This document shows, piece after piece, positions 1 through 64,000 of a stretch of 64,000 nt of DNA (position 1 is its first letter; each line of letters starts with the position of its first letter). The stretch comes from Cystobasidium ongulense. Its lineage: Eukaryota; Basidiomycota; Cystobasidiomycetes; Cystobasidiales; Cystobasidiaceae. The stretch spans positions 1,054,001 through 1,118,000 of the forward strand of contig BQUP01000002.1 in the NCBI GenBank assembly GCA_022835595.1. The letters are read 5' to 3'. The notes beneath the pieces are model-generated. The model made no database searches. It saw only the letters and a list, made by a program, of their open reading frames with translations, and was not told the DNA's origin. The translations under genes were made by a program, and so were the position numbers.

Positions 1-1593
1 CGTCTCGAATAGACGAGGGTACGAACATAACTCTTGCGCTACACTCCACAAGCGTAGAGTGCCAATGGGCCCAACTTCAGCGGAAGCCGACGACATTTTA
101 GTAAAGACAGTAGGCGCGCCCAGTCAATCTGGTGGCTTTCCCGGCCTCTTCCCAGACAATCCCCCCTCGCAATGTCTTCTCACCTCGTTGACCTCAGAGT
201 CCGGGGCAAGCAAGTTATATCTTGTCCTGGCAACAGCCTGGGCGTCTCGCACGACAATCATTCTCGTGGATCTGGAAGATGGCTCAGTGCACGATGCGGG
301 ATCAAACGAAATAACTTCTTACAAGTTGCTGAGCACGGACAACAAATCAAGGGTGATCGCCATCAGGTCTTCGACCGTATCTGCACCCGAACTCGTGTTG
401 GGTACCTTTTCATCGTCTCCAGTCCCCAAGATATCCTGGACCAAGATTAAATCGTGGCAATATCGCTTCCAGGAAGACAAGCATTGTACGCATTCGTATC
501 AACCGTAGTATAGAAGACTACTGATACTTCCATTCATAGTCTCCGGCATCGACACCTTATACTCGACCGTAGTTCCACTACCAAACCAAAAGGCGGCCGA
601 GGCCATAGTGATTAGTGGCTTCTCACTTGACAAGATCGACAATCTTCCTGGACAGCTTCGCAGAGAGCGTATACCGGGCCTCAAAGCGAGCGGGACTTGT
701 CAATCGTCAAGCCTGCCTCCGCTCATTATATGCCCACATGGCGGCCCTAATAGCCAGTACTCTGCGGCTTGGAATATCGGAGCCAGTCTGGCTTGGTAAG
801 AATAGGCGTATCTCAATAAAATATACATGCATATTGATCGTGCATGTTCATGTAGGATCGCAGCCGGCTACACTGTCGCCATGATCAATTATCCGGGATC
901 TACGGGCTTCGGGCAAGATACAATCGAAGACCTTTCGAAAGATTGCGGAAATCTAGAAGTTCGCGCTTGCTTGCAGGTTAAAGATTACCTCATCAAGCTA
1001 GGTGTAGCTTCTGATGACAAGGGAAAGAGGTTGTACCTTGGGGGCTCGCATTCAGGCTTTATAGGAGCGCACATTAGTGTACGGTGGCCTGATGCATTCG
1101 ATGCTATCGATTTGCGGAATCCAGTTATCGACCTACCCAGCATGTTTGCTACTTCTGATATTCCTGATTGGTGAGACGTTCATCCTTACTACTCATTGCA
1201 TGGGTCTCTTACTAATTTGTTTACTATGGTATTTTGAATAGGACTCTCTCGCAACTCAACTTCAAGTACGACTACGACAATCCCCCGTCTTTCGTTCCAG
1301 AAGACTTCCATACGGAATTACGTACACGTAGTCCTAGCTACTATGCCGAGAAGCTGTTCAGTGAGAACGACCAGGCCTGCGTCACGCCGACGCAAGTCCA
1401 GTTGGGTGCCAATGATCTGCGGGTCCCCTCGAATCAGGGGAAAGCATGGTTCCATTGCCTCAAAGGCCATAAAGAAGATGTAAAGATGTTCTTCTTCCCT
1501 GACAACGGGCATCCACTTGAACAGATCTGGACTCAGCGGAAAAGCTTGACGGCACAATTAGAATTCCTTGTCAAACATAGTAGATTTGACTAA
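1..1593 (+). CDS. Acylaminoacyl-peptidase (S9 prolyl oligopeptidase family), 5'-truncated
   Basis: Exons <1..485, 540..795, 856..1170, 1242..1593; the 5' part lies outside the window, and the frame is open from base 2. Enzymes of this family remove N-acylated residues from short peptides in the cytosol. Visible are the end of the beta-propeller and the alpha/beta-hydrolase domain: PHGGPNSQY, the INYPGSTGFGQD loop, the nucleophile elbow GGSHSGF, the acid region GANDLRVP and the catalytic His in NGHPL. RNPVIDLPSM..DIPDW is diagnostic for acylaminoacyl-peptidase over other S9 enzymes. Three introns of 54, 60 and 71 nt restore one frame across an apparent stop near 506. The second residue after the nucleophile Ser is Ser where Gly is usual. 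Family is firm; substrate is inferred. Confidence 0.88.
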
Positions 1594-1845
1594 TCTGGGA
1601 AAAAGGGACCCATGAGAACACCGTACGGCGCGTGTGGGGTCTCCTAATGTACGTCCGAGTGCGGGAGAGAGTCTTTCAGTGAAACCGACCACGCAGATTG
1701 TGACAATGACAGCGGACTATACTGAAGAATGCATGTCTTCCATTGTGTTAGCAGTAGTTACAGTCATGTGATGCGAAATGTCGATATAGGTGTGGAAGAA
1801 ATTCTTCTGCCCTGTCTGAGACCGGTATTGCCTGGCTGAGCAGCT

Positions 1846-2923
1846 TTATTGTCCATTCACTGGCGATCCGCTCTGCTTCCATGCAGCCTCGATCAACATT
1901 GCTACTTGCTCGACGCCTTGCCCCTGTCTAACCGAGGTGAAAATCGTTGGTCCAGAGTCTCGCATCTTGGCCGCATCTCGAGACATGACTGATAAGTCTG
2001 CTCCAACGTGCGGTGCGAGGTCGATCTGTGATTAAAGTTTGTTAGCCCGCCCTGTCAGTAAAGGCTATAGTTGAATCTAACCTTGTTGATGACCAGTAAA
2101 TCACTTTGTGAGATACCTGGACCGCCTTTACGAGGAACTCTGAAGATGAAGCATAATTAGCATGACGGCTTCGGGACCCTTTCGCTGTTGACTCACTTGT
2201 CACCTCCTGCTACATCAATCTTTGTGCCTCCAAAACATCAGCTACTAGGTACCCTTGGTGAAGAACATCTCAACTGCTTACAACCTGTCAAAGGAAAAGA
2301 TGTTAGCTATGATTGACGGAAGCACAGTGGCGTTGTATATGCGCGTACATAGATGATATAGTCTGCCAATTCACGTGAATAATTGGCAGCGAGATTATCG
2401 CCTCCGCTCTCCACAAAGAGCATTTCGCAGTTATAGTCTGCTTGGAGCTCTTCCAATGCACCGAGATTGGCGGAGATGTCTTCCCGGATAGCGGCATGAG
2501 GGCATCCTCCTGTCAAAGTTCGAAATTGTTCAGACGGACCCATCGAGCACTCCTAGTGATCTTGCACGCACCAGTCTCAATGGATCGTATACGGTCCTTA
2601 TCTGCTAATGCTTCGTTACGAATAAGGAACTCTTGATCTTCTCGGGTAAAGATATCGTTCGTGACGACTCCCAGGTTGACTCTGTCTCGGAAGTGCCGAC
2701 ACAGCGCTAGAAGCAGAGCACTCTTTCCACTTCCTACAGGTCCGCCTATGCCAACAGTGAACGCTCTTTCCTTCCAATTTCGGTTCTCGTAGCTTGGCAT
2801 GTCCCGCATTGTGAACTTGCCAGGATGCTCCATGATCTCGTGGGTATGCCCATGCTCGTTGGCGGAGCTGTGATCGTGACCGTGGCTATGTGACGCCTCG
2901 TCGTGCGAGTGTGAGTGTGCCAT
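1846..2923 (-). CDS. Urease accessory GTPase UreG
   Basis: Six exons on the minus strand: 2572..2923, 2349..2509, 2282..2284, 2197..2219, 2082..2139, 1846..2025; 258 aa. UreG hydrolyses GTP while delivering nickel to apo-urease together with UreD and UreF. The N-terminus is a His-rich metal-binding stretch (residues 3-30), followed by the P-loop GGPVGSGKS, the switch region TREDQEFL, the nickel-site motif [19 protein letters not shown] and the guanine-specificity motif NKIDLAP. The third coding exon is predicted to be only three bases (GTT, Val), flanked by introns of 64 and 62 nt; without it the strictly conserved Val of YVIDVA is lost. Total exon length is an exact multiple of three. HGATAR sites lie just upstream. 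Confidence 0.92.
2282..2284 (-). other. Predicted 3-nt microexon (GTT, Val) in the UreG gene
   Basis: On the minus strand the preceding intron (2285..2348) starts GTACGC, has a GCTAAC branch site and ends TTTGACAG. The bases GTT follow, and then a second intron (2220..2281) starts GTAAGC, has an AGCTGAT branch-like site and ends CACAAAG. Joining TAT|GTT|ATT gives the YVID sequence conserved in UreG proteins. A single 129-nt intron would also keep frame but would drop this Val and be about twice the length of this gene's other introns. Confidence 0.72.
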
Positions 2924-2959
2924 CGTGATGGTGTTGAAGAAGCAGAGGAAGCAGACGGA

Positions 2960-3040
2960 TGGAGAGATAAGAGCCCTTAAAACCCAATCGAGGTTTGACG
3001 CGGCGAGTCCAGTCTGCTGCCAGGCCTTGATAGCGGTCAG
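2960..3040 (-). promoter_or_regulatory. Putative GATA-factor sites upstream of UreG
   Basis: AGATAAG at 2965-2971 and TGATAG at 3029-3034 match the HGATAR consensus of fungal nitrogen-regulatory GATA factors and lie 40-110 bp upstream of the UreG start codon. The role is inferred from position and from the nitrogen-scavenging function of urease; short motifs like this also occur by chance. Confidence 0.3.
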
Positions 3041-3162
3041 ACAGGCTGGTATATATGTGTAAGATTACTGTCCAAAATCGCATTGTGCAAGCCTAGGATA
3101 CAGCTCTTAAAGTATGGAAGACAACTCTACTACCGTACCTCGAAAACACGTGATTTTTACAA

Positions 3163-4025
3163 CTAGTTCTCGTTGTTATGCTGCTGTCTCCTCTCACTCT
3201 GCCTCCCTCGCATCATAAAGGTCTCTGTCCAGCCTCCCTGAGGATCTTCCGGATAGCAAACATCCGCGCCTATCACCTGAAAGCCGGCTTTCTTGTAAAC
3301 GGGTGCACCTTTGGGGCTCGCGCTGAGGTAGCATACCCTGTCATCTCCATCTGCCTTGTCCGTACCCCATCTGAGTAGGCGCTTAGCTATGCCTCTACCA
3401 GTGAACGAAGGATGTACGCCTAGGAGGCTCAATTGCCAATACCCTCGCTTTCGGCTTTGTCCTGTAATGTACTGGCTCTCGAGCGCATCCGTGTGTTTCG
3501 CCCACATTCGCTGTCTCTGTAATACAGCTACGCCCAGACTCGGCAGAAGCCAGTGACATTTCGCCTTGAATAGGAGATTGACGAATGTATCATAGGCGCT
3601 GACAGCCCAAGATAGTACACGGTACTTCACCGACAAATGGCGTCTGTATCGTTCGGCGTTAGAAGTAGTGGGAGCCAGCCAGACCGCAAAACCGGCGGGT
3701 TTGCGGGTGCTTGAATCAATCGCTAGTAGTACATATGCCCCAGGGTTGAGGAAATATCGACAGATAGTTCGCTGTGACTGTTTCAATCCCTGTTGCAATA
3801 TAGACTGTTGCGTCTTCTGGTCCACAGCGCGACGCTTAGGCGTATAGATCTACTAGTCCACCCGTTAGTAGAATAAACATTCCCCACTCGCAAGAGTCTT
3901 TCACCTACCCATTGCCAATACTCATCGTTTTCGAAAGCTTCGGCAAAAACGGAACCACCTATTCGAGCTTCTTCCAGATTTTTTGCAACTTGGATCTCAA
4001 CGGCATGATTAGATGCAGATGCCAT
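3163..4025 (-). CDS. GNAT-family N-acetyltransferase
   Basis: Two exons, 3909..4025 and 3163..3849, with a 59-nt intron containing a TACTAAC branch site; 267 aa. The C-terminal half has the acetyl-CoA site: SLLGVHPSFTGRGIAKRLL matches the V..xxQ/RxxGxG/A motif A, and SASPKGAPVYKKAGF matches motif B. The central part (PAGFAVWL) is a typical beta-strand 4. This resembles the large group of fungal GNAT proteins of unknown acceptor; a small-molecule acceptor is as likely as a protein one. No targeting signal is evident. Confidence 0.87.
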
Positions 4026-4432
4026 TGCAATATATTGGCAGTAGCTTGATGTAATATAATTGCTCTTATTTTGTCATACCACTGGCACAGATGGTCTCTA
4101 AGGCGAACGAAGATGGAACAGTACAAAACCGGGGCCGTGCGGCGCGCTTGAAGGTAAAGAATCGCAAACATGGGTGGCAAAATCAAGCTAGCCAGTACGA
4201 AACCAGTGCTCCCGTCATTGCGATAGTAAGACATTGATTGCTGCGAAACTAGTCCCTGGGGATGGGTATAAGAGTGGATGGCGTGTATGAAATCCATAGG
4301 AATAGAACTAGTTTATTGACAGTCAAGCATCATGTTGACAAGAAACAGTCACGACATACGACACAAAAAAACAGTCACGATGTGTCAGTGAGTCCAGTTA
4401 CCATAATATGGAAGATGAACACAGGAACTGGC
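4026..4432. other. Intergenic region, nothing recognised
   Basis: This 407-bp stretch lies between the GNAT start codon and the 3' end of the next minus-strand gene. It should hold the GNAT promoter and the 3' UTR of the oxidoreductase. Short open frames here lack homology-like features. Confidence 0.5.
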
Positions 4433-5915
4433 TTAGTAGCCCAGCATAGCTCTGGTCTTAGCCACGAAGAGCTCTTTCCCTTTAACCATTCTGGCGAACC
4501 ACGCGCCGGGATACCAAGTGCCTACGACAGGGAAGGTCTGCACGGATGTACAATGGTCAGATACTACACGGTAGTTCCAGTCGACCGAGTAAAAACTTAC
4601 CAGTTGACCCATACCCTTGGTTGAGCCAAGGACAACTACAATCATCTCTGGTCCACCTTTGTATGACTATTGAGTCGATGCATCAGCAAAGGCTTTCGGA
4701 TGGAATCATGGGAAGCGGAACCGGCTTACGCTCAATGACTTTCCGTCGATACTAGCTATAACATTCTTGGCAGCAATAGCCGCATGATTCGGTGCTTTCA
4801 TAGCTTGTTTCTGTTCAGGCAGATCCGCCAGGTCTCCAATAACGAAAATGTTCTTGTATCCTGGTACTTGCAGTGTAGGTTCTACCTTTACTCCATTGCG
4901 AGAGATGAGGTTTGGGGCGAGTTTCTCGAAGACATATGCGTTCACTTTGCCTCCGGTTGACTGAATGACGAGGTCTACATCATACAACGTCTTTCCTTTC
5001 TTCGTTGTGATTATTTGAGGTGACTCCATGAAGTCATGACTACCTTCAATTGAATCATCAAGAATGAACTGGATGCCCATCTCCTCGGCTTGTTTTTGGA
5101 GTGGTCTACGCAGCTTTTCCGTATACGCGTCGTTTAGTACCATCGGCTTATTGTGTATAAGTGTAATTTTCTTTCCGCTTGAAGGAGGATACGCTTCGGC
5201 TATTTCACCTGCAATCTCTAAACCGACTGCTCCACCCCCGACGATGAGAATGTTCTTTGCGCTAGCTACTCGCTCTCTGTATGCTTTCATGCGCGAGATA
5301 GCCTCTGAACGTGCTTGAGGAACGCTGGGCAGGTCTATCGATGTTAGGGTCAAACTTACAAGATATAGGTCTAACTGCATGCTTACTCAATGGGTTTGGT
5401 CCATTCTTGCCCAGTAGCAACAATGCAGTACGCAAAGGGAATTTCTGAACCATCTTCTAAGATTACTCGATCTGAACGGATTTCACTCGCTTTCTTGGTA
5501 ATGATACGTGCGATGTCCTTGTCCTTGAAGAGCCTATCGTACGGCACCGCGATCTGCTCAGCAACTTCCGCGCTTGCAACGTTGCTGTATGTCAACAAGG
5601 AGGGGAGCATGGCACGTGCAGATTTAAATTTAATCGATTAGCATCATGCAAGCGCGTTCTTACAGCCATAACGAGCAAGGCTCACGCTCTAAGGCCGGCA
5701 ATAAGGTGATAGAAGTATTCTTTGCCCGTAACCAGGACGATCTCGAAGCCCGGCTTAGCTTTCAGCGATGCCTCGAGGGCAGTTGCAGCAGCTGTTGCCG
5801 CCACTGGAGATATATACTTGGGTTAGCAAAGAATTGCATTGTGACACAGACAGAAATGACGAGACTACCTACCTCCGCCGCCTACGATGACGATTGTCTG
5901 CTTTTGGGCGCTCAT
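4433..5915 (-). CDS. AIF/FSP1 (AMID)-type FAD-dependent NAD(P)H oxidoreductase
   Basis: Six exons: 5873..5915, 5686..5803, 5387..5584, 4730..5324, 4601..4666, 4433..4537; 374 aa, the usual length for the AIF-like AMID/FSP1 group. FAD-binding motif IVIVGGG is at the N-terminus, ATGQEW in the middle, the NAD(P)H-binding motif IVGGGAVGLEIAGEI near residue 140, and the second FAD motif IGDLAD near residue 270. The C-terminus has GGPEMIVV and MVKGKELFV, typical of the family. No mitochondrial presequence is obvious. The intron ending at 5325 needs the second AG (CCCAG) rather than an earlier TAG to keep frame. Family members reduce quinones; the substrate here is inferred. Confidence 0.87.
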
Positions 5916-6622
5916 GTCGGTAGTGGATAGAGGCAGGATGATCGACTGCTACCTGTCTCAGATGATATGCAATTGGTGGTGAGCACTGAATAGGGAGGCT
6001 TATGATGGTAGGCGAGTGTAGTAGAGATGGATAACAAGTAGGAGAAGCAAAAGGTGGAAGCCAGTGCTTTTATAGCAGGCCGGATGGCTGAGCTTCCTCA
6101 AGATAAGCAGACCTCGCTGATGATCACCGAGATATGACCGAAGCTGACAGTCTCGACTGGCTTAGTCAGTCAGTAAGCTGCCTTCGGGCCTGCAAAGGTG
6201 AGTGTGTCACTGTTGCGTGCTTTGGAGCGTGGGAACGGAGGTACTTGTTTAGGAAAAGCCTTAGCGGCTGTACTTGTGGGTTGCATCGCATAAGTGTGGA
6301 GCTGGAAGCTAGCCAGCCTGCATTGAGCAGGTGAGGTGGCGCCGAAAGGTGTCCTAGACACTCGGGCGACATCTTCTGTCAGGGTGTAAGATAGAGATCC
6401 GGATCACCTGAGTGCTATAGAGCTGAGTGGACTGCCTCATACTTGCATGCCATGGACCTGAACGTCATGTAGCCATAATGTGTAGTATAGAATCTGTGCT
6501 ACAGATGATCGGTCGTTCTCAGGCTGCAGCAGGATTGTTGGAGCGCGTTGGTGGAAGCCACGGCTGCAGCAGCAGACCTGCGAGATCATGCACAGCACTC
6601 GGATACTCTCAGCAAGACCCCA
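5916..6622. promoter_or_regulatory. Divergent promoter region between oxidoreductase and glycosyltransferase-like genes
   Basis: About 0.7 kb lies between two start codons pointing away from each other. Open frames here are short and on both strands, with no convincing splice-joined protein. I see no clear repeat or RNA gene; it is best read as two promoters plus 5' leaders. Confidence 0.45.
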
Positions 6623-8858
6623 ATGACCCTCCACCAGCGAACGACGTCCAACTCTGTGCGCATCTCGATACCGGGCAGTGCTTCTGAGCGGTCAGCTCTG
6701 GGAGGGCGTGATCGCCTGCAGCACCATGGACGGCCCACCAGCACCAGCTACTCGCAGTACGAGCGCAAGTCTGCAGCGGCATGGCAACCTGCAGACCTTC
6801 CTGCTGGTGCCTCGTCGGGTTCCACTCGGTCTCGCGGCGGGATGTTCTCAGTCCGTCTGACGCGCCGTCAACTTGCGATGATTCTCGGTTCGCTGCTGGT
6901 GGTCATAGTGCTGCTGCGACAAGCAAGAGACGCGTCTTCTCATAGCAAAACTTATCCTAGCACTTCACAGAACAGGAAATCAGGCAGCAAGAACAAAAAA
7001 GGACCGTTCACACCTGACGGTATTCCTATAGTCGACCGTGGCGTCGTATTCGACCGGATACACCGGATTGAGGCAGAGAATGCATTCGAAGACGAAGATG
7101 AAGACGAGGCTCGTTCTGCTGGTCGTCTACCTGTCAAATATAATCCCGCTTCGCCGGCTGTACATCAGATCCCAGATGGAAAGCCTCGGAATCGACCTAA
7201 GATTACCGAGCAGGATTTGGAAGCATATAGACAGGCCAACTTACAAGATACATCCAAGCTGGACCAAGACTTCTGTCCAAACCAACCAGTAGGATGCAAA
7301 TTCCTTCTTCCGGCCTGGCTGGGCGAGCAAGAAACAAAAGCTCAAATGCATCTATATCAACTTGGTCTCGTGTCCATAGCCCTGAACCGCACACTAGTCT
7401 TACCGAATGTATCAAAATCAAGGATGATGACTTGCGCATCTCAGCCTTTCAATTTCTACTATGACTCAAAGTCTCTCGAACAGCTTGGTATCCCGACAAT
7501 CTCATTTCAGCGTTTCTCAGAATGGTCAAGCCAAAGACGTGAACTGCCAAGTTCGCAAATAGTAGCCGTTGTATCACCTTCAGACAACTGGTCTGCAGGT
7601 GCTCTAGAGGTGGATCCTACTATCGAACCTTCGTCTATTCCGCACTTGCCAACGAGGAAACTCTGCATAGAACCTCCTAAAGCATATCTCAACTTCACCT
7701 CATACTCTCCAGTCACAATATACCCACCCTCAAATTGGCACAAACAAGTTGAAACACGGTATCACTTCGGAGAACCTCTCATCAATACCTTGTCAAGCTT
7801 TACTGCATTGAAAAAGTCCTTCCGTACAGACGACACCAGAGGTCGTTTGATGAGATGGTTCAGCAAGTCGCCTTCTCAACCTGATATGCCACCATATCCT
7901 GATGTCCTGGTGTTCAATTACGAGCTTCGCTATCCTATCCTACATTACGAACAACTGCAGAACATGCTTTCACACTCGAGGCAGGCTGTCAATCACCCTA
8001 GTATAACGGATCTACAGGATTTCCGACATTTCCCTTATTCGCCTATTTGGACAGATCTAGCTATGCAAGTCGTAGCTAATATATCGCCTTTCATCGCTAT
8101 ACATTGGCGGCAAGAGACACTTCCATCCGAAATCATCGGACCATGCGGCATAGCCCTCATTGATGAGCTGGAGCATCTTCTGCTCACCAAGACGAACTAC
8201 GAACAGATCAAGACTGTCTACTTGGCTACTGATTATCCCATCGAAGATTTAGAGAACGGGTGGGATGGTGCGGTTGCTCATTCTGGTACCTTCGGCAAGC
8301 TTCTGACAGAAGAACATCATTCAGCAATGCGAGATTTCCTTATTCAATTTAAAAAACGTTTGACCGACCCATTAGATATTCGTTTAACTACATTTGCAAA
8401 AGAGCAAGCTGGACTTGAATTATCTCCGGAATTGATAAAAGCAATATCACCTTCTTCATCGGACAACGCTCTTACTTCAATAAACGATAGAAACGGTAGG
8501 CCGAGAAAGAAGAATGTACAAGTCGAGATTCCAACCTCTGGTCTTGATCTTGCCGAATTAGATATCGGCTTATTCGGAATCATAGACAAAACAGTAGCTA
8601 TGCATGCCGAAGTCTTTCTAACGGGGTTGCCTTGGTCCAGCGCAAAGGAAGTGCAGGCAAAAGCTTGCGCCAAGGAAAGCAGCTTTACGAAACAGATCAG
8701 CGAGGCTAGAAGGTTAGCGAGGAGTAAGACTTCACTCGGCCAGGACGACGAGACTGCCAGAAGACTATGGAGTGAGTCCGTCCCGTCGGCAACCAGTCTA
8801 CCGTCACTAAGTCGCTTCAATTCTTGCAGACGACGTTGACTACTGGTCAAGGGGGTAG
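6623..8858 (+). CDS. Type II membrane glycosyltransferase-like protein
   Basis: Exons 6623..8771 and 8830..8858; 725 aa. The frame is open upstream to 6548 but the first ATG is at 6623. A Ser/Arg-rich cytosolic tail is followed by one signal anchor (residues 80-100, QLAMILGSLLVVIVLL), a low-complexity stem, then a lumenal domain beginning CPNQPVGCKFLLPAWLGEQE. ALNRTLVLPNV and AIHWRQE recall fucosyltransferase-like GT-B folds (the N-terminal substrate loop and the H-x-R motif), so a Golgi O-fucosyltransferase-like enzyme is a reasonable guess but not proven. The 58-nt last intron (GTGAGT, CACTAAG, TTGCAG) replaces a ragged end by NDVDYWSRG. Confidence 0.75.
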
Positions 8859-9415
8859 GATCGGTGTGTTAACATGTATCTCATGTTGTTGTGCTCAACA
8901 AGGATTAGCTCTAGTGCTGCAGTAATGAATGTATTGTCGAAGACAGATTGTCTCGTATGGCAGCAGGTAACGAATCGTGGGCAAGCAAGTACGGCAGCGA
9001 GGGAGGCCAAAGTGTCGCCTATATCGAACCTCTTCACAGCGCTGAGCTTACCGTCAGCGGCATGTCTCTTTCGTAGCGCAACCCGGAATCGAAGTGTCCG
9101 GAGAAATCGCAAGTCAGGGTGTGTGCGACCACCGAGTATGCTGTTTATGGTAAAATCGGATTGCATGCCAACGTCGAAGAGGAGTACAAAAAGTAATGCA
9201 TGCACAATCCTTCGAGCCAGTATGCGAAGTTGAGGAAACAGCGAGGTAGTCCTTGTCGTTTGCGTGAGAGCATCCAACAAATTCAATAATCTTGCTACGC
9301 TCGTTGCACCTTTGCCGAACCCCTCCACTCTTCTCTCCTGTTTCTAACGCATACTTGTTGCAAGAGATCGAAATGTTGAAGCTTTGAGGACTTTCGTTTT
9401 GGATTCGAAGTGGAT
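8859..9415. other. Intergenic region between convergent genes, nothing recognised
   Basis: This 557-bp stretch between the 3' ends of the glycosyltransferase-like gene and eS10 contains a 162-codon minus-strand frame without an ATG and with unlikely composition. I read it as 3' UTRs and spacer. Confidence 0.5.
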
Positions 9416-10082
9416 TTACGAAGCTGGAGCACCGGCACCACGGCCGACACCTGAGAATCGAGGTCTGTAATCTGATCCAGCACCTTCCTTCTTGTCATCG
9501 AATCTGCGTCTGTATTCACCACCGGCGGCACCTTCTCCTCGGGGTGCGCGGTAAGCACCACCTTCACCACCCTCTCGTCGGGCACCTGTGCCAGCGGCGG
9601 CACCTGGTCGTGTTGCGCGTGTGACCTTCTTGTGTGTGGCAGGGACGATCTCGGAAGGGACGTGTAGGCTGTGGAGAAATACCGAATGGCAATGTCAGAT
9701 CCTGTGCTATCCGTACTGCCGTTGCCCATTGATGTATCCCACTCACTATTCCCTCAAGTACTCGACACCCTCGTTGGTCAGGGTGTAGTAGTACCATCCC
9801 CAGCTGTACTGGGTCTTGACGAATCCTCTTGAGGTCAAAGATTGGCAGACCTTGATGACATGTAGGTTGCGGACGTCGAGTTCGCCGTGCTTGGGTAGGT
9901 TGTAGTCTTTCTCGGCGACAAGTACACCCTCTGTATGCGGCAAGGACAGGATAATTCACAGGATCAGCGGTCTATTCTCCCTATCCCAATGCTCCCCACT
10001 AGCTGCGCTGCAGTACGATCCACCACACACCCTTGAAGAGAGCCTCGAAGATGAGCTTCCACTCGGACTTGGGAATTAGCAT
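9416..10082 (-). CDS. RPS10: 40S ribosomal protein eS10
   Basis: Three exons: 10031..10082, 9747..9930, 9416..9668; 162 aa. Start MLIPKSE and the winged-helix core [53 protein letters not shown] and [11 protein letters not shown] are characteristic of eS10. The C-terminus is a Gly/Arg/Ala-rich tail, as in other eukaryotes. It sits in the small-subunit beak. The first intron is 100 nt, longer than most here, which is common for fungal ribosomal protein genes. Confidence 0.96.
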
Positions 10083-10662
10083 GTTGAAGGGTTGAAGATG
10101 GGTTGAGCTGGCGAGCGGCGTATAGTCTGTCGAGCCCAACACAGCGCGGTCAGCCTGGTGCGCCGCACCGCAGTCCGTCTCGAATGGTCCACCCACGCTA
10201 CTCGTCGAGGCTTGAAGGTGGTCGATGCTGATTGTCGTCGGAGAGTCGCGAAGCTGGCCTCTGTCTGTCGTCGAGGTGCTCGATGGATTGCAATTCTCGA
10301 TCACCCAATGGCTCAGGCGGGCGGAAGGTCTGGATGGGTGGGGGAGATGACAATTGCAGCAGGAGCGAGCAGAAGCAGCTTGTAGCAATACGCTTGCATT
10401 CTACATATGCCTCCCGCTTGCCCCACTATTTAATCTATTTTATTGCAGGTTCTACATATTTCCTTCCATTCTTGGGCCCTGCGTTGTCAGCCAGGGAAGG
10501 CTCAGCTTGGGCAGCTCGGAGGTGATCGACTGTAGGGCAGGCCAGTATTGAGCCACCGGGACTTGAACTTTGGCAAGTTGGGACCTCGACTTCAATAATG
10601 ACGCGTTGGATTGCGGCTTGATTTCCTGTCAATCTTCACGCGACTTTGAATCTGTACACACG
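10083..10662. promoter_or_regulatory. Divergent promoter region, eS10 / small membrane protein
   Basis: About 0.58 kb lies between two diverging start codons. It carries a T-rich stretch near 10420-10460. A tRNA-like T-arm string near 10560 on the minus strand has no pairing stem and was dismissed. No coding sequence is supported. Confidence 0.4.
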
Positions 10663-11458
10663 ATGGCAGCGACCTGGGGAGACATAATCGGGTGTATGTG
10701 CAATGGACACGGCAGCGCAGACGGACAGTCCCCAGCTCTGACTGACTAGCATTGCATTGTCGCATCGACTGCCTGCTAGTCATCATCGTCTCGACCCTGT
10801 TCTTTGGCGGGATAGCTGCGTTTGTCTATGTGACTGAGTCGGCCAAGATGGCTGCTGCGTGCGTTTTATACAATATACACGCTGCTGCAAGTGACACTGC
10901 GCCTGTTCTGATCAATGCCTCACTCTCCACCTTGATGCAGCGAGAAAGACTCGGAGCTCCGCGCAAGAGGCGTCACCGTGACCTCGTCGGGCGTGGCAAT
11001 CAAGCTGGACAAAGCTGCACCGACAAGGGGTACGCTGTGTCTCCATCGCATTCGTGGGTACATTACTAATGAAGCTATGCCACTCCCTCAGAGGAAGTCA
11101 TCGAAAAGCAATCCAGGTATGTTCTTTATAGATTACCTAATCTGCCAATCTTCTATACCCCCATTGCTGTATCAGAAGACTGATAGCACACGCCCATACT
11201 GCCCTTACAGAGCCTTCTTGAAGGGAGGAGAGAAGTTGGCAAGACCAGGTGTCATATCCGCAGGGAAACAATCAGCATTTAGAGAAGACAGGCAGGAGAT
11301 TCCCAGTGCTTTTGGCGACGAAGATCCATTCAGCGAGGGGGCAAAAGCAAGGTAAGCGTATCAAGATCGGCAACATAAATATGTATCTCATCAGCTTATA
11401 TCAACAACGCAACATCGCTTCGTCTCCCCTCTTTAGACGCCTCCGCAGTAAGACCTAA
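10663..11458 (+). CDS. Small single-pass membrane protein of unknown function
   Basis: Six short exons: 10663..10693, 10750..10858, 10941..11029, 11092..11116, 11211..11351, 11437..11458; 138 aa. Phase is kept only if the first donor is GTATGT at 10694. One transmembrane segment (LLVIIVSTLFFGGIAAFVYV, residues 19-38) is followed by a charged helix and the segment ELRARGVTVTSSGVAIKLDK, which looks like a conserved amphipathic region. The C-terminus is basic (RRLRSK). The N-in/C-in topology is undetermined. I recognise the general look of conserved fungal small membrane proteins but cannot name the family. Confidence 0.7.
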
Positions 11459-11860
11459 AGACAGTAATAGGTGATGGGTGAAAAGCTATTGCGACCAAAG
11501 GCAATTGAGACACGAATGTAGCTATACCTTGTTACTCAGCATGAGCTCGAACGGACACTATCGTAAAGCATTGCAAAGCAACAAAGCTGTGTTTCATTAG
11601 AGACAGAATCTCCTTTGTTCTATTCTCAAGCATCGAACTGTTACGTGTACTGAACACTCCTGTACTTCTGTCAACTATCTCTTCACTGTACAACTTAGCC
11701 CCAGGTGTAGCCAGCACGCTCTTCCGTTGCTCATGCATCGCCTGTTGCCCTTTTGACGCGATGCACATACGCGATCACGTGCATGCGCCGGCTGGACCGA
11801 CAGCCTCTCAGCTCTTCGCCAACTGGAATCCAAGAACCCCGTCCAGCACCACAGACCACC
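11459..11860. other. Intergenic region, nothing recognised
   Basis: These 402 bp separate two plus-strand genes. I expect the 3' UTR of the membrane-protein gene and the promoter of the iminopeptidase. A 78-codon minus-strand frame here looks random. Confidence 0.45.
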
Positions 11861-13727
11861 ATGCCAGACCTCGACTTCTATCCCAAGAGCAAGCCATTCA
11901 AGGATGAATTCCTGGATGTATCAGAGCTGTCAGTCATCTGTCATCACCTGACCAGACCTTTACGGAGCAACGCGAATAAGACCGAGCTCTGCATGCGGCA
12001 ACAGCAGAATGCTAATACACCTTGATGTTACTGTTATTTCGCGCAATGTTCTCGCACGATCTGCCTGAACAATGCTCCCTTCATAACGACATAGCCACTC
12101 CATCTATGTCGCACAACACGGTAAACCAGATGGAAAACCTGTAGTCTTCATACACGGAGGGTCAGTCCTATACAGCTACGATAAACCTTTCAAGTTGAAG
12201 TTGCTAATATAACACTATCTTACAGGCCGGGTGGAGGCTGCGACCCAGATGAGTGCGCAATGCCTCTTCTGTATCTACGCCACTGCAACGCCCTTCCTGA
12301 ACAAGCCTTTGCAACGTATGATTCGCAGTGCACAATTCTTTGACCCTAAAGTCTATCGCATCGTTTTATTCGACCAGAGAGGGTCAGGAAAGAGTAAGCC
12401 TGGTTCTGAGCTGGAAGACAACAACACCTGGGCTTTAGTGGCAGACATCGAGAAGGTATCACCGCAACCCGCTCCAGTGCATCCAAGGACATATCCGCAG
12501 GGCTAACATATCGCACACTCTAGATTCGCAAGCACCTTCAGATTGAGAAATGGCACGTCTTTGGAGGCTCATGGGGCGCCTGTCTTCAACTCGCCTATGC
12601 ACAAGCTCATCCCGATTCCGTTTTATCCATGACGTTGCGCGGAATATTCACCCTGCGGAAATCTGAGCTGGAATTCTTCTATCAAGGTGAAATCATACAT
12701 CTGGAAAGATCAGGATTGGATATTTACCAAGCGTTTACAATGCCTCTCTCCAAACAGGCCCAGGAACAAATTTCTTGTTTCCAGACTGTAAGCTTCCATC
12801 AAGAGACATAGTCGCTCTTGTTCCTCGTTGATTCGATACTTCAACAGACTGGGATGAATATGTATCTGTCATACCCGAAGGAGAGAGAGGAGATATGATG
12901 AAAGCATACTAGTATGTTGATACTCCACCTGCTTGGAACTTCAGACGGCTGACTTTGCATACTACCTAGCAAACGATTGACCGGTCCGCAGCCAGAAAGA
13001 CAGAAGGCTGCCAGTGAGTCGATGAATATGAACTCATCCAATGCAGACTGACTGAAAATTTTGATTACAGGCGCCTGGTGCAAGTAAGAAGGGCAACCCT
13101 TGTGGAAAAGTCAGACGCTAATAATATTGTCCTCAAGGTGGGAGATGGCAACGAGTCGCTTGGTCATTAACGAGGATTTAGTGAAGAAGGCGTCTCAAGG
13201 TATGTAGCGAGAAGTTAATCCACTTAGCCGAGCTAAATCAAGCTCCCGACTCTAGACGATTTCGCCGACAAATTTGGTAAATATTAACAGACTTTCATAT
13301 ATGACACTTTCTGATTGAAGTTTGATCTCGTCTATGATAGCACGAATTGAAGCGCACTATTTCGGTGTGCAGAAAATAAGCACTATTTAAGCGGGCAGAA
13401 CGCTGACACTGTTCATATAGTCAACAATGGCTTCATGCGAGATGGTCAGCTTCTTGAAAAAGAAGAGATCGACAAGATCCGTCATATTCCAGCTACTATC
13501 GTACAAGGGCGATATGACTGCGTATGCCCAGCCAAGACTGCCTGGGATTTGCATAAAGGTAAGCTGTTGCTACGAAATAAAAGCTACTCGCATAGTCACT
13601 TACTCTGTTTCATGTAGTGTGGCCCGAAGCCAAGCTGGTAATAGCACCTGAAGCAGGGCACAACTCCAAGGAGACGCAAATCAAACGAGCTCTGTTAGAG
13701 GCCACAAACACATACGGTCAACTCTGA
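11861..13727 (+). CDS. Proline iminopeptidase (alpha/beta hydrolase, S33)
   Basis: Fourteen exons: 11861..11928, 12095..12160, 12226..12252, 12329..12455, 12524..12686, 12758..12787, 12848..12911, 12970..13013, 13071..13083, 13138..13199, 13256..13276, 13341..13364, 13421..13558, 13618..13727; 318 aa, the normal size. The enzyme releases N-terminal proline from peptides. Seen are the oxyanion motif HGGPGGGCDPDD, the FDQRGSGKS loop, nucleophile elbow GGSWGACLQLAYAQAHPD, the acid region QGRYDCVCP and catalytic His in APEAGHN. Exons as short as 13, 21 and 24 nt make this the most fragmented gene here, yet phase is exact throughout. The first intron (166 nt) is the longest in the gene. Confidence 0.92.
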
Positions 13728-14069
13728 AAGCCATCCACGCAGATTCAAGATTAGACCCCGTTTCTTAGGGTACTGACGACTCGCGCTATATCAAGGCTTG
13801 TAAGGAATATTGCAAGTGAAATATAGCTGGATATGATGCGCACACGGAAGTAACGAAAATACTATTGCTACATTATTTCCTGCAGGATTTTGCTTGCGTT
13901 AAATTCTGACTTCTCGCCATCCCATGACACACAAAATAAAAACTTTCAAATAACATTCCTAGGTATTCGCCTTGAGCAATTGCTAAGTCTTGGATCAAAT
14001 CGGTTCGGTCTGCTTTGGTTTGGTCGAAGCTCTTGACCAGCTGTTGGCAGGTCTTTGAAGGCCTCTTTC
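13728..14069. terminator. Convergent 3' flanks of iminopeptidase and XRN1
   Basis: These 342 bp lie between two convergent stop codons. The stretch is A/T-rich with AATAAA-like strings near 13580 and 13935, fitting two 3' UTRs and polyadenylation regions. No gene is supported. Confidence 0.4.
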
Positions 14070-17000
14070 CTAAAGTACGGGGGCTGGAGCTGGTCCGGAT
14101 GCAGCAGAGTCACCAGCTTTGCCAGCACTTTGGCTACTCTGACCTCGAGCGGCAACGCGCCCACGTCCACCGCGCCCGCCTCGCGGTGCACCGCGCGAAC
14201 TGTCTTCCGCGCCATGTCCATTGGGTACCGGGCGGCCATTCCCATTCATTTCACCGATAGCATGTACCTGTCCTCTGAATGAACCACCTCGCCCGCGATC
14301 GCTGAAGCCTAGACCTCCTCGCGTTCCGCGACCTCTGCCCCGGTTTGGCGGATCTTGCCTCGTGAGGACCGCTGGGGGAGGTACGCTGTTGTAGTTCTGC
14401 CTTTGGACCGTGGCCGGTCCATTTCGTTCGCCTTGTTGTCCATTCAGAGACTGACCACCTGTCAGAGCTGAAAGCATGGTGGACTGAGCCGACGGGGCGG
14501 GCTTGTAGGCTTCGTCTCTTTCACCCCGAGCTGCAGCGGAGAATCTGCCAGTCATATCTCCACGTCTGAGGATGTCGACTTGTCCACCTCTACCGCCGCT
14601 GTGAACAGATTGATTCAAGTCAGGTCCTTTAAGACCGAGCTACAGTGATGAGAGCGATGCTTACCGGCCTCCGCGGGCAGGTGGTGGTGCTTGTCCACGG
14701 TGCGCCACACCTCGATAGCTGGGGTGAGCCGTAGCAGAGGCGTGATGACCAATACTTGCTCCAGCAGCATGCGCCGTATGCACTGGCCTCGGTGGATGGG
14801 CTGCTTTGTTCTGCATCAATTGAGGCCTAGATAGATTGATCACTGAAGATGGAGACAGGCTCATTCCTCGATATGGCGAGCATCTATGAAAGCAGAATCA
14901 GCTTTCAATTGCATATCGTTCATGGTCCCTTGCGTGCTTACCTGCCGCCTAGCGTAGTTCCGCCCATGAAGGGTATATCGAACAGGACATCCACGAATCC
15001 AGCTTGGATGCCTACAACAACGCCCTTGACAGCCAAAGGCACGCTTCCCGTTTCAGCGACCGTGATTACACGATCGCCAACCAAGAAATCCTGGTGCTGC
15101 AGCCTGTGCGCTGCGTGACCTGGCTTGAGTAGCAGTCTTCGTGGGATGCCTTTGAGAACTGCTTGCTTGAGGTGGTCCATGGTCTTCTGCGAATAGATGT
15201 GATCCTGGAAAGCCTCCATCTTCTGTACTTCTTCAGACTCCATTTGATCGGAGTAAAGCGATACCTTTTCGAAATCTCTGACACCTTTCGCCTTGATCCA
15301 TTTCTTTAGTTCCTCGACTCGCTTTTCCGTTTGCTCTGGGAAGAATTCGGATGCTCTTGTGACATCTTTGCCATTCTGCCTGTCGAGAGTTGCGGCAATC
15401 TCAGGGAAGGCGGTGATGTACTCTTTCAAGAGGTCGATAGCTTTTTGACTGTACTCCCAACCACGATCATTGCGCTGAGCATACCCCAATACTTTTTGGC
15501 TTCTTGCTTCGAATTTCAAATTGAGACCAATGTTTATGCGGTTGCCGCTAGGAGGATCAATCATCAAACCTGAACATATCTTGGATAAGGTAAGGGGACT
15601 GATGCGCAACTGCTTGCAAACGATTGGCGAAGGATAGTACAAAGCTTTTGCGCGGTTTGCAGAACGATGTGCGAAAGCCTGAAATTCAGCAGTGTCCGTA
15701 GTGAAATACTGAAGTGAGGGAGGCCATTGTCAGTCATTGTACTATGTATCTACGGGTGGAAATGCAGCATACTGCAACCTGAATGGTGAGTTTCTGGTCT
15801 TGATAGCCGTATATCGTAGCTGGGCATCCGAAGAATCTGTCGCCAAGGAAGAAAACTTTCTCGCCAATGGGGTACTCCTCTTCTACAGGTCGAGCAGGTC
15901 GTTCCATATAGCGCGTATCTTGTTGGACTCGATCCATGACCACAGTTTGGACGGCCTGTTCCAATTCTTCATGGTCCCATTCCTTCTCGAGAGCCCCTTC
16001 GTCGGTGCGATGTAATCCTTGCAGTAGCTGAACGTGTAGAACAATCTCGACTCCATCGAGAATGACGCCGAAGCGTTTCGAATAGACATGCTCAATCTTG
16101 TGCGCTGCTTTGCGCCACTTGTCTGCTCTATCGGGAGAATGTGACATGGGAACAATAGCACCAGAATGATTGAGTGTCAATCTGCGTTCCCCATCGGAGA
16201 CTGCTACGACTTTTGCCTCAATCAAGAAAGGCCAGCCTGCAAAGACCTGTTTGCCAAGGCAGGCAGCTGCGACTTGTTCGACAGCTTGTCCGTGATATGG
16301 ATCGTCGATAGAGACAATGACGGATTCGTTTCTCGAATCTGTCTGGAAGATGTTGACGGCATGGAAGGCGATCCTAGAGTGAACTGGCAGGGTATAGAGC
16401 GAAGGGAAGCCGGGCAAAGCATCCTTGCCAAGGAGTGCACCCTCACACAGGCCCTTGACAAACCGTAAGCCGCCGAGGGTAGGTAAATTGAAGACTTCGA
16501 TCTTGCAGTGTGAATTGACAAGGTCAGGGAAGAAGCCAGGTAGAGACGACGGATAAACAGTCATGATGCTTGGATCGTAACTGAATTGATAGCTATTACC
16601 GAATGAATTTCGTTGCTTTTCGTCTTCAGTGAGAAGTTTCTCCTTGGGTCCCATTGCCTTGAGCAAGCGTTGAGCATCGATAAAAGGAATTTTGACGATA
16701 GCTTCCCACTCGGCCTTTTTACCATTCTGATCCTGATCAAAAGTGCTAGGATAGAAGTCCTTGATGGGTGACTCGGAGTTGGTCATGAGGTCCTAATGAG
16801 AATACTAAGCTGCTTTCCGTCTTCTGTTCAATTGTATTGCTACTCACCCTGTAAGGGATTGGCAGTAAACTGCAACTGAGCTCTGGCATAACACCCATGA
16901 GCTGCTCAAATGGCTTGAAAGGCACATTGAGATCGAAGTCGAACACCATCTTGTCGACGTCCTTTAGGTCTGGTTATACAAAGTCAGCTTGTTGACGCAA

Positions 17001-19127
17001 CAGCTTAGTATATTTGAAAGACGTACCGGAGATCTTAGGCGAGTAATGGTAGGGGTAGAACCAAGACCACGAAGCAACACCATCGTAGTAGTAATGCAAG
17101 ACCCACTGTAGACCTTCAATATATTTGAAAGCCATCAGTTTAAGTGATTCCGGATCTTTCTCAATATCAAATTCAAGTTTCTCATTGTAATAGTCCTTCT
17201 TCCATTCGAAGACTTTACGATCTAGCATAGCTTCATAGTCTCGGTTATATTCTGCTTGGCTCTTGACTGCCTCTCTAGCATTAGGAGCTTTCTCATACTT
17301 TGTGAAAACACGCTCAATTGCGGCTCGCCATTCTGCTACTTCTTCACTTTCATTTCGATTGCCAAGATTAGCACTATTGCCATTGAGATCTACTTTCTTG
17401 ATTGCTTTGGCCGTTTCATCCACATCTTCCGCTACTGCAGATGCCTCATCTTCTTCGTCGACATCTTCCCATTCTTCGTCTCCTTCCTCGGCCTCTTCGT
17501 CTGTATCATCAACCAAAACGGGCGATGCGTCATCTGAGTTGGCTACTTCGTTATTCTCCATGAGCATTTCCACGACGTCCTCATTCAATCTGATGACAAT
17601 TACAGGTTCGTCATTGACATCGAATTCATCGAAAGCGATGTCAAGTTTAAGATCTTCCGTCAAGTTTTGTAAGAATTCTCTATCTTGCTGATTGTTGCTA
17701 GCAGGGAATTCCAACTTCGCAGAGAGGGATGGACTATCGAGATTTGAGAAAATAAAAGTCTTGACAGCAGCTAACATTGTACGTTGACCTTTAGTGATTG
17801 CATTTCTCTTCTGACTCTTCTGGACATTCCTTTGAGCTTCTCGACCTGCATTTTTCATTCCTATCCATTCTGAATCTGCAGCTTCTTCTTCAAACTTCTC
17901 TTTCTCAAAGTCTGATAATTTATCCAGGACCATCTGTAATCGTTTTGTGTTCAGATGGCCGTGCTCGTTCAGGTAACCGCCTGCACGAGGAATGATATCT
18001 TTGTATATTCCAAAGAGAAGGTTGAAAGCGCCTTCGTTGATGTGTAATCCAGGGAGATGTGGTAAGAAATCATTTCCGATGAAAATAGCCAGAAGGATGA
18101 AGTCGTCGATAATATGTTCAAGATCATATGGATTGCTTGCAGGCATTACTTTCTTCAGGTCATTGAACTCGATATCGAGATACTCTCGTAGTAAACTCAA
18201 ATGCATGAGATAGAAATTTGTCGCTTCTAGACCTTTATTCTTTGCCTTTTCTCTTGCGGGGCCAAAGAGAACCTCTTCTCTCAAGAGGCAGAAATGAGGA
18301 TCGTGTGAGAGAAGACCCAACATGATAAGATCGGCATCGAGACCGTACAGGCAGTGCCGTGTATTTGGGTTGTATTCTGGCTGTGCTTTCGCTAGTCTGA
18401 TATACTCCATAATCTTGTGTTCTCCTTCACCTGGCACCTCGTGACCAGATAGGACGACCTGGACGCCTCTCCAGTCTGCATCCTCACTTATCTTTTTGTT
18501 GATAAAGTACTTGAGTTGGGCGGTTAAGCGCGCCATGAATGGAGTTCCGGGGGTAATCATGTTAGATTGAAAGGCATCATCGATATCCTCTGGGACATCT
18601 TCTCCTTTCCGCTTCGCTTCGAGAATACGGTCGTTTGTTTCTTTGGCAGCTCTGAAGCGTCTACTTCGCTGCTGGTTCATCTTGGCTCGAGGTGCGACAC
18701 CATCGATAGCCATGAAGAATAGCTTCTTTGGTTTGATCTTGGAGAAGAGATGCTCGATGTAAGCGAAGACTTGGAGGAAGATCTGCTCTTCTGATATCCG
18801 GAAGTGTACATCTTCGTTGTTGTTGTGGGAGCAGTTGTGGATGATACCGTTCATGTCGAGGTAGAGGTTGTCTGTTTGAATGATAGTGAGCGAGATCGCG
18901 TGGTGGGCGATGGTGATGAATACAGCGTCAGCCGCAGCTAGACGGGTTAGAAGAACAGGCTGGACCCACCGAACTCGGGAATGCGGTTCTCCTGGATGAG
19001 CTGAGATATCAGAGGGTAGCGCTCTGACAGCCATCGGAAGGCTTTGGGGATACTGTGTAGATGGACAATGGTGGCATCAGCTGGCGATGATGCGGCCGGG
19101 CAAGGCGAGGGAACGGGCGCACCCCAT
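14070..19127 (-). CDS. XRN1: 5'-3' exoribonuclease 1
   Basis: Eight exons: 19123..19127, 18970..19052, 17027..18871, 16848..16969, 15773..16792, 14942..15708, 14665..14883, 14070..14598; 1529 aa, matching cytoplasmic Xrn1 (Rat1/Xrn2 is much shorter). It degrades decapped 5'-monophosphate mRNA. Catalytic-core motifs are GIPKAFRWLSERYP, LYLDMNGIIH, FMAIDGVAPRAKMNQQR, GEGEHKIM, LDADLIMLGL and GNDFLPHLP. An acidic linker (residues about 500-570) follows, then the Xrn1-only domains with an SH3-like segment and TLGGRCSPYRG. The tail is Gln/Pro-poor but rich in RGG and GRGRG repeats. The first coding exon is only five bases, ATGGG. The gene is head-to-head with the CoA carrier, 215 bp apart. Confidence 0.95.
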
Positions 19128-19342
19128 GGTGGCAGGCTAGTACTAGTCCTGTCTCGACGTAGGTGTATCCAAGCTTGTGATGTTGTTGTCCAATAGTTCG
19201 ATGCAGATGCGTTGGAGATCAAGAGGCAGCCATGGACAAAGCTGGAAGACACGGCGAAGATCAAGACAGCCAGACTTGGACTTCTTCCATCATCCATCTA
19301 GTCAATCATTCAAGCAAGCGACACCTTCACCTATGCTGAGGA
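19128..19342. promoter_or_regulatory. Short shared promoter, XRN1 / mitochondrial carrier
   Basis: Only 215 bp separate the two diverging start codons, so both 5' leaders and promoters must share or interleave here. No canonical TATA box is clear. Confidence 0.45.
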
Positions 19343-20901
19343 ATGCACGCTCAAGTCTACGCTTCGACGTCCAGGCTGCCTGTGAGCGGCGGTGGTGACG
19401 AGCATCATCATCTGCAAGCTGGAGCTCCATCATCATTACAGCTATCCGAGAAAGCAGCTGGCAAAGCACGAGCAAGGCAGGATGATGACCACGTGGAAGC
19501 TTCGAACAAACCGCTGCCCCCGCAGACATGGCAGCAAATCATAAAGTCTGGAGTCGCAGGCGGCATAGCAGCGTGTCTCGCAAAGACATCAGTCGGTAGG
19601 CTTCTTTATTGCAAAGGATGCCATTGGACTGGCTGGATTGACCACTCCATCCTACACAGCACCACTCGACAGAGTCAAGATCCTCTTCCAGACTGGCTCA
19701 CAACCATTCGAGAAATATTCTGGTCCGTCGCTGTCACTTTCCATGCCTTCTCTTGCGGAAAGCGGAAAGACTGACATCGCCCGGTCCCTTCGGCTATTTG
19801 TTTCTCATTAACTCGCAGGCTCATGGACAGGCGTATTCAAAGCTATGAATCAGGTGAGTGTACTGATTCTGCGCCGAGGACGATTCAATCTGATTCATGA
19901 CGTGCTTGCGTAGATATACCGTGAAGGCGGAATGCGTGCTCTGCTGCAAGGCCATTCTATGACTTTATTGCGCATATACCCATACGCTTCTATCAAATTT
20001 ATGGCCTATGAAGCGCTACATAGGGTGAGTATTTCTCATTCACTTTCATCTTTCAGTCACTAGCTGACCTTCCGAGTCTACGGATCGCTCCTTCCTGTAG
20101 TCCCTCATGCCGACACCCGACAAGGTGACAGGACCACGGCTCTTCGCAGCGGGCGCATTAGCAGGCGTGACCTCGGTCTTCTTCACCTACCCACTCGAGC
20201 TCATACGCGTCCGGCTAGCGTACGACCGTGCTCTGCCTGTATCGCAACTGCAAGGGCACAGCACGCTCGTATATTCGATATTGAAGATATACCACGAAGG
20301 CGATCCACCGCCTCGAAGTGCGCATATCATAGGCACGCCTTTACAGCCACCCGTGCCGTCACCCTCCCATACGCTAGGTAATCTCCAAGCCAACGGACAA
20401 ACACTTTCCTCATCATCATTCTCAAGTCCTCCTAAACCATATTTCAAGAACCCAAGTAAAGCAGTAGTAGTAGCATCATCCTTATTCGCTCGTTTTCCAG
20501 TATTGAAATTTTACAGAGGGTTTGTAGTTTCAATTATAGGAATGATACCATATGCAGGAACTTCTTTCTTAGTTTGGGGTTATCTAAAAAAGAAAACACC
20601 TTTAGAAAAAGGTGAAACCAAACATTCTACTACATTGAATTTGAGTTATGGTGCTATTGCAGGAGCAGCTGCACAAACTGCTTCATATCCTTTTGAAGTT
20701 GTTAGGAGAAGAATGCAAGTAGGTGGTTTATTGAGACCAGATAGATTCTTTGGTTTTTGGGAAACTGTTAGCTTCATTTATCAACGGAATGGTCTGAGAG
20801 GATTTTATGTTGGTCTTAGTATTGGTTATTTGAAAGTTATACCCTTGACAGCTATTTCTTTCGCCAGTTGGGAAGCTATAAAGAAGATCTTAAAAGTGTA
20901 G
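19343..20901 (+). CDS. Mitochondrial carrier, Leu5/SLC25A42-like (CoA transport)
   Basis: Exons 19343..19595, 19660..19722, 19819..19853, 19914..20024, 20101..20901; 420 aa. Three repeats carry the PX[DE]XX[KR] signatures: the first split by an intron ([11 protein letters not shown]), then [13 protein letters not shown] and [27 protein letters not shown] and [14 protein letters not shown] are the small-residue packing helices. The second repeat has a long insert (roughly residues 255-310) between its helices. The pattern most resembles the CoA/PAP carriers Leu5 and SLC25A42, acting in the inner membrane; the substrate is inferred. Codon use changes to A/T-ending codons from about 20440 on, without a frame break. 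Confidence 0.88.
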
Positions 20902-21047
20902 CATTTTGCTCTAGTACGTTCAGCAAGCAATGAATGCAGTTGTAATTTGTTTATACCCTCGTCACATGTTGAAGCAATGCAATCACGACGCATACACGGA
21001 TCATCGTTCCTTTGAGTACTTCATCGACTTTTGCATTATAAAGACAT
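20902..21047. terminator. Convergent 3' flanks of carrier and mS35
   Basis: These 146 bp separate two convergent stop codons; expected to contain both polyadenylation regions. No open frame of interest. Confidence 0.4.
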
Positions 21048-22162
21048 CTAAGTGCTAAGTCTACCGGGTACATCGACAAACTCAATCTCAGGTCTGACGC
21101 CCTTTCTTTCAGAGCGAGGGCTAGCAGGTACTCTTCTCCTACTTCTAACACCTTCTCTCATATCTCTAGAGACATCATCTCTTCCTTGACGTCTAGCATT
21201 TGCTCTCTCATCTTTACGTTGTTTCTTTGCCAATTCTACTATTTCAGCATGTAGATCATCAGGATTTTCTTCATTAATCATCATCCAATGTGTTTTCCTG
21301 CCTGTTTTATATAATGCTTCCGTTTCTTGTTGAACGTCTAATGCTTCTTTCATACTTATGGGAACATTATCGCCTGTTGAAATACCCATTGCCGATTCCA
21401 TACCGTTTAAGAACTTCATTTGTAGTGTAGAACCAGCTGCTGCTGTATTGTACTCTAACGCTTTCAAGCGGACTATCGCACGGATACGGTCGATGGACAG
21501 ATTGTACTTTAATGCCATCTTGCGGGCGTGGTAGGTTTCGGATTTGACTTCGCCGCTGGAGGAGGGTTGAGTTTGTTTATACGATGCGATGAAATCTCGG
21601 TAGATCTTCTCTTTTGCGTTGTGTGATAGTGGAGTGGGTGGTCTGAAGGATGGGTTGAGTGGGAAGGGCTGCAGGATCACCACATTCACGGTCAGTGCTT
21701 GTTCGCTATGGCGGCTCTGCAAGAAGGTTGTGCAATGCTCACAGTCCTTCCGATCCAGTTTGATCTGCCAGTTATCGGTCTCTTGTATCTCTGGCCGTCC
21801 TCGCTCTTCAACCACTGTTCGAGTCCTTTGGCCTTTACAGAAGCAGCAGACGCAGCGGGTGCGTCTGGATCCAGGGCAGCAGCGTCCCCAGCATCGGTGG
21901 CAGGTGTGGCATCAGCATCATTCGATTGTCCTCCCTTGCTTGAAGCATGTCGTTGCTGTTGATGTTGCTGCTGTAGTGTGCTACTGCTTCCAGCATTCAA
22001 AAAAAGCAGCCTTGACGAGGTCGACGATGCATGGCGCAGAGTCGGCGGACTGACTGCGCGCTGGGGGTTGGCCAGCCTGCAGATGCACGAGCTTGCGCTT
22101 GCTCGCATTGTGATGACTTGATGTGGATGGTGTGTTGTTGTTGCGCGGAAGAAGAGCTGCAT
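21048..22162 (-). CDS. Mitochondrial small-subunit ribosomal protein mS35 (Bot1-like)
   Basis: Two exons, 21743..22162 and 21048..21668; 346 aa from the first ATG. A second in-frame ATG at 22108 starts a cleaner presequence (MRASASSCICRLANPQRAV), so the true start may be there. After a Ser/Ala/Gln-rich presequence and linker comes WIGRTPFPLNPSFRPPTPLS, typical of the Bot1p/mS35 family, then YHARKMALKYNLSIDRIRAIVRLKALE and a basic C-terminus. The product acts in the mitochondrial ribosome and affects respiration in yeast. Head-to-head with AP-1 gamma. Confidence 0.82.
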
Positions 22163-22341
22163 TCAATTGCGATTCAAGTTGTTCTTCTCGTCGATGGATG
22201 CGCTCGAAGCTCTTCTTCTTCGCATCACAGCAATACACCACTATCTCTCTACTACCACGTCAACAGCTACTCTCTACCCTCTGAACCACCCCAACCTCGC
22301 CCAAGCTGGCGCCATCAAGCATCTCGGGGGCCTTGTCCTCC
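22163..22341. promoter_or_regulatory. Short shared promoter, mS35 / AP-1 gamma
   Basis: 179 bp lie between diverging start codons. The plus strand is pyrimidine-rich (CTCTCTACTACC and similar) just before the AP-1 gamma ATG, common for fungal 5' leaders. Confidence 0.45.
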
Positions 22342-25300
22342 ATGGTGGGCGGCCATTACAACCTCAAAGGTGGGCAGCACTGGAGCCATTGACAGGATAT
22401 ACAACAGCACTGACGACCAGCTACGCCCTCACAGCCCTCATCAAGGGAATCGTAAGCCTCTACTGCGCTCATCAAGCTGCGATTCGAGACCCCGCTGACC
22501 TCCATCCACACGCGTCTTGCACAGCGCGCCTGCAAGACACTCGCCGACGAACGAGCAGTCATTGTCAAAGAGTCGGCCGCAATACGCACGTCCTTCAAAG
22601 AGGAAGACAGCTTTGCCCGCCATCACAATGTAGCCAAGCTGCTCTACATCTACATGCTCGGCTATCCCGCTCATTTCGGACAGATAGAGTGCCTCAAGCT
22701 CGTCGCAAGTCCGAGATTCGCAGACAAACGGCTGGGATACTTGGGCATCATGCTGCTGCTCGACGAAAATACCGAGGTCCTCATGCTGGTGACAAACTCT
22801 CTGAAGAGGTAGGCAAGTTCTACCGGCAGAGTCATGTCGCGTCGCTGACCCTCGTCATTATTACTCTGAACCCCTGCGAACAGCGACATGAACCACGCCA
22901 ACATGTACGTCGTTGGCCTAGCACTGTGTACGTTTGCGAACATTGCAAGTGAAGAGATGTCGCGCGACTTGGCGAATGAAATCGAAAAGCTACTCGGATC
23001 GAGCAATACATACATTCGCAAAAAGGTTCGTTTGAGTACCATGCACTAGTGGCATGCTTCTCATTGATCAATCCCTTCTGATCTTATCCACTCTACTGCG
23101 CATTTCCAAATTACAGGCCGCCCTCTGTGCAATGCGCGTCATTCGCAAAGTGCCAGAACTCATGGATCACTTCATCTCGAGGTCTACTTCTCTACTATCG
23201 GACAAGAACCATGGTGTCCTACACGATGGTATAACACTGGTGACAGATATGTGTGCCATTGACGAAGAGACCTTACAAGGCTTCCGCAAAGTAAGTGATC
23301 ATGCCTGCTGGCACAATTCAACTTACGTAGCTGATGAAAGTCACTATTGTCTCGCAGGCCGTGCCTTTACTAGTTCGTCATCTCAAGTCCCTCACGGCAA
23401 CAGGTTTCTCACCAGAACACGACGTATCAGGAATAACAGATCCTTTCCTACAAATCAAAATATTAAGATTGCTACGTTTATTAGGAAAAGGAGATGTTAA
23501 ATCAAGTGAAACAATGAATGATTTGTTAGCTCAAGTAGCTACTAATACGGATTCGAGTAAAAATGTTGGAAACAGTATCTTGTACGAAGCCGTTCTTACG
23601 ATTTTGGATATCGAAGCTGAACAAGGATTGAGAGTTATGGCTATCAATATTTTGGGCAAGTTCTTGAGCAATCGCGATAACAATATTCGGCAAGTCTCAG
23701 CAATCAACCCCTATCCCTATTGTAGTTAACTGACATGGAAACATTACTTTCAGATATGTTGCCCTCAATACGCTCAATAAAGTAGTTGGCATCGACACAA
23801 ATGCTGTACAACGGCATCGCTCTATCATACTCGATTGTCTTCGAGACGGCGATATTTCGATTCGAAGACGAGCACTCGAACTCTCATATGCCCTCATCAA
23901 CGATTCAAACGTCCGAGTCTTGACAAGGGAATTACTTGCTTTCCTCGAAGTTGCAGATAATGAATTCAAGCTTGGCTTGACTACGCAAATCTGCTTGGGC
24001 GCGGAACGCTTCGCTCCTAATAAACGGTGGCATATCGATACTGTGTTGAGAGTGTTGAAGTTGGTGAGTCGTCTTCATTACATTTGCAACCTGCTGCAGT
24101 AGACTGATATGAGAGCTACCATCCGACAGGCCGGCAACTTTGTCCGAGAAGAAGTCTTGTCCAACTTCATCCGTCTTGTCGCTCATACACCCGAATTACA
24201 AGCATATACTGTTCACAAGCTATACGCATCCCTGAGAGCAGATCTATCACAAGACGCGCTCACGCTAGCAGCTGTTTGGATGATGGGCGAATATGGCGAT
24301 GTTCTTCTTGGACCTCCTCCAGCGGGAATGGTGGACGAAGCCTCCGGAGCAGAAGAAGGTACACAAGCATCAGCAATGACTCAAGTTCAAGCAAGCGATG
24401 TGTTAGACTTGTTCGACAAAGTCGCTTCTAGTCCTTATTCAAATACAATGATAAGACAATATATCATCATCGCAGCGACGAAATTCTCTACAAGATTGGA
24501 TGAGGCTTCCTCAGTTGTCGATCCTGCTAGCTTGAGGCAGAGAATCCTAAGCACAATAGAGAAATATCAAACTTCGGTCGAATTGGAAATTCAACAGAGA
24601 GCTGTCGAATTGGGTGTCTTGCTTAGCTCTTTCGACTCGAGCATGCAACATGGTGTGCTTGAACGTATGCCTCCTCCAGATCTGAAAGCTACCGTCATGG
24701 GAACTGGTAAGTGAAGGCTAAGTAGCCAGGTGCAAGGGCAATAGCTGACTACGCCTTCTATGATCGTTAGTGTCGGAAAAGCGAGCTGTTGGAAGCACGA
24801 GAGCAGACAAGGATTCCTTGGTCGATCTCATGGGCGATGAGACTGCTACCTCGCCTCAGCTTGGAAGCACGAATTCGCAAGCGACAACCGATCTACTTGC
24901 GGATATTTTCGGCGGTGGTACCTCCGCAACGAGCAACAGCGTCGCGAACAACGCACCAAGAGGCGGAATCGAGGATATCATGGGTCTGTTTGGCAATAAT
25001 AGCTCAGGCGCAAGCTTGGCGCCTGCTTCACAACGTCCCACTTCTACATCATCACAACAGCATACATCATCTGCTATTCCAGTCGATCTTTTCTCTTCAC
25101 CCTCTTCATCTCCTGCTCCACAAGCTGCAGCCTCGCACCCAAGGACCATTACTGCATATACATCGCCTACTTCCGGCCTTGTACTAACATTCTCACCTAC
25201 GAAAGACGCCTCAAAACCTAATGTCGTGAACGTAACAGCCCGATTTTCCACAAGTTCAAATACTTCTGGGCCAATATCAGGAATCAACTTTCAAGCTGCT

Positions 25301-25498
25301 GTACCGAAAACTATGAAATTACAGATGCTGGCTATCTCTACCTCGGATATAAATCCCGGACAAGAAGCAACCCAATTAATGAGAATAATGTTACCGCCTG
25401 GTGCGCAGCTCAAATTGCGTCTGAGACTACTCTACTCGTATAAAGGGGAGTCGAAGCAAGAGCAAGCGGACTTTACATTTCCACAAGGTGCTTTTTAG
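22342..25498 (+). CDS. AP-1 complex subunit gamma (large adaptin)
   Basis: Nine exons: 22342..22369, 22435..22451, 22525..22808, 22884..23025, 23117..23290, 23358..23689, 23754..24063, 24130..24706, 24771..25498; 863 aa. The trunk begins [23 protein letters not shown] and includes [65 protein letters not shown] and [11 protein letters not shown], all hallmarks of gamma-adaptin. A Ser/Ala-rich hinge (about 665-760) leads to the C-terminal ear that binds accessory factors. It works in clathrin transport between trans-Golgi and endosomes. The sixth intron is GC-AG: ATTCG|GCAAGT..TTTCAG|ATATG; no GT donor keeps frame. The second exon is only 17 nt. Confidence 0.95.
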
Positions 25499-25612
25499 AT
25501 TGTAGAATATAGATCGATCAGGTTGAGCAAGGCGTGCTGGTCAGCGACGCAGCAGTTGTAATTACGTAAATTCACATACCACATTTGGCTTTTGATAAAG
25601 TGCTTGTCTGGT
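25499..25612. terminator. Convergent 3' flanks of AP-1 gamma and hydrolase
   Basis: Only 114 bp separate the convergent stop codons, so the two 3' UTRs probably overlap. Confidence 0.4.
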
Positions 25613-26578
25613 CTAGCTGCGCTTCGTACGCTTGGATTTTCTAGGTGAAGGCTTCGCGCTTGTTGGATCTTCTGACGGAGGCCTCTTGCTCTGCTTCGGT
25701 TGTTCATTCTCGCTTGCGCTGGCGGCGTGAGCGAACCCTGACCAAGATACAATACTGGAGTCATCGTCTGTCTTCACCTGCATAACTCCATCGCCTAGCT
25801 TGGAAGCATCTCCGTTGTTAAGAAGCCAATCGCGCGCAACGTGCCCCGCCTTTCTGCCAATCTCCTCCTCTAGATGGCTCTTGCTCCCCCTGGCAGCTAC
25901 TCCTGCCACAAGTTGTAGACCATGGTCTGCATTCTGGATTGTTACTACCGTACTTCTGGCGTCCATAGAATTTTGTAGCTCTCGTAGATCCTCGAGCGGA
26001 CACATTTCATCTTGGCTACCAGACTGGAATAAAAGTGAAACATCTGCGGGGAGATCTAATAGGACCTGCTTCCGCTCGGCGTCTTTCGTCCCCTTGCCCC
26101 CGCCTAGTAAGGGATACGATTGCAGAACCAGTTTCCGAGAGAACTTGGGGACTTCAAGACAATCTTTAGCGGCTATGGTAGCAGCTCGACACCCCATACT
26201 TCTTCCGGAGAGAGAAATCGTAGTGACCTTGCTACTCTCCGCTGCCCATTTGAACAGAGCGAGAAATGATTTGGTACGGGAGCCTAGATGCATGGCTCCA
26301 TCAAAGCCAAGGACGACCAGTGTTGTACCATTGTGACTGCCCGATGATTCGACCATGCCTTCGCAGAGCCTTGACGATCCAGGGCTGAGACATGTACCAC
26401 CCGCACCGTGGGTGTAAATGCATAAATGAATACCATGTTGCGGAAGTGGACTTGCTGTATCCCGCCATAAATGTGCTTTAACCGGCTTCTTCAGATCAGG
26501 CGGCTCAATCTGGAAGTCCAATGGATGATCTTCTCCTCGGCCCAGAGTAGATAAGAGGTCATCTAAAGGTGTCGCCAT
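25613..26578 (-). CDS. KANL3/Tex30-like alpha/beta-hydrolase
   Basis: Single exon, 321 aa; the open frame extends two codons further but the first ATG is at 26578. The core fold is visible: IYTHGAGGT oxyanion strand, nucleophile elbow GRSMGCRAA, VLQSYPLLG, the acid region SGSQDEMCPLEDL and His in NADHGLQL. This arrangement matches the KANL3/Tex30 hydrolase-like group, for which no substrate is established. The C-terminus (about residues 270-321) is a Lys/Ser/Pro-rich tail ending in KSKRTKRS, a possible nuclear localisation signal. Confidence 0.85.
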   Translation of the reverse strand: MATPLDDLLSTLGRGEDHPLDFQIEPPDLKKPVKAHLWRDTASPLPQHGIHLCIYTHGAGGTCLSPGSSRLCEGMVESSGSHNGTTLVVLGFDGAMHLGSRTKSFLALFKWAAESSKVTTISLSGRSMGCRAATIAAKDCLEVPKFSRKLVLQSYPLLGGGKGTKDAERKQVLLDLPADVSLLFQSGSQDEMCPLEDLRELQNSMDARSTVVTIQNADHGLQLVAGVAARGSKSHLEEEIGRKAGHVARDWLLNNGDASKLGDGVMQVKTDDDSSIVSWSGFAHAASASENEQPKQSKRPPSEDPTSAKPSPRKSKRTKRS

Positions 26579-26746
26579 TCCCAATGTGCTGAGAGTTCGG
26601 TCGGCACGGGAGCAAAGACAGCATGCACGTGCGCGTACTATAAAACCACTATGTCGAACTGTTCATACCGCTATTACCGTTACATTATGAAAACACTGTT
26701 ACTATTACACTACACCGATCCACTACAACTAATGTGAGCTGGTCGC

Positions 26747-29729
26747 CTATCGCCGCCGCTTGAGTGCTCCGCGAGGACTGTCATCTGGCTTCAAGTCTGC
26801 GACATCAATCGTTTAAAGCTTGATTCAGTCACAAGTCCTTTGTGACAGAAGGCTAATGAGCAATCACTCACGCGCAGCTGGACGTGCTTTCACCATACCG
26901 GCCATCATAAGCTTATTGTTCGCGCGTGCAGGTGAATCATCGCCCCTTTGCAAGAAAATGTTTTCCTCTAAGCTTTCAAGCAGTCGTTCCGGCTGAACCC
27001 GTTCCTCGAGTTTCTTCACTTTGGCCTTTTGTGCTTTCCTGATATGTTCTTCGAAAACGTCTGAAGCTTCCTCCTCAAATTTGGGGTGCTGCCGCGGCGC
27101 CGCAGGTCTTAGCGGGACCAGCTTAGGCTTGGGTTGCTTGCCACCTGGTTGTAAGAACAAGTTTTTTGCCGCTTTCAAAGCTCTCCCCGGGGTCGAGTCT
27201 TTGCCGTGAGCTAAGAAGACGTTTTTCGCTTTCTGCTCCTGTTTTTGAGCCTTGAGAGGCTGCAGGGGCTCCATGCCGGGCGCCGCAGGTATGACTGGGA
27301 TTAGCTTAGGCTGAGGCTTAGGCTTAGGCTGCTCGCCGCCTTGTGGCAAGAAAAGATTCTTTGCCGCCTTCAATGCTTTGACCGGAGCTATGTCTTTGAC
27401 ATGTGGTATGAAGCTGTTTTCTGCACCCGTCTCCTGGTTTTGTGCTTTGAGCGGCTGCAAGGGTTTGATGGGAGCATTCTTGGCTTTTGCACGCGGACCG
27501 TTGCCAGGACCAATGGGCATGAGCATCTTTCGCTTGTGTTCTATCAAAAGTTGTTTGCGTAGATCTGCTAGTTCTTGCTGCTTGAATGCAAGAAGTTTCA
27601 GCAGACTTTCTTCGCCAACTGAGCTGGCTTGCGCTTCATCTTCCTGTTCATCTTCGGTCTCCGCTGGGTGTCTGAATGACTTTTGATCGCCTTCTTTGGA
27701 CACGCTATCTGCGTATTCATCGTCCTTTGGGGCATTGACTGCCTGCCCGGGGCGCGACCTCTCTTGGGCATATGGCTCGTTTACCTTCTGAATTGCTTTG
27801 TCGCTGGGAGGTTTCGGCAGATTGTCATTGTGTAATATGCCCTCGGCTTGCGCTAGTATATTGTCGATGAGTGCTATTTTTGCTTGCGTGTCTGTATCAT
27901 CCATCACGACCGGTGCCCCCACTTTTGCCTTGCCCGGCATAGGTGCCTGAAGGCGGCCATCCCCGACTCCCGCCATCGGGCCTCCATGTTGCTTCTTGGG
28001 TACACCGCCATTGGCATCGGCACGCGGTGGAGCTTGCAGACGACTATCTACAGAGTCAGAGCCGTCTTTGGCGGCTTTCTGTGCTGCCATTTGTCCTGGG
28101 CGAATGAAGACGTTCTGTTCTGCATGCTTCGCTGCTCGTTTGATATCTGCATTGGCTTTTAGTTGGAATGGGTCGTGGTTTCCGACCTTGTTTTCAGGCT
28201 TTGCACGTATAGGTATGGGCTGCGCAACAGGCTTCTGCTTGTTATCTGGAGGACGAGATACGGTGTCAAGCAAGAACCATAGTGCATCCATGACATCTTT
28301 CCGAATAGTCCTAGGTGTTGATGTGAATGCACTCCTCATTAGTCGACCCCAGAAGACCGAAGGGGTGTCGTGTATAGTGACTATTTCCTCCTGTTCCTCT
28401 TCTGGTTCAACGTGGTTTTTAATATAATTTTGCAGACCGAGTGCTTCTATCTCTTCCTCGGTATAGTCCATCCCAGGTAATATGAAAGGCGCAGGCTTAT
28501 TCGGCCGGACGAGCTTTTTTGGAGGTACAGGAGGCAATTTCAACCTGAAACGATCCGCGTTGGATATCTTCTTCTTCTGCTCTTGCGGCACCATGGCATG
28601 GAATCTCACACCCAGCTTGACTATCCCGGTCTCTATGCTTTGAAACCATCCTAAGATGGCATCGTCGCTGTCAGTTAAGGGCAGATTGGACAGCTGACTG
28701 GTCGTATAAGCTGTCAACCAGTGCGGCGGCTCAGGCATATCTTCCAATTCAAATTTAGGGAAGCTATTTCTTTTGGCAACTAATTGAGGACGAGGGCGCT
28801 GCCCAGGATTCTCGTCGGCTTGTCCAAACTGCCCAGGTATCTTGGGAGGTTGATCTCGATTATCGACAAGTGGCTCGAGACGAGCCTGTAACGGCGGCAA
28901 TTGTCCACGCTGGGCTTTGAATATATTTTGAGGGGGTATCTGCTTGGCTCCAGGTCCTATACCAGGATATCCTTGTGCGGCAGGCAATGGGTCGAACCGA
29001 TGCGGCGGATGTTTTGCCACTGCTTGGTCTGCAGCGTAATTGCTCTTTGGCCTCCTGGCGGCCATGGGGCCTGTACGAGCAATCTTTTCCTTTATAAGTT
29101 GCTTTGCGAAGGTCAATTGCGGTGCGCGACGTGCTTTGTGCCGCGGAGCTTGTACAGGCTGAGTGAGGATTATTGAGCAGGAGAGAAAGTCGGGCTCTTC
29201 GAGAGACGCGTTCATTCCGCCATGCTTCCACCTGAAAAGACGACAAACAGGCAACAGTTCAGTCCAAGCGAATAGGATTGTTCGTGCTCATGTTCTCGAC
29301 TGACCGACAACCTGTACACTGCCCTCTGGACGTGCATTGCTGCATAAACACGTCTGGCACCGATGTGCAATCGAGTCCTTCTCCATCACTAACACACCCT
29401 CCGCAGGTCTTCGGATCTGTGAGGTCCACGCACTGTATGTATGTAGTAGCAGATTGTCCAATTAGCATACTCGAGCTTCTTTGACAAAGTCGGGAAGGAA
29501 AGAAATTCGCCACGCTCACGTGTAGGTCGTTGCTTCCTTGCGAGACTGGACACAGCTCTTCGCTCGGTCCACAATGCGGCAGCCCGGCGGTAAAGGTCCG
29601 CGACACGAATGCCGGCATTGCATCTAGGATGTCGGCTTGAACGCTGGTGGTGAAAGCTGGATAGAGCACGCCTGCGAAAGCCAGCAGGATGCTGCAGCCA
29701 GCGCAGCTCTTCCCACCGCGCCGTCGCAT
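26747..29729 (-). CDS. Secreted Cys-rich (CPL1/PriA-like) protein with a very long disordered repeat-bearing tail
   Basis: Four exons: 29520..29729, 29305..29432, 26872..29231, 26747..26796; 915 aa. An N-terminal signal peptide (SILLAFAGVLYPAF) precedes a Cys-rich region: CGPSEELCPVSQGSNDLHC, CVDLTDPKTCGGC, GLDCTSVPDV, CTSRGQCTGC. This resembles the CPL1/PriA-type domain of basidiomycete cell-surface proteins. The remaining 800 residues are Pro/Lys/Gln/Ala-rich and probably disordered, with a tandem repeat of about 65 residues near 700-830 and seven copies of an N-[LVIS]-F-[LIK] motif. The donor before the long exon is GTCAGT, also used in other genes here. The gene model joining the two halves is inferred; they could instead be separate genes. 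Confidence 0.68.
26974..27560 (-). repeat. Tandem coding repeat in the secreted protein tail
   Basis: Two in-phase copies of about 195 bp encode PLQPLKAQ..N-F..ALKAAKNLFL..GG..QPKPK..PAAP blocks (protein residues about 702-766 and 767-825). N-F motifs in each copy are 20 residues apart. Copies differ at several positions and in the number of QPKPK units, so the duplication is not fresh. Confidence 0.65.
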
Positions 29730-30589
29730 GGCTCAAGTGCAAAAGCGCAGTGCAGCGGAAAGTCTGCCCCGACGAAAGCCTTCTGCTGGGTTGAGGGTGT
29801 AGAGAGAAAGAACGAACGTGGGTAGCCAGCAGGCCGGGAGATGAAATACTTGAAAGAGCAAGGCTTCCATCCTGCGGGTCTGCGTTCGTGCCGATGCGAT
29901 CGAAAAAGATACTGCAGGTGAAGCGCGCTTTATGGAGAGTACCATTCCTCTGTCCAATGTATATCAATTCGCTCGAGCATCATCACCGCAACCCATGCTG
30001 TGCTGCTACCGGCCATCAAGTGAATAGAATACAAGCCAAATCACAGCATGCTGGATTGGACGCGACTTGCAACGCCTGCAAAATAGAACCCTGCAGTATG
30101 CAGCTTGTCAAAGTGCGTGCGATAGTACATCGCAGGCTTCTTATAGTCCATCAAGAAGTGGTGTGCATTCTCGGCAAAGGGTACATAGTATCTATGGCTA
30201 CAGAAAGTATAGGCAAATTGCAGGCCCTTGTATACCAATACCAACATAGTGCGTGCGAGTTCGTGATATCCCATGAATAGATTTTGTGTTGTGGTGATGA
30301 CAATGTCAGGTCGTGAGGTACTGCATGACTACGCATCAAGCTGCATCTAGTGAAGGAAACGAAGGTGTCAGCAACAACGCTCTTGGGAATGAAGATGTTT
30401 GGAGTGTGAATATGTGGTGTTTGTCAGGTAAAGATGCAATAAGTGTTTATCCCCACGCTGGCCATCTCCGAAGAGTGTCCTTTCGGTACAGGTCTGTAAA
30501 ATTTATTTCATCTTTCGAAGAGAGTGGGAGGAAGTAGAGGACGAGGGCGTGATAGGAGGATAGAGTAGAAGACTGAGCCGCTTACCAAA
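29730..30589. other. Long intergenic region, nothing recognised
   Basis: This 860-bp stretch lies upstream of the secreted-protein gene and downstream of calcipressin, both on the minus strand. Frames of 60-190 codons occur on both strands but lack an ATG-plus-splice model or sensible composition. It probably holds the secreted-protein promoter. Confidence 0.45.
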
Positions 30590-31548
30590 TCAGAAACTTG
30601 AAGAGTTCTCCGAGATAGGAGGGCGTGGCGTCCGGTCTATGCGCACTGATGTTTGCGGGAAAGAGGAGTCTTGCATCGACTCCACTGTAGCTTTGACTTG
30701 AGAGATAGGCCCAGGAGCCGGCGTCCGTGCCAGTGATCCGCTCCGTTGGAGTGCGAACGCGTCTGCTATAGAGAGACCGCGTGTGCTGGATGACTGCCCA
30801 TCACCAGCGACCTCCATATTGGAGACCATGACGCTGGGAAGATCACCAGAATCTGTTCGGCGATGGGGGATGATGATGGTGTCTCTGGGAGAAGTGGGGT
30901 AATTGTCGTTGTTGACGGGCGAGGCGCGCCCGCTGCTGTGGGTGTCGTCGTCCTGGACGCCCGAGCCAGCAGCTACGCTGAGGCTCTCCAAGGCTCTGAC
31001 GAGGTCATTCGCCAAAGTGTCGAGATTAGGTGGATCTTCGCGTATTTGTTCCCAACCAACAGGTGGTGAGCCTGGAGGAGAGATCAAGAAGTTCTTGTCC
31101 GTTGGCGGGACATCCAGCCTGTCGCGCAGACGGCGATTGCGAACAATATCTATAGGAGTTGGGTTGCCCCGGTATACTCGCAAGAGCGATCTGCGAGAGA
31201 GGTAGGTGCATGTCAGCTTGTTGTCTTCGGAGAGTCATGCTGCTGGTCAAAGGATCGGTGCAGGACTCACTTGGATACGTCGCCATCCGAGCCGCCAAAG
31301 CCTTCGACGAGGGTGAAGTCCATGGCCTGTTTTGCATCTTCAGCAGCCTGTTCGTTGCTGAAGACCACGACTACGCGGTCGAAGGCGGTCAGTGGGACCC
31401 ATGCCTCGATGTGGCCGGACCTCTCGAAAAACTCTCGCAGCGGAGGCGAGACAGAGGGATGGAGCAGCGCAGGCGGGACTCGAGTGACGATGAGGGTGTT
31501 TGTTGTGCCCTCCATGGAGCTGCACCTCACTTCAGGTGCTGCTACCAT
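30590..31548 (-). CDS. Calcipressin (RCAN-type calcineurin regulator)
   Basis: Two exons, 31271..31548 and 30590..31190; 292 aa. An N-terminal RRM-like domain (NTLIVTRVPPALL, FERSGHIEAWVPLTAFDRVVVVFSN) is followed by LLRVYRGNP and the highly conserved calcineurin-inhibiting motif FLISPPGSPPVGW. The C-terminal part is Ser-rich with scattered charged clusters. It modulates calcineurin, which in fungi controls stress and high-temperature growth. A second in-frame Met (residue 12) could be the start. Head-to-head with the Ile-tRNA synthetase gene. Confidence 0.92.
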
Positions 31549-31785
31549 CTAGTGAGGATTTGAAAGAAAGAGAGTCTCCCCCCGAAAACGGGTTGAGCAG
31601 AGCAAAGCCTTGAAATATTCCATAAGCTGCGCTTTTATGCTTTTGAGCAGCTCGGCTCTGAAGTGATCAAGAAGTGTACAGAGTCAGGATAACAACACTG
31701 GCATCCTTCCAGAACTACATCTGCTGCGTCCCCAAGGTCTGACCTGACATCGTCCGGGCCGTAGGTGCTCGGTTCAGTCCACCAC
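31549..31785. promoter_or_regulatory. Shared promoter, calcipressin / mitochondrial IleRS
   Basis: 237 bp lie between diverging start codons, and no other feature was found. Confidence 0.4.
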
Positions 31786-34700
31786 ATGTGGCCACGGTGC
31801 TCTACAAGTGCTCTGCCGGCGGTCAGGGCAGCTGCAAACGATGCATGCGCTCTATGTGCTTCAACACTCCTGAGACGTCAACTCCATTCATCCCGACGCT
31901 TGACAGCTTCACTTCCTGTTTCGACAGCAAACGATAAAGCATACGCGAAGACCCTCCTGCTACCCAAAACCGACTTTCCCCTCCGCGCTGATGCTGTAAA
32001 TAGAGAGAAGCTGTTTCGCAAAAAGACAACCGAGAGTTTGTACAAGTGGCAGGTGCGTTTCCTGCAAATGCGAAGTCGCGTCATGGTATTCGCATGGCTG
32101 AATTGCCACTCTATCCAGTGGGACCAAAAGGAAAGGCCGCTGTTTGTGCTTCACGATGGACCACCTTATGCGAATGGAAGTGTTCATACAGGTACGATCT
32201 ATGACTTGTTCATGAAAATATCAAGCTAATCCTTCCCGCGCCCAGGTCATGCATTGAACAAGATTCTGAAAGATGTAATCAATCGCTACAAGTTATTACA
32301 AGGGTACCGAATACAGTAAGTGCGCTGGCTCATATAATTACTCGCATCTCTAATGATAGACACAACAGCTACATGCCCGGCTTCGATTGTCACGGCCTAC
32401 CTATCGAGCACAAAGCTCTCAAGCAACTTGAAGCCGACCATAGAACAATGGACCCAATAGAAGTCCGTAAAATCGCCCGTAAAACAGCAGAAAAGGCTAT
32501 CAAGGTCCAAATGAAGGAGTTCAAGCAATTTGGGATAATGACGGATTGGGAAAATGTGTACCGAACCTATGGTAGGCGCGTTTTGTGTACTGACACCTCT
32601 AGACAATGGCTGATTAGCTTTACAGACCGTAGTTACGAAATAAGGCAACTCCGTGTATTCCAGATCATGCTGAAGAAGGGTAAATACGTTTTCGCCATTG
32701 AGACACGTACACAACCAGCTGACGATCAGTACGCTAGGCCTAATCTATCGACAAGAAAAGCCCGTTCTCTGGTCACCTTCGTCCCGAACTGCATTAGCAG
32801 AAGCCGAGATTGAGTACAATGAGGCTCATCTTTCCGAGACTGCTTATGTCCGCTTTCCTCTTCATACCAAAGGCTCCAAGCTGGCAGAAGTAGTCGCATC
32901 AAACCCTTCTCTTTCGGGAAAGTCTTTGAACTTGGTTATTTGGACAACTACACCTTGGACCTTACCAGCCAATATGGTAAATCAATTCTTCTTACCTGTC
33001 ATAACGGGCCGCTGACATCATCCATTAGTTTGTTGCTTATGGCAAAGATATCGAATACTGCATAGCTCGCGTTGGGGATGAGTACCTAATCGTGGCCAAA
33101 GATCGCTTAGCAGCCCTAAGCCAGCTTGTATATGCGGACTTACGTATAGAGGCGGTTTTCACAGGTAAGCGAACGAGAATACTTCAGACCGAGGACAAGC
33201 TCACGATGCCCCATTTCAAACAGGTGACGCCTTACAAGGTTCTCGATACTCACCACCCTACTTAACGTCTGCAGCCCAAGAAAGCGGTCTGCCTATCGTA
33301 GAAGCCGATTATGTAACAGCCGATTCTGGCACTGGACTGGTGCATAGTGCACCAGCGCACGGCATGGATGACTATGCTACTTGGAAAAGCCAGGAAGCTG
33401 CGACTGGCTCATCGACTGTTCCTATGGCTAGCTATGTGGATGCCGACGGGCAGTACTCGAGCTCGCTAGCAAACGAGATAGTCTCTCCATCCGTGGATCA
33501 CCTCGTTGGTCTATCGATCCTTTCGGCAGCACCGTCCGCCATCTTGAATGATCTCACATCGCGCAACTTACTGCTTGCTAGCGTCAAGATCAGACATAAG
33601 TACCCTTATGACTGGAGAACAAAGCAGCCGGTCATAGTCAGGAGCACGCCACAATGGTTCGCAAATGTCGAAAATATCAAGGGAGAGGCAGTCAAAGCGT
33701 TAGAATCGGTGAATTTTGTTCCTGAGCAAGGTAAGCAATGTGCTTATATAATTTGCGAAAGACCGTCCAAGCTAACTTTCGGGGTCCAGGTCGAAATCGC
33801 TTACAAACTTTCACACAAAGCCGCTCTGAGTGGTGCATATCAAGGCAACGCTCATGGGGCGTCCCGATACCCATGCTCTTCGATCAGCAATCTGGAGAAC
33901 CGCTTCTGGACGATGCTATTCTAGATCATATCATCAGCGTTCTTGCCGAGAAGGGTATTGACCACTGGTGGCGCGGCCCAGTCGAGGATTTCCTGCCAAA
34001 CTCGCTCCATTTGGGCTCCGAAGCATATGTCAAGGGCATGGACACGATGGATGTTTGGTTCGATAGCGGCGTTTCGTGGACCGGCATTGAAGAACAGCTT
34101 AAGCCGGAAGGACACCATACTCGGACACCCCTGACAGAAGTATATCTCGAAGGGTCCGATCAGCACAGAGGGTGGTTCCAGTCATCTCTACTGACATCCA
34201 TAGCTGTCAAAGGCCGGGCGCCTTTCGCCAATGTGGTCACGCATGGCTTCGTGCTGGACAAAAATGGTGTCAAAATGAGCAAGTCAATCGGCAATGTGAT
34301 CAGTCCATTGACAGTCATGAATGGAGGAGAAGTAGGTGATTTCCGCGAAGAAAACTCCAATTGCTCGCTAACGGTCCGTATGGGTCTATAGGATAAGGCA
34401 AAGCTTCCAGCCTATGGTGCGGATGTATTGCGCTTTTGGGCAGCATCATCCGGCTACACTAGAGATGTCACATGCTCGATGGAAACCATCTCAACTTCGG
34501 CCGAGACTCTGCGAAAAATCAGAAATACACTTCGCTTCATCCTAGGTAATCTAGCTGGCGACAATCCCAAGCAAGAGGAGATTCCAGCTGGGTTGAGTTT
34601 CGTACGTGCATTTACCAGCGTCTAGCTGTCGGCGTGATGTTGACAAGTCTGATTTAGGTGGACCACTATGTGCTGCATGAGCTGTCGAAACTAAGGAGCG

Positions 34701-35708
34701 CTGTACGCACCTCGTATGATGTTTTCCTCTTCAACAAAGGTACGTAATGCTATTATACAAGTTTTCGCTAATTTAGAGCTCATTGTTGATGTGTGTTCTA
34801 TCTGAAGGTCTTGCTAGCATCACTCAATTCTGCACGAGTGTTCTGTCATCTTTCTACTTTGAGATCGTCAAAGATAGTCTGTATGCCGACTCGAAGACTA
34901 GTTCGCGGAGGACCGCTATCGTGTATACATTGCAGCAGGTCAGTGTGTTTGCGTCCACTCCATCGTCAATTCATCTGACTCGTGTTTAAACAGGTCCTAC
35001 ACGTATTGACTGAGGCTATGGCCCCTATCACGCCGCATCTGACTGAGGATCTATGGGAGCACTGGCCAAAGCCAAAGGGCGTTGAAAGCGACTCCTACTT
35101 TCAGGCGCAAAGACACCATATAGTCAGTGATGAATGGCTGCCAAATCTAGGTTGCCGTGTACTAATGATCGTCAACATATAGACCATTGGTGAACAGAAT
35201 GATGAATTCGTTCATATCATGCAAAAGATGCTTGTTGTGCGCAAAGAAGCAATGGCTGCTATTGAAGCTGCGCGTAGAGGGGAAAGGTAAAGTACATGGC
35301 CATTCGCATGTCCGAAACTATACTGATTACCTCTATGATGTAGCTCTGTCGGGAATTCGGTCCAGGCGAAGCTGTATATTAACATAGAAGACATGCCGAC
35401 CGCTGCTCTGAAAGCATTCATGCTCGAGAATGGTGCGTGTATTGCCCTGCTTCCGAACAACCGGCTGACTTGATTTACCCTTTTCAGAATCGATGCTTCC
35501 GTTGTTCTTTGTGGTCTCACAGGTGTCTCTAGAACCTGCAGGAGATGCGACCGTCTTTACATCACGGCAAGTGGATCTTGGTCAAGATGGAAAGATACAG
35601 ATCACGTGCGGGCCTGCCCAATTGAACAAATGCCCGCGATGCTGGCTGCACACCAGACAAGAAGCAGAGGAACTCTGTGGACGTTGTCAAGGCGTACTGG
35701 CGCATTGA
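31786..35708 (+). CDS. ISM1: Mitochondrial isoleucyl-tRNA synthetase
   Basis: Sixteen exons: 31786..32052, 32119..32191, 32246..32315, 32369..32571, 32626..32679, 32738..32976, 33029..33164, 33224..33730, 33790..34331, 34392..34601, 34658..34739, 34808..34938, 34994..35122, 35183..35286, 35344..35432, 35488..35708; 1018 aa. A mitochondrial presequence (LLRRQLHSSRRL) precedes the class I signature PYANGSVHTGH, GFDCHGLPIEHK, the editing-domain stretch WTTTPWTLPAN, GSDQHRGWFQSS and the KMSKS loop. The C-terminus has a CPRC..CGRC zinc ribbon. First ATG is 31786; the frame is open upstream only from a GTG. The intron at 35123 uses donor GTCAGT, required for phase. Confidence 0.93.
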
Positions 35709-35992
35709 ACGCCTCGTTGAGAAGACACAGCACCCGAGGGATGGCCATCAGTACATGCGCTGGAGACCGACAGAGACCGAGAGTAAATTAGAGTGCACCA
35801 CGATGATCTGACAGTTAGGCTACATGTCCTCCTAATGATTTGACACGTGCAGGCAGTGCTGTATGCAATAGCCAGGTGATAGTCTATTTGATTTTAGTGG
35901 CAATCCTGCAATACATCAAAGCTGCTACAAGCGATTGCCTCTTTGTTGCTTGCCAATGCTTGTCTATCCAGAGAGACCAGACGAGAAGGTCT

Positions 35993-38068
35993 ATGGATGT
36001 GGACTCGCCAAAGGTCATTCCAGGCACTCCCAACGTGGATGAGTATGCCAACCTGGGAGAAGGCGACGACTTGTCGCGCCGGACGACGCCTGCGTTCTTC
36101 GAGCTCGAGAGTGATCACGAAGGCAAGAATGAGAGAGGCAGCACGGGCGTGTTTCACATCGAGCAGCAAATGAGCAATGGGGGTAGTGGTGCGGATGTGG
36201 CCATCTCCGCGGATGTGTATGGAATGGATCTCGACAATGGCGACGACGAGCAGCTGCAGGCGCAACCTCTGACTGCACATCGCATGGTGAGTGCTAGAAG
36301 TATCATTAAACGCGACGAAAGACAGCCATCAACAGTAACTAACGCTTGAACCTGCCAGGAAAGAGCCAATTCTAGCTCTTCCAGTGTGAACTTGAAAGCC
36401 AGCACTAGAACGTCTGGAAAGCGGAAGCATGGTTCCTCAGCTCTCGACTCAAGAGGACACTCGCCAGCTTCAACACCGGCGCCGCCAGAAGACTCTGCAA
36501 CCGTAGCAATAGCGCCTTCTCTTGTGCCGTTGAACCTACCGGGCTTCTTCACGACGCGCAATACTCCAACAAACAAAACCGCTTATCGCTATACCGCCTG
36601 TGGACCCTCACCTTTATCTCGCGAAGGCCTGGCTTTCTGCAGAATGATACATTCACCTCCAGCGGAGATTGTTCGATTCAGCTGGGAAGACAGATCTAGC
36701 TATGTCGGCATATCCTCGGATGCTTTAGCTGTCGCTACCGATAAAGGCTTCCGATCTGCCAGAGCTAATGTGCCGATTCGCGAAGGAGCCTACTATTTCG
36801 AGATAATTATTGAGAAAGGTGCTGGAGATACTAGTGGACCATTGAAAGGAGACTCTTTCGGACCTCACATCAGGTTGGGACTAGCTAGACGCGAAGCCTC
36901 GCTCAATGCACCCGCTGGATTCGACGGATACAGCTACGGATTGCGAGACAAGACGGGCGACAAGGTTCACATTTCACAACCAAAGGCCTATGGGGAAGCT
37001 TTCGGTACAGGCGACGTTATTGGCGTCTATATCTACCTCCCTCCACGACCTATACCGTCCATTACAGCGGACCAACCCGAGTATGATAGAGATCCGCCGA
37101 ACCCAGCTCGTATTGTTCGGAAACGAATACCTATTCGCTACAAAGGACAGCTGTACTTTGAGCAAATGGAGTATGTTCCCAGCAAAGAGATGGAAGACCT
37201 AGCTTTAATGACAAAGGACCCAGCTGCATGGGAAAAGGCCAAGCAAGCGGCTGAAGCTGCACTCAAACAAAAGTCAGCACCTCCTCCAGGACGAAAACGA
37301 GCACCTCCACCTCCTATTCCGCCTCCACCTCGTGCACTGCCTCGTTTGAAAGGCTCGAAAATCGCCTTCTTCAAGAATGGTGACTGTCAAGGAGTGGCAT
37401 TTGAAGATCTTTTCGATTTCCTACCCCTTCGGCAGGTTGCTAAAAACAAACCGATATCTAGAATGTCGGTAGCTAGTCAGATAGCTGCTGCCAGAGAGAA
37501 TTATCACGATGATGGATCATTAGGATATTACCCCATGGTATCTGTATTTGGAGGTGGTGCAGCACGCCTGAATGCCGGTCCTGAATTTAAATTTCAGCCT
37601 CCTGAAGACATAGAAAGCTGTTTAGCTGATACATCGACCCATCACCCTGGAGATTCCATGCCTACGCCATGGAAACCTCTCAGTGAGCGATATAACGAGT
37701 TTTTCGAGGAACAACACAGATTAGATTCAATCGAAGAAATAGTCGCGATAGAAGCGTTCGAAAGGAAGAAGGCGCAAGCTGCCGTGAAATTAGAATATCA
37801 GCCTCAACAATCTTCCACCCCTACAATACAGGCCGGAATATTGAGCGCTTCAACCTCGCCTAGACCAGTCTACAATGAGATGCTCACAGTGGCGGTGAAG
37901 CGGAAAACCGGTCTGTCTAATGAGTTCATTCCTACACGCGACTCGACGGGCAGTCCTGAAGCCGACAGGCAGGATTTACAGTCAGAGACTGCTTTGCATC
38001 AGTACGTGAAACAGGAGGAAGAAGACGTAGATGCGGAAGCTAGTCCGGATCCAGAGATGGAGGAATAA
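35993..38068 (+). CDS. Ash2/Bre2-type SPRY subunit of the Set1 H3K4 methyltransferase complex
   Basis: Exons 35993..36286 and 36359..38068; 667 aa. A disordered acidic N-terminus precedes the SPRY domain (residues about 195-345): IVRFSWEDRSSYVGISSDALAV, GAYYFEI, FGPHIRLGLARREASLNAP, GFDGYSYGLRD, GDVIGVYIYLP. Characteristic Ash2 segments after it are IAFFKNGDCQGVAF and GSLGYYPMVSVFGG. A poly-Pro stretch (residues about 400-410) is inserted within the SPRY region. No PHD finger or clear winged-helix is visible, as in yeast Bre2. The C-terminus is acidic. It acts in chromatin as an activator of Set1. Confidence 0.92.
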
Positions 38069-38315
38069 GTAGAAAGTGACTGAAGACTCTGAGTAATTGA
38101 AACCATATCATAGGAAACGATTTCTAAGAGTCCAGTTGTAGTGCGACCCCAGGCAGTCTTTAAGCAAGCAGATGATGTTGTATTTCACACCAGCAGCAAT
38201 GAAGTTGTCGTTATGGATTTACGTAGCTGTTATTCGTACGACTCTTTTTACCAGGAACAGAATATTGACAATCCGCTTATCTTCAACTCGTCACCATTTC
38301 TCATAATGATCGTGC

Positions 38316-39641
38316 TTAATGCTCTTTCGAATCATTCACCTCCTTTACCTCTGCCGTTTTCTTGCCTGAGCCTAATGTACCTAATAATAGGCCACCTCCA
38401 AGAATACCAGCTAATGTCCAGAGACCGGTCGTTTCGTTAGAATGCAATGGTCTGTCTTGAAATTTGAATTCTTCTTCAGAGTCTTTCTTCTTGACAGGTT
38501 CCGAGATGGGGGCGATCTTAATTCCAGAAGTTTCTTCAAGCAGTGATAGTATCATTGATAATTCCTTCTCTGCATTCTCCAAGCTCTTTTTCGCTTTTTT
38601 AGGTGCTGATGTTGATTTGATACCTAAATCTGCTAGAAGGTCTTGGAGAAGGGTATTGGAGTCGGTGGTATCTATTTCTTGACGGGGCTCAGAAGAGCGC
38701 GAGTCGGGATCTTCGGTGACCTATGGTATTTGTTCAGGTAGAGGGGCAACGTCAGCACACAAGTCCTTGATTGAGTGTCCGAAGACAGAGGAAAGAAGAA
38801 GAGGACTAACATGGTTTGAACCGCCAGCATGGTGGACGGCGCTTGTTGAAGCGTCAACTTTGATCCATGACGGGTGGAGAGTGAATGGCTGAGCGCCGGC
38901 ATCTGCAGAGAGTCGGGTCAGTCAACGAGTACAAGGGTACAAGTTTATGATGTGGAAGCACCTACCATGGTCGACCGGGTTCTTATAAGTATGTGGCATT
39001 TCAGGAATCATCATCTCGTGTTGACTATCTTGAATTTCTCTTTCAATTGAAGGTAGATAGACGGCTCTAGGCATTTCGATAGAACCACCAGGTACTTCAT
39101 CTGCTTTTTCAGCTACTTGAGCAGCTTCCTCTTTATTTACTAAAAGACCAGGCCCAGCAGTGAGCTCATCGCTGTTGGATTGAGCAGCTTGATCGTTGCT
39201 AGCCATGGCATCCGCAGCTGCTTGCGCCGCTGGAGCGTGCACTGGTATTTCAGCACTTTCAACTACAGTTCCAGTTGCTGTCTTTGTATTCGCTGCTGTT
39301 GCTCTGCTGGTAGTTGAGAATGATGATGTTTGGGATGGCGAGATCCTGCTGCTGCTGCCGCTTGAAGGTGAAGAGCTTGTTGATGCGGGATGACCAAAAG
39401 TGCCTTTGGAAACACTATCAACGAGTCTATCTACCAACTCCTTCTTCTTTCCTTTGGTGCTCAGTCCACGCTCATTGAGCTGCTTCTTGAGCTCGACTAC
39501 TGTCTTTGACGTAAACTGATCCCGCGAGAGCAAGACTGCAGACATGAAGCTCCGCTGGGGCACAGCTGGAGAAACGGCAGCATATTGCTGTGCTCTTGCT
39601 GCTGATCGCAGGTTCCCGAATGAACGTCTGGCTGCTAGCAT
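38316..39641 (-). CDS. Aim34-like mitochondrial SAP-domain protein
   Basis: Three exons: 38966..39641, 38811..38902, 38316..38720; 390 aa. A presequence (MLAARRSFGNLRSAARAQQ) is followed by a SAP helix-extension-helix at residues about 42-80 (SKTVVELKKQLNERGLSTKGKKKELVDRLV, cut here by function), a Ser/Thr/Ala-rich linker, and one C-terminal transmembrane segment LWTLAGILGGGLLLGTLG near residue 350. This layout matches the fungal Aim34 group, whose molecular role is unknown. The second donor (CAT|GTTAGT at 38810) is needed for phase. Confidence 0.84.
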
Positions 39642-39786
39642 TGTTGATAGTGTTGAGGTGATTCCTGCTTGATTCTAAGGCAAAGAAGCAAGTTCGAGGC
39701 AGAACGGTGTGTGTTGACATGACATGGACCGATCATCATCATTCTTTTATCATTAGACAGATATACCAAGCTACAGTCTATGACAT

Positions 39787-41077
39787 GCTACAAGTACTTC
39801 TCTAGCCCAGACATCACATCAGACTTGAGCTGAAGTTGTCGAGAGTCAGTGCCGAGGCGTAGACTGCCTTGTGGCGTAGTAAATAGCGAAAGGACCTACC
39901 TTTGGCGATATCTCCTTGTCGTTGTCAGCAAAGTATGCTAGAAGCATCTGCTTAGATAGAAAGCTGTTTTGAAGAGTGCCCAGTAACTTGCCCTGATAAG
40001 CGCATCTTATAAGCCTGGTCTTTCTATCCACTGCATCGTTTGTAGGATGCTTCAAGGACTCGTCTATGCTTACCTCGTACTCCAACAACAGAGCACCGTC
40101 AGACCCCCTCCTTGTGATAAGCATATATCTTCCTTTTGAGACCTTGCCACTTGGAAAGAAACCTTTGAAAGCATCTAAATCGTTACCTGCCTTTTCAGCT
40201 TGTTCATCTGTCAATTGTCTTAACGATGTTGCTTGTTTCATTCGCGCTAGCATTGCTCGTACGAAGCCATCTCTAAGGTGCGAGTGGTCTGTATTACGTG
40301 TCGGTACTATCGAGAGTGGAGGTGTGGGTTATGTGATACACGTCTGAAAGAATATGGAAGGTAATAGCTTACCGATTCGGACCGAAACGTCGAACGGTTG
40401 GTCTAGTAGATATGAAACGAGAACCTCTCCTTGACCATCGTTGAGAAGCTGCGGTAGAAGATACTTAGTACCTGTTCTACAGTGTTCAAAGACCCTCGTA
40501 CCTCTTTGTGACCTTTGATGGCTGTTAGAGCCTTTTGTGAGAAGTAGGCACCGGCAGAGTAGACCTTGACCCGGAGAAACGAGCTATGCATGCAGACGAG
40601 ATCAGCATCGTTGATTCTGTTTAGGTTATGGGTGCGAAAGGCTACCTACACTGTCCTTACACCCAAACCAACGAGCTTCAGTGGTCCACTTGACGAGTCT
40701 ATCGGAGCTACGAAAGCTGGGAAAGGAATCGAGGTATCTGGGTCGACTGCGGGAAGGCAACGCATGTGAGCAACATAGCTGCAGTAAGCGCAAGCAGCCT
40801 GTCAAGACAACCCACGGTGTATTGGGGTCTCGTCCAGTGCAGTGTGCGGAGTGACAGGCTCGTCTGCCAGCGCTGACTGGAGCAGCTGGACCTGGATGCC
40901 ATTCTGATGCAGCCAGAGGGCTATCGAGGACGCTGCGACTATGCCAGCGAGTGACGCTGAAGCTGTGCGAGCGGTACAGAATGAGGAGCGTGCAGCATTT
41001 GCATTACGGACGGGTCTAAAGGCTTGTCTCGCCAGTCCTGTCCGCATGAGCATCTGGACAGTGCTGCGTGAAGCCAT
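39787..41077 (-). CDS. Aim18/Aim46-like mitochondrial chalcone-isomerase-fold protein
   Basis: Seven exons: 40816..41077, 40650..40746, 40502..40583, 40373..40448, 40074..40306, 39900..39992, 39787..39828; 294 aa. N-terminal presequence and a short hydrophobic stretch (IVAASSIALWLH) precede the conserved blocks LVGLGVRTVSFLRVKVYSAGAYF, FDVSVRIVPTRNTDHSHLRDGFVRAM and GKLLGTLQNSFLSKQMLLAYF. This is the fungal Aim18/Aim46 chalcone-isomerase-like family of the inner mitochondrial membrane; one report line suggests fatty-acid/haem-related binding rather than flavonoid chemistry, so catalysis is not assumed. The frame 39846..40253 hides an 81-nt intron. Confidence 0.88.
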
Positions 41078-41315
41078 TGCAGATATAGATGATGTGATTA
41101 CACGCGTTTCTCTCCAACCCAATCTCTGCCCTGTTATGTGTTGATTGAGAGTGTCTGCGAATTGGTCGATGCTGCCGGGTGCAGTGAAGGTTATTAATAT
41201 TCTAGAAAGCTACTCTTGACTATTTCCGTCTTCTTGCTTTTGGCGTGTGCAGGTTTGACAGAGAGCGACACCTTGAACACTGTCGAGCTAGATTACCGGA
41301 CTTGCTGGATTAGAT
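41078..41315. promoter_or_regulatory. Shared promoter, Aim18-like / IQ protein
   Basis: 238 bp lie between diverging start codons. The stretch is moderately A/T-rich near 41190-41210, without further recognisable motifs. Confidence 0.4.
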
Positions 41316-43686
41316 ATGAGTCCAAGTACTCCTCGCAGTGGTGAGGGTGAGGGTGATGATGGTCGGGAGAATGGCCATCCACCTCCATCGGCATCAGATA
41401 ATCATGCACAGCAACAGCAGGGTGGCGAGAAGACGAACAACGACAAGGACGACGACGACGAGGGCAGGCTGAACAATGCCGTCAGCGTACTGCAAGGGAG
41501 ATACAGGTGAGAGGGACTGAAAGCTGTCCGGAGGAAGCTGCTGAGCCTAGCTTCAACAGAGCCCATCGAAGCCGCAGAGAGGCACTCGGACTGAACCTGC
41601 AGATGCCTCAGAAGAGCAGCAGCAAAGGCAAGCAGGCAGCGAGAGAGGAAGACCACCGTGACAACGACGACGACGCAGGTGCCAGCAAAAACTCACCCTT
41701 GTCGCCCAACACGCGCTGGAACGACGCCATATCCTCGGGCGGCCTTCAGCGCATGAACAGCGAGCAGATGCAGAACAAGAACGACGCACGCTCGAGGTGG
41801 CAGAGAACTGGCTTCTATGCCGAGCGTATCACAGGCACCGACGGAAGACAGAAGAAAGGCGTCCAGGAGGAGGAGGAAGGAGCCTCGTCCCAGTCTAAAG
41901 TGCAAGCATTTGCTCCGAACAAGCAGAGTACGCAGTCCTACCATGTTTCCCACGTGACTTCGGCCACCAGCACCTATATACTGATTAGCGTATGCATGTG
42001 CGATTCGCAGTGGAAGCGCAGTACTGGCTTGAGTTGGTGAGTACGACCCTAAATTCTACAACTTAGCTTGCAATCTAACCGTAATCACTCTCCAGGTCGA
42101 CTCAAAGCACAGGGTAGGTTCACACCGCCCAATTCATAAGCAAGTATCTTCGCTAAGCTGAGACATTTATATCCGATCTGTCATCTTCAGTACGGAACAA
42201 ACCTGAAATCCTACCACGATGCATGGAACAAATCCGATACAAAGCATAATTTCTTCTATTGGCTAGACAATGGATCAGGTAAAGAATTGGATCTGCCAGA
42301 TTGTGGACGTGAACAACTAGATAAAGAAAGAGTAACCTACCTTAGTGCAGAACAAAGGAAAAATTATTTAGTCGATGTAGGTAAAGATGGTTTATTATAT
42401 TGGCATCGTAATGGTCGTAAATTAGATACTGCTAAAGGTAAATGGGAAGATTTAGGTAATGGAAGAGGTATAGGTTATAAAGGTGAAAAAGATAATCTAC
42501 CTCCTCCACCTCAAGATGAAGATGGGCAACAAGGCTCTTCCTCCTCCTCCTCCTCTTCATCACTGTATTCTTCGAGCGATAGCGAGGCAGAAGCGGATCA
42601 TCCAAATCAATACAAGCAGAAGCACTACAGGCAAAAGCCCGATAATGGCGAATCGAAAACACACTATCTCACATCTCCCAAGGTGGTCATGGATGTTTTA
42701 TTGAGGAAGACGATAAACAGGTAAGGGAACTAATAAGGGACACTCCTTGTCCTTACAAACATACTTATCCACCACTTGACTCCTCCCCCTTGCCACAGCA
42801 ATACCTGGATATACGTCTCGGATACTTCGGGACGATTATTCGTAGGCATCAAGTCGACAGGCGGATTTCAGCACAGCAGCTTCATGTATGGCGCCACTGT
42901 CGCTTCTGCTGGACTTTTAAAAGTGAGTCCATCTGCCACAGCTACCCTGAACCGAAGCTAACGTGTAACTATGTAATGCCAGGCACAGAACGGCAAGTTG
43001 ACAAGCTTGTCGCCTCTGAGTGGACACTATCGAGCCGGAACGTAAGCAGGACTCAGTCTATGTGACCGTTGTTACTCGCACCAACCTAATTTGTATTGTG
43101 AAATATGTCTTTGGAAACCCTCAGCGCACACTTCAAGGCCTTCCACAAGTCATTACAATCAAGAGGAGTAGATATGTCAAAAGTATCAGTTTCAAAATCA
43201 TTAATGGTTATTAGAGCTATTGAAAAGTATGGAGCATTCAGTAAGAAGAAGAGATCATTGAAAAAAAGATTTAGACATAAATTACATTTAGGACCTAATG
43301 ATGAAGAAGAGAAACAGATTAAAGATCAAAAAAGGAATGAAAACATTGAAGAGGAAGCTCGAGAAGATTATCAGCAACAAGATAGCAATGGTCGTAGCGA
43401 TAAAGAGGGTGGAAAAGATAATAGGCACGGGCTTGTTGATCGTAATAACACAGGAGAAGACAAGGGCGACAATGATAGTGTTAGCGATGATGAAACCGGC
43501 GCTGTCAAACCAGACATGCATGATGGTATGAAGAAGGAAGATATGACGGACAATGAGCGTGCTGAACGTGCTATCGCACTTATTAGAAGCGCCTTCTCTA
43601 AGGGTTTAAAGGGCGAGGAGAAGGAAATACTCAAAGATGCTAAGCATGATAAGGGCGATGATGAAGGGAAAGATCAAGACAGTTGA
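41316..43686 (+). CDS. Fungal IQ-motif (calmodulin-binding) protein
   Basis: Eight exons: 41316..41506, 41560..41927, 42011..42036, 42096..42113, 42191..42720, 42799..42922, 42983..43041, 43125..43686; 625 aa. The IQ-like helix VLQGRYRAHRSRREA spans the first intron. The conserved core is WLELVDSKHRYGTNLKSYH, FFYWLDNGSGKELDLP, RVTYLSAEQRKNYLV, DGLLYWHRNG, then STGGFQHSSFMYGATVASAGLL, LTSLSPLSGHYRAGT and a coiled basic region. Acidic/Ser-rich low-complexity insert near 285-330 and a Glu/Lys/Asp-rich tail. Members are abundant in fungi but lack a well-defined function. An 18-nt exon (42096..42113) encodes VDSKHR. Confidence 0.9.
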
Positions 43687-43872
43687 AGACTGAAAAGCTG
43701 CAATAACATATTTCGAAGTCTCCCGTTGAGAGATGACTTTCAAGTCTGTAACTCTCCTGGGCAGAACCTTGATGGCGATACACTTTCGTCCTTTGAGCGT
43801 CGTGGTCTCCCTAGCTATTAGTATGGACGTGCATCGACTCTAACGCCAGTGTCAGATCACATGCACAATTAA

Positions 43873-44190
43873 TCAAGGCAAAGACTTTTTCAACATACGT
43901 TTGACAAAAGACCCTACCTCACCGGTCGCAGCTTGAACATTCGGAGATGAGGCATTGGGCTATTTCAGTTCGTCAAGCGGGATTACAGCGTTCGCCTCAG
44001 CTGCTGTTCCAACATCACTTCTAGCAACTGTCGGAGCAACGGCAGGGCCAGTTTTCGCTCGAGGCGGGCTTACTTTCGTGGGCATACGCCAGTCCTCTTC
44101 GGGGCTCAGCAATGAAGTGACGAGGAAAGGTAGCAAGGAAGAAGCGAAAGCAAAGTATGGAAAGGAATTTGAAACTGCGATATGGTGCAT
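43873..44190 (-). CDS. Possible small two-exon gene (67 aa)
   Basis: Exons 44074..44190 and 43873..43959 joined by a 114-nt intron (GTAAGC..AATAG) give MHHIAVSNSF..EEDWRMPTK joined to PNASSPNVQ..VKRMLKKSLP. The unspliced frame stops after 76 codons, but the sequence continues open in the same frame after the stop. The N-terminus is hydrophobic. Nothing is recognised; it may be a small mitochondrial or membrane protein, or chance. Confidence 0.3.
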
Positions 44191-44282
44191 ACTAGCTTAT
44201 AAGACATGCTGTGTTCCTGCAAAGGCTAGTTTTGTGTATGTAATACCCGTTGGGGGCCACATAACTTAGGCATCTTATTGTT

Positions 44283-44840
44283 TTACATGATGTGGCAATA
44301 TGTGTTCCTCCTCTCTACTCTTGAGTGTGTGTCTCTCTCTCCTCTGACTGTACCTCTAGCAATGTGTGCGCCTGGGGCGCGAACTGGATCACCATCGTTC
44401 CATCCTCGGATGAGTTGTCGAATTCTTGTCCAACGACTTCTTGTAGGGTGCGGCGCGCTCGATTCAGCTTCATGTCCATTGCCGAATCTGTTGTCGCTAC
44501 TGCTAGGCTCCTCAGTGTACCTGCTCCGCTTTAATCTATTCCATAGCTGGCGGAACGCCACAAAAGGCAACGATAGGATGACCAGCGCAAGTAGCCAGCA
44601 GACAGTCCCCAATGTGTACCAGGCTTTGGCAGCGCTACGAGTGGACCTCCGAAGCATTCGGTGAGGGATACCGGCGTCAGCCTGGAAGGAAATCGTTGTC
44701 GTGGCAGTGGTGATAAGAGGGATGGCATCCGAGGATTGAACATAGGAAGGGGTTTGCAGAGGTGCCGCACAGACGACTGTCAAGGCACATGCTACGAACA
44801 CGAATTTCAATGGGTCGAGGTAAGCTGATTTCAGTAACAT
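44283..44840 (-). CDS. Putative surface protein, paralogue A (signal peptide plus one TM segment)
   Basis: Single coding exon, 185 aa, first ATG 44840. Signal peptide LKFVFVACALTVVCAAP, then a Ser/Thr-rich ectodomain of about 40 residues, an Arg-rich patch, one TM segment (LGTVCWLLALVILSLPFVAF, about residues 78-97) and a basic cytoplasmic tail. The first 35 residues closely match those of the gene at 48184..49134 (MLLKS-YLDPL---FVA-ALTVVCAAP), while the rest does not. The matching region extends into the 5' leader and promoter, including an intron in the leader. Function is unknown; a cell-surface or secretory-pathway membrane protein is inferred. Confidence 0.62.
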   Translation of the reverse strand: MLLKSAYLDPLKFVFVACALTVVCAAPLQTPSYVQSSDAIPLITTATTTISFQADAGIPHRMLRRSTRSAAKAWYTLGTVCWLLALVILSLPFVAFRQLWNRLKRSRYTEEPSSSDNRFGNGHEAESSAPHPTRSRWTRIRQLIRGWNDGDPVRAPGAHIARGTVRGERDTHSRVERRNTYCHIM

Positions 44841-45275
44841 GGTGGGAGGCACCTGTAAAAGAACGCTGATAATGTCAGACGACTGGCGTGAAAGTGCATT
44901 CGCTTAGCGTAGCCTTACTGCTGCTGTATTTCGCGCTGTGCTGAGGCTGTTTGTCTAAGGAGCTTGACGAATCCGAAGGGCTTTCGAGGGTTGTGAGGTC
45001 TGGACCGTTATTCAATTGATGATTCCTTGTATGAAGGGTAGTGCTTTGGAGATAAGGTGAAAGGCGCAGCCTTGCTCTCGCTGTCAATTGGTTAGTGAAG
45101 GTTGAAGGAAGAGAGTGAAACACGATGGTCATCAGCAGCTTTAGATGAGGCCAAAGAGGGCCAGAGAGAGATGAGAGCTCTGCCTCCAGCGGCAGATTTC
45201 CGCCGAGCCAGCATCGCCTATAGGTATGCATGGGTGAAGCTCGCAGCCAGGATGGATGCCGGGTCAAACCAAGTG
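44764..45275 (-). repeat. Duplicated signal-peptide/promoter module, copy A
   Basis: This block (end of signal-peptide codons, leader intron, upstream region) aligns by eye with 49053..49560 in the same orientation. Anchor strings include CACAGACGACTGTCA, GACTGGCGTGAA, GCGTAGCCTT/GCGTAGCCTTG and AAGCTCGCAGCCAGGATG. Identity looks like roughly three quarters with small indels. Confidence 0.7.
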
Positions 45276-45686
45276 TCTCTCCAGCAAAGTCTGCAGCGTA
45301 AATTCGAGTGTGCAGCCCGTCGAGCAGTAGGTCCATGTTGACGACGTTGCGGGCTGTCTGGGTGAGCCAGTTGACCAGTGCATGGCCTATGTATGTTTTG
45401 AGGGAGCGGTCTGAAGAGCAGAATGCTGCTACTTGATTCACGTTGTAGCTGACTCGCTGTCGTGGTGCGGACAGAGAAGAGGTATCATATCCTCTTGCCA
45501 GCTGTGTGTGCTTGCCTGCGTCGGCCCGATCACCCTTCTGCCAGCTTACTACCATACCACCTGCTCGAATTCATTACTCGTATGCTCAACATGCGTCGAT
45601 AACGCCGTGTCGCAGGACTGCACGCGTCCAGCTGCTTGCCATCTCGCCCGGCGCCTCAAGTCCAAAGCCGGCAGCGCGTTATCGTT
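44841..45686. promoter_or_regulatory. Promoter and leader of paralogue A; divergent to UCS gene
   Basis: 846 bp between diverging start codons. The part 44853..45275 resembles 49147..49560 upstream of paralogue B. A likely leader intron is 44853..44918 on the minus strand (GTAAGG..TTTTACAG). A 226-codon minus-strand frame with an ATG covers 44875..45555, but its counterpart in the duplicate is not open, so it is not annotated as a gene. Confidence 0.5.
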
Positions 45687-47633
45687 ATGGACACAGCGGA
45701 CGTTTTGCAGAATGCACTGCAGAACCTAAACATCAAATCGACAAGCAGTCCACCATTGAACAAACGAGATCTTAAGCTAGCCCTTGAAGCCTTGAGTACA
45801 CGTGAGAGCGAACGGCGAACTGTTAGTCTTGCATATGCATACTTGGCATCCGTCCTACTAGGGACTGGAAACAATGACCAATCCGATTCTACAACAAAGA
45901 CAGAAGCCAGGCAGTACATCAAGTCTCTTCTCGACTCGTGTTTGGCTGAAACAAGCTTTCCAGAACTCTCAAAAGCGTTCGCCGCATTGACCGCTATACT
46001 CGAAGTGGACCAGACTACTTTTGTCAGTTTCATGCAGCAAGATGGCATGGAAGACAGGGTAATAGAAGCTGGAGAGATAATATGTGCAGATTACAAGATC
46101 GTCGATCCTGTAGAGCACGCTCACGTCAAGAGTCGTTTCGTCTCATTCATCAGTCAAGCTGCCGCCCAGGCCACAATTGTAGCGAAGAAGCTTGCTAACC
46201 CGGACGGAACAGACTGGTTGTATAGACGCTTAATGGATTCAACAGAAGAAGTAGCTATACGTGTCGCAGCTGCCGTGGCTTTCATCAAGTTTCAGAGCAT
46301 CATTGCCCCTCGTGCAAATACAGCTGCGGCAACTTCTCCTATACAGGCTGCATCTGCCCTACAACCTACGACGCCAGCCCTCTTGAAAGTCTTCAAAGAA
46401 GCCGTTCAAGCAGGGGTAGATGACTCTGCTGATAAAATACTGCAACTCGGTCTGGAAGGGCTGGGAGTCGCGACGTTAAAACCTTCAATACGAAAGCTCG
46501 TCTCGGAAGACAAGGATCTCATTAAGCAGCTACTGCAAATAGCAGTGCATACCTCACGTCAATTCTCCACAGCCGTCATCTTGAGCAACCTCGTTACGTA
46601 TCCACGCGAAGAAGACAGTGATGATAAAGTGAAAGCTAGTATTAGGCGTTACGCCAATCAGGGCGACAATAGAGAGGAAGAGGCGGAAACGAAGGAGGAT
46701 GTCGAGCAACGCTGCTCGGATATACTACAGGCTGGAATTATGCCGGTGCTAGTCGCATATACAAAAGCCTCCTCCCCGGCCGTACAAAAGCTGTGTGCCC
46801 AGATCCTGCTGGGCCTTGTGGAAGATGCCAAAAACCGAGGTCTCGTCATTCAGCAAGGAGGCGCGAAAGCTCTATTGGAACTTATATTCAAGTCTTCCAT
46901 TGCCAAGACACCCGAGTCACCTATGAAAGAAGACTACGTCGCCGTACAAGCTCTTGCAAAGCTTTTGATCACTTCCAACCCTCTTCTCGTTCTAGGGCCG
47001 ACGCCGCAATCGCCTTTCCTAGTTGCTGCAATCAAGCCTTTGTCAGTTCCGATTACTAGTGATGGATCCACTTTACTACAGCGGTTCGAAAGCCTTATGG
47101 CTCTTACGAATATTACCAGCCTTTCTGAAGAACTGCAAGAAAGGCTCTCATCTGTTCCGACATTCTTGGATAAGCTGGAAGCCATAATAATAGAGAGTGA
47201 CTCCGCAACAGGCGGGATAATGTGCCGAAGAGCAGCAGTCGAGTTGCTCTGCAACCTTGCTTCATCCGAAACAACCTTTATTCGCTATACTGCAATTGAC
47301 AAGGAGAATGACCTTAAAAAAGGTACCTTACCTGGTTCCGTAGCAAGTCGAGTTAACATACTGCTGGCGCTTTCCGATGCAGAAGACAAATCCACCCGAG
47401 AAGCTGCTTTAGGTGCGATGGCGACATTCACCTTGGCCCCAACCGTAGCACGGTATATCAGTTTGGACGACGCCAGACACCAGCGCGTTCAAGGCCACTT
47501 GTTAGGTGAAGGCGACAATCAAGGGATGCAGCTGCGTGCTATAGAATGCCTCAAAAATATCGCTCGCGTTTCAGAAGGCAGGAGAGAGCAAATCGAAATG
47601 GCTCTGCGGAGCGCCTCGCTAAATGACATATAG
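45687..47633 (+). CDS. UCS-domain myosin chaperone (She4/Rng3/UNC-45 family)
   Basis: Single exon, 648 aa, first ATG 45687 (the frame is open upstream from a TTG). The protein is all helical with armadillo-like repeats. The C-terminal half carries UCS features: VLVAYTKASSPAVQKLCAQILLGL, NRGLVIQQGGAKALLEL, ALAKLLITSNP, RFESLMALTNITS, MCRRAAVELLCNL and GAMATFTLAP. As in fungal members, no TPR domain is present. It folds and maintains myosin motors for endocytosis and cytokinesis. An intronless gene is unusual in this window. Confidence 0.92.
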   Translation: MDTADVLQNALQNLNIKSTSSPPLNKRDLKLALEALSTRESERRTVSLAYAYLASVLLGTGNNDQSDSTTKTEARQYIKSLLDSCLAETSFPELSKAFAALTAILEVDQTTFVSFMQQDGMEDRVIEAGEIICADYKIVDPVEHAHVKSRFVSFISQAAAQATIVAKKLANPDGTDWLYRRLMDSTEEVAIRVAAAVAFIKFQSIIAPRANTAAATSPIQAASALQPTTPALLKVFKEAVQAGVDDSADKILQLGLEGLGVATLKPSIRKLVSEDKDLIKQLLQIAVHTSRQFSTAVILSNLVTYPREEDSDDKVKASIRRYANQGDNREEEAETKEDVEQRCSDILQAGIMPVLVAYTKASSPAVQKLCAQILLGLVEDAKNRGLVIQQGGAKALLELIFKSSIAKTPESPMKEDYVAVQALAKLLITSNPLLVLGPTPQSPFLVAAIKPLSVPITSDGSTLLQRFESLMALTNITSLSEELQERLSSVPTFLDKLEAIIIESDSATGGIMCRRAAVELLCNLASSETTFIRYTAIDKENDLKKGTLPGSVASRVNILLALSDAEDKSTREAALGAMATFTLAPTVARYISLDDARHQRVQGHLLGEGDNQGMQLRAIECLKNIARVSEGRREQIEMALRSASLNDI

Positions 47634-48183
47634 ATTATCCCTACTACTGCCATGCAAGCATTACACCACCTCGCTAGCTAGTCCGGCGCAGAGCTCGATT
47701 CCCTCTACCGTCCTTTGATGAAACCCTTGCCCCAATTGGGTAACTGAAGGTCCTCTGGCCTTGCAAGGTTCCGTGCGGGTTTGAGTGGGAAGTTCGCAAC
47801 AGCCGCGTGGATGATGGCATTCGTCTCATGGTCATGTGCCCCACTGTACGTCACAGAGGTCCTCGTAGTATGTTCATGTCAATGGGACCGTTCAGTATGG
47901 CTTCCAGTCAATGAGCCACGTCTTGACTCGATCTCCTGGACATATTTATTATAGTTAATCTCAGTCGGCAATGAAGAGAGAACAGTCTCAACTCTTACGA
48001 AACCGTAAAAACTGTTCTTTTCTCGATGCTCTGCCAACGTTTGGGCTACTTTATGAGCTCTTTGCAGATGTTCCTTACCCATGTAGTTAGATCAGATCTT
48101 TCGCCCTGCCCATTATCTTCACTTTCAATCTTAAAAGCCGTCTCACTATGATTGGAGCGCGAGGCACGAATGCTACTAGTATT
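47634..48183. other. Region between convergent genes with a possible small frame
   Basis: 550 bp lie between the stop codons of the UCS gene and paralogue B. A minus-strand ATG frame at 47879..48082 (67 aa, MGKEHLQRAHKVAQ..) and an acidic open stretch at about 48040..48175 could be 3' exons of paralogue B joined by an intron I cannot define. Otherwise 3' UTRs. Confidence 0.3.
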
Positions 48184-49134
48184 TCAATTACTTCCATGGT
48201 GGGCCCTGGGCCACGAGCCTGTGGCCCCACTCCCGTCGCGGCGTTCCGTTCCGCTGTGTTCGTCGGTTGGAGAAATTGGTGAAACATCATAAGTGTCATC
48301 AGCCGGCGCTTGACTCGTAGATGAAACGCTCCCGGAGCGGCGGTGGTCATGTTCAGCCTGACGCCTACCGCGGTCTCGGCGAGAGCGATGACGCTGGTCA
48401 CCAGTCCCCGACACACCCCTTTCAGAACCGCTGTCAGGCAGTGATCGGGGCGGCCGGTCACGTGGTGAAGCCGACCCATAAACCGTCGTTGATGATGAGT
48501 TCGACTGGTTCCACACACGGGGTGGTGTGCCGGACCTACTATGGTTCCTCCTAGCGTCGTTCCTGCCATCATTGTCCACAATTGGAGCTCGACCGCGGGG
48601 GCGGGAGGGAGCCCGACGGTCACCGCCATCTCCATCGTCAGTGGCGCTGTGCCCTCCCCTTCTAGGGGCCGAAGGGGGGCGGGAAGAGGCAGACCGTTCT
48701 CTGGTCGAATGCCCTGTTTGGCTACTATGGTTCCTCCTAGCGTCGCTCCTGTCATGATTGTTCATATCATTTCCAGTTCCATCGTGGACGGGGCGGGAGC
48801 CAGAGCCATGACCTTGTGGGTTTTCTTCATCAAAAGCAGCCTCGGGGCTGTCCCTCTTATCGCGTTGGCACTTCCTGTAGAGCACAAACGCCACTGCGCA
48901 GAAATCGGCACCGATGCCCGCAAACAAATACAGCAGGCTACGTTCTGCATAGTCATCACTGGCGCTTCCGGAGGAAGCCTGAGGACGACCATCGATGGTC
49001 CTGCTGGAAGGTGTGGCAGCCGCGGTCGAGGTAACGTAAGAATTTGGTCGCGCAGGTGCTGCACAGACGACTGTCAGGGCACTAGCTACGAATATTATAA
49101 TCAGGGGATCGAGGTATGATGACTTTAGCAGCAT
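48184..49134 (-). CDS. Putative surface protein, paralogue B (signal peptide, TM, long Arg/Ser/Asp-rich tail)
   Basis: Single coding exon as annotated, 316 aa, first ATG 49134. Signal peptide LIIIFVASALTVVCAAP, a Ser/Thr/Ala-rich ectodomain of about 45 residues, one TM segment (YLFAGIGADFCAVAFVLY, about residues 69-86), then about 230 residues rich in Arg, Ser, Asp, Gly and His. The tail has an internal duplication (DARRNHSSQTG / DARRNHSRSG). The N-terminus matches paralogue A, and the tail does not. Further 3' exons are possible. A receptor-like layout with a disordered cytosolic tail is suggested but no domain is recognised. Confidence 0.65.
   Translation of the reverse strand: MLLKSSYLDPLIIIFVASALTVVCAAPARPNSYVTSTAAATPSSRTIDGRPQASSGSASDDYAERSLLYLFAGIGADFCAVAFVLYRKCQRDKRDSPEAAFDEENPQGHGSGSRPVHDGTGNDMNNHDRSDARRNHSSQTGHSTRERSASSRPPSAPRRGGHSATDDGDGGDRRAPSRPRGRAPIVDNDGRNDARRNHSRSGTPPRVWNQSNSSSTTVYGSASPRDRPPRSLPDSGSERGVSGTGDQRHRSRRDRGRRQAEHDHRRSGSVSSTSQAPADDTYDVSPISPTDEHSGTERRDGSGATGSWPRAHHGSN
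48536..48762 (-). repeat. Internal direct repeat in paralogue B tail
   Basis: Two copies of about 41 bp at 48536-48576 and 48722-48762 share CTACTATGGTTCCTCCTAG and CGTCG-TCCTG-CAT on the plus strand, 186 bp (62 codons) apart and in phase. They encode the DARRNHS repeats of the tail. Confidence 0.7.
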
Positions 49135-49560
49135 GCTGGAAAAAATCTGTTTAAAAAGCCGACAGTGTAAGATGACTGGCGTGAATTTGCATCCGCTTAA
49201 CGTAGACTTACCGTTGTTGTGTTTCGCACTGTGCTGATGCCCTCTGTGCGAATATGATGGATAACGTGAAGAGCAGAAGAGGGAGTTTGCAGGGAACAGT
49301 TGTTCACTTGGTGTGTGTCTATATGTGGCTGTGAGGATGCAGAAGTGATGTGCAAGGCGTAGCCTTGTCCTCGCTGTTAGTTGATCAGTGAAGTTGAGGG
49401 GAGAGAGGGAGAGATATAAAGTTGCTAGCAGCTTGTAAAAAGGGCGAAATAGAGAGAGAGATGAGAGCGCCCCGCCTCAAGCGCTTGAACTCCGCTGAGC
49501 TAGATCGTATGTAGATGCTCACGTATCAAGCTCGCAGCCAGGATGTATGCCGGTTCACAC
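49053..49560 (-). repeat. Duplicated signal-peptide/promoter module, copy B
   Basis: Counterpart of 44764..45275 in the same orientation, about 4.3 kb away. A leader intron is conserved in position (49147..49211 here, GTAAGT..TTAAACAG). Upstream similarity ends near the string AAGCTCGCAGCCAGGATG. Confidence 0.7.
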
Positions 49561-49823
49561 GGAATTCAAGCGTCATTAACGAGCCCTGGCGGCGAGCTGG
49601 CTTAGTGCTGATGCCATCGATTAACCCAAGAGCAGTATGATTTGGCCACGCCGCTGGGCAATGCTTGCTCCAATATTCCTGTTGCTCTCCGTCGCCAGTC
49701 ATCGCCAGTCAGTGGGATATTCAGCTCCGCAGCAGGAACATGTGATGGCATTCACGAAATCTCTTGCCCGCACTTGGCACATCTCTAGGCTTTCTAAATT
49801 GCTTTGACATTGGCCTCTAAGGT
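49135..49823. promoter_or_regulatory. Promoter and leader of paralogue B, 3' flank of MTAP
   Basis: 689 bp containing the copy-B module, then about 260 bp without recognisable features before the MTAP stop codon. GAGAGAGAGAGATGAGAG-type purine tracts lie near 49440-49470. Confidence 0.45.
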
Positions 49824-51337
49824 TTACTTACTGAATATATAAGGCAGTATGAAAGAAAGTTTCTTCCTCTCCTCTTCAGGCCAAGCTTCAGGTTTTGTCA
49901 TGACAGAATATCTCATACCTCCTTCTTCGCCATTGCCTAGAGCACCAGCGGCGACAGCTCGATGTACTTCAGCTAAGATAGCACTCGTAATCTTCTTGCT
50001 ATTCTCGACATTGCGTGTGAGTGTAGCGATAACTTCGGCTACAGTGACTGGCTCTTCTGTCACTCGCCATGCGTCGTAGTCGCTTTCAAGTGACAACGTA
50101 ATTAGCAGTGTCTTTGCGGGAAGACTGCGCCCATCAAGATTCGCTTACGTTGCTGTGCATACCAATGCATAGCTGTGGGCAGATGATTGTTGGTCAGTGG
50201 ACAAACATAAGCCAATGGGGACATCATCGAATCAACCGACCTGATCTCGGCCTCTCGAGCTAGCTTGGACTCGGGTAAAGCGGACATGTTCTGCAACCGT
50301 AATAATCAGTTCCGACAGAAGTTTCGATCCGGCATTAATACCTGGACTTACAATGATATCCCCTCCCCACATTCTGTACATGTTGCTTTCAGCTCTAGTA
50401 GAGAATTGTGGTCTAGCGAACACAAATATAAAAGTCAGGTCGTTAGAAAAGCAGAGTACATGGCTTCATATTATTCAAAGAAGGAGCGCTTACCCTTCCA
50501 TCACAACAGCGGTCTTGTTGATGTGGATTTTCGGCCGTGGTACCTCCTCAGGCAATGTAGGAATGACGGATTCGACCATAGGAGCAATGAGCTTGATGAG
50601 CTCTGTTGAAAACGGGTCTCCGAACATGGCATGCGCTACTATCGAGTCTGGGAAGTACGTTGATGGTCGAATGCCCTGAAAGAGTAAGTCAGATTATACT
50701 CGGCGATTATGCGCCAACCAAGTAGACAATGAGAGCCGTATGCACACCTTTGTTCGGTCAATGAGCTGGCTGGGCAGGACGAGGTCGCCAGGAGCAATCT
50801 CTTCCTGCAAGCTGCCTACGGCACTGAATGCGACAATAGCTTTGATGCCCAAGCTCTTGAAGGCTGCAATGTTGGCTCTTGAAGGCACCGTTGAAGGCGT
50901 GATCTGGTGGTTGACTCCATGGCGGGCGATAAAGGCGATTTCCTCGCCAGATGGAAGTGCAAAGATGGAGATGGGAGAAGATGGCTTGCCCCATGGCTGC
51001 ATTGGACACAGCTCAGCCTTTGAAGGTATGATCCAGGCTTCTTCCAGCCAGGCGCTTCCGGCTCACCGTGTCGACCTCGATGCTCCGGACGAGCGAGAGG
51101 TTGTCGAGCTTGTACAGGCCTGGAACCACGACAGGTGGAGGGGCATGTCTGGTCAGATGCTAGCTACTACTGCTGTTAACATGCCATCCAGACGAAATGA
51201 GTTCTCACCACTGCCTCCAATGACTCCGACTGCAGTTTGACACGTGTGTGGGAAATGCTCAGCTTTGGACCAAGCAGACGACGACGCATGCTGCAGCGAG
51301 GACTAAAAGACTTGCCGACTATCTTGGATGCAGCCAT
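49824..51337 (-). CDS. MEU1: 5'-methylthioadenosine phosphorylase
   Basis: Nine exons: 51316..51337, 51209..51229, 51067..51119, 50748..50996, 50494..50675, 50352..50412, 50241..50290, 50149..50172, 49824..50082; 306 aa. The enzyme splits methylthioadenosine to adenine and methylthioribose-1-phosphate in methionine salvage. Seen are [14 protein letters not shown], the ARHG phosphate site, [57 protein letters not shown] and ATDYDAW. The first intron is GC-AG (GTCG|GCAAGT..CTGCAG), the only arrangement giving a Met start; the eighth acceptor is TTGAAAG. Two exons are 21 and 24 nt. The last exon ends at a GTAAGT, so one more small 3' exon is possible. Confidence 0.9.
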
Positions 51338-51547
51338 TGTAGATCTTGCGCCTCTGCTTGGATTTCACAGGCTCGGTGTTGTCAGGCAAGAAAGAAACAG
51401 AGTACTCGTTGCGAGCTAGCTCTTGTTGATGACACTTATCTTCCAGTATGTTAATTGCAACATCATAAATTCTAGCCCCAATATGTTTACACGACTAGCT
51501 ACTATGATACTTATCGGATATCTATCTCACAAGCCCATCAATGGATG

Positions 51548-54500
51548 TTATAATGAATCGATGTTTTCACAGGCAGCATTAGAAGAGCCGGTGATATTGC
51601 TTTCGGGCAGACCTTCAAGTTCATGCGCTAGCCGCTCCCTCCAATTCAGCCAATGATCTCCAGGGCGTCCATAATGTCTACCGGATACTCCCAATACATT
51701 TGAACGTCTGCGCTTATTCTCTTGCATCGAAATGTCTCGTCTTGAGGGAATGAGACCCTCGTACGGCTGCTGAGCAACTGAAAGCCTTTCAAAGAAATCA
51801 TCTGGAAGGTATGGCTCGGGATCATCGAGTACTGGTGTGCGCTCAGAACCAGCTTTCCTGCGGCTGCACGAGTCCAGCTTGTTTCCTCCCTCACGAACAT
51901 AGGCTTCGCTGACATTGCCAAAATATGGTTTCGGAGGCACCAGTAGTGCTTCGTTGGCAGTTGGTAATGAGAACGGCAGCTGCGGACACCACCATCCCAA
52001 GTCAGCTCGCATCGAAAGCCTTCTCGGACAAGTCGTACTCACATTGAGGCGAGCTTCCAAAAGTTCTGACAAGTTTTCCCTTCGCAAGACAGGTACAAAC
52101 TGCTCAAAGCTACAAGCCAATGGATCTCCGAAGATCTCATCAATATGACGCTCTGCATCAGATCGCATATCCGATGTCCTCGAAGACTCGTTTGATCGCA
52201 GTGACACGCTCGTGCCTGTTTGCTGGCTGTCTATGCTAGCAGCGGACGAAGATGACGAGGACACTCTGACCAGGTGCTGAGCAGCGTCCAAACCCTGTAG
52301 CATTCGCCGACGTCTGGCGAGAAATACAAGTTAGCTTTGTTCCGGTTGTTGCGTAGGCAGGTCTTGCTTACTCCCAGTCTTTCTGCAATTGCGATAGATA
52401 TTGTGTACATTCTTCCGCAATCTTCGTTTCTTCCACTTCATGCCTATAATCTTTGACTGCCTTTTGTAATTGCGCAGGATTCAAAGACTGCAAGTTCTGC
52501 ATAGTCATCAACAAACCGTCTATTGAAGATTCTGACGACAAACATTGCAGCCATTGTAAGAGTTCATTAAGAGGTCGGAAGTGTGCTTGAACCATCTGAG
52601 GCGGTAAGCGATTTGTCCGCGCCCAGTCTTCAAGAGCAGAGACATTCAACCGGATTTGAACAGCCTTTGACCGGCAAAGGTACCGTTTCTATCAACGTAA
52701 ACGTTCGGTAAGTCACCACATATGCCTGGGAGCTGAGAGAGAGCTTTATTTACCCTGGTCAAGATTCGATTGAACAGCTCCGATGCGATCCAATATAATA
52801 GCTGAGAGAAAGCTTGTACAACTATAGCAGGATGTCCTGCATAGTCGTAGTGTTGCATGAAGAAGAGTGTGGATGAGAGGATGGCAGTGACACGCTTAGG
52901 AGAGGGTTCTTCGTGAGTTTGCGGTGGTCTTTGGGATGGAGTCGACGGAGATGAGAACATGCTCGTACGCAGAACTGCAGGCATAGAAGGTGTACGTATG
53001 CGACCGGTCGAAGTAGGTTCCGATGGCTGGTTTTTCAGAGGTGGGGTCTGATGAGGTGATTCATGATGAGCACCCCGATCCGGTGAGCCAAAGAGGCCAA
53101 GCACAGAAGGGCGGGAAGATGGAGAGCCAGTGATAGAACCGAAAGTATCCTTCTTGGATCTGTTTGTCAATGCTTTGACGAATCGCCATTCTCCCTCGAA
53201 TCGAATATCGCTATAGCCAGGTAAAGCTTCATGGTCGAGCATGGCCGCGTCAAGAACCTTGTCTAATCGCCTCTCTACATCTCTTATACAATAGACGAAG
53301 ATGCGGCCTGATAGAAAGCAGTTGTAAGCATAGCATCCAAGATTTCCTTGGGTAACGGTAAAGCTTGCTTACCGATTGTATCGTACAGATTATCCTGATA
53401 CTCGAGCGTGTTCTGCTGAGTCTGCGGATCCTTTCGCAGGTAATACAAAAGAAGTATACAATTCGACAGCCAAAAAGCCGAGTTTGCGAGATTTTCTGGA
53501 AAGGTCTGCGAAAGCATCAAAATCAGCATTCCTACCTTCATTCCTGGGTGGCTAAGCGCGACTCACATTGATCGACGCTTCTATACGGTCGAGAGCACCC
53601 AACAGCAATTCACTCAGTAGGTCTTCACCCCCATAGCGAGAGGCGAATCTAGTAGCCAAGAACAAGACATTGGCTGGAAAATTCCGTTCTTCCTGCGCTC
53701 TAGAAGGTTTGATTTCCATAGCTAGATCTAGCAAAGCAGGCAGTTCCTCCATTGAAAATGAAAGCATTTGAGTATTTAGACACTCTTCCCAGTTGAATAT
53801 GGACCCCAACGACGCTGCGCTGGTTTCTCCATCGTCTTCCTCGTCATGTCTCTCATCTGTCTCAGATGTATGCAGCATGCTGGGCGGTCTCTCTTGATTG
53901 ATCGTCTCTACAACGAGCAGAGAGTAGTCGACTTCGAGCGTACGGCATGATTCTGATGCCAGTTCAAGGAACGCTTGATGTCTTTGCTCTACCTGTGCGG
54001 AGAGGGTTCGCGTACTGCCTGAACACGAAGATGGTGGAAGACTTGAATGTTTATATGATGCTGATGTGAAGCCTGCAGAGGGTAGAAGGCTTGGTGAGGC
54101 AGGTAATGATGCCATGCTCATGGTGCGACATCGTTGATTTTCGCCACTTGCGCGTGTCTGTTGAGCTTCATGAGCCTTTTTCTGCACTGCATGGTCATCG
54201 TTTCTAGCCTCATCTTTTAGGGCTTTCTCTTGTTCATGTAGTATTTCACGTAGTACTTCCCCTATAGAGCCTTTACGAATTAAATCTGTAGCAGCAAGTC
54301 CTGTTTTTGATCGAATTGATGTTTTGGCTTTACGATTAATTAAGAAAGATGAAAGTGGAAGATCTACAAAATAAAGCAAGGAAAGGGAGTCAGCTAAAAG
54401 GAAAGATCCGAAGCCAGTCCTTCTGTGTTCCCGCAGTGTATCCCTGCTTACCACCTCTTTGGAAAGCCCAAAAGAGAGCCGTCCAGCCACGACTATCTGT

Positions 54501-54848
54501 TGCATCGATGTCGGCTCCATGTTCCAAGAGCAATCTTACAGCTTCACCATGCCCAAATACAGCAGCTAGAACAATAGCGGGTGCTCCGTTCTCATCTCTA
54601 GCATTGATGTCGAGCCGGCCTGTATTGCCAGCCTGATTGACGCCCGCATCGCCGGCAACTTGTCGTTGTATTGATTGCAGCTGGGTTTCGAGCAGCCACT
54701 CCAAGAGCTCCATCTGCCCCGCTGTGACAGCTTGAATAAAGGTATAGTGTATCTTTGCGCATTTCTCGTCGTTCGTGTACTCGCTGCTGTCTAGCATAGC
54801 TTGCAAACGAAAGGTCGAGGGTGCCAGCGCGTCGAGCAGTTCATCCAT
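51548..54848 (-). CDS. Ankyrin-repeat and DIL (dilute) domain protein
   Basis: Seven exons: 54452..54848, 53567..54363, 53373..53505, 52754..53307, 52372..52688, 52043..52313, 51548..51979; 966 aa. Ankyrin repeats occupy residues about 35-160 (HYTFIQAVTAGQMELLEWLL, INARDENGAPAIVLAAVFGH, IDATDSRGWTALFWAF). The DIL domain, known from class V myosin tails, follows: NSAFWLSNCILLLYYLRKD, FVYCIRDVERRLDKVL, YWIASELFNRILTRKRYLCRSK, VQIRLNVSALEDW. The Ser-rich C-terminus ends with conserved-looking PEPYLPDDFFERL. No motor domain is present. Fungal ankyrin-DIL proteins of this kind are mostly uncharacterised. Confidence 0.88.
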
Positions 54849-55420
54849 GTTGACTGCTGCGTTGCCAGCTGCTGGGCAGGTCAGTCGACCCGCGACCTTG
54901 CGGATGTCACCGGCTGCGTGTGGGTCGCCTGTGTAGATCTAGAGACATGAGATTGAGAGTCGAGTGCTCCGTTTGACGTTCAAGGTGTCTTGCGGTTGTT
55001 GTGCAGAGAAGAGTGTGTGCTCGAACCAGCTGTGCGCGTATTGCACCCAGCTCGAAAGCGTGGCGCTCGGACAGGCATTGAGACTATGCTTCAGTGCGCT
55101 CAGCGAATGTCAATATAGAAAGCTTGGAAGAATACATCAAACGCTAGATTATTTCCCTCATCAACAGGTGAATAGCAAGGTCCAGAGATGCTGGAAATGC
55201 ACGTGCAAATGGTGGCGACCTCAATCTCAGGCGAGGCAACGATTTTATAGCTTGTCCCTCTGCACATAACGTAGATACTGGATACTGCTATACTAATTAC
55301 ACTTAACTGTAAGTATACTAGAAATCCTGATTGTTGGCTGATAATTAGTATAAATGTCCACAGCTGTCTTTTCCAGCTTGAACACTTGTTGCTTCAACGT
55401 TATTATCGAGACTAGATAGC
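54849..55420. other. Intergenic region, nothing recognised
   Basis: 572 bp between two minus-strand genes, likely the ankyrin-DIL promoter and the 3' UTR of the membrane-protein gene. A 101-codon plus-strand frame at 54964 starts without clear support. A/T-rich from about 55250. Confidence 0.4.
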
Positions 55421-56564
55421 TTAATAGATCCAAGCACTCTGCATATCCGGGTACCACCATCCGATAGGCACCATCAGCATACCAATTGTGACAAGAGCTT
55501 CAGGCAGCACCCTGATGGATGGATTTCGAGAGGTGACGAGGAATGGAGAACATGCATAGGGTCAGCATCGTACGCATCATCCTATGCCTTGTTTCTATCA
55601 GTCTGTACTTGATAAAAAGGGACCTACCAGAGAACGTGGAAGGCAGCCATGCTGTTCCGTACCCAACTTGAAGTGTCTCGTTGCCATCTTAGTTCGAGGT
55701 AAATAATAGGTATGAGCAGGAAGAGTGTCTAAGGGAGTGTCAATGTAAGCTGAGATACAAACATCAAGAACTGAAACAGAATGGTCACGACTCACCAAGA
55801 AGGTTAAGAAGATGCCAGTAGGAGCATGAGTAGCTCTAGCCCAAAAAGGGGTGAATAGCATGAATAAAAACAATAAACCCCAGAAAGTGAAAAGGACAAT
55901 AGTAAAAGCGTGGTATATGCCTTTAACATCTTCCCTTCCTAATAGAGCAGAATATACTATTGCTATTATCAAATTTGCGAATAAAAGAATGGAAAGTGAA
56001 TGAACTGCTACCCTATATCTATGCAAAAACCAGCTCGATGGATGTGCACGAGATAAATGGAAGTGTTCTGCTTTTAGGATTATCATTTGATAGCATAGTA
56101 ATAGGAAGCCAATTGCTAGCAGTGCTTGTACGGCTACGTTGAAGGATAAAAGTTCGATGAAAGGTATCAGCTTCGAGAATAGGCAGAAACATTGGAGACT
56201 ACATCCAAATGCATAGCAGCTCACCTCTGATTAAAGATAGAGAAATATCGTCATTGTTCTTCCAATATAGCCTAGCTGAGAAAGCAGCAATCTGTACAGC
56301 CGTGTGGAGTACGACAGGTAGGAGACCAGGAGCCCATCTGAATCTATGAAGAGCTACGAAGAAGGCGACGATGTAGAAGATGAGCCAGACTATCTCTCTG
56401 TGTTTGTTGTAGGCGTGCGAGGCGGTACCGCAACGCAGTAGTTCAGACAGTATACGTCTACTTTGGAATACTGTAGACGATCCCACTCACGGAGCTTGTA
56501 AGACGGGCGTGACGAACATCTGCTGCTGCGCCTTGAGGGCGTCGTAGTTCAAGTATGTGGACAT
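55421..56564 (-). CDS. Multi-span (about seven TM) membrane protein, unknown family
   Basis: Five exons: 56491..56564, 56225..56397, 55796..56133, 55628..55728, 55421..55511; 258 aa. Hydrophobic segments are visible around IVWLIFYIVAFFVAL, LLPVVLHTAVQIAAF, VQALLAIGFLLLCY, LSILLFANLIIAIVYSALL, FTIVLFTFWGLLFLFML, TLFLLIPIIYLEL and VTIGMLMVPIGWW. The overall look is of small seven-TM fungal proteins of unassigned function. The exon-2 and exon-4 acceptors were chosen because nearer AGs break frame; the last intron is 116 nt. The C-terminus ends PDMQSAWIY. Confidence 0.75.
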
Positions 56565-57507
56565 GCTTCGTGATGTTGTCAAATGTTGGCTATGTGCTTG
56601 TTAGCGGCCTATTACAGTGCCTTCTCGTTGGCTGTGACACTGGTTAGTCTGGAAGTGGGAGAGAGGGAAGGGAGGTCAAGTAGGTGGACCGTCAGACATG
56701 CGCCATGTCAGTAAAGAGAGTGTGAGAAGGGCATTGTGTTCTGGGTCTGCAGGCTTTGTGCTTTGTTGCGGCATGTAAGCGATGACCTTCTTTTGTGCAT
56801 CCTTGCTAGGACCAATCTGATGTTTGAGATTCAAAGGTCGTGGTCACCTGTGTAGCTACAGTGCTTCTTCATAGCCAGCGACCTCTCCTCAAAGCGATGC
56901 CGTATCTTTACGCTTGCAAGTAGAAGTAGATGCATGCGTTGTAGTTGCCCCACCACCTCGACCGTGCCATGCCATGCAGTGGGAAGAGCACACCGACCGT
57001 CGGGAAGGGCAACGCAAGCAGGCAGCATGCATGCGAGGTGGTCGTCTTTGTGCTGTATACCAATGCAATGTGCTCCTCCCTCGTCATGCGTGTCGTCTGC
57101 TGCCCAAAAGCGAGGCCAGCCCATTGCCCGATCCGGTAGGCAGCGAGATGGAGAGAATTGCTGGATTTGATATTTGATAATAATTGCAATACTAATGCAG
57201 AGATGGACGGCGTGTCTGCCGCATCTCTCTTTCCCTCTTAACGCTTCACCTTCTTGCTTTCGATATCGTCTATCCTCCGTCCCCGTCGTGTTGCCGCCCA
57301 TCACCATCGCGTCCACCCATCAATTTATTTTATTTTGCATGCCTCAGCCTCATATCGACAACAGAGCACAACACAAGCAGAGGACCGCAGCTCTCACTCT
57401 CCCCAAGCATACACACAACACGACACTACACTCCTCAAGCCACTGGGCACGCTCAGCGAGGACTAGCCACATAAGAGCAATCTACGCGCAGGAAGAAAGA
57501 TATAATA
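56565..57507. promoter_or_regulatory. Long divergent promoter region, 7TM protein / TPT transporter
   Basis: 943 bp between diverging start codons. A 161-codon minus-strand frame at 56831 has no ATG-plus-domain support. The plus strand from 57240 to 57500 is C/A- and T/C-rich, as expected for a long 5' leader before the transporter ATG. No repeat or RNA gene recognised. Confidence 0.4.
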
Positions 57508-59570
57508 ATGGCAGACACACGCCTCAACATCAACGGCGGCGGGATCCAGGACCACAAGCAATGTGGGTGCATTCCAGTCGACACCTGCATGCGGTGCTGG
57601 CGTGCTGTGTGAATGCTGCACTCGCTGGGATCATGCTCGTCCGTCGTCCTTCATCGGAGCGCAGTTTGATGGGGTGGATGAGTGGATGGATGGAATAGGC
57701 CATGCACGTGGGGCCGGCCATCACAAATGGGCAAATACAGCGCGACGGTTCCAGCGAGGCTGCACTCTACCACCACCAACACCATGGCATGCTGTGCTCG
57801 TACTGGCGCTGATCCCGTCCTGTGCTTCCCACCACAGATGAAATGTCCTCGGACCTCAGAGACGCAGACAAGGTCGACGACCCTCTGCTCGCAAACCCCG
57901 TCACCCACGCACAGCCAGCAAAGGTCGTGAGTGGATGGCATTGATTGCCTTCTCGCCCAGGCTGGATGCTGACTCTCTCCCTCCTCGTCCCTCCGCTCAA
58001 CAGGACGCAAAGCAGCTCAACCCAGCCGTAGTTATCTGCATCTGGATCGCCCTCTCTTCCAGCGTCGTCAGTCCAGTCTGAGCTCTGTACACATGTGATT
58101 GTGATTGACTGACCCTTCTTGCGCCTCTCGTTGTGCGCGTCTCTTTGCCGCAGATCCTCTACAACAAAGCCATCCTCGCAAGTCTCGTCGATCCAACCCG
58201 AGAACGCGTCCCAGACTGACTTTGTCCAACTCTCTTCTATCTTTTCACTAACAGTCCATTGACGACCTCAACTTCCCTTAGTCAGTAGCTCTCTCGATGC
58301 TCCTATATCTTCACTCCAATACCTACGTGACTGACCATCATCAACAATCACTTGCATTTCGTGTTAAACCAGCCCAATCTTCCTTACAACATGGCATCTG
58401 GTTTTCGCAACGATAGGAACAAGACTAATGCTACGCACAACTCATTTATTAGATGGTGTTCATACCGTACAAATGTCTTGGGATAGATGGATGAGATCTA
58501 TAGTGCCCGTTGGAGCGCTATTCTCTGCTAGTTTGATCTTCTCAAACATGGCTTATTTGACTTTGAGTGTCAGTTTCATTCAGATGTGAGTTATGACCTT
58601 TATTTGTCTTCGACGATGGGCACGCTTCAGCATGTGTCTGCGGATCTGCATGCCGAGGGGAAACCGTGGGGCGATTAAAGCGAGCGATCTGACAATGTTT
58701 CTTCATCCCTCCTTCCCCTTATGCTTTCTTTCGTCGGTTTCTACAGGCTCAAAGCTTTCGTCTCAGTAGCAGTCCTCGGAATGTCCGTTCTCATGGGCCT
58801 AGAAGTGCCCACTAAGCGAACACTGGTCATTGTCCTCTGCATCAGTTCAGGAGTCGCTCTCGCTTCACTCGGTGAAATCAACTTGTGAGTTTTCCAGTCT
58901 CCGTACCATATTTGCTTTGCTTTACAGTGTTTCGGCACGGAGAGTCGCAGAAGCTGATAGGTCTCCTCTTGCTTGTATGATGCAACTTTACTACCTACAG
59001 CGTTCTATCCGGATTCATCTGCCAAGCACTCGGAATTCTCTTTGAAGCCGCTCGATTAGTATCAATCCAAAAATTATTACACGGAATGAAGATGGATCCA
59101 TTAGTATCATTATATTATTTCGCACCAGTTTGCGCAACATTAAATGCATTATTGATTCCAGTTTATGAAGGAAGTGCACCATTTTATTTAGTTTGGGATA
59201 GATTAGGTCCTTTGATCATGTTAACAAACGCTTCTTGCGCTTTTTGCTTGAATATCGCAGTCGTTTTCTTAATCGGTTGCGCTTCTAGTTTAGTCCTTAC
59301 TCTTTCTGGAGTTATCAAAGATATCTTACTTGTAGTAGGTTCAGTTGTCATCATGGGCTCTACTGTTACTTTCCTACAAGTCGTTGGATACGGTATCGCT
59401 TTGTGTGAGTTGTCACACTTTCCTCATACATTCGTAGCAGAATTCGAACAATTTGACTGACATTTATGCTTTTCCGGCCTTCTACAGTGGGACTCGTCGC
59501 CTTCAAGACAAAGGCTGAAGTCGTAGATCAATACGTTCAACGGGCAAAGGCAATCGTAGGACTCCGATAA
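57508..59570 (+). CDS. Triose-phosphate-translocator-family (DMT) nucleotide-sugar-type transporter
   Basis: Nine exons: 57508..57562, 57838..57926, 58004..58066, 58154..58186, 58255..58280, 58373..58585, 58747..58884, 59001..59404, 59488..59570; 367 aa. About ten TM segments. TPT-family signs are IWIALSSSVILYNKAIL, FPYPIFLTTWHLVFA, FSNMAYLTLSVSFIQMLKAF, ASLGEINFVLSGFICQ, LYYFAPVCATL, and TLSGVIKDILLVVGS near the end. A short acidic N-terminus precedes TM1. Likely Golgi or ER; the substrate is undetermined. The first intron is 275 nt, the longest found here. The donor ending exon 4 (CTC|GTCGAT) is weak and uncertain. Confidence 0.88.
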
Positions 59571-60601
59571 ATAAGCTTGAGGAAACTCACTTTCGAGATT
59601 AAAAGGGTTTCCGCGCTCCCTTGGCAATTGTGATACGTATTCCGCCAAGCAAAAAGGCCAGATCGCTCAGTGTCGCCTTCCCCAATCCAATTACTCTCAT
59701 CATTGTTGAGATTTCGCTCGACGTCCTCCCTCGCCCGAGCGATTAACCTTCCTTTCTTCTTTACCCCTCCTCTCCTCTATATTGATTTTCCAAGTTATTT
59801 TGTTGAACGTATTAGAAGTGACATATTCTCCATTGTCCTTTTTTCCGCATACTATCTTTATAAACCTACTATAGCTCTGCAACGAGCCTTAAGGACCTCT
59901 AGACGGACTGCAATGAAATGATTCCACAGCCTTTTAAACCTACCCGTCAACATGTTGTGCTTGCTTTACAGCTGTAGTGCAAGACAGGGCGACTGAAACT
60001 CGCATCCTCTATGCGACCTCCTGATTGCAAATTAGGAAGGAAAGTGAAATTTATTTGCTTTAATTGCAACACTACTTGCTAACTAAGAATGTGATCATGC
60101 TATACAAAAAAAGGGCAAGCTATGTGCTATATGGATCAAGCATAAGAAACAAAGCCTGCTATATATATTCTGTCAACAAACTCTCCACGCTATCGTTGAT
60201 TCTATGAAGAAGAGGAAACCTTGCGGATATAATTTGTGATTCTACTGCGGAAAAGGGAAAAAGAACCAGTGCTTTCGGAATTTGCAATAATATTGATTTC
60301 CAATGTCAAATGCTATGCGCGAATGGTGCGGGGGAAAGAAGATTAAGAACCTATAAGGAAAGGTTGAGAATGTAACGAGGTAGAGGGTTTATGATGCCGC
60401 ACTATGCAAGAGAGGAAAAGTTCATACTGTCTGACATTGCGTCTATTTTGATCTCTACCTTTTTCTGATGGATGGTGCATTGTTTGAGCTGTTCCCAAAC
60501 CCGCTTTCCCGAAATAACAGCATGCGAGTATATGAAGGGGGGATCACGACCTTGAGCGCCGGAGCACCTTCCCTCTTTGCTTGCACAGCAGATATAAACA
60601 T
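59571..60601. other. Long A/T-rich region between convergent genes
   Basis: 1031 bp lie between the stop codons of the transporter and GDH genes. From about 59930 to 60440 it is clearly A/T-rich, with many stops on both strands. No coding, repeat or tRNA structure was recognised. It is long for a convergent spacer here and could hold extended 3' UTRs or a non-coding transcript. Confidence 0.45.
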
Positions 60602-62789
<2,188 letters not shown>

Positions 62790-63517
62790 GGCTTTGGATG
62801 CTGTAGTCGTGGATGTAAAAGTTGCAGATTGTCTTGAAAGATGTACGGTACAGCAGAAGCAGCAATTTATTTTGTAATTATTTCGAGACAGGAAGGAAAG
62901 CTGGCCTTCGCTCTCGAGCCGAAAGCTTGCAGGCCTCCGCGGATTTGCCTATTTTCTGGCCGTGTTTAAATCGCGGCCCTGTTGTGGAACGGAGGGATTT
63001 AATTATCATCGCATCAACTCGCCCGCAGGAAACTCTCGGAGGACGCCCTCCCGGCTCCTTCCTGGTGGCAGAAACGCGGTGACGGATGCCCCGAAGCTCC
63101 AGCCGGCTGTCGATCGAGCCGCCGAACGAGCCGATGCCAAAAGCAAAGATAAGAGAAAGGCGCCGCATGCAAGCTGGCTGATCAGATTGATAAGGGCGAC
63201 AAGTAGACCCCAACAGCCTGCATGCAGTTCGGGGTGCAGTGAGGGTGTGTATGGTGCGGCTTCGTGGATATGCCAACCCTCGACCCCCCCTCGAAAGCTG
63301 GAGCCAAAGAACACGTCTTTCATTTTATCCAAGTATTCTCACCATTACGGTTGCGGACTACCATAGCAATATACAACAGCAGCAGCCACAGCCAGTGTCC
63401 TACATGTCATCGAACCAGCCAGCAAGCGGAGGGTATAGAGGGCGGATTCGTGTATAAGCGAAGACTAGGGCAAAGATCGAGCTCGGCAGAGCCCCTGCAC
63501 TATCATCTGTATCCTCA
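62790..63517. promoter_or_regulatory. Promoter region of NADP-GDH
   Basis: 728 bp between the GDH start codon and the stop codon of the next minus-strand gene. Apart from GATA-like sites it shows GC-rich and AT-rich patches (CGCGGCCC near 62970, TTTAAAT near 62965) but no open frame that makes sense. Confidence 0.4.
62995..63200 (-). promoter_or_regulatory. Putative GATA-factor sites upstream of NADP-GDH
   Basis: TTATCA at 63002-63007 and AGATAAG and TGATAAG at 63148-63154 and 63188-63194 match HGATAR on one strand or the other, 210-400 bp upstream of the GDH start codon. NADP-GDH genes are classic nitrogen-regulated targets of fungal GATA factors, so the placement is suggestive. Confidence 0.35.
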
Positions 63518-64000
63518 CTACACCACCTCAGGTCTGGGTGGAACAGGCGGTGCGACCGCACCCTGCGAGTTGGTTCCAGAAATCAGAGCATCATTTCGAC
63601 CTGTCATCTTGCTCCAGTTTCCTCCACTCGCTCTATTCAACACTTGCTGAGCTTGTGCTTCGTCGGAAACGGCGGGAGCGTTAACTTGACGGGCTTTGAT
63701 CTGTTCCAGGAGATACTCTTCGAATAGCCAGGCATTACGGGAGTTCGGTTTGAAGGCCTAGAGGTTACACCAGAACGACAATCAGACACAAGAGTTGGGA
63801 GTGGGTGGCGAAAGATGCAGCAGGATCTTGGATGGCGCCTCCCGAACGACTTGAGCAAACCCTCCTGCTCAAGCTATAACCTGTCTTCAGCTCCCAGACA
63901 GTCTCCACTCACTTCCTTCTGCAGGAAACTATGTGCGTGACTGCTCTGAAGGTGTAGCCGGACTAGCCTTGAGTAGGAGAGTCGCTCAAGTCGTCCCGCA
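63518..64000 (-). CDS. C-terminal part of an unidentified protein
   Basis: Exons 63913..>64000 and 63518..63757 joined by a 155-nt intron (GTGAGT..CCTCTAG). The visible 109 residues begin GRLERLSYSRLVRLHLQSSHAHSFLQKE and continue AFKPNSRNAWLFEEYLLEQIKARQ, a helical, charged region, then a low-complexity end PPVPPRPEVV. The 5' part lies outside the window. I do not recognise the family; the pattern of aromatic and Leu residues suggests a folded helical domain rather than chance. Confidence 0.6.

What the first reader, a model, noticed from the sequence alone, without database searches (positions are those of the whole stretch)
2220..2348. A 3-nt coding microexon in the UreG gene
Seen: two introns back to back, each with its own donor, branch-like site and acceptor, separated by exactly GTT. 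Known: the UreG motif [10 protein letters not shown] keeps this Val from bacteria to fungi, and it is missing if one 129-nt intron is assumed. Both sub-introns (64 and 62 nt) match the size of the gene's other introns (56-62 nt). Three-base exons are among the shortest conceivable and pose a problem for exon definition, which fits intron definition in fungi.
Basis: partly seen in the sequence, partly recalled or inferred. Interest (0 to 1): 0.75.

Follow-up and report, generated by a model that had tools for sequence, protein, structure and literature searches.

The report
Three-base exon in a UreG gene
A gene for a urease helper protein in what looks like a fungus appears to carry an exon only three bases long that supplies one conserved amino acid; it is convincing from the sequence but unproven without RNA, and even smaller exons are already known in a fungus and a plant.

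Summary
On the minus strand, 2923..1846 spells a complete UreG (258 aa) in six exons of 352, 161, 3, 23, 58 and 180 nt, with introns of 62, 64, 62, 57 and 56 nt. The 3-nt exon is GTT at 2284..2282, codon Val172. A self-trained gene parser using no homology found the same structure; with the UreG locus withheld it did so in 4 of 5 training rounds. Two introns plus GTT beat one 129-nt intron by 8.37 nats; 0 of 20,000 shuffles reached this. The residue is present in 114 of 114 prokaryotic UreG loci examined, at most 109 distinct (113 Val, 1 Ile), and the protein without it loses 8.8 bits against the UreG model. Weak points: no RNA, no fungal relative in the collections searched, and a poor second acceptor (AAAG). 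Likely mechanism (inferred): intron definition, the two introns removed one after the other, constitutively. The kind is known: 1-nt exons are published for Fusarium CYP621A and Arabidopsis APC11. This is a new, very small member of a known kind, useful mainly for annotation.

The parts
2572..2923 (-). UreG exon 1 (352 nt, His-rich start, P-loop)
2510..2571 (-). intron 1 (62 nt)
2349..2509 (-). UreG exon 2 (161 nt)
2285..2348 (-). intron 2 (64 nt), donor GTACGC, branch-like AGCTAACA, acceptor TTTGACAG
2282..2284 (-). exon 3, the 3-nt microexon GTT (Val172)
   Evidence: no RNA
2220..2281 (-). intron 3 (62 nt), donor GTAAGC, branch-like AGCTGATG, weak acceptor GCACAAAG
2197..2219 (-). UreG exon 4 (23 nt, IDVAGGDK)
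2140..2196 (-). intron 4 (57 nt)
2082..2139 (-). UreG exon 5 (58 nt)
2026..2081 (-). intron 5 (56 nt)
1846..2025 (-). UreG exon 6 (180 nt with stop)

Best explanation
Window 2923..1846 (minus strand) is an intact UreG gene (a GTPase that helps load nickel into urease; function recalled from the family) whose mature mRNA contains a 3-nt exon, GTT, between two ordinary short introns of 64 and 62 nt. Each intron is recognised across itself by its own donor, branch site and acceptor (intron definition). Splicing complexes cannot easily sit on both sides of three bases at once, so the two introns are most likely removed one after the other, in either order, and the exon is included in essentially all productive mRNA. 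It supplies Val172 in the conserved [10 protein letters not shown] stretch. Shown here: the sequence, the signals, the frame, the conservation in prokaryotes and the parse. Inferred: inclusion in RNA, sequential removal, constitutive use and the fungal origin.
For: Spliced with GTT the gene gives an uninterrupted 258-aa UreG, TIGR00101 269.7 bits against a cut-off of 204.2; without GTT 260.9. UreG structures 4hi0 and 5xkt align with no gap and with Val at this residue. The residue is Val in 113 and Ile in 1 of 114 prokaryotic loci examined (at most 109 distinct), never absent. The gene parser found exons 352/161/3/23/58/180 by itself. Retrained with positions 1-3100 left out it found them in 4 of 5 rounds, while the shortest internal exon among the training genes was 12 nt. 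With donor 2281 forbidden the best parse falls from 16.3 to 7.4. The two-intron path is better by 8.37 nats; 0 of 20,000 shuffles reach that. 129 nt would be a long intron here: 56 of 60 predicted window introns are 118 nt or shorter.
Against: No transcript was available. No fungal UreG could be fetched to see the same exon. The acceptor of intron 3 is AAAG, 5th percentile of 60 window introns; AGs at 2228, 2210 and 2207 score higher as signals, though all shift the frame. Skipping GTT keeps the frame and still gives a protein over the UreG cut-off, so the protein-model evidence alone is 8.8 bits, not absolute. The first training round with the locus withheld gave a different, truncated parse (352/161/15), and an earlier version of the parser failed outright. 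Four of 60 predicted introns are 234-361 nt, so a long intron is not impossible, though some of these may be parser errors.
Confidence: 0.92

Rival explanations
1. One 129-nt intron, 2348..2220: GTT is always skipped and this UreG simply lacks the Val.
For: The end signals can pair, the frame is kept and the product still scores 260.9 bits as UreG. Four of 60 predicted window introns are longer than 129 nt. It is the parser's second choice when donor 2281 is forbidden.
Against: 8.37 nats worse; deletes a residue present in 114 of 114 prokaryotic loci, at most 109 distinct; leaves a good acceptor with branch site and the best donor of the stretch, exactly 3 nt apart, unexplained (0 of 20,000 shuffles).
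Confidence: 0.04
2. Alternative splicing: GTT is included in some messages and skipped in others, giving two UreG forms that differ by one residue, possibly regulated.
For: 3 nt keeps the frame either way; the AAAG acceptor is weak; regulated in-frame microexons exist in animals, and a 20-nt glucose-dependent one in Trichoderma (PMC11121469, passages).
Against: The residue sits in a strongly conserved stretch and no natural Val-less UreG was seen among 114 prokaryotic loci; nothing in the sequence points to regulation.
Confidence: 0.08
3. GTT marks a recursive (zero-length exon) splice point: intron 2 is removed and the donor rebuilt at CAG|GTTGTA is used, so that no exon base remains.
For: The junction CAG|GT has the right first letters.
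Against: GTTGTA at that position scores -3.87 as a donor, against 5.26 for GTAAGC three bases later; it would also remove the conserved Val.
Confidence: 0.01
4. The gene is a decaying copy and the odd structure is degeneration.
For: Only the weak acceptor could point that way.
Against: 258 codons without a stop, UreG model well over its cut-off, and the nucleotide-binding and other conserved blocks intact.
Confidence: 0.01

Closest known systems
1-nt exon in Fusarium CYP621A P450 genes (PMC12940212; text up to the start of the reference list read)
   Same: A fungal gene; an unusually long apparent intron (139 nt there, 129 nt here) hides a tiny exon; inferred from a conserved protein motif and canonical AG/GT around it.
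   Different: 1 nt rather than 3 nt; there omission breaks the frame, here it only drops one residue; there orthologues (20 in the abstract, 24 in parts of the text) and 18 RNA reads support it, here neither is available; different gene.
1-nt constitutive exon of Arabidopsis APC11 (PMC4674806; passages seen)
   Same: Ultra-short constitutive coding exon; the authors favour intron definition combined with stepwise removal. They also state that 3-nt exons had been characterised before.
   Different: Plant gene; verified by cDNA and reporter constructs; not a multiple of three.
20-nt switch microexon of Trichoderma Xlr2 (PMC11121469; passages seen)
   Same: Microexon in a filamentous fungus, missed by automatic annotation, inside a conserved domain.
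   Different: 20 nt, regulated by glucose, and separates two protein forms; nothing here suggests regulation.
Small exons of Phanerochaete chrysosporium P450 genes (PMC1184071; passages seen)
   Same: Small exons next to frequent small introns in a fungus.
   Different: Shortest given is 6 bp, in a genome-wide survey of gene structures.
Plant microexons of 1-15 nt (PMC8831610; passages seen)
   Same: Mostly missed by annotation; conserved coding microexons, including 1-nt ones.
   Different: Plants; RNA-supported; conserved across species.

Membership tests
UreG (TIGR00101) | score over the curated cut-off of 204.2 bits | tested here: met
   269.7 bits with GTT, 260.9 without
UreG (TIGR00101) | P-loop [23 protein letters not shown] and NKIDLAP blocks intact (choice of blocks recalled; all conserved in the alignment) | tested here: met
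   translation, alignment with six prokaryotic UreG
coding microexon | very short internal coding exon (limits in the papers seen range from 15 to 51 nt) | tested here: met
   3 nt at 2284..2282 by signals, frame and parse; not shown in RNA
coding microexon | flanked by an acceptor with branch site and by a donor, each intron of a usable size | tested here: met
   introns of 64 and 62 nt; signals within the range of 60 window introns, acceptor of intron 3 at the 5th percentile
coding microexon | presence in spliced RNA | not testable with these tools
   no transcript data on hand
coding microexon | conservation in orthologues of related species | not testable with these tools
   no eukaryotic genome collection on hand; one scan of prokaryote contigs, two of viral contigs, and one protein search each of plasmids and phages showed no recognisable fungal UreG (lists partly capped)
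regulated (switch-like) microexon | condition-dependent inclusion | not testable with these tools
   no transcript data
zero-length recursive splice site | a good donor starting exactly at the acceptor junction | tested here: not met
   CAG|GTTGTA donor score -3.87

The most novel reading that the evidence does not exclude
The 3-nt exon is a regulated, frame-neutral switch: skipping it gives a Val-less UreG whose conserved GTPase stretch is one residue shorter, turning urease maturation down in response to nickel or nitrogen.
Probability: 0.04. Interest if true: 0.75.

Novelty: new member of a known kind. Interest (0 to 1): 0.36.

Why it matters
It is a clean, in-frame test case for how far intron definition can go: three bases between two short introns with full signals. 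Because skipping keeps the frame and the protein still looks like UreG, ordinary annotation and short-read mapping could silently delete a conserved residue. It argues for checking apparent introns of about twice the usual size in conserved genes for hidden exons. It would not change the picture of splicing, since 1-nt exons are already published in a fungus and a plant.

Tried and rejected
First gene parser: the intron cost was set wrongly and it collapsed into one window-long gene with hundreds of tiny exons; discarded. It was rewritten with an intron rate of 1/280 per coding base and no zero-length exons. In one search the locus scored 13, under the training threshold of 15, in the last round; whether it entered training in earlier rounds was not logged, so training was repeated with positions 1-3100 left out throughout. 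The first of its five rounds gave a truncated parse 352/161/15; the other four gave the 3-nt exon.

Origin by tandem duplication of an intron: introns 2 and 3 are no more alike than shuffled sequence (local score 15.0; 770 of 2000 shuffles as high). No support.

Zero-length recursive splicing, a single intron and a decaying copy: see the rivals.

Fungal relatives: the one genome-contig scan kept the best 80 of 583 confirmed relatives, all with prokaryotic record titles. Viral contigs gave none with the single protein and 2 loci at 51% identity with an alignment, whose DNA I did not read. Phages gave 7 records; plasmids 208, of which 20 were listed. No fungal sequence was recognised among what was listed. 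No whole genome is held for the window. Metagenome contigs had a cap of zero and were not tried. Rfam at gathering threshold and the tRNA scan found nothing in the window. The species was not identified.

Literature: ten searches, the cap. Searches asked directly about UreG: two papers and one paper, judged beside the point from the listing and not read. In the listings I saw no report of a microexon in a UreG gene; that speaks only for this library and those terms. Three further papers opened for passages (PMC3990503, PMC8022950, PMC4014442) mention microexons only as a read-mapping setting.

Full report
What is there. On the minus strand, 2923..1846 encodes a urease accessory protein UreG. 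Joining exons 2923-2572, 2509-2349, 2284-2282, 2219-2197, 2139-2082 and 2025-1846 gives 777 nt, that is 258 codons and a stop, with no stop inside. The protein scores 269.7 bits against NCBIfam TIGR00101 (ureG, cut-off 204.2), matches Pfam cobW/HypB/UreG and aligns over its GTPase domain with the solved UreG structures 4hi0 and 5xkt. The five introns are 62, 64, 62, 57 and 56 nt.

The finding. Exon 3 is GTT, in phase 0, at 2284..2282, between introns 2348..2285 and 2281..2220. It supplies Val172 of ...[20 protein letters not shown].... The next exon is also small (23 nt), so within the 209 nt from 2348 to 2140 only 26 nt are coding. Without GTT the two introns become one apparent intron of 129 nt, and the protein keeps its frame but loses one residue.

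Conservation of the residue. The version without Val loses 8.8 bits against the UreG model (260.9). A second set came from a family search of 5 genomes and then 100 genomes (35 of the 100 with a hit over the cut-off; 30 loci kept, one of them already held). With these the count is 113 Val and 1 Ile in 114 loci, none with a gap. By their coordinates L081-L085 look like the same genes as L006, L010, L032, L063 and L001, so there are at most 109 distinct genes. With the Val-less protein as query against the 34 newer loci, 31 rows were printed; 30 of them open a gap at this place and one puts it elsewhere; 3 rows were not printed. Two loci, L063 and L041, were left out of an alignment because their translations hold a stop; both remain in the counts. 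Both sets were found through queries or models that contain the residue, a mild bias. Fungal UreG was not available, so conservation within fungi is untested here.

Splice signals. Donor, acceptor and branch-site matrices were made from 60 predicted introns of other genes in the window. Intron 2: donor TAT|GTACGC 4.05 (18th percentile), acceptor TTTGACAG 4.39 (63rd), branch-like AGCTAACA (58th). Intron 3: donor GTT|GTAAGC 5.26 (37th), acceptor GCACAAAG 1.45 (5th), branch-like AGCTGATG (83rd). Both branch adenines lie 18 nt before the acceptor. The weak spot is AAAG; 4 of the 60 introns have A before the AG. AGs at 2228, 2210 and 2207 score higher on the acceptor matrix with the same branch site, but they add 8 or remove 10 or 13 nt and break the frame in a strongly conserved stretch. 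GTT|GTAAGC is the best-scoring GT of the 129 nt.

Is it chance? The path with two introns and GTT scores 8.37 nats above the single intron. In 20,000 dinucleotide shuffles of the 129 nt (first 6 and last 3 bases kept), 4,969 had some AG-NNN-GT at a usable spacing and none reached 8.37 with any codon. Across the window, 387 reasonably scoring donor-acceptor pairs 100-150 nt apart gave 93 with an AG-NNN-GT inside and 4 with a gain of 8 or more; all four are this same GTT with different end acceptors.

A parse without homology. A gene parser trained on the window itself, with no lower limit on exon size except zero, returned exactly 352/161/3/23/58/180. Retrained five rounds with positions 1-3100 excluded throughout, it gave that structure in rounds 2-5 and a truncated 352/161/15 in round 1; the shortest internal exons among the training genes were 12, 17 and 18 nt in the last rounds, so it does not scatter 3-nt exons. 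It did propose first exons of 2 and 5 nt in two other genes, probably errors. With donor 2281 forbidden the score drops from 16.3 to 7.4 and the parser falls back on the single 129-nt intron. A first version of the parser was mis-set and useless.

How it most likely works (inferred). The introns are short and each carries a full set of signals, so pairing across the intron should suffice. The acceptor of intron 2 and the donor of intron 3 are three bases apart, so two complexes are unlikely to sit there together, and removal one after the other is the simplest order of events; which goes first is unknown. The paper on the Arabidopsis 1-nt exon proposes the same combination of intron definition and stepwise removal (PMC4674806, passages). 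The exon is probably always included, since no prokaryotic relative examined lacks the residue. The fungal origin of the window is inferred from intron size and gene content (Xrn-type exonuclease and mitochondrial carrier; glutamate dehydrogenase-like and adaptin); the species is not known to me.

Known or new. The closest precedent is the 1-nt exon of Fusarium CYP621A genes, found by the same reasoning inside an apparent 139-nt intron and supported by 18 reads (PMC12940212, text up to the reference list). That paper also cites exons of 2-5 bp in Arabidopsis, Drosophila and human, and PMC4674806 (passages) says that 3-nt exons had been characterised before 2015. Others are the 20-nt Xlr2 microexon of Trichoderma (PMC11121469, passages) and 6-bp exons in Phanerochaete P450 genes (PMC1184071, passages). 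So this is a new member of a known kind: among the shortest coding exons proposed in a fungus in the papers I saw, but not the shortest. The listings showed no report of it in UreG, which is a weak statement.

Verdict. Observation confirmed, interpretation well supported by sequence, RNA still needed. Confidence is 0.92 that GTT is in the mature mRNA as described; the alternative-splicing rival overlaps with this reading, since it also needs the exon to exist. Interest is modest because smaller exons are already documented.

Noticed in passing
window 2219..2197 (-): The exon after the 3-nt one is itself only 23 nt, so two consecutive microexons lie in 209 nt.
   Followed up: partly
window 2571..2510 (-): Intron 1 has a poor match to the branch-site matrix (3rd percentile of 60 introns).
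   Followed up: no
window 60602..62789 (-): Glutamate dehydrogenase-like gene predicted with 12 exons, several of 20-36 nt, while some neighbours, such as the prediction at 25613..29215, have very few introns.
   Followed up: no
window 26867..29287 (-): 807-codon open frame with no Pfam match at E 1e-5.
   Followed up: no
window near 45389 (+) and 19127 (-): The parser proposes first exons of 2 and 5 nt; probably artefacts of its start model.
   Followed up: no
L115 1676-2278, L116 2001-2603; phage hits H21-H27: UreG-like matches on two viral contigs and seven phage records; could be host DNA in those records.
   Followed up: no
L063 1501-2226, L041 1501-2139: UreG-matching stretches whose translation holds one stop; could be the end of the gene, a lower frame joint or a real break.
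   Followed up: no
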